From: an uncultured Granulosicoccaceae bacterium
Lineage (GTDB): Bacteria; Pseudomonadota; Gammaproteobacteria; Granulosicoccales; Granulosicoccaceae
DNA: 64,000 nt
Reading direction: 5' to 3'
Assembly (NCBI GenBank): GCA_938007995.1
Contig: CALLLW010000006.1
Coordinates: 1-64,000 of the forward strand
A program made the position numbers and the translations under genes. The notes under the pieces are model-generated. The model ran no database searches and had not been told where the DNA came from. It was given only the letters and a program-made list of their open reading frames with translations. How positions within the stretch are numbered: position 1 is the stretch's first letter; each line of letters begins with the position of its first letter. Below, piece by piece: positions 1-64,000 of this stretch.

Positions 1-994
<994 letters not shown>

Positions 995-1858
995 TTAAAC
1001 GGCTGCGGCACCACCGACGATCTCAGAGATTTCCTGAGTAATCGCGGCCTGACGCGCCTTGTTGTATACGAGCTGTAGTTCGTTGATGATGTCACCGGCG
1101 TTATCAGTCGCGCTTTTCATCGCGACCATGCGTGCGGCCATCTCACAGGCAACGTTTTCCACCGCTGCCTGGTAAATCAACGATTCTATGTAGCGACGCA
1201 TTAACTTATCTAATACGTCTTCTGATGAAGGCTCATACAGGTAATCCCAGTGATGCCCGTACTCTTCATCGGTGTTGGCTTCGGTCGGAATAAGCTGCGT
1301 TAACTTGGGCGTTTGCGTCATTGAGTTAACAAACTCATTTTCTGCAATATACAGTCGGTCAAGCTCACCGGCTTCGACTTTATCAAGCATGACTGTCACC
1401 GCACCAAGCAGATCACCCATCTTCGGTTGATCGCCTAAGTCAGTGACGTCAGCAACAATATTGCTGCCAAGGCGTCTGAAAAAGCTGCCTGCCTTTTTAC
1501 CAACAGTACAAACATCAATCTCAACACCTTTCTCGTCCCACTCACGCATTGATGCGACAGCGTTCTTAAAGCTGTTGATATTCAGACCGCCACACAGACC
1601 ACGGTCAGTGGAGATACAGATGTATCCCACACGCTTCACGTTGTCACGCGGTTGCATATAAAGGTGCACATACTCAGTATTAGCAGCTGCAACATGACTG
1701 ACTACTTCACGCATCTTCTGCGCGTATGGCCGAGTTGCCGCCATGCGATCCTGAGCTTTACGCATCTTACTTGCAGCCACCATTTCCATCGCTTTGGTGA
1801 TCTTCTGCGTGTTTTGAATGCTTCGGATCTTGGTGCGTATTTCTTTGGCGCTGGCCAT
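995..1858 (-). CDS. atpG: F1 ATP synthase gamma subunit
   Basis: Central-stalk subunit whose rotation drives the conformational changes of the alpha3beta3 hexamer. The 287-residue length equals that of the E. coli protein. The N-terminal coiled-coil helix ([17 protein letters not shown]) and the C-terminal helix ending [12 protein letters not shown], which together form the antiparallel rotor shaft, are both intact, as is the [11 protein letters not shown] segment in the middle. It sits between atpA and atpD in the usual order, 12 bp after atpA, so it is part of one transcript. Confidence 0.98.
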
Positions 1859-1870
1859 AGCTCTAGTTCC

Positions 1871-3418
1871 TTACGCCTGGAACGCGCCGTTATCGACAAA
1901 ATCTGTCACTGCGGCTTTCAGACCGTCGAGGATTTCATCGTTGTACGCGCCGGAGTCGTTGATCTTATCCAGCAGAGCACTGTGGTTAGAACGTACGTGA
2001 TCGTGCATGGCTTCTTCAAATTCAACCACGCGGGTAACGTCGATGTTATCGAGATAGCCTTCGTTTGCCGCGTAAAGAGAAACAGCCATTTCACCCACAG
2101 ACAACGGTGAGTACTGCTTTTGCTTCATCAATTCTGTCACACGTTGACCACGCTCAAGCTGCTTACGGGTAACGTCATCAAGATCCGATGCAAACTGTGC
2201 AAAAGCGGCAAGTTCACGATACTGCGCCAGTGCCAGTCGTACACCACCACCGAGCTTACTGATGATTTTGGTCTGTGCCGCGCCACCTACTCGAGATACC
2301 GACAGACCGGCGTTAATCGCAGGGCGAATACCGGCGTTGAACAAGTCGGATTCCAAAAAGATCTGACCATCTGTAATGGAAATAACGTTAGTCGGTACGA
2401 AGGCCGATACGTCACCCGCCTGTGTTTCAATGATCGGCAGTGCTGTCAGTGAACCGGTTTTGCCTTTCACACGGCCATTGGTTTGTTTTTCAACATACTC
2501 GGCACTGACACGTGCAGAGCGCTCTAGCAGACGTGAGTGAAGGTAGAAAACATCACCCGGGTAAGCTTCACGACCCGGTGGACGACGCAGCAGCAGTGAT
2601 ACCTGACGATAACCCCAAGCCTGTTTAGTCAGATCATCATAAACGATCAGTGCATCTTCACCGATGTCACGGAAGTACTCACCCATCGAGCAACCGGAGT
2701 ATGGTGCGATAAAGTTCATCGCCGCCGACTCTGCAGCACCAGCTGCAACGACGATAGTGTTTTTCATCGCGTCGTGTTCTTCAAGCTTGGCCACTACGTT
2801 GGCAATGGTGGATTGCTTCTGACCAATCGCCACATAGATACACTTAATGCCACTGTCTTTCTGGTTGATGATCGCGTCAATCGCAACGGCGGTCTTACCA
2901 GTCTGGCGGTCGCCAATGATCAGTTCGCGTTGACCACGACCGATTGGCACCATCGCATCGATTGACTTAAGACCGGTTTGTACCGGCTGATCAACTGACT
3001 GACGCCAGTAAACACCTGGTGCAACCTTCTCGATCGGTGAGTTTTCTGTGGTGCTGAGTGGACCTTTGTCATCAATTGGCTGACCGAGGGCGTTAACAAC
3101 GCGACCGAGCAAACCTTCACCGACAGGAACTTCCAGAATCTTACCGGTACTGCGAACCTTGTCACCTTCTTTAATGTGACCGTAGGCACCCAGGATTACC
3201 GCACCGACTGAGTCGCGCTCAAGGTTAAGTGCCAGACCGTAAGTGTCGCCCGGGAATTCGATCATTTCACCGGACATGGCATCATTTAAGCCATGGATTC
3301 GGACAATACCGTCAGCAATGCTGACAATAGTGCCTTCAGTACGCGCCTCGGAAGACGCTTCAAAATTGCCTATTCGCTCTTTAATCAGCTCACTGATTTC
3401 AGATGGATTGAGTTGCAT
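1871..3418 (-). CDS. atpA: F1 ATP synthase alpha subunit
   Basis: Non-catalytic nucleotide-binding subunit of F1. 515 residues, close to the usual 513. The N-terminus [16 protein letters not shown] is the classic delta-contacting helix, and the P-loop GDRQTGKT lies at residues 169-176, the same position as in E. coli. The nucleotide-binding domain continues with the [12 protein letters not shown] (Walker B) region. The 90 bp between atpH and atpA is the longest gap inside the operon; no terminator or promoter is evident in it. Confidence 0.98.
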
Positions 3419-3508
3419 GTGGAGTGTTCCCCTAAATAAATTCTGCTGCGCACTTGAAGACCGGAATATCTGCTGTAGCAGTAGTCACGGTGTCTGAGGC
3501 CTTTGCCA

Positions 3509-4048
3509 TTAACGCGCGCTCAGGCTGCTGCCGAGCTGCTGCAGACGACCGTTGATTGATCCATCTATCACAGTATCGCCAGCGCGAATAATCGCACCAC
3601 CAATCAGGGATTCATCGACTTCTTCGGTGATCCTGACCTTCTTGTTAAATCTGCGTTCAAGCGCCTCGGTCAGCTTTGCCCGATAGGTATCATCAAGCGC
3701 CATCGCTGAAACGACTGTGGCCTCTAGCAGACCCTCTTCGTTGGCACGCAGATCTTCGTATATGTCACACACCTCGTTCACTAGCGAGAGGCGATTGTTC
3801 TCTGCCATCAGGCGAACCATGTTGTTGCCTTCAGGGCCGAGCTTGTCACCGAGAACCTTCTCGACCATCGCTGCCTTATCGGCAGCGGTGTTAGCCGGAT
3901 TATCCAGTGCTGTCGATAGCGCCGGATCAGACACCACTGCCTTGAGCAGCGACATTTTTTCTGACCATGCATCGTAATTGCCACCGCTTCGAGCCAGCTC
4001 GAATACGGCCTTCGCGTACGGTCTTGCAGCGGTTACGGTTTCTACCAT
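3509..4048 (-). CDS. atpH: F1 ATP synthase delta subunit
   Basis: Peripheral-stalk connector (delta, also called OSCP) that ties the alpha subunits of F1 to the b dimer of Fo. 179 residues, the usual length. The N-terminal TAARPYAKAVFELA segment and the C-terminal DESLIGGAIIRAGDTVIDGS block are the family signatures. It lies between atpF and atpA in the standard order, with a 36-bp gap to atpF. Confidence 0.97.
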   Translation of the reverse strand: MVETVTAARPYAKAVFELARSGGNYDAWSEKMSLLKAVVSDPALSTALDNPANTAADKAAMVEKVLGDKLGPEGNNMVRLMAENNRLSLVNEVCDIYEDLRANEEGLLEATVVSAMALDDTYRAKLTEALERRFNKKVRITEEVDESLIGGAIIRAGDTVIDGSINGRLQQLGSSLSAR

Positions 4049-4084
4049 GATCTATCTTCGCTCTACAGTGCTATACAGTTGTAG

Positions 4085-4555
4085 CTAAATCTTCGCAATC
4101 AGGTCGTCGAGTACAGAAGCGTGTGCATTTGCGTCGACTTCACGCTTGAGAATTTTCTCTGCAGCAGTGACTGCAACAGAAGAAACCTCACCACGCAGTG
4201 CTTCACGTGTGCTGACTACTTCCTGATCAAGCGCTGCCTGGGCAGATGCTTTGACTTTATCGCTTTCAGTGACTGCGGTCTGCTTTGCTTCTTCAACAAT
4301 CTCGTTACTGCGACGTTGCGCCTGCGAAACGATCTCCGATGCCTGTGTTTTGGCATCAGTGATCAGTTGCTTAGCCTCTTCTTCTGCTGCTTCCTGCGCC
4401 TGCGCGCCCTTTTCAGCTGAAGCAAGACCTTCCGCAATAGTTGCCTGCCGCTCGCGCAGCGCACCAATCAACGGAGGCCAAACGAACTTCATGCAAAACG
4501 CCACGAACATCGCGAACGAGATCGCCTGACCAATTAATGTAAGGTTGATGTTCAT
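4085..4555 (-). CDS. atpF: Fo ATP synthase subunit b
   Basis: Stator subunit b: one N-terminal membrane helix (about residues 5-27, [20 protein letters not shown]) followed by a long charged Ala/Glu/Lys-rich helix that dimerises as the peripheral stalk. 156 residues, identical in length to E. coli AtpF. The start [10 protein letters not shown] matches the family, so the ATG at 4555 is secure. Flanked by atpE and atpH. Confidence 0.97.
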
Positions 4556-4604
4556 TGTTGCCTATCTCCAGATACGCCTTAACGGTACCAGTAAAAAACT
4601 GGAT

Positions 4605-4904
<300 letters not shown>

Positions 4905-4910
4905 TTAAAA

Positions 4911-6168
<1,258 letters not shown>

Positions 6169-6188
6169 TGATTCGCCATATCCGGAAA

Positions 6189-6219
6189 TATATAGACTAA
6201 AAATGACAGTCTGTGACAA
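6189..6219 (-). promoter_or_regulatory. Candidate promoter of the atp operon
   Basis: On the minus strand a TTGTCA hexamer (6214-6219) and a TATATA hexamer (6189-6194) are separated by 19 bp, somewhat longer than ideal. Transcription would start about 15 bases before the preferred atpI ATG. This is a sequence-only suggestion. Confidence 0.35.
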
Positions 6220-6463
6220 AACAACGCAAGACTGAACGACGCGGCGGAGTATAAGGTCGCAGATAGCATACGGTCAAGGATTGACTGACTTAGATTTTAA
6301 CTAAGTTAAAGTGCGATTCTGATGGTCATGAACGAGACGTGAATTCAGCATCACTATGAGTGACTCAGCAGGCTTAAAAAGTGACTGGCAGTTGTATAGA
6401 TCGATTCCTGACAGGCCTGAATGCAGCAACGTGATACGACCTTCCTGAATACCAGAACCGCCA

Positions 6464-7465
6464 TTACTCAATGTGCGAGAGAATGCCGTCAAGTTCATCC
6501 AGCGAGTTGTAGCTAATCGTAATATCGCCCTTACCGCCGCTGGAGTGTTTAAATGATACTTTGGCGCCAAGCTTTTCAGACAACTGTGATTCAAGGGCTC
6601 TGATATGGCTGTCCTGTTTGTCCTTGACCACTTTGCTGCGATTTTGCTTTTTTGCAGGAACCCCGTTGCGGGCCAGTGCTTCAGTCGCACGCACGCTTAA
6701 GCCCTCGATGTAGACTTTCATCGCAATGGCATGTTGATCATCCGGGGCCAGTGTCAGCAGTGCGCGAGCGTGGCCCATTTCAATTTTACCGGTGGCGAGC
6801 ATATCGGAGACACGTTCATCGAGATCCAGCAGGCGAATCAGATTCGATACAGACGCTCTTGATCGACCGACTGCTTCGGCAACGGCCAGATCAGTCATAC
6901 GAAATTCATTTTTTAAACGGTGTAGCGCGCGCGCTTCTTCCAGCGGGTTCAGATCTTCGCGTTGAATGTTTTCAATCAGGGTTACTGCGGCGACTGAGCT
7001 GTCGTCCATTTCCCGAACAATGGCAGGAATTTTTTTAAGTCCGGCCAACTGTGCCGCACGCCAGCGTCTTTCACCGGCAATAAGTTCATACCCGCCGCCA
7101 CGCCTGCGCAGCAGTATCGGTTGAATCAAACCTTGTGCGGTGATTGAATCTGCCAGTTCCTGCAATGCTTCGGGGTCAAAGTGCACCCGTGGCTGGTAGG
7201 TGCCACGACTGATTTCGTCCACCGGTATATCGGTCACGCCGTCTTGCGCCGCGCTGCCTGCCTCAATTTGCCCGGTTGGCTGCCGGCCTTGCGATTGGCT
7301 TGGCGATTGGCCTGGCGATTGGGTTTGTGTTAGCTGGGGCGCAGAAGTGCTTTGATTATCAGCGTCGGAAGGCTGTCTTACAGGTGCTACCGGGGCTGCG
7401 ATATCAACCTCCTTTAGTAACGCACCCAAACCCCTGCCCAAACCACTTTTTTTAGTTGTTGCCAC
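6464..7465 (-). CDS. parB: Chromosome-partitioning protein ParB (CTP-dependent parS clamp)
   Basis: Binds parS near the origin and slides as a CTP-gated clamp, acting with ParA to segregate origins. 333 residues from a GTG start at 7463-7465. Parts in order: N-terminal ParA-contact motif KSGLGRGLGALL (7-18); a low-complexity Gln/Ser/Pro linker (about 36-70) containing three in-frame 12-bp repeats; the ParB/Srx domain with the CTP-binding GERRWRAA motif near residue 131 and ENIQREDLNPLEEA; a helix-turn-helix (LAVAEAVGRSRASVSNLIRL); and a C-terminal dimerisation domain. Downstream of parA with a 44-bp gap. Two parS-like sites occur in recF, 13 kb away. Confidence 0.97.
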   Translation of the reverse strand: MATTKKSGLGRGLGALLKEVDIAAPVAPVRQPSDADNQSTSAPQLTQTQSPGQSPSQSQGRQPTGQIEAGSAAQDGVTDIPVDEISRGTYQPRVHFDPEALQELADSITAQGLIQPILLRRRGGGYELIAGERRWRAAQLAGLKKIPAIVREMDDSSVAAVTLIENIQREDLNPLEEARALHRLKNEFRMTDLAVAEAVGRSRASVSNLIRLLDLDERVSDMLATGKIEMGHARALLTLAPDDQHAIAMKVYIEGLSVRATEALARNGVPAKKQNRSKVVKDKQDSHIRALESQLSEKLGAKVSFKHSSGGKGDITISYNSLDELDGILSHIE

Positions 7466-7509
7466 TCAAATAACCCTGATATTAACCCTGATATCCGCCA
7501 CTCTGTGCC

Positions 7510-8373
7510 CTACGGCGTGAGTGGCATTCCGCTGTTAGTGTTCACTGGTTTTACAGGTTCGGTGACCCTGGTTCCAGCTTCCGATGATACAGCGCCGCCT
7601 GATGATGCGGCAATTTCACGCCGTATGATTTCGCCCGCCAGCGCCAGATAGGCGATAGATCCTCGCGAAGACTTATCGTAATACACAATCGGCTGACCAA
7701 AGCTCGGCGCTTCCGCAAGTCTGATATTGCGTGGGATTATTGTCCGGTATACACGCGACTCAAAGTGCTCAATCAACTGATTAGACACCTCGTGTCCAAG
7801 CTTATTTCTACCGTCAAACATGGTGCGCAGGATGCCTTCAATGCCGAGCTGTGGATTAACCGAACCCTGCACTTCCCGGATGGTTTGCAGCAGTGACGAC
7901 AACCCCTCAAGCGCATAGTATTCACACTGCATGGGGATAAGCACCCCGTTAGAAGCCACGAACGCATTCAGTGTCAGTACGTTCAACGCCGGTGGGCAAT
8001 CAATGTAGATGTAGTCGTACGCTGTACTGACTGTCTGCAATGCATCGGCGAGCTTACGCTCGCGGCCATTGGTGCCCATCAACTGAACTTCGGCGGCTGT
8101 CAGGTCGGCATTGGCGGGTAGCACATCAAACTTGACGTGTTCAGGTGTAACAATCGCCTCTTCTGCACTGCAACTGCCCAGCAGCACATCACATGATGTC
8201 AGCTCGGATTCGTTCTTATCAACACCAGCGCCGGTGGTTGCGTTGCCCTGAGGGTCAAGGTCGATCAGTAGCACTTTCCGCTGGGTTTCACCGAGTGCCG
8301 CACACAGATTTATGGCAGTGGTGGTTTTCCCCACCCCGCCTTTCTGATTCGCTATTGCAATAATTTTAGCCAT
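7510..8373 (-). CDS. parA: Chromosome-partitioning ATPase ParA (Soj family)
   Basis: Deviant-Walker ATPase that binds the nucleoid as an ATP dimer and pulls ParB-parS complexes apart. 287 residues; the motif KGGVGKTT at 11-18 has the signature lysine, followed by LLIDLDPQGNATTGAG and the Walker B-like YIYIDCPPALN. The C-terminal 30 residues are a Ser/Thr/Pro-rich tail of no known function. The ATG at 8371-8373 has a GGGAG ribosome site just upstream. It precedes parB and follows rsmG, as in other gammaproteobacterial origins. Confidence 0.97.
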   Translation of the reverse strand: MAKIIAIANQKGGVGKTTTAINLCAALGETQRKVLLIDLDPQGNATTGAGVDKNESELTSCDVLLGSCSAEEAIVTPEHVKFDVLPANADLTAAEVQLMGTNGRERKLADALQTVSTAYDYIYIDCPPALNVLTLNAFVASNGVLIPMQCEYYALEGLSSLLQTIREVQGSVNPQLGIEGILRTMFDGRNKLGHEVSNQLIEHFESRVYRTIIPRNIRLAEAPSFGQPIVYYDKSSRGSIAYLALAGEIIRREIAASSGGAVSSEAGTRVTEPVKPVNTNSGMPLTP

Positions 8374-8430
8374 GGAGCTCCCGGGAATAGGCGAGACCTG
8401 ATCCTGAATCCACAGAACCGCTACAGCGGC

Positions 8431-9075
8431 TCAGGAAGGGTCACGCTGCAATATTACTATGTTGCGCTCAGCGGTTTCATCGGGAATCGTTAATTTGGCC
8501 GTCTTAATTAGAGAAAAACCGGAAATACCCTGCAGCACGTGCTGATCCGGCAGGTGCCCGACCATGGCGAGCAGTTTTCCACCGGCAGGCAGCAAATGTT
8601 TTCCCAGACCAGCCAGTTTGTCCGGTGCGGCAAAAGCGCGTGCAATCACCATATCCGCCTGATTCTCGACCGCTTCGACCCGGCTGTGTAAGGCAGTGAC
8701 ATTATCAAGCTCCAATTCCACCGCAGCCTGTTGTATGAAGCGGGTTTTTTTGGCCACCTTATCTATCAGCATTACATTAAGGTGAGGTTTTAAAATTGCC
8801 AGCGGAATACCGGGCAAGCCAGCGCCGGCACCAACATCGATCAGCGTATCTCCATCGATATACGGATAAACTGATAACGAATCGAGGATGTGACGACTGA
8901 TCATTTGCTGCGGATCCCGGACCGCAGTCAGGTTGATGACCTTATTCCATTTGCCCAGCAGCTCGACATACGCTGCCAGCGCTGATACCTGATCTTCGTT
9001 CACATCCAGCTGCATGCGATCGAGACCATCGACCAGCAGTTGTTTTATTTCAGGTGCTGCCAAGTCCGACACCAT
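8431..9075 (-). CDS. rsmG: 16S rRNA (guanine-527-N7) methyltransferase RsmG (GidB)
   Basis: Methylates N7 of G527 in the 530 loop of 16S rRNA; its loss typically gives low-level streptomycin resistance. The SAM-binding glycine loop is DVGAGAGLPGIPLAI. About 214 residues from the ATG at 9073-9075; the frame can also begin two codons earlier at a GTG, and neither has a clear ribosome site. Lies between mnmG (52 bp upstream) and parA in the conserved mnmG-rsmG-parA-parB cluster. Confidence 0.96.
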   Translation of the reverse strand: MVSDLAAPEIKQLLVDGLDRMQLDVNEDQVSALAAYVELLGKWNKVINLTAVRDPQQMISRHILDSLSVYPYIDGDTLIDVGAGAGLPGIPLAILKPHLNVMLIDKVAKKTRFIQQAAVELELDNVTALHSRVEAVENQADMVIARAFAAPDKLAGLGKHLLPAGGKLLAMVGHLPDQHVLQGISGFSLIKTAKLTIPDETAERNIVILQRDPS

Positions 9076-9127
9076 CAACACTGAAAAAATTTACAGCGCG
9101 CATAGCCAGCGCCACCAATGCGTAACA

Positions 9128-11035
9128 TCAGGCGATTTTCTCTACACGCTGCAATAGATTTTGCTTTTTCAAACTGACCAGCAGAAGTGATACCGCGGCC
9201 GGTGTAACCCCGGGTATACGAGATGCCTGGCCGACGGTGTCCGGCCTTTGTTCGGTAAGCTTCTGCCGCACTTCCGAAGACAAACCGGACACGTTGGTGT
9301 AGTCAAACGAAGCTGGTATTGATGTTTCGGAATAGCGTAGCTGCTTAGCTATCTCATCCTGTTGACGATCAATGTAACCCTGATAACGGATCTGGGTTTC
9401 CAGCTGTTGCAGTGCGGCTTTATCATTGACCGGGAATCTTTCCGGAAAGGCTTGCTGCAATCTAGTGCAATCCATTTCGGGGCGGCGTAATAAATCGATC
9501 ATTGGCTGATCTTTTTGCACCTGAACATCAAAGGTTTTTTCGATCTTGCGTGCGTCATCAGAGCTTGCATGAACAAACCATTGTGATATTGATTCTCGAT
9601 TGCGTTCGATCGCATCTACCTTGTTATTGAAGTGCTGCCAGCGTTCATCACTGACCAGATTAAGCTCCCTGCCCTTTTCGGTCAGTCTGAGATCGGCGTT
9701 ATCTTCACGCAATAATAATCGATACTCGGCGCGACTGGTAAACATGCGATACGGTTCCAGTGTGCCGCGGGTGATCAGATCATCAATCAGTACGCCAATG
9801 TATGCTTCATCACGACGCGGTGACCACGGCGCAAGTTCTTTTACCGCTCTTGCGGCGTTAATACCCGCTATTAAACCCTGAGCTGCTGCCTCTTCGTAAC
9901 CGGTTGTGCCATTGATCTGGCCGGCAAAGTAAAGACGATCAATAAACTTGGTTTCGAGTGAATCATGCAGATCACGAGGATCAAAAAAATCATATTCAAT
10001 TGCGTAGCCTGCCCGCGTGATATGCGCGTTCTCAAATCCTTTAATGCTGTGCACATAATCAAGCTGTACCGAAAACGGTAAACTGGTGGAAATGCCATTC
10101 GGGTAAACCTCATGGGTATTTAACCCTTCAGGTTCAATAAAAATCTGATGCGAAGTCTTATCGGCAAATCGCACCACCTTATCTTCAATCGATGGACAGT
10201 AGCGTGGCCCAACCCCTTCAATGTTGCCGGAATACATCGCCGACTTCTCAAGATTTGCATGAATAATTTCATGTGTCTTTTCATTGGTGTGGGTAATGTG
10301 GCAATGCACCTGGGTAGGATGATCTGCCTCACTGCCAAGATATGAAAACACCGGCCGCGGTGTATCACCGGGCTGTGCTTCAAGCTGTGAATAGTCGATC
10401 GTTTTACCGTCTATTCTCGGCGGCGTACCGGTTTTTAATCGTGCAACGCGAAACGGCAGATCTCTCAGTCTGCGTGCCAGTGCATTCGATGCGGCATCTC
10501 CGGCCCGACCACCCGACTGCTGCACATCGCCGATGTGAATTTTACCACCGAGAAAAGTACCAACAGTCAGCACCACACAAGATGCATGAAATCGCAGGCC
10601 GGATTCCGTGATCACCCCGCAACATAGATTACTACTTTGATCAACAATCAGATCATCCACCGATTGCTGAAAGAGTTGCAAATTAGCCTGGTTCTCAACG
10701 GCGGTTCTAATAAATGCACGATACAACGCACGATCAGCCTGTGAACGAGTCGCTCTGACTGCCGGACCCTTGCGTGCATTAAGCGTTCTGATGTGTATAC
10801 CGGCATGATCCGCTGCCTTTGCCATAACACCGCCAAGCGCATCAATTTCCTTGACCAGGTGTCCTTTTCCAATACCTCCGATGGCCGGGTTACAGCTCAT
10901 CTGGCCGATGGTTTCGACATTATGAGTGAGCAAAAGCGTACGTGCACCGGCGCGGCTGGATGCCAACGCTGCCTCAGTGCCGGCGTGGCCACCGCCAACG
11001 ACGATCACGTCATAAGTAAATTGATCAGTTGCCAT
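9128..11035 (-). CDS. mnmG: tRNA uridine-34 carboxymethylaminomethyl synthase, FAD subunit MnmG (GidA)
   Basis: With MnmE, installs cmnm5 on wobble U34 of several tRNAs using FAD and methylenetetrahydrofolate. From the ATG at 11033-11035 the protein is 635 residues; the FAD-binding GGGHAG lies at 14-19, followed by [19 protein letters not shown], and the C-terminal helical MnmE-binding domain is complete. The frame opens 10 codons earlier at a TTG, but a TATAAT box overlaps that codon, favouring the ATG. Unlike the usual contiguous mnmE-mnmG pair, a broken diguanylate cyclase gene on the other strand separates the two. Confidence 0.97.
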
Positions 11036-11064
11036 AGAAATATAAGCTGGTGACACGGACGCCA

Positions 11065-11070
11065 ATTATA
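11065..11070 (-). promoter_or_regulatory. Probable -10 element for mnmG
   Basis: A perfect TATAAT on the minus strand 30 bases upstream of the mnmG ATG. No convincing -35 hexamer is seen at 16-18 bp. A separate promoter here makes sense because mnmG is cut off from mnmE by an opposing gene. Confidence 0.45.
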
Positions 11071-11680
11071 GACTTGTATGCCTCTGATAATCCCGACTTT
11101 TTAGCTACCTGTTTCGCGAATCCAATGTTCTTCAAGCACCGGGTAATAGCTCTGGCCGGTATCCTCTGTCGCGTCTGTCAGCGCGAATATCATGCTCATC
11201 GCCGCAGCAATGGCAAACCACTCACCGGCAATACAGTCAGAAATTCCCTCATGACTGAACTCTCAGATCTGTCTATTTACTACCTGCATTTTGTACTTCA
11301 CGTGGGGGAAATTTGAATGGATGCCATATTCCAAATGGCACCACCCTGCATCCGGACTGCTCAAAAGAAACAACACTGACAAACAGCGTTTCTTCGATCA
11401 AGAATGATTTCATCTTGCCAAGCGATTACCTTAAAGAATGCCTGAGCAGACTCAATAGGCACTGGTTTTACCAGATACTCATATGTTGAACAGTCTCTTA
11501 TATATTTTTGAATAGCAACTAACTACAAGTCACATAGAGCCTACCTGCTCAGTAGTTTTCTCACTAAGTGACGCACGTTTTTGAAAAAACTCAGTGAAAG
11601 AATGTTATTGCCAACTAGACTCAGTCCAGAAGGAGTATGGGATAGTAGTAATCTAAAGGACTAAATCAGGAGTTAGGACA
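11071..11680. other. Intergenic stretch between mnmG and the GGDEF pseudogene
   Basis: About 610 bp without a convincing gene. One open frame on the plus strand (about 11050-11316, GTG start, 88 codons) has no recognisable domain and begins inside the mnmG promoter area, so it is not called. An 11-bp palindrome TCACTAAGTGA occurs at 11560-11570. An AGGAG ribosome site sits just before the ATG at 11681. Nothing else was recognised. Confidence 0.5.
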
Positions 11681-12592
11681 ATGACTATTTTTGCAGCGGT
11701 TAAAGAGGCATGTATTGATACTGCTAACTCAGGCAAAGCAAGACCTGCAAAGCGAATCGTCTACGACAACATAGCTGAACTTAATCTTTATAAATATATT
11801 GACGTAGAGATTTTGGTTAAAGAGTTTTCGACTTATCTTTACCAGAATTTTTCAGTCTGTGAAATGTATTTTCATTTACCAGAGTTCGCTATTGAAGTTA
11901 ATTTAGCAAACAAGCGTAACCTTCCTTCAACTTACATACAGAACAGCCCCGGCAAGATTCACTACCCTCTTTGTTGCCACGGTAAATCTCTTGGCGAGCT
12001 GACTATGTTATGTTCCACAACAATTTCAGACAAAGAAAAAAGCGGTATTGATCACGCTGTCAATCAACTTCGAGAGCCGCTCTACAACGCTGTTCGCTAT
12101 GCACACGCAATTCGATCCGGTTAAAAAGACGAACTGACTGGTCTGTATAACCGTGCAGCACTGGAGGCTCTATTGTTTGAAAAATCAAACGATGAAAGGC
12201 GCAACACCACGGTTGTAATGGTATGTGATCTGGATAACTTTAAGTGGATTAATGATCACTATGGACATCCGATTGGCGATACAGTGCTGGCACAGTATTC
12301 ACGTATACTTGATTCCATTGTCGGTGTTAACGGCAGCGTTTTTCGTTATGGTGGTGATGAATTTTTCATTGCTCTGGATGATCTGACTGCTGCAAAAAGT
12401 GCAAGGCTTGCAAAAAACATCTGTAGCGCAGCACAGGAATGGGTACTGGATGACGGCACAGCAATCACAACCACAGTAGGGGCGACTGCTGTGCGTGCTG
12501 AAGAAACTATAAAAGATGCTTTCTCACGGGCAGACCAGGCACTTTTGTCTGGTAAAAACAGTGGCAGTAACAAAGTTGTGTGGTCCGGTTGA
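11681..12592 (+). pseudogene. Diguanylate cyclase (GGDEF) with an in-frame TAA stop
   Basis: Would synthesise cyclic di-GMP. Reading from the ATG at 11681 (AGGAG ribosome site 7 bases before it), 147 codons of a sensor-like N-terminal region with no domain I can name end at TAA 12122-12124. The very next codons, in the same frame, encode KDELTGLYNRAALEALL, the canonical start of a GGDEF domain, and the frame runs on to 12592 with VCDLDNFKWINDHYGHPIGD and an intact YGGDEF (motif codons 12350-12364). No RxxD inhibitory site is seen before GGDEF. One base change (AAA, CAA or GAA to TAA) explains the break. A TTG at 12173 could restart translation but would lose the LTGLYNR part. It lies against the direction of mnmE and mnmG and is probably an accessory insertion. 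Alternatives are stop readthrough or a sequencing error. Confidence 0.85.
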
Positions 12593-12646
12593 AGCGTGCT
12601 TAAAAGGTTAGCCCTTCATCGTACAAATCAGGTGAAAACCCGCGCA

Positions 12647-13972
12647 CTATTTGCCAATACAGAATCTTGAAAAAATCTCGCCCAGTAAATCATCACTGCC
12701 AAACTCACCGGTAATGATGTTCAACTGATCCTGTGCCAAACGTAAATCCTCAGCTGACAGTTCGCCTGCAGCGTGTGTTAACAAGTTCCGGTGTGCTGAT
12801 TCAATATGCTGCTGAGCCCTGATCAATGCGTCTATATGCCTGCGGCGAGCCATCAGTGCACCTTCAGCTGTTTTTTGATAACCCGCGCACTGCTTTAAAT
12901 GTTCACGCAGTGCATCAATACCTTCGCCACTTTTAGCAGAACAAAGAATACCTTCAGTGCTGTTAAATTCCGGATGACGATCAGATTTATTGAAGATCAG
13001 GCTAAGCGGAATGTTGTCTGGCAATTCATCGAGCAGTTGCTGATCTGGTGTTTCTCCTGCTTCAACAACAAAAAGTATTCGATCGGCCTGACTCAGTTGA
13101 GCATGTGCACGCCTGACCCCTTCCTGCTCGACCGGATCTTCGCTTTGCCGCAACCCTGCAGTATCAACGATGTGCAGCGGCATGCCATCAATGCTGATTT
13201 TTTCTTTTAATACATCTCTGGTGGTGCCGGCAATATCAGTGACAATCGCAGTGGCTTGACCGGTCAGTCGATTCAACAGGCTGGACTTGCCAACGTTGGG
13301 TCTGCCGGCAATAACAATACTGATCCCGTCTCTAAGCAGCGCACCTTCGTGGCTGCGTTGCAGTAACTGCTTAACAAGGTCGTCTAATACACTGAACTGT
13401 TCGCCAAGGGCTGAGTCCTTGAGAAAGTCGATTTCTTCTTCAGCGAAGTCGAGGGCAGATTCAATGTATACCCGACAATTGATCAGCGCTTCGAGAATCA
13501 CCGAGATCTGTGCTGAAAAATCTCCTTGCAGTGATCTCACAGCAGCGCTTGCAGCCTCTGTTGTACTTGCCTCAATTAAATCACTCACGGCCTCCGCCTG
13601 AACCAGATCAAGCTTGTCGTTCAAATAGGCACGTTCAGTAAATTCACCAGGCCGGGCAATCCTTGCACCATTCTGGATAGCTGCCTGTAACAACTGATCA
13701 AGCAGAACATGATTACCGTGCGACTGCAGTTCCAGTACGTCTTCACCCGTGTAGGAATCAGGTGCCTTAAAGTAGATAGCCACCCCACGGTCGATCAGTG
13801 TGCTGGAATCACTAAAAAAAGGGGTGTAGCGGGCTTGTCTGGGCAGCAGAGACTGCCGGGTTATTTGTCGGGCTATGTCAAGCGAGCGAGCGCCGCTGAT
13901 TTTCACAATCCCGATGGCGCCCTTACCGGACGCCGTGGCAATCGCTGCTATGGTGTCCGAATTTGCGGACAC
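12647..13972 (-). CDS. mnmE: tRNA modification GTPase MnmE (TrmE)
   Basis: Partner of MnmG in U34 modification; GTP hydrolysis drives the reaction. 441 residues from a GTG at 13970-13972. Order: N-terminal formyl-THF-binding domain, helical domain, inserted G domain with P-loop GRPNVGKS (223-230), DTAGLR (G3) and NKSD (G4), and the invariant C-terminal CIGK that supplies the catalytic cysteine. It starts 9 bp after the yidC stop and is the last gene of the rpmH-led leftward cluster. Confidence 0.97.
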   Translation of the reverse strand: MSANSDTIAAIATASGKGAIGIVKISGARSLDIARQITRQSLLPRQARYTPFFSDSSTLIDRGVAIYFKAPDSYTGEDVLELQSHGNHVLLDQLLQAAIQNGARIARPGEFTERAYLNDKLDLVQAEAVSDLIEASTTEAASAAVRSLQGDFSAQISVILEALINCRVYIESALDFAEEEIDFLKDSALGEQFSVLDDLVKQLLQRSHEGALLRDGISIVIAGRPNVGKSSLLNRLTGQATAIVTDIAGTTRDVLKEKISIDGMPLHIVDTAGLRQSEDPVEQEGVRRAHAQLSQADRILFVVEAGETPDQQLLDELPDNIPLSLIFNKSDRHPEFNSTEGILCSAKSGEGIDALREHLKQCAGYQKTAEGALMARRRHIDALIRAQQHIESAHRNLLTHAAGELSAEDLRLAQDQLNIITGEFGSDDLLGEIFSRFCIGK

Positions 13973-13981
13973 AGCGACGAC

Positions 13982-15664
13982 TTACTTTTCTGCCAATACA
14001 TGACGGGTGATGTAGTACTGCTGGGCAATCGAGAGCGTATTGTTGACCACCCAGTAAAGCACCAGTCCGGCTGGGAAAAATGCAAAAAATACAGTGAATA
14101 TAAACGGCATGGCCATAAACACTTTTGCCTGAATTGGATCAACCGGTGCCGGATTGAGCTTTTGCTGAATAAACATGGTGATACCCATAATCAGCGGCAA
14201 CACAAAGAACTTGTCTTTAAGGGACAGATCCTGAATCCACAATATCCATGGCGCCTGACGCAGTTCGACACTCTCTAGCAAAACCCAATACAACGATATA
14301 AACACCGGTATCTGCACCAGAATCGGCAGACAGCCTCCCAATGGATTGACCTTCTCTTTTTTGTACAGGTCCATTGTTGCCTGGCCCATTTTGGCGCGGT
14401 CATCACCATACCGTTCCTTCAATGAAGCAAGCTGTGGCTGCAGTTTTCGCATACGGGCCATAGAGCGATAGCTGGCTTCTGACAATTTGTAGAAGATTGC
14501 CTTGATGCACATGGTTACACCGACAATCGCCCAGCCCCAGTTACCCACAATCGAGTGAATTTTCTGCAGCAGCCAGAAGATTGGTTTTGCAATAAAAGAA
14601 AGAAAACCATAATCAACCGTCAGATCAAGCTTTGGTGCAACAGCTTTCATGCGATCCTGAATTTTCGGGCCGACAAAAAATCCCGACTGCAACTGACCGG
14701 TACCACCTGCAGGCACCTGAATCGCTTCAGACTGCAATCCAATGATGTATCGCTGATTGCGGCTCATTGTGTAGATCTTGTTGGTCTCTTCCTGACCCGG
14801 AATCCAGGCACCAAGGAAATAATGCTCGATGATCGCAGCCCAACCACCCACTGTGGAAGTCTGATGACCAGTATCGTCAAAATCGCCAAAGTCTATCTTG
14901 CTGTACGGGTCTTCATTTGTGCTGATCACACCACCGATAAAGGTGTAGATAAAGCTCTGGGTTTCATCGTCAGTGACTGGCTTACGGCGAAGTTGCCGAT
15001 ACTGATTAAAGTTAAGCGCTTCACCAGTATTGTTTTGAATGTCATATTCCACATTGATCAGGTATCGATCACGCTGAAATACAAAAGTCTTTGTGACAGT
15101 AACGCCCTCTTCCGCCTGCCAGACCATCGGTACACGAATCTCATCCTGATCACCGAGGGTGTATTCTGTTTGCTGTACGTTAAACAGAGCATGGTGATTA
15201 GGCGCCAGATCACCGGTACTCTGCAAGCCGGACTGTGCAACAAAGTATTGAGCCGGATCGTCACTCATTAAAACGAAAGGATCGTCCGGTGTTTCCAGTG
15301 AAGTTGGATACTGCAATAACTTGACGGTATTGATATCACCGCCTTTGGTGCTCAGCGTCACTTCAAAGGTATCAGTGGTGACGACAACATCCTGACCGAT
15401 AGTTGAGCCGTCGCCCTCAGGTGCAGCTACAGCTGCACCACCGCCGGAGGCAACCGGCGCAGGTAAGTCGTCATTCACAGTTGCACCCGAGGCAACCGCA
15501 CTTTGACCGGATGACTGATCAATACTTGGCGCTGTTACCCCCGGCTGTGTATTTTCAGCGACCGCAGGTTCCGGTTTGGGACCGTAATCAATTTGCCACG
15601 AGGTCCAAACCTGTAACAGCAAAAAGCCAAGGGCTGCCCACAACAGGATGCGCTGGTTATCCAT
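13982..15664 (-). CDS. yidC: Membrane protein insertase YidC
   Basis: Inserts and folds inner-membrane proteins, alone or with SecYEG; its clients include ATP synthase subunit c, encoded nearby. From the ATG at 15662-15664 (MDNQRILLWAALGFLLLQVW) it has 560 residues: N-terminal membrane anchor, a large periplasmic beta domain preceded by a Gly/Ala/Ser-rich linker, and five C-terminal membrane helices including PLGGCLPILVQIPVFISLYW. A TTG three codons earlier is a less likely start. Between yidD and mnmE. Confidence 0.97.
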   Translation of the reverse strand: MDNQRILLWAALGFLLLQVWTSWQIDYGPKPEPAVAENTQPGVTAPSIDQSSGQSAVASGATVNDDLPAPVASGGGAAVAAPEGDGSTIGQDVVVTTDTFEVTLSTKGGDINTVKLLQYPTSLETPDDPFVLMSDDPAQYFVAQSGLQSTGDLAPNHHALFNVQQTEYTLGDQDEIRVPMVWQAEEGVTVTKTFVFQRDRYLINVEYDIQNNTGEALNFNQYRQLRRKPVTDDETQSFIYTFIGGVISTNEDPYSKIDFGDFDDTGHQTSTVGGWAAIIEHYFLGAWIPGQEETNKIYTMSRNQRYIIGLQSEAIQVPAGGTGQLQSGFFVGPKIQDRMKAVAPKLDLTVDYGFLSFIAKPIFWLLQKIHSIVGNWGWAIVGVTMCIKAIFYKLSEASYRSMARMRKLQPQLASLKERYGDDRAKMGQATMDLYKKEKVNPLGGCLPILVQIPVFISLYWVLLESVELRQAPWILWIQDLSLKDKFFVLPLIMGITMFIQQKLNPAPVDPIQAKVFMAMPFIFTVFFAFFPAGLVLYWVVNNTLSIAQQYYITRHVLAEK

Positions 15665-15712
15665 AAACAACAAACCCGTGTGTGATCAATTGATTAACTA
15701 ATGAGTAGTTTA

Positions 15713-15967
15713 TTACTGACATTTTCTAGCGTGTTCTTTAGCAGATTCAGAAACTGAGTCCGGTACGGGATCATACCCGTGCGATCCAAAAGGGTTACAA
15801 CGGCAAATTCTCTTTACACTCAACCACAGGCCCTTGCCGGCACCATGCAGCTGTATTGCCTGCATTGCGTATTCAGAACAACTTGGGTTGTATCTGCAAT
15901 GCGGGGGCAACATCGGACTGATAAAGCGTCGGTACAAAGAGATTGGTAAACAGAGCGCGTTACGCAT
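15713..15967 (-). CDS. yidD: Membrane protein insertion efficiency factor YidD
   Basis: Small protein that assists YidC-dependent insertion. 84 residues with the family core [20 protein letters not shown] and the C-terminal [15 protein letters not shown], including the three conserved cysteines. It overlaps the rnpA 3' end by 8 bp, so translation is probably coupled. yidC starts 49 bp downstream. Confidence 0.95.
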
Positions 15968-16352
15968 TCTTGGAGACCCGGGACCAGTGTTTTTCCAGAC
16001 TTTTCAGCAACTCTTGATTGCTGGCGCTGACACTGGCGTGCCGAGCGAGCAGTACGATATCAAAACCTGCCAGTGAATGCTTGTGTTGTCTGAAAGATTC
16101 TCTGGCAAGACGTTTGAGCCGGTTGCGATCAACTGCTCTTTTAGCGGTTTTCTTTGCCACAGCCATCCCCAGCCGGGCAGGCAATCGGTCCGTCGGCGAC
16201 TCTTCCGCAGTGTGCCCAACGCAGCTTACTCGGCTGAGTACGGTCCAGAAGCGATCTGCCGATCGGTGGTTCTTGTTGAAAACCCGCTTGTATTGGTCAG
16301 CGCTGGTTAGCCTTGCGCTCCTGGAAAATCGTTTGTCGATGTCTTGCGACAT
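15960..16352 (-). CDS. rnpA: Ribonuclease P protein component
   Basis: Protein cofactor of RNase P; binds the 5' leader of pre-tRNA and helps the catalytic RNA. 130 residues, basic, with the RNR signature in [19 protein letters not shown] at 16350-16352. Lies 147 bp after rpmH in the universal rpmH-rnpA pair and overlaps yidD by 8 bp. Confidence 0.96.
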
Positions 16353-16499
16353 GAGTTCTCCAGAACACTGAACGTGCGAAGAGCGCTGCCAACTACTACA
16401 AGTTGTGTGTAGCGTTTTCGCTGAGTGCTATATAAATCAAGTGGTGGTTAAAAAATGATCAAATAAGAATTTAACCACTCTGCCACCTGGCTTCGATAA

Positions 16500-16634
16500 T
16501 TACGCCGAAAGACGCTTGCGACCTTTCGCTCTGCGTGATCGAATCACTGCTCGGCCACCGCGAGTTGCCATACGAGCGCGGAAGCCGTGAGTGCGCTTAC
16601 GTCGCAGATTGCTTGGCTGAAATGTCTGTTTCAT
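16500..16634 (-). CDS. rpmH: 50S ribosomal protein L34
   Basis: A 44-residue, highly basic ribosomal protein. Starts [20 protein letters not shown] at ATG 16632-16634 and ends GRKRLSA, then TAA at 16500-16502. It heads the leftward rpmH-rnpA-yidD-yidC-mnmE cluster and sits next to the probable replication origin, as in most bacteria. A strong promoter lies about 80 bp upstream. Confidence 0.97.
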
Positions 16635-16711
16635 CTTAAATTACCGGTCGGTGCGGAGGCGATTTTAAATTGCCTGGCAAAGGATTTACATAACTGCAGG
16701 TTAGCTCTCTG

Positions 16712-16740
16712 ATTATCGCTGCAAAAACGCTATGCGTCAA
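16712..16740 (-). promoter_or_regulatory. Promoter of the rpmH operon
   Basis: On the minus strand a TTGACG hexamer (16735-16740) and a GATAAT hexamer (16712-16717) are separated by exactly 17 bp, a near-consensus sigma-70 promoter, leaving a leader of about 70 bases before rpmH. Confidence 0.75.
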
Positions 16741-16771
16741 TGATTACACTTGCCCACCAAATGAAATCAAC

Positions 16772-16780
16772 TGTGGATAA
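16772..16780 (-). promoter_or_regulatory. DnaA box
   Basis: Perfect TTATCCACA on the minus strand, the high-affinity consensus. Its location between rpmH and dnaA suggests origin function or dnaA autoregulation. Confidence 0.7.
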
Positions 16781-17129
16781 CTTACACGAACAGTAATAGA
16801 CTATTTTTCGTTGATGTGAAGCGACTGAACAACCCAATGACCGCTGTACAGCCGTATAAACCGCTATATTTTTCATTTGCCCGCATCAACACCTGTGAGT
16901 CAACAACTCGTGAGCCAATTCGGGAGCAGGCAGCTCTGCCCCGACCCCTGTGGCAAGCTGCTCTGCACTGCATTCATGCAGTTGCATGGTCCAACTGCCC
17001 GGGCAACGGGGAATGAACAAGGCTCTAGACCTGTTGGGCACCAATTGCAACACCGCTGCGTCGCCATATAACTAACTTAAAAACCGTTTTTCTTTCGGGC
17101 TGTTTTGGCCTTTACCGGGGAGTGTTTCA

Positions 17130-18530
17130 TTGTCGGTCTGGAATCGTTGTCTGTCACATTTGTCCACTGAGCTTTCAGTGCAGGAAATGTCCACATGGGT
17201 TTTGTGTCTGCAAGCTAATGAGACCGAAAAAGGCATAGAACTGCTCGCGCCCAATGAGTACGTCAAGGAAAAAGTCGAAAACAGCTACGCCGGCAGAATC
17301 AAGGAAATCGCTGTAAAGCTTGCTGACTGCGAAGAATTTAATGTCATGCTTGATGTCGGCAACGGTGCGCCCGTTATCTCCGGCATTGGATCATCTTCAC
17401 ACACACAGCCACCGGTAGATGCTGGTGCCAGTCCGAATGCACCGGCAACCGGTCAGACTGATGCAATCAGAGTCAACACTTCAATTCAAAACCGCAGTGC
17501 ACCTGGAAAAGAATTTCAGACAGCACTTAATCCCGATTTTAATTTTGAAACTTATATAGAAGGCAAATCTAATCAGTTTGGACGTGCTGCTGCTCTGCAG
17601 ATAGGCGAAAATCCCGGTGGGTCGTACAACCCGTTATTTATCTATGGCGGTGTTGGTCTGGGAAAAACCCATTTAATGCAAGCGGTTGGCAATCTGATGG
17701 TTGAGCGTGGCGCACGCAAAGTGCAGTACCTTCACTCTGAAAAATTTGTCAGAGAAATGGTCCAGTCACTCAGAAACGGGACTCAGGATAATTTTAAAAA
17801 GCACTACCGAGGTCTCGATGCATTGCTGGTCGATGACATCCAGTTTTTTGCCAACAAGGTTCAAACGCAGGAAGAGTTCTTCCACACATTTAACGCGCTA
17901 CTCGAGAACGGACAGCAAATCATACTGACCAGTGATCGCTACCCGCAGGAAATCGATGGTGTTGAGGAAAGATTAAAGTCACGCTTTGGCTGGGGATTAA
18001 CCGTTGCGATCGAACCGCCTGAACTGGAAACAAGAGTCGCGATTCTCAACGCAAAAGCCGAACAATACGGATACGCACTCAGCGAGGAAGTCAGCTTCTT
18101 TATTGCCAATCGTATTGCTTCAAACGTGCGTGAACTCGAAGGTGCGCTGCGTCGCGTAGCGGCCAATTCTCAATTTACCGGCAAACCGATTACCATCGAT
18201 TTTGTCAAAGATGCATTGAAAGATCTGCTGGCTGTCAGAGACCGTTTGGTGACAGTACAGAACATCCAAAAGACTGTCTGCGACTACTACCAGGTACGCA
18301 ACTCGGATTTACTCTCCAAGAAGCGCAACCGTTCAATAGCACGACCACGCCAAGTGGCTATGTATCTGTCTAAAAAGCTCACCCGCCACAGCCTGCCTGA
18401 AATCGGCGAGGCTTTTGGCGGACGTGACCATACCACCGTGCTACACGCATTTAAGAAGGTCACAGAGTTAGCGCAATCAGATACTCGTATAGAAGAAGAC
18501 ATAAAGCATCTGACCCGTGCCTTGTCGTAA
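17130..18530 (+). CDS. dnaA: Chromosomal replication initiator DnaA
   Basis: AAA+ initiator that binds DnaA boxes and melts oriC. 466 residues from a TTG start supported by a GGGGAG ribosome site at 17117-17122; the N-terminus MSVWNRCLSHLSTELS matches domain I of other DnaA proteins. Domain III has the P-loop GGVGLGKT at 173-180 and the Walker B segment ALLVDDIQFF; domain IV ends with the DNA-binding signature GGRDHTTVLHAFKKV. Domain II (about 85-125) is a low-complexity linker. First gene of the rightward dnaA-dnaN-recF-gyrB group. Confidence 0.98.
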   Translation: MSVWNRCLSHLSTELSVQEMSTWVLCLQANETEKGIELLAPNEYVKEKVENSYAGRIKEIAVKLADCEEFNVMLDVGNGAPVISGIGSSSHTQPPVDAGASPNAPATGQTDAIRVNTSIQNRSAPGKEFQTALNPDFNFETYIEGKSNQFGRAAALQIGENPGGSYNPLFIYGGVGLGKTHLMQAVGNLMVERGARKVQYLHSEKFVREMVQSLRNGTQDNFKKHYRGLDALLVDDIQFFANKVQTQEEFFHTFNALLENGQQIILTSDRYPQEIDGVEERLKSRFGWGLTVAIEPPELETRVAILNAKAEQYGYALSEEVSFFIANRIASNVRELEGALRRVAANSQFTGKPITIDFVKDALKDLLAVRDRLVTVQNIQKTVCDYYQVRNSDLLSKKRNRSIARPRQVAMYLSKKLTRHSLPEIGEAFGGRDHTTVLHAFKKVTELAQSDTRIEEDIKHLTRALS

Positions 18531-18845
18531 AGAATCGAATAACTTTGGTGCTTTGAAAAAGAAAAATATCAGAGTCTACCGGCATAACTATGCTGTTTTT
18601 TTCGAGTCTGGTATGGTCGATCAAGCTGTTGATAACTTGTTATAAAAGCTGTGATTAATTTTTACCTTAAAAATAATCAATGTTTACCTGCAGGTTATCC
18701 ACAGGCTATTGAACAACATTAATGATCAAAAATATCAAATTAAGCTATTGATTTTATTAAACTTATATAACTTATCAACTGACTTATTCTGTTAAAGAAA
18801 GAGAACCATAAGTAAATATATAAAACCCTTTATCTATTGGCATTT
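18531..18845. other. Probable oriC (dnaA-dnaN intergenic region)
   Basis: 315 bp, strongly AT-rich toward dnaN (about 18720-18840). It contains one perfect DnaA box (TTATCCACA, 18695-18703, plus strand), a one-mismatch box TTATCAACA on the minus strand (18627-18635) and a weaker TTATCAACT (18772-18780). The AT-rich run after these boxes would suit a DNA unwinding element. The strand switch of flanking genes supports an origin here or on the rpmH side of dnaA; the sequence alone does not decide which side fires. Confidence 0.6.
18695..18703 (+). promoter_or_regulatory. DnaA box in the putative oriC
   Basis: Perfect TTATCCACA, 143 bp before the dnaN ATG and next to AT-rich DNA. Confidence 0.75.
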
Positions 18846-19946
18846 ATGAAATTCGCAATTTCCAAGCTTGAACTGATCACCCCGTTGCAACAGGTTGTCG
18901 GCGTGGTTGAACGCAAACAGACTCATGAAGTCATGAACAATTTATTGTTTGTGGCGGGTGATGATTATCTGGAGATTACGGGTACCGACAATGAAGTCGA
19001 ACTCATTACCCGTATCCCCTTGATTGTCACCGAGACTGGTCGCTCAACCATACCTGCAAGAAAACTTTTTGATATCTGCCGCTCTCTGGATGACAGCGCA
19101 AGGCTGGATTTCGAGGTTGATACAGAAAAGGCCAAAATAAAGACCGGTAGAAGTAAGTTTACTCTGGCCACCCTACCCGTTGATGAATTTCCAGTGGTGG
19201 ATGTACTAACTGATGCCATAGAAATTTCGTTGCCACAGAAGCAACTTGACCTGGCTATCAAACGCACATCATTTGCAATGGCACAACAGGATGTCCGCTA
19301 CTACCTGAACGGTTTACTGTTACAAATAACAGAAAATGAACTTTGTTGTGTGAGTACTGACGGACACAGACTGGCGCTACATCGGACACCGGTCGACATT
19401 CAAACACCGGAAACAATATCGGCGATTATTCCGCGGAAAGCCATAAACGAGTTATCACGGCTGATGGATGATACCGATACCGATATCAAGCTGAATCTCA
19501 CCACTAAACACTTGCAAGTGAAACTTGGTGGGTTGCAGCTAACTACAAAGCTGATTGATGGCAAGTTCCCGGATTTTGACAAAGTTGTTCCGCTGCCAAG
19601 TACCAATATCGCCATTGTGGACCGCAGCCTGCTGAAACAGGCGCTGAGCCGCAGTGCTATTTTAGCGAATGAAACCTACAAAGGCGTTCGTGTTACGCTG
19701 AATCAGGATTTACTGGGTATTCAAACCAATAATCCGAAGCACGAAGAAGCCGTTGATGAGTTACAGGTGGACTACAACGGGACTCCAATCGAAGTCGGCT
19801 TTAATGTGGTTTATTTGCTCGATATTCTTAATGCTATTGATTCAGAATCTGCAGAGCTCAATGTCAGCGACAATGTGAGCAGCCTGGTAGTACACCCAGC
19901 GGATGACAAACAGAGTACTTATGTCGTGATGCCCATGCGGTTGTAG
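18846..19946 (+). CDS. dnaN: DNA polymerase III beta sliding clamp
   Basis: Ring-shaped processivity factor that tethers polymerase III and other proteins to DNA. 366 residues from the ATG at 18846 (MKFAISKLELITPLQQV); the frame begins three codons earlier at a TTG, which is less likely. Three repeated clamp domains are complete and the C-terminus ends in the typical YVVMPMRL. Follows dnaA in the standard order. Confidence 0.97.
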   Translation: MKFAISKLELITPLQQVVGVVERKQTHEVMNNLLFVAGDDYLEITGTDNEVELITRIPLIVTETGRSTIPARKLFDICRSLDDSARLDFEVDTEKAKIKTGRSKFTLATLPVDEFPVVDVLTDAIEISLPQKQLDLAIKRTSFAMAQQDVRYYLNGLLLQITENELCCVSTDGHRLALHRTPVDIQTPETISAIIPRKAINELSRLMDDTDTDIKLNLTTKHLQVKLGGLQLTTKLIDGKFPDFDKVVPLPSTNIAIVDRSLLKQALSRSAILANETYKGVRVTLNQDLLGIQTNNPKHEEAVDELQVDYNGTPIEVGFNVVYLLDILNAIDSESAELNVSDNVSSLVVHPADDKQSTYVVMPMRL

Positions 19947-20108
19947 CAGGCGGTGGATTGTCGCGATGATAGTGCTGAATTGCTGTTCAACACCCCGGTG
20001 AAAACAAGCAACAGTTCAGCCTATGTTATTTGAGCGGTTGTTCTGCCTGACCACGTCAATGTATTTAGTAACTCACAGGCGATTTTTGATATTTCTCTAT
20101 GATTGCGT

Positions 20109-23656
<3,548 letters not shown>

Positions 23657-23686
23657 TCGATTGGCGCCAGCCGGCAGACAATCATG

Positions 23687-23705
23687 GCGCCCAAGCATAG
23701 GGCGC
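23687..23705 (+). terminator. Hairpin after gyrB, possible terminator
   Basis: GCGCCC and GGGCGC form a 6-bp all-GC stem with a 7-base loop, 30 bases past the gyrB stop. The T-rich run (ATTTTTT) comes about 20 bases after the stem, so this is a weak intrinsic terminator at best. Confidence 0.4.
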
Positions 23706-23879
23706 TGGCTTTATTAAGCGCTATTTTTTAAACGCAACAGCAGCCTGACTCATCTGTCATGGTTGGGTTGTCTGACCTATAGCTTTTTTAATAACTGCCT
23801 ATACGTTGCTTTTATAATCCAGTCGTCAGGCTGTTCACTGTGTGTGCGATTACAGCTTCACCAACAGAGCAAAATAGAG

Positions 23880-25907
23880 ATGCAAGGATATCTAGACCTT
23901 CCCGAGTTCTCGAAAATCGATCTCAGCCAGGTAGAGTCACAGCTTGACGAGCTGCTCGCTGCTGCCCGTGAAAAAATAGCCCAACTGGAAAAGCTGACGG
24001 ATCCGGGCTGGGATAATTTTCTCTACGAGCTCGATGCGATTGATGATCAGTTAAGCCGCTTTTACTCTCCTGTGCGGCACATGAACGCTGTGGTGAGTAA
24101 TGATCAGGTTCGCGAAGTGCACAATGCCTGTTTGCCGAAGCTGACAGCCTGGTACACCGAACTTGGCCAAAACCATGCGCTTTATCAGCACACGCAAACC
24201 ATTGCAGCAAGTGAGGCATTTCAGGCCTATGACAAAGGCCAACGCAAGAGTGTAGAAGATCAGTTGTTGAGCTTTCGGCTTGGTGGTGTAGCACTTGAAG
24301 GCGAGCAACGGGAGCGTTTTAAGGAGCTTGCCGCAGAGCTCAGTAAGCTCAGCACACGGTTTAATGAAAACGTACTCGATTCAGGCAATGACTTCCGCTT
24401 GAATTTTAGCAATGCCGAAGCTCTTGACGGCTTGCTGCAAAACTCGCTTGATCTGGCAAAGCAGACTGCGGACGAGCAGGGTGAGAAAGGCTACAGCTTA
24501 TCGCTGGATTTCCCCAGCTACTATGCAGTGATGACGTTCGCTAATGACAGAGACCTGCGCAAACAGATGTACTCAGCTTGGAACAGCCGTGCTACCGGCG
24601 TGCGTGACGAGAAGTGGAACAACGCATCGATCATCGAAAAAACCATCGCGTTAAGAACTGAAAAAGCAAAGTTGCTCGGCTTCGATACTTATGCCGACTA
24701 CTCGGTAGCCAACAAGATGGTCGACAGCCCACAGCAGGTACTGGATTTTCTCAATGACCTGGCTGACCGTGCCAAACCAGCGGCAGATAGGGATTACCAG
24801 GCGCTTGAAGTGTTTGCGACTACCGAAGCAGAGATAAAAATTGAAAAGCTTGAACCATGGGATATTTCCTACTATTCAAATCAGCTTAAAAAGAAGCTGT
24901 ACGATTTTTCCGAACAGGATTTAAAACCGTATTTTCCAGCCAGTATTTGTATCCCCGGTATGTTTGAAGTGACGGGTAGATTATTCGGTATTGAAATCGA
25001 TCAGATAAGAGATGCTGATGTCTGGCACGAAGATGTATCGCTTTATCAGATCAAGGATAAATCCACTGGTGAGCTACGCGGTGCGTTTTATATGGATAAC
25101 TACGCACGAAGCGGCAAACGCTCTGGTGCCTGGATGGATGTCTGTGTCGGCAGGATGAAAAAGACCGATGGCATCCAGTTACCGGTCGCCTATCTGACTT
25201 GCAACCTGACACCACCGGTTGGTGATCAGCCGGCACTGCTGACCCACAATGAACTGACGACGTTGTTTCACGAGTTTGGCCATGGTTTGCACCACATGCT
25301 GACACGAGTCGAGTATGCCGGTGTTGCAGGCATCAGCGGCGTGGAGTGGGACGCCGTTGAATTGCCGAGTCAGTTTCTTGAAAACTGGTGCTGGGAGCGG
25401 GAATCTATTGATCTTGTCAGTGGTCACTACCAAACCGGTGAAAAGCTACCGCAGCAGTTACTGGAAAAAGCTCGTGCCGCGAAAAACTATCAATCCGGTC
25501 TGGCAACGGTCAGGCAGCTTGAGTTTGCACTGTTCGATATGCAGCTGCACCAGCGCACTGACAACCCGGATGCAGAGTCTGTGCAGCAGCTACTTGATGC
25601 GATTCGCCAACAGGTAGCAGCCTACCAGGTGCCTGCTGAAGTCAAGTTTCAAAATGCTTTCTCGCATATCTTTGCCGGTGGATATGCCGCCGGCTATTTC
25701 AGCTACAAGTGGGCTGAGGTGTTGTCCTGTGATGCGTATGAGAAGTTTGAGCAGGAGGGTATCTTCAACGAACAGACAGGCAGGCAGTTTATGCAGGCCA
25801 TTCTTGAAAAAGGTGGTACACAAAAAGCGCTTGAACTGTTTGTTGATTTTCGTGGCCGTGAACCAAAAATAGATGCACTGCTGCGCCATACCGGTCTTGC
25901 AGCCTGA
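23880..25907 (+). CDS. prlC: Oligopeptidase A (M3 family zinc metallopeptidase)
   Basis: Cytoplasmic thimet-type oligopeptidase that degrades short peptides, including cleaved signal peptides. 675 residues from the ATG at 23880 ([17 protein letters not shown]), near the 680 of E. coli OpdA. The frame extends 39 codons upstream to a TTG, but that extension does not resemble the family. The zinc site HEFGH is at 464-468, within [16 protein letters not shown], and the downstream glutamate ligand region [17 protein letters not shown] is present. ubiD follows 58 bp later on the same strand. Confidence 0.95.
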
Positions 25908-25965
25908 CTTAACACCCGTATTACCCACCCGCATCGACTACTCGTATCGAGGATACCCGGCACCA

Positions 25966-27432
25966 TTGAAATATCGTGATCTGCGTGAGTTCATAGCAAG
26001 TCTTGAACAAATCGGCGAGCTGAAAAGAATTACACCAGCCGTTGACCCTCATCTTGAAATGACTGAAATCAGTGATCGTGTGTTGCGAGCTGAAGGACCG
26101 GCACTGTTGTTCGAGAATCCGCTCGGCAGTAAAATTCCCGCACTGTGCAACCTGTTTGGTACACCGACCAGAGTGGCTTATGGCATGGGTGAGCAGAATG
26201 TCGAGGCGCTGCGCGAGGTGGGTAAATTACTCGCTTTTTTAAAAGAGCCGGATCCGCCTAAAGGCCTGAAGGATGCCTGGAGTACCCTGCCAATTTTTAA
26301 AAAGGTGCTCGATATGGCACCAAAAACCGTGCGCAATGCGGCCTGTCAGAAGAACGTATTGCAAGGCGACTCGGTAGACCTGTCGCGTTATCCAATTCAG
26401 CACTGCTGGCCCGGAGATGTAGGGCCATTGATCACCTGGGGGCTGGTTGTTACCAAAGGCCCGAATAAGAAACGCCAGAACATGGGTATCTACCGGCAAC
26501 AGGTGATCGGAAAAAACCGGGTCATCATGCGCTGGTTGTCACATCGTGGTGGTGCGCTTGATCTGCTTGAATGGCAACAGACGCATCCGGATGAACCATT
26601 TCCGGTATCGGTGGTTCTTGGTTGTGATCCGGCGACTATTCTGGCGGCTGTCACACCGATTCCGGATACCTTGTCGGAACATGCGTTTGCAGGCTTGTTG
26701 CGCGGCAGCAGAACGGAACTGGTGAAGTGCAAAACCAACGATCTGCTGGTACCTGCCAGTGCCGAGATTGTGCTTGAAGGTTCTATTGCCTCCGGTGATA
26801 TGGCCGATGAAGGGCCTTTTGGTGATCACACCGGTTATTACAATGAAGTTGATCGTTTTCCGGTCTTTACTATCGATACGATTACTGAGCGTGATGATCC
26901 GATTTATCACACCACCTACACCGGCAGGCCGCCCGATGAACCTGCAGTACTCGGCGTCGCATTAAACGAAGTGTTTGTGCCGATACTGCAAAAACAGTTT
27001 CCCGAGATTGTCGATTTTTACCTGCCACCGGAAGGTTGTTCCTATCGCGTTGCAGTGGTAACAATGAAAAAGCAATATCCCGGTCACGCCAAGCGAGTCA
27101 TGATGGGCGTCTGGTCTTTTCTGCGGCAGTTTATGTATACCAAAATGGTGATTGTTGCAGATGACGATATCAATGCCCGCAACTGGCAGGATGTTATCTG
27201 GGCGATGACCACCAGAATGGATCCGGTACGCGATTGCACCATGGTTGAAAATACGCCCATCGACTATCTGGATTTTGCATCACCGGTATCGGGGCTTGGT
27301 TCAAAGATAGGCTTTGATGCCACCAATAAATGGCCGGGTGAAACTGATCGGGAATGGGGTGTGCCGATAGTGATGTCTGAAGAGACTAAAAACCGTGTTG
27401 ATCAGATCTGGGATTCACTGGGTATCAGCTGA
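25966..27432 (+). CDS. ubiD: 4-hydroxy-3-polyprenylbenzoate decarboxylase UbiD
   Basis: Decarboxylates polyprenyl-hydroxybenzoate in ubiquinone synthesis, using the prenylated flavin made by UbiX (not in this window). A TTG start at 25966 gives 488 residues beginning at [20 protein letters not shown], which lines up with E. coli UbiD; a GAGGA ribosome-like site is at 25949-25953. The frame extends 31 codons upstream but overlaps prlC and has no homology there. Conserved blocks [20 protein letters not shown] and [14 protein letters not shown] are intact. Confidence 0.96.
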
Positions 27433-27470
27433 TCGGGACTGATCCGCAATGGACTGATCTGGCAGCTGAC

Positions 27471-28061
27471 TTATTCAGAAGCGCGGTTATAGAAAAAGTC
27501 ATTGGGTACGGTTGTCGGACGCTGCTCTGCAGACGATGCAATATGCAGCTGATCGCTGTCAGTGATAACAAACAGGGCGAGTAAGTCCTGCATTTCTATA
27601 GCCTGTGATTGCAGTTCTGTTTCGCTCAGCACCCGGTCATCTATTGAAACTGCCACTACCTGAAGATTCAGAAAAAAACCTTCACCCAGATCAGTCATGG
27701 TGCTACCTGATGGGTAACCAACCGCAAATTGTTGAGTTTGCTTACGCAGAAAGAAGGTCTGGTCCTGGTTGGCAACCTGTTCAGCGGTTACTGGAATAGC
27801 GCAGCTCGGATCCTGAAAATACTCAATCGTCTGGCTTGAAGTGAATGTGCTTATGCTCAACGTCTCGCGAAAATAACCCACCTCGCTATCCTGTTCTGAT
27901 TGAGGATTCAGCAAACAGGTGGTTTCCCATTGATCATTCAATGAACTGGTAGCGGTTGCCTGCTCTGATGACAAAGGATCCTGTGAACAGGCAACAGTGG
28001 TGAGTAATGCAATGCTACCGATTGTCTGGTAGCTGATAGCCCGTATGAATTTATTCAGCAC
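27471..28061 (-). CDS. Putative lipoprotein of unknown function
   Basis: 196 residues from a GTG start with an AGGA site upstream. The N-terminus carries a signal peptide and a lipobox-like TVAC with Cys25, so it is probably a lipoprotein. The mature part is acidic, Ser/Thr/Gln-rich, with two further cysteines (TTCLLNP and PSCAIPV) that could pair in the periplasm. I do not recognise a family. It lies downstream of the OmpA-type lipoprotein gene but is separated from it by a strong terminator, and it converges with ubiD. Confidence 0.75.
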   Translation of the reverse strand: MLNKFIRAISYQTIGSIALLTTVACSQDPLSSEQATATSSLNDQWETTCLLNPQSEQDSEVGYFRETLSISTFTSSQTIEYFQDPSCAIPVTAEQVANQDQTFFLRKQTQQFAVGYPSGSTMTDLGEGFFLNLQVVAVSIDDRVLSETELQSQAIEMQDLLALFVITDSDQLHIASSAEQRPTTVPNDFFYNRASE

Positions 28062-28114
28062 GTCCAGAATCCTTATGGCTGTAATCGTTTATGGGATTGA
28101 TTGTTTCCGGAAAA

Positions 28115-28142
28115 AAAAAACCCGAGCATGCCCGGGTTTTTT
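28115..28142 (-). terminator. Intrinsic terminator after the OmpA-lipoprotein gene
   Basis: A 10-bp stem (AAAAAACCCG with CGGGTTTTTT) around an 8-base loop, with ten consecutive Ts following on the minus strand. A textbook rho-independent terminator for the leftward operon; the A-tract could also make it work in the opposite direction. Confidence 0.9.
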
Positions 28143-28157
28143 AATAAGCGCTGCGGC

Positions 28158-29396
28158 TTACAGAGAGTTGATGTTGGGGAAAATAATTTCCACGCGTCGA
28201 TTCTGCAATCTGCCAAGCGCAGTTGAGTTATCGGCAATTGGTGAACTGTCTGCAAAGCCGGTAGAGTTGATGCGGCTCGCATCTACACCGCGAAGCACCA
28301 GTGCAGACCTAATCGCAATGGCACGATCAGAACTCAGATTGTCTTTCTGCACATCAGTACCAGTGTTATCAGTGTGCGCTTCCACTTCCAGGATCAATCC
28401 CGGATTTTCCACCATAACAGCGGCAACGTTATCCAGGTGTCGAGCGGCGCGGCCATTCCACAGTCTGGCAGAGCCTGAATCAAAGTATCTTTCGCCCAGT
28501 GTCAGTGCCATGCCGCGACTTGATGGCCTGGCATTCATTGCACGAAGCTCAGCACGTAATCGAGCATTGGCAGCAACATTTGGTGCGTTAAAATCCACCG
28601 CATCGTTGACAGCCTCCGGGTACACACTGCTGCTGTTATCTGTTTCCTGTGCAGGTCTGGCAGCTGCAAGGGTCGGTTCAGTAGAGAGTGGTTCAGATGT
28701 AATTGCAGATTCTTCTAGTACGACCTCTGCAGCGTTATTTACAAGGTCTTCTACGCCAGTAGCGTGATGGTCGGAGTGACTATTGCTGCTTTGTGTGCCA
28801 TGTTGAATGGCATTGTAAGCACTACGATTTTGCAGGCTTTCAATCTGTGCGCTTAACGCTGCCAGCTGACTTGCGATCTGCTCGAGTTCAGTGCTCGAAC
28901 CACCTGACATCGACTTGCCGCTAAAACCCGGGTCTTTCATCATAGCCTCTGGCTGCTGAGCTGGGCCGACGTGCGGGTTGTGCTGAGGCGTGCCGGCAGC
29001 GAGAATCGGCTCTGCTATTACGCCCGTAGTTGCATCTGGCAGTGCAGCAGGTATTGCAATGCCTGCCTGCGCGAGCCTGACATGCTCTTTCGCTTGCAGC
29101 GCTCTTGCAGTTTCTTCCGCCTCCATAGAGCGCAACTGTGCGAGTGTTGCCTGATGGGCAATCTCCTCACGGCTCTTGAAGTAGTCTGCAGCTTCTTCAG
29201 CCGCTTGTAATTGCCTGTTTGCCTGATCGAGCTCTGCAACAGCCAGAGAGTTTACCAGCGGGTTGCCAGCAGCTCGCTGATAGGCTTCCCGAGCTTGCTC
29301 AAGCTCCGGGCTCCATGCTTGCTTCGGTGCGCAACCTGACAAGACTACGCCGCTAAGCAGAAGCGCTATGCCGGTCAGTTGGAACTGTTTCTTCAT
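28158..29396 (-). CDS. OmpA-family lipoprotein with N-terminal DUF4398 region
   Basis: 412 residues. Signal peptide with lipobox LSGC (Cys22) indicates a membrane-anchored lipoprotein. Residues about 25-110 form a helical, Ala/Glu/Gln-rich region (ELDQANRQLQAAEEAADYF) of the DUF4398 type; the middle is low-complexity; the C-terminal 120 residues are an OmpA peptidoglycan-binding domain, from YFDSGSARLWNG through VEAHTDNTGTD to LGRLQNRRVEIIF. The last block contains the usual NxxLGxxRAxxV-like peptidoglycan contact. Likely links the outer membrane to the cell wall. It follows a short DUF4398 lipoprotein gene by 29 bp and ends at a strong terminator. Confidence 0.92.
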   Translation of the reverse strand: MKKQFQLTGIALLLSGVVLSGCAPKQAWSPELEQAREAYQRAAGNPLVNSLAVAELDQANRQLQAAEEAADYFKSREEIAHQATLAQLRSMEAEETARALQAKEHVRLAQAGIAIPAALPDATTGVIAEPILAAGTPQHNPHVGPAQQPEAMMKDPGFSGKSMSGGSSTELEQIASQLAALSAQIESLQNRSAYNAIQHGTQSSNSHSDHHATGVEDLVNNAAEVVLEESAITSEPLSTEPTLAAARPAQETDNSSSVYPEAVNDAVDFNAPNVAANARLRAELRAMNARPSSRGMALTLGERYFDSGSARLWNGRAARHLDNVAAVMVENPGLILEVEAHTDNTGTDVQKDNLSSDRAIAIRSALVLRGVDASRINSTGFADSSPIADNSTALGRLQNRRVEIIFPNINSL

Positions 29397-29425
29397 TGGA
29401 ATTCCGTGTTAATTACTTGGCGTTG

Positions 29426-29803
29426 TTAGCGAAGAGCGCCTGATTGCAGAAAACTCAGTGAAGCCTCTGCCTGTTTCGCTTCGCTTGTTGCTTTAGCCAG
29501 ATTCGCCTGGGCCGTTGCAAGTTCCAGCAATTTTTGTGCTCGATTGCCACGGCGTTTCTTATGCATAGTTTCCGCCTTGTTAAAAGTTGCGCTGGCTTGC
29601 TGTAACTGCTCTGGTGCAAATTCAACGGCACCGGCATTATGAGCAGCGCGAATTGCCTGAGATGCAGAGTAGAACATCGGTCCCTGCTGAGGGGCGGCGC
29701 AAGCGGTGAGAATAGTTGCAAGCGTTGCAACCGCGACGTATGGCATTAAAACTGTTTTGCCCTGCTTGCCAAGGATCCGGGTGTTATTGAAAATATTTTT
29801 CAT
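29426..29803 (-). CDS. DUF4398 domain lipoprotein
   Basis: 125 residues: signal peptide, lipobox LTAC with Cys35, then a short helical domain (YSASQAIRAAHNAGAVEFAPEQLQQA is its core region, cited in part) rich in Ala, Gln and Lys. The domain is the same type as in the N-terminus of the next gene, so the pair may have arisen by duplication and fusion. ATG at 29801-29803 with a GGAAA site upstream. First gene of the two-gene envelope operon; no function is established for the family. Confidence 0.88.
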   Translation of the reverse strand: MKNIFNNTRILGKQGKTVLMPYVAVATLATILTACAAPQQGPMFYSASQAIRAAHNAGAVEFAPEQLQQASATFNKAETMHKKRRGNRAQKLLELATAQANLAKATSEAKQAEASLSFLQSGALR

Positions 29804-30029
29804 AAGGTTTCCTGCAAAAAGTCATCGATGTTCTAACTATTTGCGCGAAGAATTGAATGCGCATCGTGGATATCTCTCGGCATTTGCAGTGCCAGTATTG
29901 AAATCCACAGCCATTAACATTCTGTTTTGTGAAACCGGTCGCGTCGGCTGGTGACAATGGCAATTGGTCAATTGCCTTCAATGATGATGGACACCGGTCA
30001 TGCGATTGCTGTGCCTGAAAGCAATCTGT

Positions 30030-30818
30030 TTACTGTTGTGTCAGTCTTTGAATGCTTTGTAGTTGAGAGCTGTCTCCCGGCGGATCTGCCACCAGGATTT
30101 CTGCATGAAAACCCTTATCGGCCGCAAGCATGGCACACCGTTGACTGTTAACGATTAGAGGACGTGATAAAAGGCATGCTTGCAGCTCAGTCGGGATAAT
30201 ACTTAGAAGGTTGTGCAAACCGAGATCACTGGTGACGGAAATAATATCAGGCAGGCCTTTTATGAAAAGCGTTTTCAGGTAACTGTTCCGGTATTGCGGA
30301 AGTACTCTTTTATATACGGTTTGATAGACAGGTGTCGCACCGGCCTGTTGTAACGAGTTATACAGCGCTTCCCGACCTGACTCACCGCGAATAATCGTAA
30401 TTACAAGACCTGAAACATCACCGATGATATCGAGCAGTGCCTCGGTACTGGAGGTAACTGTTGGCACCAGATCTACTGTGCTGTTCAGATCAGTCAGCGC
30501 TTTTGCTGTAGCGCGGCCAATGGCGGCTATTTTTAAGGCGGATACTTCTACATTTGGCGTGTTTGCACTTATATGCCACGGTAACGCTAGATTTTTGTGG
30601 GCGCCAGTCACCGCATTAGCACTGGTGAAAATCACCAGGCCACTATTCAGCGTATCGGTAAGATCTGTTGTGACGAATTGAATCTCGATGACCGGCAGCG
30701 GTACTGCTTTGAACCCGGCTTTTTCGAGCTGCTTTATAAAACCTGCTGACTGATGCGAGGGTCTTGTAACCAGAACGCTTTTAGGATGGCGCGGCGTACG
30801 CTGCTTACTGCTGCACAT
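30030..30818 (-). CDS. hemD: Uroporphyrinogen-III synthase
   Basis: Cyclises hydroxymethylbilane to uroporphyrinogen III in haem synthesis. 262 residues from the ATG at 30816-30818; a TTG three codons upstream is an alternative. The family is poorly conserved, but the N-terminus VLVTRPSHQSAGFIKQLEKA, the FTSANAV segment and the two-domain layout fit, and its position directly after hemC (41-bp gap) makes the call firm. Confidence 0.92.
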   Translation of the reverse strand: MCSSKQRTPRHPKSVLVTRPSHQSAGFIKQLEKAGFKAVPLPVIEIQFVTTDLTDTLNSGLVIFTSANAVTGAHKNLALPWHISANTPNVEVSALKIAAIGRATAKALTDLNSTVDLVPTVTSSTEALLDIIGDVSGLVITIIRGESGREALYNSLQQAGATPVYQTVYKRVLPQYRNSYLKTLFIKGLPDIISVTSDLGLHNLLSIIPTELQACLLSRPLIVNSQRCAMLAADKGFHAEILVADPPGDSSQLQSIQRLTQQ

Positions 30819-30859
30819 AAATCGCAAGTCTAAACTTAATGGTGTGCGTCAAATGCAGT

Positions 30860-31783
30860 TTATGCAGGTAAACCAAGATCATCGATAATTTTTTGTGCAC
30901 CATCTGCCAGTAGCTTTTGACCTACTCTTTGTCCGAGCGCTATTGCATTGCTATGACTGTCTTCGTCTTCAGCGATCAGCAGCACTTTGCCGTCCGGAGT
31001 GCCGACTCTGGCACGCAGATGCAGCGTGTCACCATGTAGCTCTGCATAGGCAGCAATGGGGGTCTGGCAGCTGCCACCGAGGGTTGCATTTAAACTACGC
31101 TCGCAGTGGATGCGCTTAGCAGTTTCACTATCGTGTAGTGCTGCAATGAGTTTGTTGATCGGCTCGTCATTACTTTTGCATTCAATACCGACAGCACCCT
31201 GAGCGCAGGCTGGCAGCATGATATCCATATCGATTTCGCTTTTAATTCTGTCTTGTAGCTGCAGTCTGATTAATCCCGCACTGGCCAGAATAATTGCATC
31301 AAAATCGCCATTGTCGAGTTTTGCCAGTCGGGTATTTACATTGCCACGCAGGTCTTTAATCGTCAGATGAGGAAACCTTGCCAGCAACTGACATCGACGC
31401 CGCAGACTGCAGGTACCTACCACGGCACCGGTTGGCAGGTCTTCAAGTCGATTATAGTGGTTAGAGACAAATGCATCGGTCGGGTTTTCACGCGTCATGA
31501 TCGCACCCAGGTGCAGACCTTCGGGAAAAACTGATGGCAGATCTTTCATTGAATGCGCTGCAATATCAGCCCTGCCTTCAAGCATGCCGCGCTCCAACTC
31601 TTTAATGAAGAGTCCTTTGCCGCCGATTTTCGCTAATGGTTGATTTAGAATCTCATCGCCGCGGGTCGACATTTTCACCAGTTCGCTGTCTGCACCCTGT
31701 ATTTTTAGCTGCCGCTGCACTTCTTCTGCCTGCCACAGGGCCAGTGGACTTTTGCGGGTAGCGATTCTTAAAAGGTCCGGCAC
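30860..31783 (-). CDS. hemC: Porphobilinogen deaminase (hydroxymethylbilane synthase)
   Basis: Joins four porphobilinogen units into hydroxymethylbilane. 307 residues from a GTG at 31781-31783. The N-terminus LRIATRKSPLALWQAEEVQ and the cofactor-carrying Cys239 in LGGSCQTPIAAYA are canonical, as is RGNVNTRLAKLD. Followed by hemD; divergent from argH with 160 bp between the start codons. Confidence 0.97.
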   Translation of the reverse strand: MPDLLRIATRKSPLALWQAEEVQRQLKIQGADSELVKMSTRGDEILNQPLAKIGGKGLFIKELERGMLEGRADIAAHSMKDLPSVFPEGLHLGAIMTRENPTDAFVSNHYNRLEDLPTGAVVGTCSLRRRCQLLARFPHLTIKDLRGNVNTRLAKLDNGDFDAIILASAGLIRLQLQDRIKSEIDMDIMLPACAQGAVGIECKSNDEPINKLIAALHDSETAKRIHCERSLNATLGGSCQTPIAAYAELHGDTLHLRARVGTPDGKVLLIAEDEDSHSNAIALGQRVGQKLLADGAQKIIDDLGLPA

Positions 31784-31943
31784 AGGTGACGACTCCAGTG
31801 GGTGTAGATCGCTGAACGGATCAGGCCAAGCTGATAGTATTCAGTAACAATCAAATCGGTTGGCAAATTATACTCGTACAGGTATTCCGCTTTGCGGCGT
31901 GCCTGTTCGATTTTCATTCTATGACCGCTGAATCCTGACGGCA

Positions 31944-33347
31944 ATGACAATAAACAAAAATTCTCAAGACACCAATCAGTTGTGGGGCGGTCGCTTCACA
32001 GAATCCACCGACCAGTTTGTGCAGGCGTTTACCGCCTCTGTTGAGTTTGATCAGCGGCTTGCACAACAGGATATCAATTGTTCGCGTGCCCATGCCCGCA
32101 TGCTTGGCCACACCGGGGTCTTGTCGCAACAGGATGTCGATAAAATCCTTGCGGGTCTCGATGACATCAGTAAAGAAATAGAGGCGGGTGAGTTTCAGTG
32201 GTCGGTGGCTCTTGAAGATGTTCATATGAATATCGAAGCGCGATTAACTGATCGCATAGGTGACGCAGGTAAAAGACTGCATACCGGCCGCTCCCGCAAC
32301 GATCAGGTTGCCACAGATATTCGCTTGTATATGCGTGATGCTATTGATGTGTTGCTTGCCGAAATACAAAGATTGCAACTGGGCATGCTGGCGCTGGCTG
32401 AATCCAACACCGATGTCATTATGCCTGGCTTTACTCATCTGCAAACCGCACAACCGGTGACTTTCGGCCATCATGTCATGGCCTGGTATGAAATGGTCTG
32501 TCGCGATGCTGATCGTCTGGCAGATTGCAGAAAACGGCTGAACGTCATGCCTCTTGGTGCGGCAGCACTGGCTGGCACCACCTATCCGATAGACAGGCAA
32601 TACAGTTGCGATCTGCTGGGTTTTGACAGCGTTGCTGCTAATTCTCTGGATGCAGTCAGTGATCGTGATTTCGCGATAGAGTTCTGTGCTGCGGCGAGTA
32701 TTATCATGACGCACTTCTCGCGGGTATCAGAAGAGCTTGTGCTGTGGTCCTCGGCGCAGTTTGATTTCATTGATTTACCGGATCGTTTCTGCACTGGCTC
32801 AAGTATTATGCCGCAGAAAAAAAACCCGGATGTACCGGAACTGGTGCGTGGTAAAACCGGCCGGGTGAACGGTCATCTCATGAGTCTACTGACCTTGATG
32901 AAATCACAGCCGCTAGCCTACAACAAAGACAACCAGGAAGATAAAGAACCGCTGTTCGATACGGTCGATACATTAATGGGATGTCTGCGTGCCTTTGCAG
33001 ATATGATTCCGGCAATAAAACCCAAACATGACAACCTGCGACAGGCTGCATTAAAAGGCTTTGCCACGGCAACTGACCTGGCAGACTATCTGGTAAAAAA
33101 AGGTATGGCTTTTAGAGACAGCCACGAGGTCGTTGGCAAGGCAGTGGCGTTCGGCATTGAGCAGGGCAGAGATTTAAGCGAAATGACGCTGCAGGAGTTG
33201 CAGGCTTTCAGTGCAGATATTGATGAAGGAGTTTTTGCTGTATTAACGCTTGAAGGTTCAGTTGCAGCGCGTAACCATATTGGTGGTACCGCACCTGATC
33301 AGGTGCGATCCGCTATCGCTGCAGCGCGTAAGAGCCTTGCCGGGTAA
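31944..33347 (+). CDS. argH: Argininosuccinate lyase
   Basis: Splits argininosuccinate into arginine and fumarate, the last step of arginine synthesis. 467 residues. The N-terminal [17 protein letters not shown] and the superfamily signature [15 protein letters not shown] (near 285) are present, as are [13 protein letters not shown] and [10 protein letters not shown]. Divergent from hemC, convergent with sthA. The hemC-argH adjacency is common in gammaproteobacteria. Confidence 0.97.
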
Positions 33348-33392
33348 TTTTACAAGAACTGTGTGCCTTGTAGCTTACCGGGTACTTCAGTA

Positions 33393-34850
33393 TTAGCTTG
33401 ACTCGACTGACTTACCCGGCTCGTTATCATTTTCAGTGGTGAGGTTACCTTGCCACTGAATTCGATTAAGCCCGTTCAGTGCTGCCACCCGGTAGGCTTC
33501 GGCCATGGTCGGGTAATTAAAAGTATTTTCGGTAAAGTAAGTTACCCGGTTGCCCTTACCCGGTTGTCGCATAATGGCCTGACCAATATGGATGATCTCC
33601 GAAGACTGGTAACCAAAGCAATGAATACCCAGTATTTCCAGCGTCTGGGTATTAAACAGAATTTTTAGCATGCCGGTGGTCTGACCGGTTATCTGTGCAC
33701 GTGCGATAGAACGGAACAAAGATCGTCCCACTTCATACGGAACCTTCTTTTCTGTGAGCTCTGCTTCGGTCATTCCGATTGAACTGATCTCCGGATCTGT
33801 GTAGATACCGGTAGGGATATCGCTAATCAGCTTAGTATCGCAATGACCTTCACCAATGTGTGTTCCGGCAAAGCGGCCCTGATCGTAGCCGGCACTGGCA
33901 AGACCCGGTGCACCAACAACATCACCAACGGCATAAATATGCGGTACGGCGGATCGATAGTATTCATCCACTTCAATCTGCTTGCGGCTGTTAACAGTCA
34001 GGCCGGCTTTGGTGATATCGAGCTGATCAGTGGCTCCTGAGCGGCCATTCGCCCAGAGTAAAACGTCTGCCTTAAACTTTTTACCGCTTTCAAGGTGCAA
34101 CACAACCGAGTCACCATCGGACTCCACTCTTTCATAGGTTTCGTTGTGTCTGACAGTGACGCCAAGCTCTCTGAAGTGATAGCCCAGTGCGTCGGTGATT
34201 TCGCCATCAAGAAATGACAGCAGTCGATCACGGGTATTGACCAGATCCACTTTGACACCAAGGCTGCCGAAGATAGAAGCGTATTCACAACCGATAACGC
34301 CAGCGCCATAGATGATTACTGATCGGGGAACAAAATCGATGTTCAGAATCGTGTCACTGTCGCAGATGTGCGGATTGCTGAAATCAATATCATCCGGCCG
34401 GTAGGGCAGGGATCCTGTGGCAATGACAATATGATCCGCTTTACAAATCTCTTCGCTGCCGTTTTTTAATTCTACTTTTACCGTGTTGGCGTCAATAAAA
34501 CTGGCGGTGCCCCGGTGCAGGTCAACACGATTTCTGAAGTAGAAAGTCTCGCGCATGGTCACCTGTTTTTCGATCACCGAATGCGCCGACTTAATCAGCT
34601 CCTGCCAGGTGACATCTACATGGCCTGCGTGTTTGCGAAAGATTGGGTCCTGACGATAACGACTGACCATCTGCACTGAGTGACGAAGTGCCTTGCTGGG
34701 AATCGTGCCCCAGTGGGTGCAGCCGCCACCGACTTCGCTGTAGTGCTCAATCATTGCCACACGCTGGCCACATTTGGCGAGCTTCATTGAAGCGCCTTCG
34801 CCAGCCGGGCCTGAGCCAATTACAATTGAATCGTAGTGTTTTACCGTCAT
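33393..34850 (-). CDS. sthA: Soluble pyridine nucleotide transhydrogenase
   Basis: FAD enzyme moving hydride between NADPH and NAD. 485 residues, about 20 more than E. coli SthA because of a polar C-terminal tail ([15 protein letters not shown]). The FAD loop GSGPAGEG is at 12-19. At the place where related disulfide oxidoreductases have CxxxxC, this protein has [15 protein letters not shown] with a single cysteine, as expected for SthA. The NAD(P) loop is [15 protein letters not shown]. Convergent with argH. Confidence 0.96.
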
Positions 34851-35003
34851 AGCAGAAGCGTAGTCCAGATCAGCACAGGTGTGTGCAGAATAGCGGGGAA
34901 TGTTGTGGGTTAATGCGGCGTATTGTAGTCGTGCCGACCCGCAACAATACTTACAATCAGGTGCGCATCATACCTGCCACTAAATACACGCTAGAATACA
35001 CGC

Positions 35004-36944
35004 ATGAACTATGCAGATTATGGCTTTATCCGTCTGGCATCTATCGCACCGCCGGTGGCGATTGGTAACCCAAAACGAAACGCAGAACAAATTGTGCAGT
35101 CCATACAGCAAAACGAATACGCCGATGTATCGTTAATGCTGTTTCCGGAGCTGAGTATTTCCGGTTATACCTGTGAGGATCTGTTTTTTAATCAGTCGAT
35201 GGTCAACCAGGTTGAAGAGGCGCTTTATCAGGTCGCCCGTGCCAGTGATGAAAGAATTGTCGTAGTGGGCGCGCCGTGGAGACTCGCAGATGGTCGACTC
35301 TTAAATGCAGCGTTTGTCTGTCAGAACGGGCTGATTCTTGGTGCTGTGCCGAAAACATCGCATCCGAATTACGGTGAGTTTTATGACAAAAGATGGTTTG
35401 CGTCCGGCGCTGATGTAGAACAATGTGTGGATCACCCGAAGCTCGGCCAGTTCGTCATTGCTGTTGACCAGTTGTTTGCCATAGGAGCATCGTGGTTTGC
35501 TATCGAGATTTGTGAAGACCTCTGGCAACCGTCACCACCTTCGATGCGGCATGTACTGGCAGGTGCAGAGCTTATTGTAAATCCGTCTGCCAGTAACGAA
35601 CTGGTATCGAAAGCGAACTACCGGCGTGATCTGATCCGCATGGCGAGTGCCCAGGGTGTTTGTGCGTATCTATACGCTTCCAGCGGCCCGACAGAGTCAA
35701 CCAAAGACATTGTTTTTGGTGGTCATAATCTACTTGCCGAAAATGGATCTCTGCTCGCAGAGTCAGAACGGTTTTGTCTGTCAGGCAGCAGTATGGTTTG
35801 TGAGTTCGACTGGCAGAAACTAAGACATGACCGCAGCAAAAACGGCACCTTTGCCAATAGCTCGCGTCCGATTGCGTATCGACACAACGGCAAACCGGCA
35901 CAACTTTCTGTCAACACTTTACGCCGTACTTTTAATGCGAATCCGTTTGTGCCGCCTGCTGATACGGAGTTTGATAAAGAATTTGATCAGCGTGCCAGTG
36001 AAATACTACAGATACAAAGCACCGGTCTTGCTCGTCGTATCATGGCATCGCATGCAAAAACACTGGTGCTCGGCGTATCCGGCGGGCTTGATTCAACGCT
36101 CGCATTTCTGGTATGTCTTGATGCACTGGATCACTTGAAAAAAGATCACAGTGATCTGTGTGCAATCACACTTCCCGGTCCTGCCACCAGTGAACACACG
36201 CTTGAAAGTGCCAGAATGCTGGTGTCATCTGCGGGTGCAAATCTCAAGGAAGTGCGTATTGATGCCTCTGTTGAACAGCACCTGAAAGATCTTTCTCACA
36301 GCGGTGAGCATGATGTGGTATTCGAGAACGCACAAGCGCGTGAACGTACCCAGATATTGTTTGATCTGGCCAATCAGTTAAACGGTATTGTGGTTGGTAC
36401 CGGGGATTTGTCTGAACTTGCACTCGGCTGGTGTACTTACAATGCCGATCAGATGTCGAGCTATAACGTCAACGCCAGTGTGCCGAAGACACTGGTGATA
36501 TATCTGGTGCGCTGGTACGCACATCATCGTGCCAATCAGGCATTGTCTGATGCATTGCTGAGAATTCTTGATACACCAATATCCCCTGAACTGGTCCCCG
36601 CCAGTGATAACGCTGATGACGCGATATCACAACAGACTGAATCTATAATCGGCCCCTACGAGCTGCACGACTTTTTTATCTATCACTATTTGCGCAATGG
36701 TTTTGATGCTGAAAAAATCTACCGGCTGGCGCAATTGGCATTCTCTGATAAATACGATGCGGCAACTCTCAAGCGTTGGCTGAAACTGTTTTTCAAGCGC
36801 TTTTATATGCACCAGTTTAAACGCACCACACTGCCATCCGGTCCCAAGGTGGGTAGTGTCAGCTTGTCTCCACGCGGTGACTGGCGTATGCCGGATGAAG
36901 CCGATGTCAGTGCAATACTCGACTCCATAGAAGCACTCAAATAA
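35004..36944 (+). CDS. nadE: Glutamine-dependent NAD+ synthetase
   Basis: Amidates nicotinic acid adenine dinucleotide to NAD+. 646 residues in two parts: an N-terminal carbon-nitrogen hydrolase glutaminase with the Glu49-Lys117-Cys170 triad (LFPEL, VPKTS, EICEDLW), and a C-terminal synthetase with the PP-loop SGGLDS at 359-364. The long glutaminase-fused form makes it independent of free ammonia. The TAA stop overlaps the ATG of the next gene by one base, so the two are almost certainly translated together. Confidence 0.96.
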   Translation: MNYADYGFIRLASIAPPVAIGNPKRNAEQIVQSIQQNEYADVSLMLFPELSISGYTCEDLFFNQSMVNQVEEALYQVARASDERIVVVGAPWRLADGRLLNAAFVCQNGLILGAVPKTSHPNYGEFYDKRWFASGADVEQCVDHPKLGQFVIAVDQLFAIGASWFAIEICEDLWQPSPPSMRHVLAGAELIVNPSASNELVSKANYRRDLIRMASAQGVCAYLYASSGPTESTKDIVFGGHNLLAENGSLLAESERFCLSGSSMVCEFDWQKLRHDRSKNGTFANSSRPIAYRHNGKPAQLSVNTLRRTFNANPFVPPADTEFDKEFDQRASEILQIQSTGLARRIMASHAKTLVLGVSGGLDSTLAFLVCLDALDHLKKDHSDLCAITLPGPATSEHTLESARMLVSSAGANLKEVRIDASVEQHLKDLSHSGEHDVVFENAQARERTQILFDLANQLNGIVVGTGDLSELALGWCTYNADQMSSYNVNASVPKTLVIYLVRWYAHHRANQALSDALLRILDTPISPELVPASDNADDAISQQTESIIGPYELHDFFIYHYLRNGFDAEKIYRLAQLAFSDKYDAATLKRWLKLFFKRFYMHQFKRTTLPSGPKVGSVSLSPRGDWRMPDEADVSAILDSIEALK

Positions 36945-38083
36945 TGATGGCGCAAAAGCCGGTGGTAATCAGCAGCCACTTTGATGGTGGCAATATCGAG
37001 TGTTTACGTTGTACCGACCCGCAAGACATTCGTCTGAATATCAGATCTGATGCCGGTGGTGAATTTTATCAGTGGTTCTATTTCAAGCTGACCGGCAACC
37101 GTGGTCAGCACTATCAACTGAATATCGACAATGCCGGTGCATCTTCCTATCCGCAGGGTTGGCAGGACTACCGGGTAGTCGCCTCATACGACAATAACAA
37201 CTGGTTTCGTATTAACACGCAATACCATGACGGCATTCTGTCTTTTGATATGCTGGCAGAATCAGATGTTGTCTGGTTTGCCTACTTTACGCCTTTCACA
37301 ATTCACCACCACAACAACCTGATCTCGCGTTGTGCGCTTAATCCGCAGGTATCTGTCGAGGTGTTGGGTCAGACTATCGATGGCAGAGATATCGAACTGC
37401 TGCAGGTGGGTGATGCAAACAAGCCGTTAAAGATCTGGGCAATTGCCCGACAGCATCCCGGTGAATCAATGGCTGAATGGTGGATGCAGGGCTATCTTAA
37501 TCGCCTGCTCGACAGTGAGGATCCGGTTGCAAAAGCGTTGCTGCGCAAAGCGGTTTTTTATGTGGTTGCGAATATGAACCCGGATGGTACGCATCGCGGC
37601 TACCTGAGAACCAATGCCCTTGGTATCAACCTGAATCGCGAGTGGGATAAGACGCGCTGCGAAAAATCACCGGAGGTATTTTATGTACTTGAAAAAATGC
37701 GACAGACCGGTGTCAGTTTTAATCTGGATGTGCATGGTGATGAAGCACTGCCATACAATTTTATTGCAGGCACGGAAGGCATTCGTTCATGGAACAGAGA
37801 CAGAAAGGCCTTACAGGAACTTTTCAAACGCAATCTGATGATGATCAATCCGGATTTTCAGACCACCATTGGCTACCCGATCAGTGCACCGGATTCTGCT
37901 AACTACGGCATCTGCAGCAGTTATATTGCCGAGCATTTCTCCTGTCCGGCAATGACGCTTGAAATGCCTTTTAAAGATAACGCCGATTCACCGGATCAGC
38001 ACTACGGCTGGTCAGCTGGCAGATCAGAGAAGCTTGGCAGCTCATGCCTTGACGCGATTTACAGCATTCTCGATCAACTCTGA
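36944..38083 (+). CDS. M14 family zinc carboxypeptidase, cytosolic carboxypeptidase-like
   Basis: 379 residues. An N-terminal beta-sandwich-like region (about 1-130, including YFKLTGNRGQHYQLNIDNAG) precedes the peptidase domain, the arrangement of the cytosolic carboxypeptidase (CCP/AGBL) branch of M14. Zinc ligands His171 and Glu174 (RQHPGES) and His264 (LDVHGDE), the NPDG and GINLNREW blocks, and the catalytic glutamate (Glu340 in TLEMPF) are all visible. There is no signal peptide, so it should act in the cytoplasm. Overlaps nadE by 1 bp. The substrate is unknown. Confidence 0.9.
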   Translation: MMAQKPVVISSHFDGGNIECLRCTDPQDIRLNIRSDAGGEFYQWFYFKLTGNRGQHYQLNIDNAGASSYPQGWQDYRVVASYDNNNWFRINTQYHDGILSFDMLAESDVVWFAYFTPFTIHHHNNLISRCALNPQVSVEVLGQTIDGRDIELLQVGDANKPLKIWAIARQHPGESMAEWWMQGYLNRLLDSEDPVAKALLRKAVFYVVANMNPDGTHRGYLRTNALGINLNREWDKTRCEKSPEVFYVLEKMRQTGVSFNLDVHGDEALPYNFIAGTEGIRSWNRDRKALQELFKRNLMMINPDFQTTIGYPISAPDSANYGICSSYIAEHFSCPAMTLEMPFKDNADSPDQHYGWSAGRSEKLGSSCLDAIYSILDQL

Positions 38084-38136
38084 AGCCTGCCAGCTGGCTT
38101 GATCGGTACTGATTCAGATTGATTTGTTGGTTCAGG

Positions 38137-38610
38137 CTATTTGCTGACGTCTGCGACAAATGCATGGGTGATATCAATCAGATCAGCCGGATCTATCTCC
38201 AGCTGCAGTCCGCGTTTTCCACCAGAGACGAATACGGTATCGAATTGTTCAGCGGTCTTGTCGATGCAGACACGCAGCGTTTGTTTTTGTCCGATCGGAC
38301 TTATCCCGCCGACCAGGTAGCCGGTCACTCTTTCTGCCAGAGCCGGCTCGGCCATTTTAGCTTTTCGGCCGCCGAATACACTGGCGGTTTTTTTAAGATC
38401 AAGCTGGCTTGCCACCGGTGCAACCGCAACTACCGGTTTACGTTCGTTACCGTCAATCACTACCAGCAGTGTTTTAAAAACCTGCTCAGGATTTTGTTTC
38501 AGCGCGTTGGCAGCCTGCATGCCATAGCCGGAAGAATCACCCGCTACAGAATATTCTCGTGCGGTAAATTCAATATTATTTTTTTGTAGCAGTTTGATTG
38601 CCGGAGTCAT
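38137..38610 (-). CDS. ybaK: Cys-tRNA(Pro)/Cys-tRNA(Cys) deacylase, YbaK/EbsC family
   Basis: Trans-editing enzyme that hydrolyses mischarged Cys-tRNA(Pro). 157 residues, the usual size. The family pattern runs from TPAIKLLQKNNIEFTAREY through VFKTLLVV and VAPVASQLDLKK to VGGISPIGQKQ and FVSGGKRGLQLEI. Standalone gene, convergent with the M14 peptidase gene (53-bp gap). Confidence 0.93.
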   Translation of the reverse strand: MTPAIKLLQKNNIEFTAREYSVAGDSSGYGMQAANALKQNPEQVFKTLLVVIDGNERKPVVAVAPVASQLDLKKTASVFGGRKAKMAEPALAERVTGYLVGGISPIGQKQTLRVCIDKTAEQFDTVFVSGGKRGLQLEIDPADLIDITHAFVADVSK

Positions 38611-38853
38611 TGGAGTTTGTATTAAACTGGAGCGCTTGTCGGGTTGCAGATCATAACTATTCTTGCTGGTTCATTCGGCTGATTTATCCGGCAGGTTTAT
38701 CAGGCAAGTTTTTTGGCAGGGTAATTCCAGTGCGTCAGGTTATGCTTAGTTATACAATAGCGCTGCATTGAGTGGTTTGGGTCAGGGTGTGGCAGTCTGT
38801 GATCTCTTGAGGGATCCGGTCAGTTAATTTTACGCTTTACAAGGTGATTAAAC

Positions 38854-39273
38854 ATGAGCACGACAGGACGGTACGATATTAACTTTTTACCAGTGTTCCG
38901 GCTAAACGGATTTACCAGAGGGGTATTTTCCCTGATTGCACGCGCCAGCCTAATTGCCGGCATCGCCAGTACCAGCGGTTGCGGATTTAAGTCGGATCTT
39001 GTTTTAGAGGAACAGGGGCCGGATTCCCCGTTGTTTATATCTGATCGACAACCCGTTGCTGAAGATGATGATGGCACCCTGCAGCCTCTGCCCTGGTTCG
39101 GTAACTCATCTGCTGGCATGACAGAAGAGGAAGGTGTGGAAGTAGAGAGTGCTACCAGTGTTGCATCCGAAGGCAGGATTCTTATCTCACCGGGTGATGC
39201 AAACAGTAATGGCGTGCCAGTTGATTTGTCCGGACTGGAAATCGATCTCGATCAAGGTAAAAACACACAATAA
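38854..39273 (+). CDS. lptM: LptM-like outer-membrane lipoprotein (YifL family), long variant
   Basis: LptM assists oxidative maturation of the LPS translocon component LptD. Here Cys43 follows a hydrophobic stretch and starts the GCGFKSDL block, resembling the short GCGxKGPL N-terminus of mature LptM. The protein is 139 residues, about twice the usual length: the pre-Cys region is long (42 residues) and a 95-residue acidic tail (EEEGVEVES, LSGLEIDLDQG) follows. It overlaps lysA by one base (TAATG), and the lptM-lysA-dapF linkage is conserved in gammaproteobacteria, which supports the name. The lipobox TSGC is atypical at -3. Confidence 0.78.
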   Translation: MSTTGRYDINFLPVFRLNGFTRGVFSLIARASLIAGIASTSGCGFKSDLVLEEQGPDSPLFISDRQPVAEDDDGTLQPLPWFGNSSAGMTEEEGVEVESATSVASEGRILISPGDANSNGVPVDLSGLEIDLDQGKNTQ

Positions 39274-40520
39274 TGAGTTTTAGTCGCGGATCCGACGGTG
39301 AGCTTAGAGTCGAAGATATCAGCTGCAGTGAACTGGCTGAGAAATATGGAACCCCGTTGTATGTCTATTCCCGGTCGGCAATAGAGAGTGCATGGCGGGC
39401 TTTCGACCACGCACTTTCAGCAAGGCCGCATCTGGTTTGCTACGCATTAAAAGCCAACTCCAATCTGGCAGTGCTAAATCTGCTTGGCAAGCTTGGTTCT
39501 GGTTTTGATATCGTATCAACAGGCGAGCTCGCACGAGTGAAAGCGGCAGGCTGTGATTTATCAAAAGTGGTCTTCTCGGGCGTTGGTAAATCCGCAGATG
39601 AAATGGCAACAGCGCTGGCTGCCGGTATCAAATGCTTTAATATTGAGTCGATAGCAGAGCTTGATGTGCTTGCTGAAGTAGCGGCAGCTCATGGTGTGGT
39701 AGCACCCGTGTCAGTCAGGATAAATCCGGATGTCGATGCCGGAACTCACCCTTATATCTCAACCGGTATGAAGGAGAATAAGTTTGGTATCGATTCCACT
39801 GCCGCAATCAACGCCTACCGCACGATTGCAGATAACGCTCACCTTGAAATCGTTGGTATAGATTTTCATATAGGCTCGCAGCTCACAGAAATTGCCCCTT
39901 ACCGCGATGCACTTGATCGATTGCTGGAGCTTTATGATTCGCTGCAGCAACAGGGCATACATATAAAGCACCTGGATCTGGGTGGCGGGCAGGGTATACG
40001 CTACAAAGATGAACAACCCATTGATCTGAATTCATGGGCGCAGTCTATGGATGAAGTGCTCGGTGAGCGTGATGTGGAGATTATTGTTGAGCCTGGCCGC
40101 AGTATTGTTGGTAACGCCGGTGTATTGCTGACCTCTGTTCGCTACCTTAAGCACACTGAAGATAAAAACTTCGCAATTGTCGATGCGGCAATGAACGACC
40201 TGATCCGTCCTGCGCTATACAGTGCGTGGCAGGATATTGTTCCGGTGAAGGAACCTGCCGGTGCGCAAACTGCCGAATACGATATTGTCGGTCCGGTTTG
40301 TGAGTCCGCAGATTTTCTCGGTAAGGACAGACAACTCGCGCTGCAACAGGATGATCTGCTCGCAGTGATGTCCTCCGGCGCCTACTGCTTTGTGATGAGC
40401 TCCAACTATAACTCCAGACCTCGTAGTGCAGAAGTCATGGTTGACGGCAGCAACGCTTATGTCATCAGGAAACGTGAAACGGTTGAGGAACTGTTTGCCG
40501 GTGAAAGCGTATTGCCTTAG
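39273..40520 (+). CDS. lysA: Diaminopimelate decarboxylase
   Basis: PLP enzyme making lysine from meso-diaminopimelate. 415 residues; the PLP lysine is Lys60 in YALKANSN, followed by VSTGELARVKAAG, the HIGSQ segment, the phosphate-binding GGGQGI and the C-terminal GPVCESADFLG and SSGAYCFVMSSNYN. Its ATG overlaps the lptM stop. In related genomes dapF follows directly; here 1.7 kb with an opposing AAA+ gene intervenes. Confidence 0.97.
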   Translation: MSFSRGSDGELRVEDISCSELAEKYGTPLYVYSRSAIESAWRAFDHALSARPHLVCYALKANSNLAVLNLLGKLGSGFDIVSTGELARVKAAGCDLSKVVFSGVGKSADEMATALAAGIKCFNIESIAELDVLAEVAAAHGVVAPVSVRINPDVDAGTHPYISTGMKENKFGIDSTAAINAYRTIADNAHLEIVGIDFHIGSQLTEIAPYRDALDRLLELYDSLQQQGIHIKHLDLGGGQGIRYKDEQPIDLNSWAQSMDEVLGERDVEIIVEPGRSIVGNAGVLLTSVRYLKHTEDKNFAIVDAAMNDLIRPALYSAWQDIVPVKEPAGAQTAEYDIVGPVCESADFLGKDRQLALQQDDLLAVMSSGAYCFVMSSNYNSRPRSAEVMVDGSNAYVIRKRETVEELFAGESVLP

Positions 40521-40572
40521 GTGATACGTAAAGGGTCCAAATGTAGTGTTGAAATATTCTTGTTAATCGTCC

Positions 40573-40602
40573 TACATGCTTGCCAGACAACGAAAGCATG
40601 TA
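40573..40602. repeat. Inverted repeat downstream of lysA and the AAA+ gene
   Basis: TACATGCTT (40573-40581) and AAGCATGTA (40594-40602) are perfect 9-bp inverted copies around a 12-base loop. They lie between the convergent 3' ends of lysA and the AAA+ gene. There is no T-run, so it may be a weak terminator, a protein site or a boundary of the inserted segment. Confidence 0.6.
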
Positions 40603-40612
40603 TTTGCAATGG

Positions 40613-41842
40613 CTAAACGGTCAGCGTCTCCAGTAACAGGTTTTTTTCAATTAACTGTTCGTTGTAGCCGCGCATAATTACATATGGGCGGAGCAATGGC
40701 TGAAGGAATCTATATTGGTATCCGCGCTCCTGCCCAACTTTGTCTAAAATTGGCCCTCTTTCTATTTTGACGAATTCACCCAACTGCCTGGAGTAGTTTG
40801 AAATAGTTACTGGACGGCCGAGTATCTTGGCGTAAATGGGAGATATAGCGGCAGCGCTAAAAAAGCCTTTTTCATCTGGTTGAGTCAACGCGCAAGCAAG
40901 TAACACTTCTCTGAATAAATTGGTTGGTTTTGTACTTCTAGTCGCTGTTAAGAAAAGATCTGTAATAGAGCTATCCACCTTTGACAAAATCTTTGATAAG
41001 CCACACATAAAATCATCACTGGTTATTTCTAGCCTTCGATCTTTGACACAACTAATAGCAGAAGCACTGCCAAGTAAGTGAGCATAGCCAGGTAGCCCTT
41101 GCGCCATGCAGACAACGAGATCAAGGATGTCATCCTCTAACTTCATGTTAAGCAAATCCATACGCTTGATAACTATATCTTTGACTTCACCAGAACCTAG
41201 TGTAGGGAGTTCAATTTGATCTATGTTTCTGACTATTGATTCATGACCCTCAAAGAGTTCAGCTACGCTATCCGCAACACCAACAAGTATTATCGTCGCG
41301 TCCGACCCATAGTCCGAGAGATACTTGATTAGGTCTGCCATCTTCACTTTTGATTCATCACAAGCAACTCGATCGAATTCGTCGATGATTAGAACAACCC
41401 TCTGCGGTCCTATCGCATCGATAAGCTTGTAAATTTCATGTGGCGTTGGGTCATCGGATAGGATCTTTGATATAGGTTCTCCGTCTAGCATCGCTTCATC
41501 AAACAGGTTCTTCCAGATAGAACAAAAATTACTATCTTGCGTGCAATTCATTTTAATCGGCAGGAAAAAATCCGAACGTTGTAATATTCTATCCTTAAGA
41601 ATATTGGCCGCGGAACTTTTGCCGACGCCTCTATTGCCATGCAGTACAACGTGCTCACCTTTTTGAAACACTGCATCCACCATCCGTTCAAGCACTGCAA
41701 CACGACCAGCGAGGAATTCTTCCTCGGTGATAGGAGTGTGGGGAGTAAAGTAATTCCCAATGGCCACTTCCAAGGACACCCAATCCTTTTCATTGACGGG
41801 TTGGGTTCTTTTTTGAGACAGAATATTCAATAACTTACACAT
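40613..41842 (-). CDS. Orc1/Cdc6-like AAA+ ATPase, accessory
   Basis: 409 residues. P-loop GNRGVGKS at 69-76, Walker B VVLIIDEFD at 149-157, a sensor-1-like strand IILVGVADS at 184-192, and a lid helix region PGYAHLLG after 250, the pattern of the AAA_16/Orc1-like group. The C-terminal 110 residues could form a winged helix (SNYSRQLGEFVKIERG region), so DNA binding is possible but not shown. By eye it has lower GC than its neighbours (24 and 28 G/C in two sampled 60-base lines, against 34 in dapF). It lies opposite to and between lysA and dapF, genes normally adjacent, which points to insertion. The ATG at 41840-41842 has no ribosome site and sits inside an inverted repeat; a GTG at codon 22 (WVSLEV) with AAGGA upstream is a possible alternative start. 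Its function is unknown. Confidence 0.88.
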   Translation of the reverse strand: MCKLLNILSQKRTQPVNEKDWVSLEVAIGNYFTPHTPITEEEFLAGRVAVLERMVDAVFQKGEHVVLHGNRGVGKSSAANILKDRILQRSDFFLPIKMNCTQDSNFCSIWKNLFDEAMLDGEPISKILSDDPTPHEIYKLIDAIGPQRVVLIIDEFDRVACDESKVKMADLIKYLSDYGSDATIILVGVADSVAELFEGHESIVRNIDQIELPTLGSGEVKDIVIKRMDLLNMKLEDDILDLVVCMAQGLPGYAHLLGSASAISCVKDRRLEITSDDFMCGLSKILSKVDSSITDLFLTATRSTKPTNLFREVLLACALTQPDEKGFFSAAAISPIYAKILGRPVTISNYSRQLGEFVKIERGPILDKVGQERGYQYRFLQPLLRPYVIMRGYNEQLIEKNLLLETLTV

Positions 41843-41876
41843 GTTAGTAGTTGGGTATTCTCGAATACTAACATGT
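41839..41876. repeat. Nested inverted repeat over the AAA+ start codon
   Basis: ACATGTTAGTA (41839-41849) and TACTAACATGT (41866-41876) are perfect 11-bp inverted copies. Inside lies a second palindrome, GTATTC-TC-GAATAC (41855-41868). On the leftward mRNA the ATG start of the AAA+ gene is within the 3' arm. It may be an operator or a hairpin hiding the start codon. Confidence 0.85.
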
Positions 41877-41917
41877 ACCTAGTGTTAAGTAACATATAAT
41901 GCTGATTTAGTAACATA
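41864..41917. repeat. Three direct repeats with exact 21-bp period
   Basis: Plus-strand copies AATACTAACATG (41864-41875), TTAAGTAACATA (41885-41896) and TTTAGTAACATA (41906-41917) share the core TAACAT (41869, 41890, 41911) at exact 21-bp spacing, two helical turns. A fourth, inverted core is at 41841-41846 in the AAA+ start region. This resembles an iteron or operator array upstream of the AAA+ gene. Confidence 0.8.
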
Positions 41918-42264
41918 CCCTGTAAAGAAGGTTCGTTGGCGTTTCTACAGCCCTGCTGTTCCATTGGGAATTGTGTAGTAATCATTAGTGATCGCATTGG
42001 CTTACAAAAACGTCGATTAGGTCGATTGATTTTTGAGTCTCCAAGAACGCCAGTATTTTGGCGTTTAGTTGAATTTCCCCGTCAAAAGTCTGAATCATCG
42101 TCTATATAAATAGGATTTGTTGTGGTCTTTTGCGTGGAAATCATTTGTTGGTTTCTTACAAAAAGTATAAAAAACAACTATCTAATCGTTATAGGTGATT
42201 TTTTACTTTAACATCTGCTGCCTGACAAAAATCACACAACCCGAACCGGAATAGTGCGGCACTG
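41918..42264. other. AT-rich leader between the AAA+ gene and dapF
   Basis: No gene seen. It contains a direct repeat of GTCGATT (42012-42018 and 42021-42027), a perfect 7-bp hairpin (42046-42065), and AT-rich runs that may provide a promoter for dapF now that it is cut off from lysA; a TATAAA lies near 42167 but no good -35 was found. Confidence 0.5.
42046..42065. repeat. Hairpin in the dapF upstream region
   Basis: AACGCCA and TGGCGTT pair perfectly around GTATTT. No adjacent T-run, so its role is undecided. Confidence 0.5.
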
Positions 42265-43092
42265 ATGCCTGTTGAATTCACCAAAATGCATGGACTTGGC
42301 AATGACTTCATCGTCATTAATGCGTTGAATGATGAATTTTCGCTATCGAGTGCAGAGATTTCGATACTCGCTCACCGTCGTACCGGGGTCGGCTTTGATC
42401 AGTTGCTGGTGGTTGAACCAGCGGAGCACGCAGGAGTTGATTTTAACTACCGAATTTTTAATGCCGATGGTGGCGAAGTCGAGAACTGTGGCAATGGTGC
42501 CCGGTGTTTCGCACGCTATGTCACTGATCGCGGACTGACAGATAAAAAGGACATCACTGTGTCGACTGCCGGCGGGCAGATGATTCTTACAGTGGTTGAT
42601 GAGGAGCAGGTGCTGGTGCGCATGGAAGTGCCGGAATTTGAGCCGGAACGTGTGCCTTTTGTGGCACCTGGTTTGGCATCGCACTACGAACTGACGCTCG
42701 GTGATGAATCAGTCGATATCGGCGTGGTGTCAGTTGGTAACCCGCACGCGGTAACCGTGGTGGAGGATGTCCGACGTGCAGAGGTCAACCGGCTCGGTCC
42801 ATTGATTGAGAGCCATGAGCGATTCCCGGATCGTGTTAACGCAGGTTTTATGCAGATTGATCATCGCAATGAAATCACCTTGCGGGTATTTGAGCGCGGT
42901 GTAGGTGAAACGATGGCGTGTGGAACAGGCGCATGTGCAGCGGTAGCAGTGGGTGTCATGCAGGGGCGGCTCGATAGAAAAGTAACAGTGAATCTGACTG
43001 GTGGTGCGTTGCAGATTCAGTGGTTGGATAACAATGCCCGGATCGAAATGATCGGGCCAGGTAAAACAGTATTTGAAGGCAGGCTCGGGTAG
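42265..43092 (+). CDS. dapF: Diaminopimelate epimerase
   Basis: Converts LL- to meso-diaminopimelate for lysine and peptidoglycan. 275 residues. The two catalytic cysteines are Cys75 in ENCGNGARC and Cys219 in ETMACGTGACA. The N-terminus VEFTKMHGLGNDFIV is typical. The DUF484 gene begins at the base after the stop, so dapF, DUF484 and xerC form an operon. Confidence 0.97.
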   Translation: MPVEFTKMHGLGNDFIVINALNDEFSLSSAEISILAHRRTGVGFDQLLVVEPAEHAGVDFNYRIFNADGGEVENCGNGARCFARYVTDRGLTDKKDITVSTAGGQMILTVVDEEQVLVRMEVPEFEPERVPFVAPGLASHYELTLGDESVDIGVVSVGNPHAVTVVEDVRRAEVNRLGPLIESHERFPDRVNAGFMQIDHRNEITLRVFERGVGETMACGTGACAAVAVGVMQGRLDRKVTVNLTGGALQIQWLDNNARIEMIGPGKTVFEGRLG

Positions 43093-43917
43093 ATGATAAC
43101 AACCAGAAAAACCACTAAAACAGCAGCATTGGCTGGTTCTGCGATGCAGGCAAAAAGTACTGCCTTCGCAGGTGAACAAGCGTTTGATGCAGAAGCTTAC
43201 GTGGCCGATTTCCTGCGCGAATCGCCAGACTTCTTCAGCCGTAATCCGCATATACTGGTAGATATTGAAGTGCCACATCAGCAACATGGTGCCGTATCAC
43301 TGGTCGAGCGACAGGTGTCGATTCAGAGGCAACGGTTTGCAGACCTGCAGCAGCGTTTAAATGAGATCGTCGAGGTTGCGCATCAGAACGATAGCTTGTC
43401 GGAGTTACTCCACGACTATTCAGTCGGGCTGATGTCTGCCGGTTCACTGGATGAAGTGTTTACGTTTACCAAAACTATCATACAAAAACGGCTTAAGTGC
43501 GAGCTGAGTGGTGCAATCATGCGTCGAAACAGTGTGGTGGAAGCGTGTCTGGAAGGTTTGTCTGATTATGTAACACTGGTCGATGATCAAATGTGTCAGT
43601 CGATGGGTGATCTGCACACCAGACGCTCAGTCTACTGCGGTTACCCGATCAGCAATCGGGTGGATCAGTTCTTTCCTGATCGTGGTCACGAGGTCAGGTC
43701 AATTGCAATCATTCAACTTGCAGACGCAAGTTCGGTTCAGCCAATAAAAAGCAGCTATCGCAATGCAGGCACCGGGAAAGCATTTTCACAACCTAAAGGG
43801 TTCGGGTACCTGGCAGTGGCCAGTTCCAACAGAGAGCGCTTCGCACCACACATGGGTACAGATTTTCTGAGTCGGCTCGGCTCGCTTTTAAGCGCAAGAC
43901 TTGCGGTCTTCTACTAG
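43093..43917 (+). CDS. DUF484 (GAF-like) family protein
   Basis: 274 residues. After a 30-residue polar leader comes the family hallmark AYVADFLRESPDFFSRNPHI, then VPHQQHGAVSLVERQVSIQRQ (cited in part), a coiled-coil helix and a GAF-like domain. The biochemical role of DUF484 proteins is not established. It starts immediately after dapF and precedes xerC by 32 bp, the conserved dapF-DUF484-xerC order. Confidence 0.93.
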   Translation: MITTRKTTKTAALAGSAMQAKSTAFAGEQAFDAEAYVADFLRESPDFFSRNPHILVDIEVPHQQHGAVSLVERQVSIQRQRFADLQQRLNEIVEVAHQNDSLSELLHDYSVGLMSAGSLDEVFTFTKTIIQKRLKCELSGAIMRRNSVVEACLEGLSDYVTLVDDQMCQSMGDLHTRRSVYCGYPISNRVDQFFPDRGHEVRSIAIIQLADASSVQPIKSSYRNAGTGKAFSQPKGFGYLAVASSNRERFAPHMGTDFLSRLGSLLSARLAVFY

Positions 43918-43949
43918 TTAACTGTTGTAAATAAAGGCGGATCATTGGC

Positions 43950-44948
43950 ATGGTTGCACCAGCCACAGCCAGCAGTAACCCGGGTAGTCCTGTCGATTTT
44001 GATGTGGCAATAGAGGTATTTTGTAGCTATCTAACGGTAGAAAAAAGATACTCGCCACACACGGTATCCAATTATCGGCGTGATCTGCAGGAAGTTGCAA
44101 CCGAGCTTGATAAAATGCATGTTGCTGACTGGTCCGGGGCTAACGCTTTTAATATGCGCACCGTGATTTCCCGTCAGCACGGTACCGGTTTATCGGGTAG
44201 GAGCCTTGCACGCAGGTTGTCTGCTGTGCGGTCCCTGTTTAAGCATCTCATCCGCCACAACCACATTGATATCAACCCGGTGGCAGATGTGCCTGCACCA
44301 AAAGATCATCAAAAACTTCCCGAAACACTACAAATTGAGGATATTCAGCGCCTTTTTGCATTGAAAGGTGATGATGTTCTTTTGCTTCGTGATCGTGCGG
44401 TATTTGAGTTGATCTATTCGTGTGGTTTGCGATTAGCTGAAGTGGTGCAGCTTGATACAGACAGTATTGATATGCAGGCCGGTATGGTGCGCGTAGTGGG
44501 TAAGGGATCAAAGGCGCGGGATTTGCCGGTGGGCAAAGAGGCGTTAAACGCGGTGCGCGAGTGGCAGTTGCGACGGTCTGAGCTGCAGCGCGGTAACTCG
44601 ACTGAAAAAGCACTATTCGTCAGCAATCGTGGAGCGCGGTTATCAGCTCGTAGTATCCAGCAGCGTCTTAAGACGCTGGCTAAAAAAACCGGTATTTCAC
44701 ATAACGTGTATCCACATTTACTGCGCCACTCGTTTGCGAGTCATCTACTGGAATCAAGCGGTGATCTGCGTGCCGTGCAAGAGCTGCTGGGTCACGCAGA
44801 TATTACAACCACTCAGGTCTATACCCACCTGGACTTTCAGCATCTGGCCAGCGTCTATGAAAAGGCGCATCCCAGAGCGACAAACAAGAGTGCAACCAAT
44901 AAGCAAGCCGTAAACAAAAGAGCTGCTGGAAAAAGCTCGCGGGGCTAA
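43950..44948 (+). CDS. xerC: Tyrosine recombinase XerC
   Basis: With XerD resolves chromosome dimers at dif. 332 residues. An N-terminal SAM-like core-binding domain (YLTVEKRYSPHTVSNYRRDL) precedes the catalytic domain with Arg161, Lys185, His256, Arg259, His282 and the nucleophile Tyr291 (TTQVYTHLDF). A Lys/Asn/Ala-rich tail of about 30 residues after the catalytic domain is unusual. Its conserved place after DUF484 shows it is the housekeeping XerC and not a phage integrase. Confidence 0.96.
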   Translation: MVAPATASSNPGSPVDFDVAIEVFCSYLTVEKRYSPHTVSNYRRDLQEVATELDKMHVADWSGANAFNMRTVISRQHGTGLSGRSLARRLSAVRSLFKHLIRHNHIDINPVADVPAPKDHQKLPETLQIEDIQRLFALKGDDVLLLRDRAVFELIYSCGLRLAEVVQLDTDSIDMQAGMVRVVGKGSKARDLPVGKEALNAVREWQLRRSELQRGNSTEKALFVSNRGARLSARSIQQRLKTLAKKTGISHNVYPHLLRHSFASHLLESSGDLRAVQELLGHADITTTQVYTHLDFQHLASVYEKAHPRATNKSATNKQAVNKRAAGKSSRG

Positions 44949-45042
44949 AACATTGCAGCTGCACAATCAGCAATAAAAACCCTATTAAGGCTATCTGATG
45001 ACACAACCTGTGTAATAAACAATAGCCCGGGGTTGAGTGGTG

Positions 45043-46917
45043 TTATACCGCGAGTGGAAACTCTTTTCTTTGATTGATCTCAGTGTTGATCGAATGATCA
45101 CTTGCCGCATAATCAGTCGCCAAGGGGTCAGTCGATTCCTGTTCGATTTCCTGCGTAGCAAAGCATTGATAGCAGTCGCTTAGAGCGACGCTTTCGATCA
45201 GTTTTACCACTCGGAAACTCTGCCCGTCTCGATACGCAATGGTCTCACCAGCCATGTAATTATGTTTTGGCAAAATCAACATACGCGCTTTGCTGTCTAG
45301 CGGTTGATAATTTATCAGCAGTGCGTCGGTGGTTTTTTGAGAGTTGCGGTAGGGTTTGGACCAGCGAATGCACTCGACTGAGCGTGCGTGCCGGCTGAGC
45401 GCCTCTACCCCCAGGTGTAATTTGCCATCGTGAGTGGTGCGAAGCCATCGAACCACCGAGATATGCCAGCTTATGCTGGTGTGCATGGCGGTGTGTTGGC
45501 TGGCTTGTTCTGTCTGTGTGTAGCTATGAGCAATGAGCTCACCTATCTGCAGTCCGCTGGATCCTGCTCCCTGCCAGGTCATGCCGAAGCCACCTCGGCT
45601 CTGGTTATTCACCAGAAAAGAATCACTGCATGCCGGAGTGTTGGTTTGATCCAGCAGATGAGTGTTGCTGTCTGCCGGAGTAGACCTTGCTGTTACATTT
45701 TCATTGGCGATTAACTGATGAAGATCGGTAAATTGAGAGGCCGTGTGTTCCTGTGGAGGGCACTGGCGGAGGCGTTGATGTATATCAGCTAAACCAATCT
45801 CAGCACTTACCTTTGCTGATGATGGTGTTCTTTGATGCTTGCGTGGTGGTCGATGCATGACAGCCGGCATGGCACTGTTCAATGCGGTTACACTGTCTTC
45901 GGAGTGTAGTCCTGCTGCAATTGAATCAATGCTGAAGTAACGCAATCTGTCACCCGGCTGATGTATTCTGAAGTGATCCACCGACGGCGCACTACTCGTA
46001 CCGACACTGTAGATTACCGGTTTGGTTGAACTCGATACACTGCCTGCTGCTTTACTCTGTGCTGCTTTACTCTCCGCTGCGTTACTGGCTGCAGCGCGGC
46101 TGGAGTGAAAACTGATGTCACCTGCCAGTCTGCCAAGTTTAACCAACAGCGATTGAAGGTTTTCTGCAGAAAGATTTTTCTGATCAAAGATAGAGAGCGC
46201 GCAAAGTGCCGCATATTGCTGATGAATGCTTATACTGTGATCTGTGCTGTTTTCATCCTGAGTGACAATATCAAAGGTATTATCGCTGATAGCGATATCT
46301 GCCAGTGTATTGAGATCACGCCACAGATCATCCGGCCAATCGCGGTTGACCTGTGAATAGCGCAGTGCCCGGTGAGTCAGGTAGGTCAATGCCATTTTAA
46401 TTGACTGGCACCGTTGCAAGCGTGCGGTTTGTCGACTGCTGCGACTGAATCGCTTCTTCTTTTCGGTGTGATTTCTGAGGCTGTCGGCAATGGCGATTTT
46501 GTAACCGCTGGCCATCTCGTGGCACAGCATGGTAGCCAGCTGAAAGGCGTTTTCTGTTTCATCGAACAATGGCAGATCAAGCGGCTGATAACGCAGATCG
46601 AGGCTTTGCATGGCACGAATAAACGGTTTGCGATACTCGTGCATGATCTGTATGCGTGTCTCTGCATCACAAAGGGTACGATTGCTTTGCAGCAGCGCAC
46701 GCTGAAGTATAGAAACTGACGTCTGATGACCTTTGCGGGTACCAGCACTGTTAGCAGCCTCCTGAGCAACAATCCAGTCTTTCACTGCTGATGGATGGGT
46801 TGTCGGCGCAGAATCGACGCTTTCCTGTTGCGCAGGAATGCACAGTCTGTCGGCAAGTTCCGCGACAGGTCCGGGCCTTGATAGTAATCTGCTGAATGCT
46901 GCTTGAACTTTGCCCAT
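45043..46917 (-). CDS. Large conserved-type protein of unknown function
   Basis: About 624 residues from the ATG at 46915-46917 (MGKVQAAFSRLLSRPG); a GTG 15 codons upstream also opens the frame. There is no signal peptide or membrane helix. The N-terminal 250 residues are helical (YRKPFIRAMQSLDLRYQPLD, LATMLCHEMASGYKIAI). Residues about 280-420 are low-complexity with a 15-bp DNA repeat. The C-terminal 180 residues have a beta-rich pattern: SRGGFGMTW, then QIGELIAHS, ISWHISVVRWLRTTHDGKLHLGVE (in part), then a second small beta domain. The WxISVVRWLR and LHLGVE elements recall PilZ-like regulatory proteins, but the RxxxR c-di-GMP motif is not visible. Convergent with xerC and divergent from hslV. 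Confidence 0.8.
   Translation of the reverse strand: MGKVQAAFSRLLSRPGPVAELADRLCIPAQQESVDSAPTTHPSAVKDWIVAQEAANSAGTRKGHQTSVSILQRALLQSNRTLCDAETRIQIMHEYRKPFIRAMQSLDLRYQPLDLPLFDETENAFQLATMLCHEMASGYKIAIADSLRNHTEKKKRFSRSSRQTARLQRCQSIKMALTYLTHRALRYSQVNRDWPDDLWRDLNTLADIAISDNTFDIVTQDENSTDHSISIHQQYAALCALSIFDQKNLSAENLQSLLVKLGRLAGDISFHSSRAAASNAAESKAAQSKAAGSVSSSTKPVIYSVGTSSAPSVDHFRIHQPGDRLRYFSIDSIAAGLHSEDSVTALNSAMPAVMHRPPRKHQRTPSSAKVSAEIGLADIHQRLRQCPPQEHTASQFTDLHQLIANENVTARSTPADSNTHLLDQTNTPACSDSFLVNNQSRGGFGMTWQGAGSSGLQIGELIAHSYTQTEQASQHTAMHTSISWHISVVRWLRTTHDGKLHLGVEALSRHARSVECIRWSKPYRNSQKTTDALLINYQPLDSKARMLILPKHNYMAGETIAYRDGQSFRVVKLIESVALSDCYQCFATQEIEQESTDPLATDYAASDHSINTEINQRKEFPLAV
46046..46090. repeat. 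Three tandem 15-bp repeats inside the large unknown gene
   Basis: Units GCTGCTTTACTCTGT (46046), GCTGCTTTACTCTCC (46061) and GCTGCGTTACTGGCT (46076). They encode repeated Ser-Lys/Asn-Ala-Ala blocks in the linker and keep the frame. Confidence 0.8.
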
Positions 46918-47088
46918 GGTATTCCCACATAGCCTCTTGATGAAAACTGATTTCAGCGGCACTGCAGCTGTGGGGGCAGCAGTGCGATGATTGCCGATTT
47001 ACTTCGCTTATCCATTAACTTCAATGGCGCCGAACACGTACAATGAGTCTAGTGCAAACTGACGGTTTGACGAGTTCAGGAGAAAAAT

Positions 47089-47634
47089 TTGGAACAATTT
47101 CGTGGTACCACTATCGTGTCAGTCCGACGCGGTTCGGAAGTGGTGATTGGTGGTGACGGCCAGGTAACACTTGGCAATGCGATCATGAAAGGCAATGCGC
47201 GCAAAGTACGCAGGCTTTATAAAGACCGGGTGCTGGCAGGGTTCGCCGGTGGCACAGCAGACGCGTTCACCCTGTTTGAAAGATTTGAAGGCAAGCTTGA
47301 GGAATTTGGTGGCAATCTCACTCGTGCTGCAGTCGAGATGGCCAAGGACTGGCGAACCGACAGAATGTTGCGCCGTCTGGAAGCACTGCTGGCGGTGGCC
47401 GACAGTAAATGTTCACTGGTTATCTCGGGCAACGGTGATGTTATTGAGCCGGAGCACGGGTTGATTGCCATAGGCTCGGGTGGTGACTTTGCCAAATCAT
47501 CTGCCCGTGCGCTGCTGGACAACACTGAGCTGGGGGCCAGAGATATTGTTGAAAAAAGCCTTGGCATTGCTGCGGATATTTGTATTTACACCAACGGCAA
47601 CTTAACTATTGAAACGCTTGAAAGTGAAGTCTGA
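47089..47634 (+). CDS. hslV: ATP-dependent protease subunit HslV
   Basis: Proteolytic dodecamer of the HslUV protease. 181 residues from a TTG start with an AGGAG site about 8 bases upstream. The N-terminal nucleophile is Thr7, following a short MEQFRG propeptide (TTIVSVRR). The [10 protein letters not shown] and [10 protein letters not shown] blocks and the C-terminal [11 protein letters not shown] are typical. hslU follows 63 bp later. Expression is heat-induced in relatives, but I saw no clear sigma-32 promoter. Confidence 0.97.
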
Positions 47635-47697
47635 AGCCGTACCCATGCAGCGAACTTTTAATCTACCAGCCAGTAAGTACCGACAGGCACCTAATTC

Positions 47698-49023
47698 ATG
47701 TCAACTATGACCCCAAGAGAAATTGTTCAGGAACTCGATAAACATATCGTCGGCCAGAGCGATGCCAAACGTGCTGTTGCAATTGCACTGCGTAACCGAT
47801 GGCGGCGACAACAAGTGCCAGAGCAATTACGCAACGAAATCACACCGAAAAACATCTTAATGATCGGCCCGACCGGTGTCGGCAAGACAGAGATTTCCAG
47901 ACGTCTGGCAAAGCTTGCCAGCGCACCTTTCATCAAAGTTGAGGCGACCAAATTTACCGAAGTCGGGTATGTTGGTCGTGATGTTGAATCGATTGTTCGC
48001 GACCTCGTGGATGCGGCGATAAAACAAACCCGCGAGAGAGAGAAAGACAAGGTCAGACATCGAGCCGAAGATGCAGCCGAAGAGAAAATACTCGACATCC
48101 TGCTGCCTCCGGCAAGAGGTGACAGCAGCGAGAATAAAGAATCAGATACCCGACAGAAATTTCGCAAGAAACTGCGTGAGGGTGATCTGAATGACACAGA
48201 GATAGAAGTTGACCTGAACGCGCCGTCAGTTGGTGTAGAGATCATGACTCCACCGGGCATGGAAGACATGACCCAGCAGCTACAGGGCATGTTTGAAAAC
48301 CTTGGTAGTGATAAAAAACAAACGCGAAAACTAAAAATAGCCGAAGCCAGGCAATTGTTGATTGATGAAGAGGCCGCCAGCCTGATCAACGAAGATGAGC
48401 TAAAGCAACTGGCGGTGGAAAATGTTGAACAGAATGGAATCGTATTTATCGATGAGATAGATAAAGTTTCCAGACGTTCTGACGCAGGCAGCACGGGCGG
48501 CGATGTCTCACGCGAGGGTGTGCAGCGGGATTTACTGCCATTGATTGAAGGGTGTACCGTCAGTTCCAAGTACGGCATGGTTAAGACCGATCACATTTTG
48601 TTCATTGCCTCAGGTGCATTTCATCTGACCAAACCCTCTGATCTGATTCCGGAGCTTCAGGGCAGACTGCCCATTCGAGTTGAGTTGCAAGCACTGACTG
48701 TCGAAGACTTTGAGCGCATATTGACCGAGCCTAATGCCTCCCTGACTGAGCAATACAAAGCACTGCTTGCCACAGAAAAAGTCAAACTTACGTTCACCGG
48801 TGATGGCATAAAGCGAATCGCCGAAGTCGCCTGGCGGGTCAATGAATCTACCGAGAATATCGGTGCCAGACGACTGCACACGGTGCTTGAAAGGCTGCTT
48901 GATGACGCCTCTTTTGATGCTTCGGACAAAGCAGGCTCGGAAGTGGTAGTCGATACCGAATACGTCGACAAATACCTGGCAGAGCTGGCGCAGGATGAAG
49001 ACCTCAGTCGCTATATCCTGTAG
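47698..49023 (+). CDS. hslU: HslU ATPase subunit of the HslUV protease
   Basis: AAA+ unfoldase that feeds substrates to HslV. 441 residues, close to the usual 443. P-loop GPTGVGKT at 57-64; the inserted I domain (about 110-240) is highly charged; Walker B is [10 protein letters not shown]. The C-terminus ends DEDLSRYIL, the tail that docks into HslV. Co-directional with hslV and followed closely by the DUF971 gene. Confidence 0.97.
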
Positions 49024-49033
49024 GCTTTAGCCA

Positions 49034-49453
49034 ATGAGGAACTCAACACCACCTGAAGCGCCGCCAAAGTCCACACCTACGTCGACACCTAGGCCCACTG
49101 AGATCAAGCTGCATCAACGCAGCAGAGTGCTGGAGGTACATTTTGATGACGGCTTTGAATGTAATCTAACCTGTGAGTACTTACGCGTCTATTCACCCTC
49201 TGCCGAGGTGCGTGGTCACGGGCCGGGTCAGGAAGTGCTGCAGCTGGATAAAGAAACTGTCGGTATTGATCAGCTGACTCCGTCGGGTAACTACGCCATC
49301 AAAATCGCTTTTGATGATGGTCATGATTCCGGCATCTACACCTGGGTTTACCTGCATGAGTTAGGTGTAAACTACGAGGCCTACTGGCAGGATTATCTGG
49401 ATCGCCTCGAGGCTGCCGGACACGTGCGCAAGGCGTCAAAATCTCGCGACTGA
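49034..49453 (+). CDS. DUF971 (GBBH-like N-terminal domain) protein
   Basis: 139 residues. After a Pro/Thr-rich leader, the domain runs TEIKLHQRSRVLEVHFDDG, LTCEYLRVYSPSAEVRGHGPG, and YAIKIAFDDGHDSGIYTWVY, the pattern of the gamma-butyrobetaine hydroxylase N-terminal-like domain (DUF971), which may bind a metal or Fe-S centre. Commonly found after hslU in gammaproteobacteria, as here (10 bp). The role is unknown. Confidence 0.92.
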   Translation: MRNSTPPEAPPKSTPTSTPRPTEIKLHQRSRVLEVHFDDGFECNLTCEYLRVYSPSAEVRGHGPGQEVLQLDKETVGIDQLTPSGNYAIKIAFDDGHDSGIYTWVYLHELGVNYEAYWQDYLDRLEAAGHVRKASKSRD

Positions 49454-49529
49454 TTGCAGGTTACGCGTCAGCTGAATCTGCTATCGCAGCTTTACAAGTG
49501 TGTCTCCGCTACAACGTTGAGTTAAATCT

Positions 49530-50273
49530 GTGGAAGAAAAAACCCATTTTGGCTATCAGACAGTTGAGACTGGTCAAAAGAAACAACTGGTCGGAGAAGT
49601 CTTTGATTCGGTAGCTGAACGCTATGATGTGATGAATGACCTGATGTCGTTTGGTGTTCATCGCTTATGGAAGCGTTTTACTATCAATCAGACCGGAGTC
49701 AGAGCGGGTCAGACAGTACTTGATTTGGCCGGTGGTACCGGTGATCTAGCCGCTAAGCTTCACCAAAGAGTGGGTACACAGGGCACGGTGGTGTTATCAG
49801 ACATCAACAACTCCATGTTGAGTATTGGCCGTGATCGAATGATTAACCAGGGCATAGCCGGCAATCTGCATTACGCGCAGGCAGATGCCGAGCAACTGCC
49901 TTTTGCAGATAGTTCTTTTCATTGTGTCACCATGGCTTTTGGCTTACGCAATGTAACCAACAAACAGCGCGCACTTGAATCAATTTTCAGAACCCTGAAA
50001 CCAGGTGGCAGATTACTGGTACTGGAGTTTTCAAAACCGGTACTGCCTGTATTGAGCAAAGCGTACGATGCCTACTCATTTAGCGCACTGCCGGCCATGG
50101 GTAAGATAGTAGCCAATGATGCTGAGAGTTACCGGTATCTGGCAGAGTCGATTCGCAAACATCCCGACCAGGAAACACTGCTTGGCATGATGCAACAGGC
50201 AGGCTTTGAGCGTTGCAAGTATCACAATATGACCGGGGGCATTGTCGCATTGCATAAAGGGTTTAAGCTGTAG
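49530..50273 (+). CDS. ubiE: Ubiquinone/menaquinone C-methyltransferase UbiE
   Basis: SAM-dependent C-methylation of the quinone ring. 247 residues from a GTG start ([13 protein letters not shown]). SAM-binding [15 protein letters not shown] and the family blocks [17 protein letters not shown] and [13 protein letters not shown] are intact. Its TAG stop overlaps the GTG start of ubiJ by one base (TAGTG), so translation is coupled. First of ubiE-ubiJ-ubiB. Confidence 0.97.
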
Positions 50274-50881
50274 TGAAGTTACCTGCACCTCTGGCAATAG
50301 CGCTGCAAACCGCTTTTAACCGCTATGCAGAGCTTGATCCCGATTCTAAATCACGTTTGCAGCGATTACAGGGCAAAGTCATTTGCTTCCAGATTGAGGG
50401 GCTTGAGCTTCCTGTCTGGTTTATTTTCAATGAGCAGAACGTAGAAATTGTTGAAGATTTTGGTGATGCCGCAGATGCCGTTATCAGCGGCGGGCCTTTC
50501 TCGATGCTGGCACTGGCGGGCGGCACGCGTTCTATCTTTGATGGTGGCGTGACCATCACTGGTGAAACAGAAACCGCACAGCAGTTCTCAAGAGTTTTAA
50601 CCGGGATTGATGTCGATTGGGAAGAACACTTGTCACGTTTGTCGGGTGATGCGGTCGCACATCAGGTGGGTCGTGTTTCTCGCGGACTGCGTGGCTGGTT
50701 GAATGAACGGACTGAAGCACTGCAGCAAAACACCGGTGACTACCTGCGTGATGAAACCAACAATGTCCCGAACAGCTGGGAACTTGAAGAATTTACCGAA
50801 CAGGTCGACGAGCTTCGCGACCGGGTGGAACTGCTTGAATTGCGAATCACAAAGCAACAATCCGATGGAAGCACCGGATAG
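50273..50881 (+). CDS. ubiJ: Ubiquinone biosynthesis accessory protein UbiJ (SCP2 domain)
   Basis: Lipid-binding protein of the ubiquinone synthesis complex; its SCP2 domain is thought to hold the isoprenoid tail of intermediates. 202 residues from a GTG start. The N-terminal SCP2-like domain (VICFQIEGLELPVWFIF, SGGPFSMLALAGG) is followed by a C-terminal coiled coil (about 165-198). Overlaps both ubiE and ubiB by 1 bp. Confidence 0.93.
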   Translation: MKLPAPLAIALQTAFNRYAELDPDSKSRLQRLQGKVICFQIEGLELPVWFIFNEQNVEIVEDFGDAADAVISGGPFSMLALAGGTRSIFDGGVTITGETETAQQFSRVLTGIDVDWEEHLSRLSGDAVAHQVGRVSRGLRGWLNERTEALQQNTGDYLRDETNNVPNSWELEEFTEQVDELRDRVELLELRITKQQSDGSTG

Positions 50882-52578
50882 TGTTCGCACGATTATCAAG
50901 GCTGTATAAAATCCAGAAGGTGTTACTGACTTACGGTATTGACGAGCTTCTGATTGAACTTAAACCTTCAATGACTTTACGACTGGTGACTTCGCTGTCA
51001 CCTGATCGCTGGCGACATAACCATACCCGTTCGCTGCCGAGAGCAGAAAGACTGCGTCGATCGCTCGAAGAACTGGGACCGGTATTTATAAAATTCGGCC
51101 AGATGCTATCAACACGGCGTGATCTGTTGCCTGATGATGTCGCTGCGGAACTGGCACTGTTGCAGGACAAAGTACCGCCGTTTCCTTCAGAGCTTGCAGT
51201 GCAGTGTATTGAGGAGTCACTGGAAGGATCAGTCGATCAGCTATTTGCAGAATTTGATCGGCAGGCGCTGGCGTCTGCGTCTATTGCACAAGTGCATGCG
51301 GCTGTTATGCACAGCGGTGAGCAAGTGGTTGTCAAAGTGCTGCGACCGGGTATTAAAACAACCATAGATCGTGATCTGTCACTGATGTTTCTTCTGGCCG
51401 AGCTGGCAGCGTCTTTCTGGTCTGAAAGTAAGCGTTTGAAACCCCGTGAAGTGGTCAGTGAGTACGAAAAAACCATCTATGACGAGCTTGATATGCAGCG
51501 TGAGGCCGCTAATGCCGCACAGTTAAAAAGAAACTTTGAAGATTCAAAAGATCTTTACATTCCGGAGATCCACTGGGACTACACGCGCGACAATGTGATT
51601 GTTATGGAGCGCATCAGTGGCATCCCGATATCTCATATAGATGAATTAAAAGCCGCCGGTATTGATCTCGCAAAACTTGCAGAGCGTGGCGTTGATATCT
51701 TTTTCACACAGGTTTTCAGGGATAATTTCTTTCACGCTGATATGCACCCGGGAAATATATTTGTATCCACAGTTAACCCGGCAGATCCTTCGTACATTGC
51801 AGTCGACTTCGGCATTGTGGGTATGCTGACAGACGAAGATCGACACTACCTGTCGCAAAATCTGTTGGCTTTTTTTGAACAGGATTACACCAAAGTAGCA
51901 AGGTTGCATGTCGATAGTGGCTGGGTGCCTGCTGATACCCGCATTGAAGAGTTTGAATCTTCTATACGAACGGTCTGTGAACCAATCTTTGAAAAGCCGC
52001 TTGAAGAAATTTCATTTGGCCAGGTTCTGTTGAGGTTGTTTCAGGTAGCGCGACGTTTTCAAATGGAAGTGCAGCCGCAGTTGGTGTTGTTGCAAAAGAC
52101 GATGTTGAATATCGAAGGTCTGGGCCGGCAGCTCTACCCGCAGCTTGATTTGTGGAAGACAGCCAAGCCTGTTTTGAAAGACTTTATGATTGAACAGAAC
52201 AGCCCGCTAAACGTGCTGCGAGAGATTCATCGCAATGCACCGGAGTGGGGCAGGCTGCTGCCGCAAATGCCGGGTCTGGTGCATCAGTTTCTCGCCGCCG
52301 GTGCTGGCTCATCAACTTTACCGGGTGCTGTTACCAGTGGTGCAGCCAGAAATAACACTCGCTCCGACTCTCTGGCAGACTTAACTTCTGCAGACTTCAA
52401 AACTGATGCCGTGATCTACGCTATCTGCGCTGCCGGCTTTTTCATTTGTGCCACGTTAGTCACTCTGCTTGGCAGTGCAGGGTTATTTAGACTGTTTGGT
52501 GTACCGCTGTGGGCCTGGCTTATCTACCTGGTGGCAATCTGGTGCCTGCGGCGAGCTTTCAAAGCTGCAGCTGATTAA
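50881..52578 (+). CDS. ubiB: UbiB family atypical kinase for ubiquinone synthesis
   Basis: Membrane-associated ATPase of the protein-kinase-like fold needed for ubiquinone synthesis. 565 residues from a GTG start overlapping the ubiJ stop. It shows the KxGQ motif (KFGQ, 71-74), the Ala-rich nucleotide loop ASASIAQVHAA, the lysine in VVKVLRP, the HADMHPGN catalytic region and the VDFGIVG metal motif. Two hydrophobic helices near the C-terminus (about 505-560) anchor it in the membrane, after a Ser/Ala-rich linker. Confidence 0.97.
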   Translation: MFARLSRLYKIQKVLLTYGIDELLIELKPSMTLRLVTSLSPDRWRHNHTRSLPRAERLRRSLEELGPVFIKFGQMLSTRRDLLPDDVAAELALLQDKVPPFPSELAVQCIEESLEGSVDQLFAEFDRQALASASIAQVHAAVMHSGEQVVVKVLRPGIKTTIDRDLSLMFLLAELAASFWSESKRLKPREVVSEYEKTIYDELDMQREAANAAQLKRNFEDSKDLYIPEIHWDYTRDNVIVMERISGIPISHIDELKAAGIDLAKLAERGVDIFFTQVFRDNFFHADMHPGNIFVSTVNPADPSYIAVDFGIVGMLTDEDRHYLSQNLLAFFEQDYTKVARLHVDSGWVPADTRIEEFESSIRTVCEPIFEKPLEEISFGQVLLRLFQVARRFQMEVQPQLVLLQKTMLNIEGLGRQLYPQLDLWKTAKPVLKDFMIEQNSPLNVLREIHRNAPEWGRLLPQMPGLVHQFLAAGAGSSTLPGAVTSGAARNNTRSDSLADLTSADFKTDAVIYAICAAGFFICATLVTLLGSAGLFRLFGVPLWAWLIYLVAIWCLRRAFKAAAD

Positions 52579-52605
52579 CTCAGACTGAAGAACCATCGGT
52601 TTATA

Positions 52606-52624
52606 GGTACCTTTATTGGGTACC
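52606..52624 (+). terminator. Hairpin between convergent ubiB and the next gene
   Basis: Two GGTACC hexamers (each self-complementary) pair around TTTATTG, followed by CGGGTGTTTTTC. It overlaps the 3' end of the opposite gene. A weak candidate terminator for ubiB. Confidence 0.3.
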
Positions 52625-53230
52625 CGGGTGTTTTTCGCTTGATTCATCACTGATCTTCTGCAACACCTGCGACAGATCAGACTGCTGTCTGAAATGAAGA
52701 TGCAATGGCTCTTCCCGAAACTCCATCTCCTGATCGAGTTCCAGCTTAAAGCGATAAAGCTGACAGTTCAGCTTGTATAGACCGGTTTCAAAGCGTGCCG
52801 GTTCTGCTGCATAGAGACTGGTTGTTTCAACCGGTGTCGTTTCAGGTTTTTCAGCTGCCGGCTCGTCGGTAGCTTTCGTTACTTCATTTGCCGTAACAGA
52901 TAGAGATGTTGGCGAGTCGCTATCTGCGGCGCTGTTTATGGCCTGATCTATGGCCTGTACTGCCACTGTACCCTGAGCAGTCGTATCATTATCAGCCGCA
53001 CTGCTTATATCATCGGCGCCGGTTTTAAGGGTACCGTTTGCAGAAGGTGCAATAACTATTGCTTTGAAACGTGCCAACAGTTTTGCAAGCTCACCAAGTT
53101 TCTGGTCAAAGTCTACTTTCAGACTGTTGTTGAGCTGGGCTGCGTCGCGGCACAAAGCATGCGACTTCTGCCTGTTGGTTAAATTTTCGCTATAGCTAAA
53201 AGCAGGCTGGTTTTTATTAGAGTGTGCCAT
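52613..53230 (-). CDS. Hypothetical protein with coiled-coil ends and Ala/Thr-rich linker
   Basis: 205 residues from the ATG at 53228-53230 (MAHSNKNQPAFSYSENL) with GGGAA upstream; a GTG 14 codons earlier also opens the frame. Helical N-terminal part (FDQKLGELAKLLARFKAI), a Thr/Ser/Ala/Asp-rich linker (about 70-150), and a C-terminal helix (LYKLNCQLYRFKLELDQEME). No signal peptide or catalytic motif. I do not recognise a family; the layout is loosely like small granule-associated or scaffold proteins, but that is only an impression. Confidence 0.65.
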   Translation of the reverse strand: MAHSNKNQPAFSYSENLTNRQKSHALCRDAAQLNNSLKVDFDQKLGELAKLLARFKAIVIAPSANGTLKTGADDISSAADNDTTAQGTVAVQAIDQAINSAADSDSPTSLSVTANEVTKATDEPAAEKPETTPVETTSLYAAEPARFETGLYKLNCQLYRFKLELDQEMEFREEPLHLHFRQQSDLSQVLQKISDESSEKHPGTQ

Positions 53231-53605
53231 TGAATTCCCGAAGCATTTCGCTGCGTGGTATGAACACCCCACGCTCTAAGAACGCTATCGGCAACATTTG
53301 GTGACAATTCACCGGCGAGCTTATTTTTCAATGTGATCTGCCTATCAAGTTTCAGCCAGACATATAGAAAACTCAAAGGTTTAAGCTGATGTTAAACGTG
53401 TCAATAAAGAGGCGGAATGGATTCCATTACTGTTGATTGAGTCACTGTTCGACCACCTTAGGGAGTCATCACTGCGTGTGAATTCAGCGCCTCTGGTGGC
53501 AACTGGTTGACGGTCGTGCGGGACGCGGATTGAGGCGGTTTGGGCTGTCATCTATGGCAATGCTTGCGCATAATAGGCGTACATAATTTTGAAAGCGTTG
53601 ACCTG
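53231..53605. other. Intergenic region before the iron permease gene
   Basis: 375 bp between divergently oriented genes; presumably holds both promoters. No Fur-box-like site, convincing hexamer pair, hairpin or repeat was recognised here. Confidence 0.4.
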
Positions 53606-55237
53606 TTGAATTCAACCCGCACAGACCGTGTTTTGAAGTGGGGTGCACTTACCGCTGCGGGTTTGTGCCTGTTGCCAATGGTTGCGGTTGTTTTCGCTTC
53701 CATCGCTGGTACCACGGAAACACTGCAACACCTCGCAAACACAGTACTGGCGCGCTACACCCTGACCACACTCTATCTGGTCGTCATTGTTGCCATCGGC
53801 ACCACTGTCATTGGTACCGGTGCTGCGTGGCTGGTGACCATGACCCGGTTCCCGGGCCGCGCGGTTCTGGAAGTTATGCTGGCGCTGCCGTTTGCATTTC
53901 CCGCTTATGTCATTGGCTACGCCTACACCGATTTTCTTGATCATCCGGGTGCGGTGCAAACCCTGCTGCGTTCACTCACCGGTTGGGGGCCCAGAGACTA
54001 CTGGTTTCCGGAAATCCGCAGCATCGGGGGGGCCGGGCTGATGTTTATTCTGGTGCTCTACCCGTACGTTTATTTACTGGCTCGTTCGGCTTTTCTCAGA
54101 GAATCGGCAACCGCCAATCTTGCCGCTCGTAGTCTTGGGCGCAACGCGACAGGCGCATTCTGGTTTGTGTCGCTACCCATTGCTCGCCCTGCAATTGCAG
54201 GGGGTGTGTTATTGGCGGTGATGGAAACTATCGCAGACTTCGGCACAGTCAGCTATTTTGGTATTCAGACTTTTGCCACGGGTATTTACACCAGCTGGTT
54301 TTCATTTGCCGACAGAGCCGGCGCTGCACAGCTTGCTTTCTGTTTATTGATCTTTGCTCTGTGTCTGGCAATCCTTGAACAAATTCAACGCGGTGCTGCT
54401 CGAAATCATAGTGCCGGGCAGCAGGAAAAGCGGCCGAAGAAAGCGCAGCTAAGCGGCTGGCGTGCGTTTGCTGCATTTACATTTTGCGCAGTGCCGGTGT
54501 TACTCGGCTTTGTATTGCCGATTATTCTGTTGTTCACAATGAGCCTTGAGTCAGAGCAGAATCTTTTCAGTGATCGGTATCTGGGGTTTATCACCAACTC
54601 AATAGTGCTTGCTTCAATCGCAGCGATTGCCACAGTTTTTCTGGCGGTGGTGCTGGCTAGCTATAAGCGCTTTCAACCGGGTCGTCTGGCTAAAACTTCA
54701 GCCAATATCGCGCGCGTAGGTTATGCAGTTCCCGGCGGTGTCATAGCGATAGGCTTACTGGTGCCATTTGCGCTGCTCGATAACAAGATAGATGCATTCG
54801 CAGAGGCGTACTTTAATCTCGACACCGGTTTGCTCTTTACCGGCACAATAACCGTGCTGGTGTTGGCCTATATGGTTCGATTTATGGCGGGAGCGCTCAA
54901 CACCTACGAAGGTGGTCTGGCGACGATGAACACCAGTATTGAATCAGTTTCACGCAGTCTCGGCACCAGCTCAACCGGTATCTTATTCAGAGTGCATCTG
55001 CCAATTCTAAAGACCAGCGTACTTACCGCTCTGTTGATTGTGTTTGTTGATGTCATGAAAGAGCTGCCAGCCACACTGATAATGCGCCCGTTTAACTTTG
55101 ACACACTGGCTGTGCAGGCACATCGATTGGCGTCTGATGAAAGACTGGCCGGTGCTGCAGTGCCGTCGCTGGTGATTGTGGCAATCGGTTTGTTGCCGGT
55201 GATATTGCTCTGTAACCGATTGTCGAAGACTGACTAA
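53606..55237 (+). CDS. fbpB: Ferric iron ABC transporter permease (FbpB/SfuB type, fused)
   Basis: Inner-membrane channel of a ferric-iron importer. About 543 residues with 12 predicted helices in two homologous halves, each with a binding-protein-dependent transport loop (LAARSLGRNATGAFWFVSLPIARPAI and SVSRSLGTSSTGILFRVHLP, cited in part). The start is uncertain: a TTG at 53606 is used, and a TTG at 53540 with GAGG upstream is also possible; no ATG precedes the first helix. It converges with the binding-protein gene fbpA, and the ATPase gene lies beyond that, an unusual arrangement. Confidence 0.9.
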   Translation: MNSTRTDRVLKWGALTAAGLCLLPMVAVVFASIAGTTETLQHLANTVLARYTLTTLYLVVIVAIGTTVIGTGAAWLVTMTRFPGRAVLEVMLALPFAFPAYVIGYAYTDFLDHPGAVQTLLRSLTGWGPRDYWFPEIRSIGGAGLMFILVLYPYVYLLARSAFLRESATANLAARSLGRNATGAFWFVSLPIARPAIAGGVLLAVMETIADFGTVSYFGIQTFATGIYTSWFSFADRAGAAQLAFCLLIFALCLAILEQIQRGAARNHSAGQQEKRPKKAQLSGWRAFAAFTFCAVPVLLGFVLPIILLFTMSLESEQNLFSDRYLGFITNSIVLASIAAIATVFLAVVLASYKRFQPGRLAKTSANIARVGYAVPGGVIAIGLLVPFALLDNKIDAFAEAYFNLDTGLLFTGTITVLVLAYMVRFMAGALNTYEGGLATMNTSIESVSRSLGTSSTGILFRVHLPILKTSVLTALLIVFVDVMKELPATLIMRPFNFDTLAVQAHRLASDERLAGAAVPSLVIVAIGLLPVILLCNRLSKTD

Positions 55238-55268
55238 CGCGGTTTAAACCGGGTGAAGCAGCGTTAAA

Positions 55269-55293
55269 AAAAGACCGGATATACCGGTCTTTT
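55269..55293. terminator. Bidirectional intrinsic terminator between fbpB and fbpA
   Basis: A 10-bp stem (AAAAGACCGG with CCGGTCTTTT) around ATATA, with T-rich sequence on both strands. Suits the convergent gene pair. Confidence 0.85.
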
Positions 55294-55319
55294 ATTGTCT
55301 TCAACAGCAATCGGTACGC

Positions 55320-56351
55320 TTATTTCCAACCGGATTCGTTGAGGATTTCCTGCGCTTTCCTGACATTGTCGGCAATTGCCGCGGCAGCGAGATCGTCAGG
55401 CTTGAAAAACCCGAGTGACGCAACCGATGGACTGAGACCCACCCCCGGCACCGCTGGATATTCATCATTACCGGCAGAGAAGTACTGCTGTGCAGAATCA
55501 GAAGCAAGATACTCAAGTAACTTGATCGCATTGTCTTTATTAGGGGCGTTCTTTGCGACGCCGCCACCTGAAAGATTCATATGAGCACCAATAGAATTCT
55601 GGTTAGGAAAAACCCATCCGATCATATCGAGATCATCCGAAAGCCCTTTCACCGGTTTGCGAACAGCGCGCCCGAAGTAATAGGTATTGGACATGGCGAC
55701 ATCACATTCGCCAGATACGATGCCACGTAGTTGATCCGTATCACCACCCTGAGGGTCGCGGGCAAAGTTTGCCACCACGGCTTTTGCCCAGTCACTGACA
55801 GCCTCTTCACCCAGGTGAGAGATCAGTGCAGCGGTGAGAGTCTGTGTGTAGACATTAGATGATGAACGAATACAGATTTGCCCCTGATATTTTGGATCTG
55901 CCAGATCCTGATAAGTCATTGGTGGTTCTGTCACGTCGTTTTTGTCGTAGAACAAAATGCGCGCACGTTGTGAAAAACCGAACCACTGATTTTCATCATC
56001 CTGAAGATACGCGGGCACACGACTTTCTAGTACCGGTGAGTCGATTGACTGTAGCACTCCAGCTGTTTTGGCTCTCTCGAGGCGAGTGGTATCAACCGTG
56101 AGAAGAATATCTGCCGGACTGTTGCTGCCTTCAGACTGCATCCGCGTAATCAGTTCATCCGCGTTGCCTTCAATGCGATTGACCTTGATACCCGTCTGCT
56201 CTTCAAATTCTGAATAAAGACGTTCATCAGTGTCGTAGTGTCTGGATGAATACAGATTAACCTCACCGTCTGCAAACACCATTGAAGACGTGGTGAGGAA
56301 ACCTGCAGCAAGAAGCGTTCTGCGGGCGAATCGTTGTAGAGAGTGTGCCAC
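55320..56351 (-). CDS. fbpA: Periplasmic ferric-iron-binding protein (FbpA/FutA type)
   Basis: Captures ferric iron in the periplasm and delivers it to FbpBC. 343 residues from a GTG start with AGGACT upstream. Signal peptide to about residue 27 (cleavage after VFA), then VNLYSSRHYDTDERLY, the typical N-terminus of class II iron-binding proteins. The adjacent tyrosines Tyr224-Tyr225 in SNTYYFGR are expected iron ligands, with the Tyr34 region also contributing in relatives. It faces away from fbpC and toward fbpB; a Fur-box-like site lies upstream. Confidence 0.93.
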   Translation of the reverse strand: MAHSLQRFARRTLLAAGFLTTSSMVFADGEVNLYSSRHYDTDERLYSEFEEQTGIKVNRIEGNADELITRMQSEGSNSPADILLTVDTTRLERAKTAGVLQSIDSPVLESRVPAYLQDDENQWFGFSQRARILFYDKNDVTEPPMTYQDLADPKYQGQICIRSSSNVYTQTLTAALISHLGEEAVSDWAKAVVANFARDPQGGDTDQLRGIVSGECDVAMSNTYYFGRAVRKPVKGLSDDLDMIGWVFPNQNSIGAHMNLSGGGVAKNAPNKDNAIKLLEYLASDSAQQYFSAGNDEYPAVPGVGLSPSVASLGFFKPDDLAAAAIADNVRKAQEILNESGWK

Positions 56352-56467
56352 TTTTAGTCCTGGTTCAAATAGGGCGGCGGTAGTTTATCCACGCTGGATA
56401 AAACAAATATCGTCGCAACCTTAAGTACGATGATAAACAACCAATAAACAGCGCCAGTGTGCGAAAA

Positions 56468-56488
56468 TAACAAGAACAATTCTCGTTA
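56468..56488. promoter_or_regulatory. 21-bp imperfect palindrome, possible operator
   Basis: TAACAAGAACAATTCTCGTTA has 8 of 10 arm positions paired (TAAC and AGAA with TTCT and GTTA). It lies in the fbpA-fbpC divergent region, 18 bp from the Fur-like site. Confidence 0.45.
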
Positions 56489-56505
56489 AGTCTCGTAAAT
56501 AGTAA

Positions 56506-56520
56506 TGCGAATAATTATCA
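56506..56520. promoter_or_regulatory. Fur-box-like operator between fbpA and fbpC
   Basis: TGCGAATAATTATCA matches the 7-1-7 Fur core TGATAATNATTATCA with two mismatches. Position between divergent iron-transport genes supports iron repression by Fur. The rest of the 330-bp region (56352-56681) is AT-rich and presumably holds both promoters. Confidence 0.65.
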
Positions 56521-56670
56521 TTGGCAATAAATATTTCGATAAGCTGCTGAAACACCAGCCAGACTATTCTGATACCGCCTGCCTGATAAAAGCTGACAGA
56601 TTTGCCGGATACGCTTCAAGGAAAAAAATTGGCAGAAGATCTGTTGAGGGCTAAATCTATGAAAATAATA

Positions 56671-56680
56671 AGAATATTCT
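56671..56680. promoter_or_regulatory. AGAATATTCT palindrome just before fbpC
   Basis: A perfect 10-bp palindrome ending 1 base before the fbpC ATG. It shares the AGAA/TTCT arms with the larger dyad 190 bp upstream, so the two could bind the same protein; it takes the place where a ribosome site would be. Confidence 0.35.
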
Positions 56681-56681
56681 C

Positions 56682-57725
56682 ATGAACCAGCAATTGTGCG
56701 TTAAAGACATTCACGTTGATCTCGGTGGTCAGCCTATTGTGAAAGGCGTGAGTTTTCGTCTTGAACATGGGGAAATTGGCTGTCTGCTTGGGCCCAGCGG
56801 CTGCGGCAAGACCACTATCCTGAACACCATAGCCGGCTTTGAACCACCGGTTTCCGGCTCTATTACACTTGACGACGAAGAAGTGGCGAGTGAGTCAATG
56901 CAGTTGCCACCTGAGGTCAGACGCGTGGGAATGGTGTTTCAGGATTCAGCTCTGTTCCCGCATCTGACCGTGGCGCAGAATATTGCGTTCGGGCTCAAGG
57001 GCCGCAAACGCGCAGAGAAAAAACAGCGCGTTGAAGAACTGCTGAAGCTGGTTTCGATGCAGCAGTATGCCGGTAGTTACCCGCATCAGTTATCCGGTGG
57101 GCAACAGCAGAGAATTGCGCTGATCCGTGCTATTGCTCCGCGGCCGCCAATCCTGCTGCTCGACGAGCCGTTCAGTAGTCAGGATTCCGAGTTGCGTGTA
57201 AAGCTTGCACAAGATGTACGCGAGATACTCAAGCATGATGGCATCACCGGTATTCTGGTCACGCATGATCAACACGAAGCCTTTGCTATTGCAGATCATA
57301 TCGGTGTAATTTCTGACGGTTATCTTAAACAATGGGATAGCGCCTACAACCTGTACCACAGACCTGCTGATCGATTTGTTGCAGATTTCATTGGTGAAGG
57401 CGTGTTTGTTTGTGGCAACACGGTGGGTGACAACCAGGTACAAACCGAGTTTGGTGTGGTTAATGGAGAGTTACTCAGTAACTATAAAGTCGGTGAGCTG
57501 GTTGATCTGCTGGTACGGCCAGACGACGTGATTCACGATGACAACAGCCCGAATAAGGCTACTGTAGTTGCTAAAAACTTTCGCGGTGCGGATCATCTAT
57601 ATACGCTGAAAATGCCGGGTAACACGAGAATATCCTGCCTTGCACCTTCGCATCACGATCATCAAATCGGTGAAAAAATCGGCATCAGGTTAAAGCTTGA
57701 TCATCTGGTGGTGTTTCCGTCCTGA
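56682..57725 (+). CDS. fbpC: Ferric iron ABC transporter ATPase (FbpC type)
   Basis: ATP-binding subunit powering the importer. 347 residues. P-loop GPSGCGKT at 37-44, signature LSGGQQQRIALIRA, Walker B ILLLDEPFSSQD, and the switch histidine in LVTHDQHEA. The C-terminal 110 residues form a TOBE-like regulatory domain (VDLLVRPDDVI) as in FbpC. The DUF2470 gene begins 30 bp after the stop, suggesting co-transcription. Confidence 0.95.
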   Translation: MNQQLCVKDIHVDLGGQPIVKGVSFRLEHGEIGCLLGPSGCGKTTILNTIAGFEPPVSGSITLDDEEVASESMQLPPEVRRVGMVFQDSALFPHLTVAQNIAFGLKGRKRAEKKQRVEELLKLVSMQQYAGSYPHQLSGGQQQRIALIRAIAPRPPILLLDEPFSSQDSELRVKLAQDVREILKHDGITGILVTHDQHEAFAIADHIGVISDGYLKQWDSAYNLYHRPADRFVADFIGEGVFVCGNTVGDNQVQTEFGVVNGELLSNYKVGELVDLLVRPDDVIHDDNSPNKATVVAKNFRGADHLYTLKMPGNTRISCLAPSHHDHQIGEKIGIRLKLDHLVVFPS

Positions 57726-57755
57726 ATAAAGAATAGCCTGGATTTGAATACAAGA

Positions 57756-58085
57756 ATGGATAACAAAGAAGTCTCAGATTTTGATGCGGAAACCGTCGGT
57801 AGTATTGTTGATCATATGAATGAAGACCATGCCGATGCATTATCGGTCTACCTTCAGGCATTTACCGATATAAAAATTGAAGCAATAAACAAACTGCGAA
57901 TGTCTGATATTAATGCAGATGGAATCACCATGACGTATCAGATGTCAGGCGAAAAAAGCGCGGTTCAGATTCAATTCAAAGATGTCATCGGTAAACGGCT
58001 AAAAGATATTGCTGCTGCGCGTGGTGCTTTGGTTGCCATGGTAAAGACAGGCCGCAGAAAAATAAGTCCGGATTCTTCACCCTGA
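57756..58085 (+). CDS. Small DUF2470 (HugZ C-terminal-like) protein
   Basis: About 109 residues from the ATG at 57756; a TTG four codons upstream is an alternative. The hallmark VDHMNEDHADALSVYLQAF, with paired His residues, matches the C-terminal domain of HugZ/HutZ haem-degrading proteins (DUF2470). The flavin/FMN-binding split-barrel half is absent. Co-directional with fbpC, so a role in iron or haem handling is inferred. The basic C-terminus (KTGRRKISPDSSP) is short. Confidence 0.85.
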   Translation: MDNKEVSDFDAETVGSIVDHMNEDHADALSVYLQAFTDIKIEAINKLRMSDINADGITMTYQMSGEKSAVQIQFKDVIGKRLKDIAAARGALVAMVKTGRRKISPDSSP

Positions 58086-58087
58086 TA

Positions 58088-58109
58088 GGGTTGGCGTGTT
58101 TACCAACCC
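58088..58109 (+). terminator. Hairpin after the DUF2470 gene
   Basis: GGGTTGG and CCAACCC form a perfect 7-bp stem with an 8-base loop, right after the stop codon. No T-run follows, so termination would be weak or rho-assisted. Confidence 0.35.
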
Positions 58110-58198
58110 GTAAACGAGTAATCGTTGATCGCGTTGAAGACGCGGGTGTGGCGATTGTTTGTCTGCTCAAATGTGCAATTACTAACCAGAGATACTGA

Positions 58199-59401
58199 AT
58201 GACTAACAACAGCATAGCGAGCCGATTTCCCGATGGCGTAACCTGGACCCGACAGCTTGATATCATTCAGACAAGAGATGCCTACGCAGACAGCGCACGA
58301 GGTGTAATTTCTGAAGAGCAGGCGCATAATGCCTACACCGAGGTCAGCTCCTGGGCGGAGTATCAGGCTTCACCGCTGTTAAGACTCAGTCAGCTGGAAT
58401 CACATCTGAATTGTCAGGCGATCCACTACAAGGACGAGTCGGTAAGATTTGGCCTTGGTAGTTTCAAAGCACTTGGCGGCGCCTATGCTGTTCTAAAATA
58501 TGTGGCCGGGCGGTATCTTGAGCACCACGGATCACCGGTCTTACTGGAGCGTATCAGACGTGGTGATATAAAAGACTTCGCAGCAGGATTGAAAGTGGTA
58601 ACAGCCACTGACGGTAACCACGGTCGATCCGTAGCCTGGGGGGCGGCAAACGCCGGCTGCCCGTGCCGTATCTACATTCATGCTGAAGTCAGCCAGGGGC
58701 GTGAGGATGCAATCAAGGCACTGGGCGCTGAAGTAATACGCATAGAAGGCGACTATGATGAATCAGTCAGGCTCTGTGCTGCAGAGGCACAGCAACACGG
58801 CTGGCAGATGATTTCAGATACTTCTTATCCTGGCTACACCGAGATTCCGTCAAACGTGATGGCCGGCTACACCGTCCTTGCCACCGAGGTCATTGAGGAA
58901 CTCAAAGAACCGCCTACACACTTGTTTTTGCAGGCCGGTGTCGGTGGTCTGGCGGCAGCGATAGCTGCACGGTTCTGGATGGAATATGGAGCGGACCGGC
59001 CGCATATCACTGTGGTTGAATCCAGTTATTCAGATTGTGTGTTGCAAAGTTTTTTACAGCAGTCACCCGCCACAGTTGCGATAAAAGAAGAAACCATCAT
59101 GGCCGGTTTATCCTGCGGCGAGATGTCTTTGCTTGCCTGGCAGATTCTTTCCGGTTGTTGTGATCAGGTGATGACAATTTCAGACGAACAGGTCGCCACG
59201 ACAATGAAGCTCTTTGCCGATGGGGCGATGGCCTCCTCGCCTGTTGAAGCGGGAGAGTGTGCGGTTCCCGGTGTGTTGGCATTGATGGCGAGTGTCACAG
59301 ATGCACCGCAGGACTTCCGCAATGCAAGGGTGTTGGTGCTTGGCTGCGAAGGCGCGACAGACCCTGACGTGTACCGTCGATTACTCGACTCTGTCGCATA
59401 A
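58199..59401 (+). CDS. dpaL: Diaminopropionate ammonia-lyase
   Basis: PLP fold-type II enzyme converting 2,3-diaminopropionate to pyruvate and ammonia. 400 residues, the family length (E. coli YgeX 398). PLP lysine Lys90 in GLGSFKALGGAYA, asparagine-containing loop TATDGNHGRSVAWGA, and the glycine-rich phosphate loop AGVGGLAAA. The conserved C-terminal LGCEGATDPDVYRRL supports this over threonine dehydratase. Starts 114 bp after the DUF2470 gene; likely an independent catabolic gene. Confidence 0.92.
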   Translation: MTNNSIASRFPDGVTWTRQLDIIQTRDAYADSARGVISEEQAHNAYTEVSSWAEYQASPLLRLSQLESHLNCQAIHYKDESVRFGLGSFKALGGAYAVLKYVAGRYLEHHGSPVLLERIRRGDIKDFAAGLKVVTATDGNHGRSVAWGAANAGCPCRIYIHAEVSQGREDAIKALGAEVIRIEGDYDESVRLCAAEAQQHGWQMISDTSYPGYTEIPSNVMAGYTVLATEVIEELKEPPTHLFLQAGVGGLAAAIAARFWMEYGADRPHITVVESSYSDCVLQSFLQQSPATVAIKEETIMAGLSCGEMSLLAWQILSGCCDQVMTISDEQVATTMKLFADGAMASSPVEAGECAVPGVLALMASVTDAPQDFRNARVLVLGCEGATDPDVYRRLLDSVA

Positions 59402-59443
59402 ATTTTGCAATTCGCCCGATGCATGCTTTTTTCTGATTTAAGG

Positions 59444-59449
59444 TATACT
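59444..59449 (+). promoter_or_regulatory. Probable -10 element for selC
   Basis: TATACT 11 bases before the first base of the tRNA gene. No good -35 hexamer is seen at the right distance; two GCATGC palindromes (59421 and 59451) flank it. Confidence 0.5.
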
Positions 59450-59459
59450 TGCATGCGTT

Positions 59460-59555
59460 GGAAGAACGTCTCGATCCGGTGACGGGCACGGATTTCAAAT
59501 CCGATGAGACGCGTTAGACGTGTCTGGTGGGTTCGACTCCCACGTTCTTCCGCCA
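59460..59555 (+). tRNA. selC: Selenocysteine tRNA, tRNA-Sec(TCA)
   Basis: 96 bases including the encoded CCA. The anticodon TCA (59495-59497) sits in the loop TTTCAAA. The acceptor stem has 8 perfect pairs (GGAAGAAC with GTTCTTCC) and the T stem 5 (GTGGG with CCCAC), giving the 8+5 helix of bacterial tRNA-Sec. A long extra arm with 7 pairs (AGACGCG with CGTGTCT, one G-T) is present, and the discriminator is G. The D-loop contains the CCGGTGA of tRNA-Sec. The anticodon stem has four standard pairs and an A-A at the fifth. It implies the cell decodes UGA as selenocysteine, so selA, selB and selD should be elsewhere in the genome. Confidence 0.97.
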
Positions 59556-59715
59556 AATTTTCAGCTGTCCTATCGCAGCTGGTGAACCCCGTTTATTTGC
59601 CGCCCGCCTTACTTTGCCTGTTGTTTTCCGCCTCCTATGGTATTCGGCTTCAAGTTGTTGCTCTACATGTCGAAAGATCTAGTGATAAACACTGGTTCCA
59701 ACATGAGAGTCAACT

Positions 59716-60318
59716 ATGGCCCGGTCATCCGATTCCTTTTTTCTGCTCGCGATACTCAAGGACAAAACGTTTCAAGCGCGTGAAATTCGCCGCGTGATCG
59801 CGTTTGCCACCCTGTATCTGATTATCACCACCGTCATGCTTGGTCTGATGTACAACCAGATGCTTGGTCAGCTGGTGAGTGGAAACTCGCCAATGTTGTT
59901 TGTTTCTGAAGACATGAACATGCTGAACGAGCAGATACCAAGCCTTGGTAGTGTGCTGGGCCGCTGGATTGTGATGATGATGGTTGTCAACATTGTCGTT
60001 ACAACGCTTATCAGCATGTACATTATTCGCAAGCTTGGAACCCCACTGCTGGCAGTCAAGCGTGCATTGCGTGAAATCGGTCAGGGAAATTTAAATGTTC
60101 GATTACGTGCTGATGATGACAAAGAATTTGGCGACGTCTCCGACGCACTGCAGGAAGCAGTAGTCAGTATCAATCAGCAGATCAGTGCAGCAAAAGGACA
60201 AATGCAGACTGTTCAAAATCTTCATCAGCAGGCGGCTAACTCCGCGAAAATCGAAGAGTCATTGCAGAGCTGCAGTAACGCGCTGGACTTCTTTACCACT
60301 GCTGAATCGGCAAAATAG
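59716..60318 (+). CDS. HAMP-type membrane protein without an output domain
   Basis: 200 residues. Two membrane helices (about 24-46, VIAFATLYLIITTVMLGLMY, and 83-104, WIVMMMVVNIVVTTLISMYI) enclose a short periplasmic loop. The second is followed by a HAMP-like linker (RKLGTPLLAVKRALREIGQG, LRADDDKEFGDVSDALQEAV) and a coiled coil (about 140-190). No kinase, cyclase or methyl-accepting domain follows; the protein simply ends. ATG at 59716 with GAGAG upstream. It may pass a signal to another protein or act as a structural oligomer. Confidence 0.85.
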   Translation: MARSSDSFFLLAILKDKTFQAREIRRVIAFATLYLIITTVMLGLMYNQMLGQLVSGNSPMLFVSEDMNMLNEQIPSLGSVLGRWIVMMMVVNIVVTTLISMYIIRKLGTPLLAVKRALREIGQGNLNVRLRADDDKEFGDVSDALQEAVVSINQQISAAKGQMQTVQNLHQQAANSAKIEESLQSCSNALDFFTTAESAK

Positions 60319-60347
60319 GAAGACCGAAACAGAAACGATTTGTTGCC

Positions 60348-60367
60348 GGGTCAGATGTATCTGACCC
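60348..60367 (+). terminator. Hairpin after the HAMP protein gene
   Basis: GGGTCAG and CTGACCC pair around ATGTAT (two further pairs can extend into the loop). No T-run follows. Confidence 0.35.
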
Positions 60368-60415
60368 TCTGCAGCACTAGCTGCATGGCCGACAGATTGA
60401 TTCGGTACTAAACAC

Positions 60416-61456
60416 ATGCCTACAAATAACAAGAAAACAAATTTGCGTGTCAGCACAATCGCAGTTGCACTGTCTGCAGCGTTGCTCACCGCGTGCACAG
60501 GCGGCAGTGAAAGCGGGGATCTTCCTGAAATAGAAGGGTTAAGAGTGTCGCTAAGTGATTATCGCTTTGGTGTTCAGCAGGTAGGTAGTTTTACACCGCA
60601 GAATTTTAAAATATCCAATGTTGGTGTGGACACCTATCCAATCAACAGTATTGCCATCGATGGTGAAAATAAGGAAGATTTTCTATCAGAAATTCCAGAG
60701 GTGGTTACATTGGAACCGGGTGATGAGCTGGAAGTCAGTGTGGCTTTTTCACCATTGAGTAATGGCCAGCGTACTGCGTCGCTCAACATCAACTATGACA
60801 CCATAGTGGGCTTCGGTTCGAATCGAGTTGAATCACTGTACTACACAGCTCGTGACTTTGAGTATGCAGGTGATTACGTCAGTGCCACCAGCCTGTATCG
60901 ACAATATCTGAATGGCGGTGCCACAACGGCAAACAGAGCACGTGCGGTGATCAAGCTACCGTTGCTTGAAGAAGCAGAAGTCTATGGCACAGGCAGCGAC
61001 TTCGGTCTTTATAAGTCAGCAATAGATAAGCGTGATGAAGGCGATACAGACGCTTCATTGCAGCTGATTGAAGCATTGCTAAGACAACACAGTGACAGTT
61101 ATCTGGTTGATGATGCCAAATACATGCGTGCCTACATACAAATGGCTGATCATGGAGACTATCAGCTTGCTTATGAAAATTTTCAGCTACTGATCGATGA
61201 ACACCCGGAAAGCAGCTATGTAGACACGGCACTCTACAGCCAGGGACTTGCTCAGCACGAGCTGGGTAACATCGAAAAAGCCGAAGAGATTTTCATCTCG
61301 CTGAAGGATCGTCACACAGGAATCAGGCTCGGGCTTTTTGAACTACAATGGCCCAGAGATAACTATGTGTCCCGCCTCTGGTATGACAGATCAGAACAAC
61401 AACTGGAAGAACTACAGGCCGAAAGCACTGCAGATGCAGATAGCACTGAAAGCTAG
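60416..61456 (+). CDS. Lipoprotein with immunoglobulin-like (Hydin-type) and TPR regions
   Basis: 346 residues. Signal peptide and lipobox LTAC (Cys27). Residues about 38-150 look like a choice-of-anchor D/Hydin-type beta-sandwich (FGVQQVGSFTPQNFKISNVG, then VTLEPGDELEVSVAFSPLS). From about 140 on there are helical repeats of the TPR kind (YYTARDFEYAGDYVSATSLY, DYQLAYENFQLLIDEHPESS, YSQGLAQHELGNIEKAEEIF), similar to the repeats of YbgF-type periplasmic proteins. Probably an envelope protein; no specific function is recognised. Follows the HAMP gene by 97 bp. Confidence 0.85.
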   Translation: MPTNNKKTNLRVSTIAVALSAALLTACTGGSESGDLPEIEGLRVSLSDYRFGVQQVGSFTPQNFKISNVGVDTYPINSIAIDGENKEDFLSEIPEVVTLEPGDELEVSVAFSPLSNGQRTASLNINYDTIVGFGSNRVESLYYTARDFEYAGDYVSATSLYRQYLNGGATTANRARAVIKLPLLEEAEVYGTGSDFGLYKSAIDKRDEGDTDASLQLIEALLRQHSDSYLVDDAKYMRAYIQMADHGDYQLAYENFQLLIDEHPESSYVDTALYSQGLAQHELGNIEKAEEIFISLKDRHTGIRLGLFELQWPRDNYVSRLWYDRSEQQLEELQAESTADADSTES

Positions 61457-61503
61457 TTTTGGTCAGTTATGCTGGTAGTTGACGTCTGATTACCGGTTCA
61501 ATC

Positions 61504-62478
61504 TTATTGTAATGCAGGATGCAACAGCGTCTGTTGGGCAAGCTGTTTTGTGTAGCGATGAATCTTTGCGTGTGTTTTTGACTGCGGTGGCATCCAGCCA
61601 AGCAGGAAGCGGTAAAAATCCGTCCATGCCGGTGCAAATAGCTTGCGCCATTCTTTTTCAAGTGAATTGAAATCAACCCCTCTGAGTGCCTGCGCAAGCT
61701 CAATAAAATAGTAGTCCAGCAAAGCGGGTATATTGCGCTCACAGTTGTCTTCATCAAAACAACTGCCAAAGAAATACGCGACATCCTTAATGCCACAGCC
61801 ACCCCCGACATATTGAAAATCTACCGCTGCTACTCGATTATTAGTTTTATCAAAGCAGAAATTCGCTACTTTGGCATCACCATGAACCAGCGTTTTGTAT
61901 TTGCAGCTATTTAGCAGCCGATCAAGAGCCACAGCGCAGCGTTTAATTTCATCGTCTGCCATGACCTGATATTCATCCGGTCTTGTCTCAAGTTGCCAAT
62001 AGGTGCCAACCGGCCATAAACCTTCCGGAGTCTGGTTAAGAAAGCGTGCATGAAAGTTTGCCAGCCAACTGAGACACGGCTTTGCCTGCTCAACTGTCAG
62101 TGCGGTATACCGTGTGTCAAAGCCAATAGCGTCAAGATCTTCCATCACTATCCATCGACTCTGATCTGTAGTTTGGGTAGCGATGCAAGAGGGCACACGG
62201 CACTGTTCACTACAATGCTGTGCCCAGTATTCATACCAGTGTGACTCAACCTGATACGATTTCAACTTGCGTTGTTCTGATTGCGAGGTGTTCCAGCCAC
62301 GTGGGTGATTTGACTGATCCGTTGGAGTGATCTGTTTAACGATGACAGTGCCCTGTTCCTCTGGACTTAAGCGTGCCCTGAAGATCTCACCGTATCCGCT
62401 CCACAATGACTGCACAGTTTCCAGTTTGCACACATCGGTTGCCTGTGTGTTTTCAAGGATCAGCTTTTTCCAGGGCAT
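61504..62478 (-). CDS. Aminoglycoside phosphotransferase/choline kinase-fold protein
   Basis: 324 residues. The kinase-like fold shows a lysine in the N-lobe (VIVKQI, Lys48), a hinge region WIVMEDLDAIGF, the Brenner-type catalytic motif HGDAKVAN at 199-206 (His199, Asp201, Asn206), and the metal-binding Asp220 in AAVDFQYVGGG. This is the pattern of the APH/ecdysteroid-kinase-like group, whose bacterial substrates are mostly unknown; antibiotic resistance should not be assumed. Divergent from the aldolase gene. Confidence 0.87.
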   Translation of the reverse strand: MPWKKLILENTQATDVCKLETVQSLWSGYGEIFRARLSPEEQGTVIVKQITPTDQSNHPRGWNTSQSEQRKLKSYQVESHWYEYWAQHCSEQCRVPSCIATQTTDQSRWIVMEDLDAIGFDTRYTALTVEQAKPCLSWLANFHARFLNQTPEGLWPVGTYWQLETRPDEYQVMADDEIKRCAVALDRLLNSCKYKTLVHGDAKVANFCFDKTNNRVAAVDFQYVGGGCGIKDVAYFFGSCFDEDNCERNIPALLDYYFIELAQALRGVDFNSLEKEWRKLFAPAWTDFYRFLLGWMPPQSKTHAKIHRYTKQLAQQTLLHPALQ

Positions 62479-62557
62479 GGTTAAAATTTCGGTATCAGTT
62501 GACTATTGATTGCATGCGCAATACCTTGATTGCTACACACGGGAACAGGACAGATTA

Positions 62558-63322
62558 ATGCCGGCAGACAGTTTACGCGCACGTATGCTCAGAGGCGATA
62601 TTTTGAGTGGGACGTTTGTTAAAACGCCCTCCCATGATATTGTCGAAATCATGGCTCTGGCCGGTCTCGATTACATCACCATCGATACAGAGCATGCACC
62701 GTTTGACAGAAAAAGTCTTGATGCCTGCCTGGCTGTTGCACGTGCGCTGGACTTTCCTGTGCTGGTAAGAGTGCCATCAGGTGATCGGCAGGAGATTTTA
62801 AAAGTGCTTGATAGCGGTGCCACTGGAGTTGTTGTGCCACACGTTGATTCGGTGCAGAAAGCGCAGGAAGCCGCGCGATGGTCTCGCTTTGGGCATGGTG
62901 GTCGTGGTTACGCCGGTTCGACCCGTTGGGCGGGATTTGCCACGCGCAAAATGCCTGAAGTTCTTGCTCAAAGTGATGCCGAAACCGTGGTGGTTGTACA
63001 GATAGAAGAACCGGAAGCGGTAGATGCTTGTGAGCAGATTGCTGCCGTGCCGGGTGTAGACGGTTTGTTTGTTGGACCAGCGGATCTGGCGGTGTGCTAC
63101 GGAGTAACTGACATTACCGATCGGTCTGTCCGCAGTGCGATAGAAAGTGTCGGTAACGCCTGTAAAAAGCACAACAAAACCTGCATTACCTTTGCCCCTG
63201 ATACCAGCTCTGCAAAACAACTGCACGATCTGGGCGTGACGATGTTTCATATTGCCTCTGAGCATGGCTTTGCGATGGCAGGTGCAAGGCAGGTTGCGGA
63301 GTCGCTGAAAACCATAGCCTAG
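62558..63322 (+). CDS. HpcH/HpaI family aldolase
   Basis: 254 residues from the ATG at 62558 with AGGA at 62547-62550; an upstream TTG at 62510 is less likely. Class II pyruvate-aldolase blocks are present: GTFVKTPSHDIVEIMALAGLD (in part), TIDTEHAPFD with the metal-site region, RVPSGDR, GATGVVVPHV, the VVQIEEPEAV glutamate and GLFVGPADLA. Such enzymes split or form 2-keto-3-deoxy acids; the substrate cannot be told from the sequence. Confidence 0.92.
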   Translation: MPADSLRARMLRGDILSGTFVKTPSHDIVEIMALAGLDYITIDTEHAPFDRKSLDACLAVARALDFPVLVRVPSGDRQEILKVLDSGATGVVVPHVDSVQKAQEAARWSRFGHGGRGYAGSTRWAGFATRKMPEVLAQSDAETVVVVQIEEPEAVDACEQIAAVPGVDGLFVGPADLAVCYGVTDITDRSVRSAIESVGNACKKHNKTCITFAPDTSSAKQLHDLGVTMFHIASEHGFAMAGARQVAESLKTIA

Positions 63323-63353
63323 GATACCGTCACCTGAGCACGCCATAAGATAG

Positions 63354-64000
63354 TTAATGAATCGTGTTTAGCGCCTGAATAACCCGGTCTGTTTCTTCTG
63401 AGGTGTTGTAGTGCGAAAAGCTGATTCGTAATACGCCATCTTCGGTGTTATTAATGCCTGCCTTCTCCAGTAATCGGGTGGCGTAGAAGTCTCCATTGCC
63501 CGCGGCAATATTATTTTTTGCCAGATGCTTTGATAGTTCAGCTGAGCTGAACTGTGCTGAAGTCAATGCAATATTAGCTTCGCGCCCTTCGCTATGGTTG
63601 CGTCCGACAATACGCAGTGGTAGACCGGCTATGCCTGTTAGTAGCTGTTCACAAAGGGTGGTTTCATGCGTGTGCATAAGCGCTGACACTTGCTGTGCTT
63701 TATCGTAAAGTGACAATTCACTGCTGCCAAAGTGGTGCTTGTGTGCATTGCTGAAATACTCGCCGAGGCCTGCAAGTGCAGCAATCGCAGCGTGATCGGG
63801 TCCGGTGCTGTCGAGCAGTTTGTACGCATAGCCACGGTTAAAGTAATGGCACTGCGGTGTCAGTTTAGCGCGGAGCGCTTCACCGGTGTACATCACACCC
63901 ATATGAGTGGCATAAGTTTTATAGGTGCTGAAACAATAGGCATCCGGCTTTAATGACGGTATATCCGGCCACAGATGAGGGGCGTAGGAAACACCATCGA
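63354..64000 (-). CDS. Class V aminotransferase (cysteine desulfurase-like), partial
   Basis: The C-terminal 215 codons of a leftward gene whose start lies past the right edge. The frame stays open through 64000 and continues upstream with YAPHLWPDIPSLKPDAYCF and then STYKTYATHMG, where the lysine is the expected PLP attachment site. The small C-terminal domain follows (REANIALTS, GVLRISFSHYNTSEETDRVI). It lacks the cysteine-loop of confirmed IscS-type desulfurases in the part visible, so isopenicillin-epimerase-like or selenocysteine-lyase-like members are also possible. Confidence 0.88.
   Translation of the reverse strand, partial: DGVSYAPHLWPDIPSLKPDAYCFSTYKTYATHMGVMYTGEALRAKLTPQCHYFNRGYAYKLLDSTGPDHAAIAALAGLGEYFSNAHKHHFGSSELSLYDKAQQVSALMHTHETTLCEQLLTGIAGLPLRIVGRNHSEGREANIALTSAQFSSAELSKHLAKNNIAAGNGDFYATRLLEKAGINNTEDGVLRISFSHYNTSEETDRVIQALNTIH

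What the first reader, a model, noticed from the sequence alone, without database searches (positions are those of the whole stretch)
41864..41917. Three direct repeats with exact 21-bp spacing upstream of the AAA+ gene
The core TAACAT occurs at 41869, 41890 and 41911, each time preceded by an AT-rich ASTAACAT-type context. A spacing of 21 bp twice over puts the sites on one face of the helix, as in iterons or cooperative operator arrays. An Orc1-like protein beside phased repeats is the arrangement of a replication or partition initiator with its binding sites, or of a self-regulated gene.
Basis: partly seen in the sequence, partly recalled or inferred. Interest (0 to 1): 0.6.

Follow-up and report, generated by a model that had tools for sequence, protein, structure and literature searches.

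The report
Self-operator array of mobile ATPase
The three evenly spaced repeats are real and are one example of a 21-base repeat array found just upstream of a widespread, jumping ATPase gene in many bacteria and phages, where it most likely serves as the docking site through which the gene's own product controls the gene.

Summary
TAACAT lies at 41869, 41890 and 41911, spaced exactly 21 bp; an inverted copy at 41841 overlaps the start codon of a minus-strand AAA+ gene (40613-41842).

The decisive test was family-wide. Among about 100 homologues from many phyla, phages and plasmids (mostly 30-40% identical), the 200 bp upstream show a self-match peak at lag 21: 42 of 101 loci reach 9/12 or better, against 5 of 103 control promoters from the same contigs (p about 1e-10). 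Other lags show no comparable excess. The repeat letters differ between loci (consensus about tTACTtg..aga) but spacing, orientation and position persist. In the window's own genome the paired site occurs only here.

The protein is modelled (pLDDT 94.5) as an Orc1/Cdc6-like AAA+ core plus C-terminal winged helix. It is absent from all 35 sampled genus and family relatives and is a lone insert between lysA and dapF. Relatives ride in phages, plasmids and, in 11 loci, inside IS1-family elements with terminal repeats (10 with 8-bp target duplications).

Best explanation: an operator array that travels with the gene and is bound by its own product (autoregulation). A replication or partition origin is not supported. 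Binding is inferred, not shown.

The parts
40613..41842 (-). Lone AAA+ ATPase gene, 409 aa: Walker A GNRGVGKS, Walker B LIIDEFD, C-terminal winged helix about residues 310-380
   Evidence: ORF; Pfam AAA_22 43.6 bits, above its cut-off of 27; AlphaFold2 pLDDT 94.5; fold matches
41896..41916 (-). Array copy 1 (distal): ATGTTACTAAATCAGCATTAT
   Evidence: direct repeat at lag 21; 21-bp array model
41875..41895 (-). Array copy 2: ATGTTACTTAACACTAGGTAC
   Evidence: core and spacing kept in L032
41854..41874 (-). Array copy 3: ATGTTAGTATTCGAGAATACC
41841..41849 (+). Inverted copy of the core (ATGTTAGTA) overlapping the start codon; arm of the perfect 11-bp inverted repeat 41839-41849 / 41866-41876
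   Evidence: the repeat finder I5
40521..42056 (.). Approximate extent of the inserted unit between lysA (ends 40520) and the dapF leader; exact ends not determinable
   Evidence: shared sequence with same-genus loci stops at the lysA end and resumes at about 42057; gene absent from all 13 other genomes of the genus and 22 of the family

Best explanation
The repeats are a 21-bp-phased operator array inside the promoter of the AAA+ gene, carried along with that gene as it moves between genomes, and bound by the gene's own product. Proposed working: the C-terminal winged helix reads the TTACT-type core; AAA+ domains of neighbouring protomers, two helical turns apart on one face, contact each other and make binding cooperative and nucleotide-dependent; the bound array overlaps the promoter and start-codon region and so sets (most likely represses) expression of the gene. 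Shown here: the array, its exact spacing, its conservation in position, orientation and period but not letters across the family, its uniqueness in the window's genome, the mobility of the gene, and a confident model with a winged helix. Inferred: that the ATPase itself is the binder, the direction of regulation, and cooperativity.
For: Lag-21 self-match of 10/12 or better in 20 of 106 upstream regions against about 1 at a typical lag. Against 103 upstream regions of other genes on the same contigs: 42/101 v 5/103 at 9/12 or better, Fisher p 1.2e-10; 19/101 v 2/103 at 10/12 or better. Two-copy motif likelihood 217 at lag 21 against 87-120 at all 15 tested lags from 15 to 32; lag 42 gives 144. 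Three-copy model 354 against 85-108 on shuffles. On held-out loci the best array within about 5 kb falls upstream of the AAA gene in 43/104 for lag 21 against 1-24 for six other lags. The array has a fixed orientation to the gene: 55 loci + against 8 -. The same kind of array occurs in hosts of many phyla with unrelated neighbours, so the gene's own product is the only common candidate binder. Array similarity follows protein similarity (Mantel r 0.25, p 0.001), slightly more for the winged helix than for the AAA domain (partial 0.16 v 0.01). In the 4.69-Mb genome the spaced pair occurs only here at 1 mismatch; weaker hits do not exceed the reversed-pattern control. Orc1/Cdc6-DNA complexes are among the best fold matches, winged helix included.
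Against: No binding data. About half of the homologues show no clear array by these methods, so some may have lost it or diverged. The correlation with the winged helix is weak and confounded by phylogeny. In archaeal Walker-type ATPases that match the model equally well (2qen, 2fna) the winged helix is not established as a sequence-specific binder (my knowledge). No sigma-70-like promoter was found on the minus strand here.
Confidence: 0.66

Rival explanations
1. The array is a nucleation or assembly site for a non-regulatory act of the ATPase, such as transposition control, target immunity, or a defence complex like TnsC, MuB or Orc, with regulation at most a side effect.
For: TnsC and MuB are high-ranking fold matches (Z 15-17). 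Eleven homologues lie inside IS1-family elements together with a transposase. Homologues sit in phage and prophage variable regions.
Against: Most homologues, including the window's, have no transposase beside them; the window has no IS1-type terminal repeats. Arrays lie specifically at the gene's 5' side with fixed orientation and often in register with -10-like hexamers, which fits a promoter function.
Confidence: 0.14
2. The array is the operator for a host or other locally encoded regulator, not for the ATPase.
For: About half of the sampled homologues have no obvious array; a promoter-bound host factor would give the same anatomy.
Against: The array accompanies the gene in many phyla and in phages of different hosts; no conserved regulator lies beside it; the site is unique in the own genome.
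Confidence: 0.1
3. The array is an iteron-type replication origin or partition site and the ATPase is its initiator, the element being an integrated replicon.
For: Iterons are typically 19-22 bp (my knowledge) and Orc1/Cdc6 is the best fold match.
Against: The unit is a single gene of about 1.5 kb on chromosomes, inside insertion sequences of 2.5-3.9 kb and inside phages with their own replication genes; no other replication gene is conserved beside it. Sequence score far below the Orc1/Cdc6 cut-off.
Confidence: 0.05
4. Chance spacing of a short AT-rich word.
For: The word is short and the region is 37% G+C.
Against: The family-wide signal at exactly lag 21 with shuffled, lag and neighbour-promoter controls.
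Confidence: 0.03

Closest known systems
Archaeal Orc1/Cdc6 initiators with origin (ORB) sites
   Same: AAA+ core plus C-terminal winged helix; best Foldseek matches, including DNA complexes 2qby and 2v1u; repeats beside the gene
   Different: Bacterial, phage or transposon-borne lone gene; 34 bits against a cut-off of 181 for TIGR02928; no origin context; repeat letters vary while spacing is kept
Archaeal Walker-type ATPases (2qen, 2fna)
   Same: Same two-domain fold, Z about 20
   Different: No described repeat array (my knowledge); not found by sequence
Transposition regulators TnsC, MuB, IstB
   Same: AAA+ fold (TnsC Z 17, MuB Z 15); some homologues share an element with a DDE transposase
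   Different: Winged helix present; no transposase beside most copies; array at the promoter and not at element ends
Iteron-regulated plasmid rep genes
   Same: Tandem 21-bp direct repeats upstream of the gene, likely autoregulation
   Different: Protein is AAA+ and not a RepA/RepE-type initiator; unit is chromosomal, phage or IS cargo
Kevin1 gene 30 (AAA-ATPase orpham of a cluster N mycobacteriophage, PMC6544188) and phrog_6841
   Same: Homologous protein (34% identical; phrog_6841 E 8e-42); Kevin1 has three cores at 21-bp spacing
   Different: Described only as an orpham of untested function; no mention of repeats in the passages read

Membership tests
Orc1/Cdc6 replication initiators | AAA+ core followed by C-terminal winged helix in one chain | tested here: met
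   AlphaFold2 model and Foldseek/VIA matches 2qby, 2v1u, 1w5t over residues about 20-390
Orc1/Cdc6 replication initiators | Reaches the curated sequence cut-off of the family (TIGR02928, 181.3 bits) | tested here: not met
   34.1 bits
Orc1/Cdc6 replication initiators | Binds an origin and loads the replicative helicase | not testable with these tools
   needs biochemistry; genomic context gives no support
Pfam AAA_22 (PF13401) | Reaches gathering score of 27 bits | tested here: met
   43.6 bits, E 4.6e-11
TnsC/IstB/MuB transposition ATPases | Encoded with its transposase inside a delimited transposon | tested here: not met
   Window copy: no transposase neighbour, no IS1-type transposase or terminal repeat in the genome, no terminal repeats. 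Met only in a minority of homologues
Iteron-controlled replicon | Several direct repeats of 19-22 bp beside the initiator gene | tested here: met
Iteron-controlled replicon | Rep-type initiator on an autonomous or formerly autonomous replicon | tested here: not met
   Only AAA-type Pfam matches; insert holds one gene only
Autoregulated gene with phased operators | Conserved phased sites in the gene's own promoter region | tested here: met
Autoregulated gene with phased operators | Gene product binds the sites and changes its own expression | not testable with these tools
   gel shift and reporter assay needed; only indirect support

The most novel reading that the evidence does not exclude
An apparently undescribed, cross-phylum family of solo mobile genes encodes an Orc1/Cdc6-like ATPase that assembles cooperatively on its own portable 21-bp array, whose letters co-vary with the protein while the two-turn period is fixed. 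It is repeatedly taken up as cargo by phages, plasmids and IS1-family elements because the ATPase-DNA assembly acts as a portable defence or element-control switch.
Probability: 0.3. Interest if true: 0.8.

Novelty: new variant of a known kind. Interest (0 to 1): 0.6.

Why it matters
If the ATPase is the binder, this is a bacterial and phage-borne Orc1/Cdc6-like protein whose DNA code can be read straight from about 50 natural arrays with a fixed 21-bp period. That gives a simple system for how an AAA+ winged-helix protein assembles on phased sites, a question otherwise studied in replication initiators and transposition regulators. It also gives a functional handle (promoter, operator, mobility) on a widespread cargo gene with no assigned function, and points to IS1-family elements that carry it.

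Tried and rejected
Own-protein scans of genome and viral collections found nothing; a five-sequence alignment then found 80 and 45 loci. Rfam: no match, so no known RNA element. Sigma-70 scan: no minus-strand promoter. IS1-type terminal repeats or transposase in the window's genome: none. DNA-level relatives on plasmids: none. The lag-21 excess in coding parts of the loci was rejected as codon periodicity, because lags 18, 24 and 42 are raised there too. The register of -10-like hexamers with the array (11 of 18 loci at offset 1-2) is treated as weak because the core itself resembles a -10 hexamer. In the shuffle control many shuffled loci also passed the per-locus posterior, so per-locus calls from that model are not used as counts; only total likelihood, self-match counts and held-out tests are. 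PADLOC: only sub-significant or partial ATPase hits, so defence is not shown. The full maximum-likelihood tree did not finish; the quick tree was used. Paper searches found no description of the family or of such arrays; only openly licensed papers are held.

Full report
Observation. TAACAT occurs at 41869, 41890 and 41911, exactly 21 bp apart. On the coding (minus) strand of the adjacent gene this reads ATGTTACTAAATCAGCATTAT / ATGTTACTTAACACTAGGTAC / ATGTTAGTATTCGAGAATACC. An inverted fourth core (ATGTTAGTA, 41841-41849) forms a perfect 11-bp inverted repeat with copy 3 and overlaps the predicted start codon. Only one other hexamer triplet with constant spacing of 8-59 bp exists in the 64-kb window.

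Context. The gene (40613-41842, minus strand, 409 aa) stands alone between lysA and dapF of a lysA-dapF-DUF484-xerC neighbourhood (gene names from my reading of the translations). None of 13 other genomes of the genus or 22 of the family has it. In the 12 other same-genus dapF loci the sequence shared with the window stops at the lysA end and resumes at about 42057 or further on. It is therefore a recent insert of about 1.5 kb. Exact ends, terminal repeats or a target duplication could not be recognised.

Protein. Pfam AAA_22 is met; the best curated name is Orc1/Cdc6 family, but far below its cut-off (34 against 181 bits). With 58 homologues from the collections AlphaFold2 gives mean pLDDT 94.5: an AAA+ core, a helical lid, and a C-terminal helix-helix-helix-strand-strand winged helix (about 310-380). 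Best structural matches are archaeal Orc1/Cdc6, including DNA complexes, and archaeal Walker-type ATPases (Z about 20), then TnsC (Z about 17). A shared fold does not show a shared function.

Family. Homologues (32-36% identical) lie on a Clavibacter and a Salinibacter plasmid and in phages Kevin1 and Cashline; more distant ones (25%) in a P2-like prophage between replication and portal genes. An alignment-based scan gave 80 loci in bacterial genomes of many phyla and 45 in viral contigs. Neighbours on chromosomes are unrelated housekeeping genes with no conserved partner; in viral contigs they are phage genes. The Kevin1 gene was described as an orpham in a variable region whose genes may act in immunity, untested (PMC6544188).

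The decisive test. I compared each upstream region with itself at every lag. Of 106 regions, 15-20 (by threshold) have a strong self-match at lag 21, against about one at a typical lag; the next best lags reach 4-7. Upstream regions of other genes on the same contigs do not show it (9/12 or better: 42/101 against 5/103, p 1.2e-10). A two-copy motif model is far better at lag 21 (217) than at any of 15 other lags from 15 to 32 (87-120), and next best at 42 (144), the double period. A three-copy model reaches 354 against 85-108 for shuffles and gives the consensus ttAcT...aga..t. Trained on half of the loci, it finds the best array of about 5 kb upstream of the AAA gene in 43 of 104 held-out loci, against 1-24 for six other lags (the high values are lags 19 and 20, which partly reflect AT-rich promoters). 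The lag-21 excess is confined to the 200 bp upstream; in coding sequence lags 18, 24 and 42 are equally raised. Clear examples: L134 with three TTACTTGG, L087 with two TACTTAGAGAA, Kevin1 with ATACTTGCAG / TTACTGGCAC / ATACTTGCAG, all 21 bp apart. The closest homologue, L032 (40%), keeps ATGTTA and TGTTA-TTAACAC of copies 1 and 2 at exactly 21 bp. The spacing is thus conserved where the letters are not, across proteins of 30-40% identity.

Who binds. Arrays occur with the same gene in unrelated hosts and contexts, so the binder must travel with it, and the only gene that does so in all cases is the ATPase itself. In the window's 4.69-Mb genome the spaced pair is found only here, as expected for self-control rather than a regulon. 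Array similarity follows protein similarity, a little more for the winged helix than for the AAA domain; this is weak evidence, as shared descent gives part of it. Cores lie mostly 50-90 bp before the start codon in one orientation, often in register with -10-like hexamers. The best reading is an operator array for self-control; repression is the more likely sign because the array and its inverted copy cover the promoter and start region, but this is inference.

Mobility. In 14 loci a divergent IS1-family transposase (PF03400) is the neighbour. Eleven elements of 2.5-3.9 kb are bounded by terminal repeats close to GGTAGTGGGTCAGTTTGAAATT, ten with 8-bp target duplications, enclosing the AAA gene. 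The IS-linked state is scattered on the tree (at least six changes forced by well supported branches); the window's nearest row, L032, is IS-linked (quick tree). The window copy itself shows no such ends. So the gene is cargo that several kinds of mobile element pick up, which fits, but does not show, a role in defence or element control.

Verdict. Observation confirmed; 'self-regulated gene with phased sites' supported by strong comparative evidence but not by binding data; 'replication or partition initiator' not supported. The repeats are ordinary in kind (phased operators). The combination of a portable Orc1/Cdc6-like ATPase with a fixed-period, variable-letter array across phyla was not found described in the papers searched.

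Noticed in passing
window 42145-42214: AT-rich non-coding element just upstream of dapF (TTCTTACAAAAAGTATAAAAAACAA..ATCTAATCGTTATAGGTGATTTTTTACTTTAACAT) is 87-96% identical in 12 other species of the genus, although DapF is only 61-78% identical and the rest of the intergenic region is not conserved. Single-copy in each; a weaker copy (82%) is near dapF in one genome of a second genus (L192). It has a rough inverted repeat (AAAGTATAAAAAA / TTTTTTACTTT). No Rfam match. Nature unknown.
   Followed up: partly
L050, L054, L055, L066, L076, L077, L078, L081, L087, L090, L130: IS1-family elements of 2.5-3.9 kb with terminal repeats near GGTAGTGGGTCAGTTTGAAATT and (in ten) 8-bp target duplications carry this AAA+ gene divergently to the transposase; I found no description of such elements.
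   Followed up: partly
window 41839-41876: Near-palindromic stretch over the start codon of the AAA+ gene, with an inner perfect palindrome GTATTCTCGAATAC; could act in DNA or in the 5' end of the transcript.
   Followed up: no
window 59460-59555: tRNA-Sec gene (anticodon TCA), so the organism probably uses selenocysteine.
   Followed up: no
window 7291-7322: GCGATTGG three times at 12-bp spacing, the only other evenly spaced hexamer triplet in the window; likely coding.
   Followed up: no
L028 3551-3874: In phage Kevin1 a HicB-like antitoxin gene lies directly before the AAA+ gene and its array.
   Followed up: no
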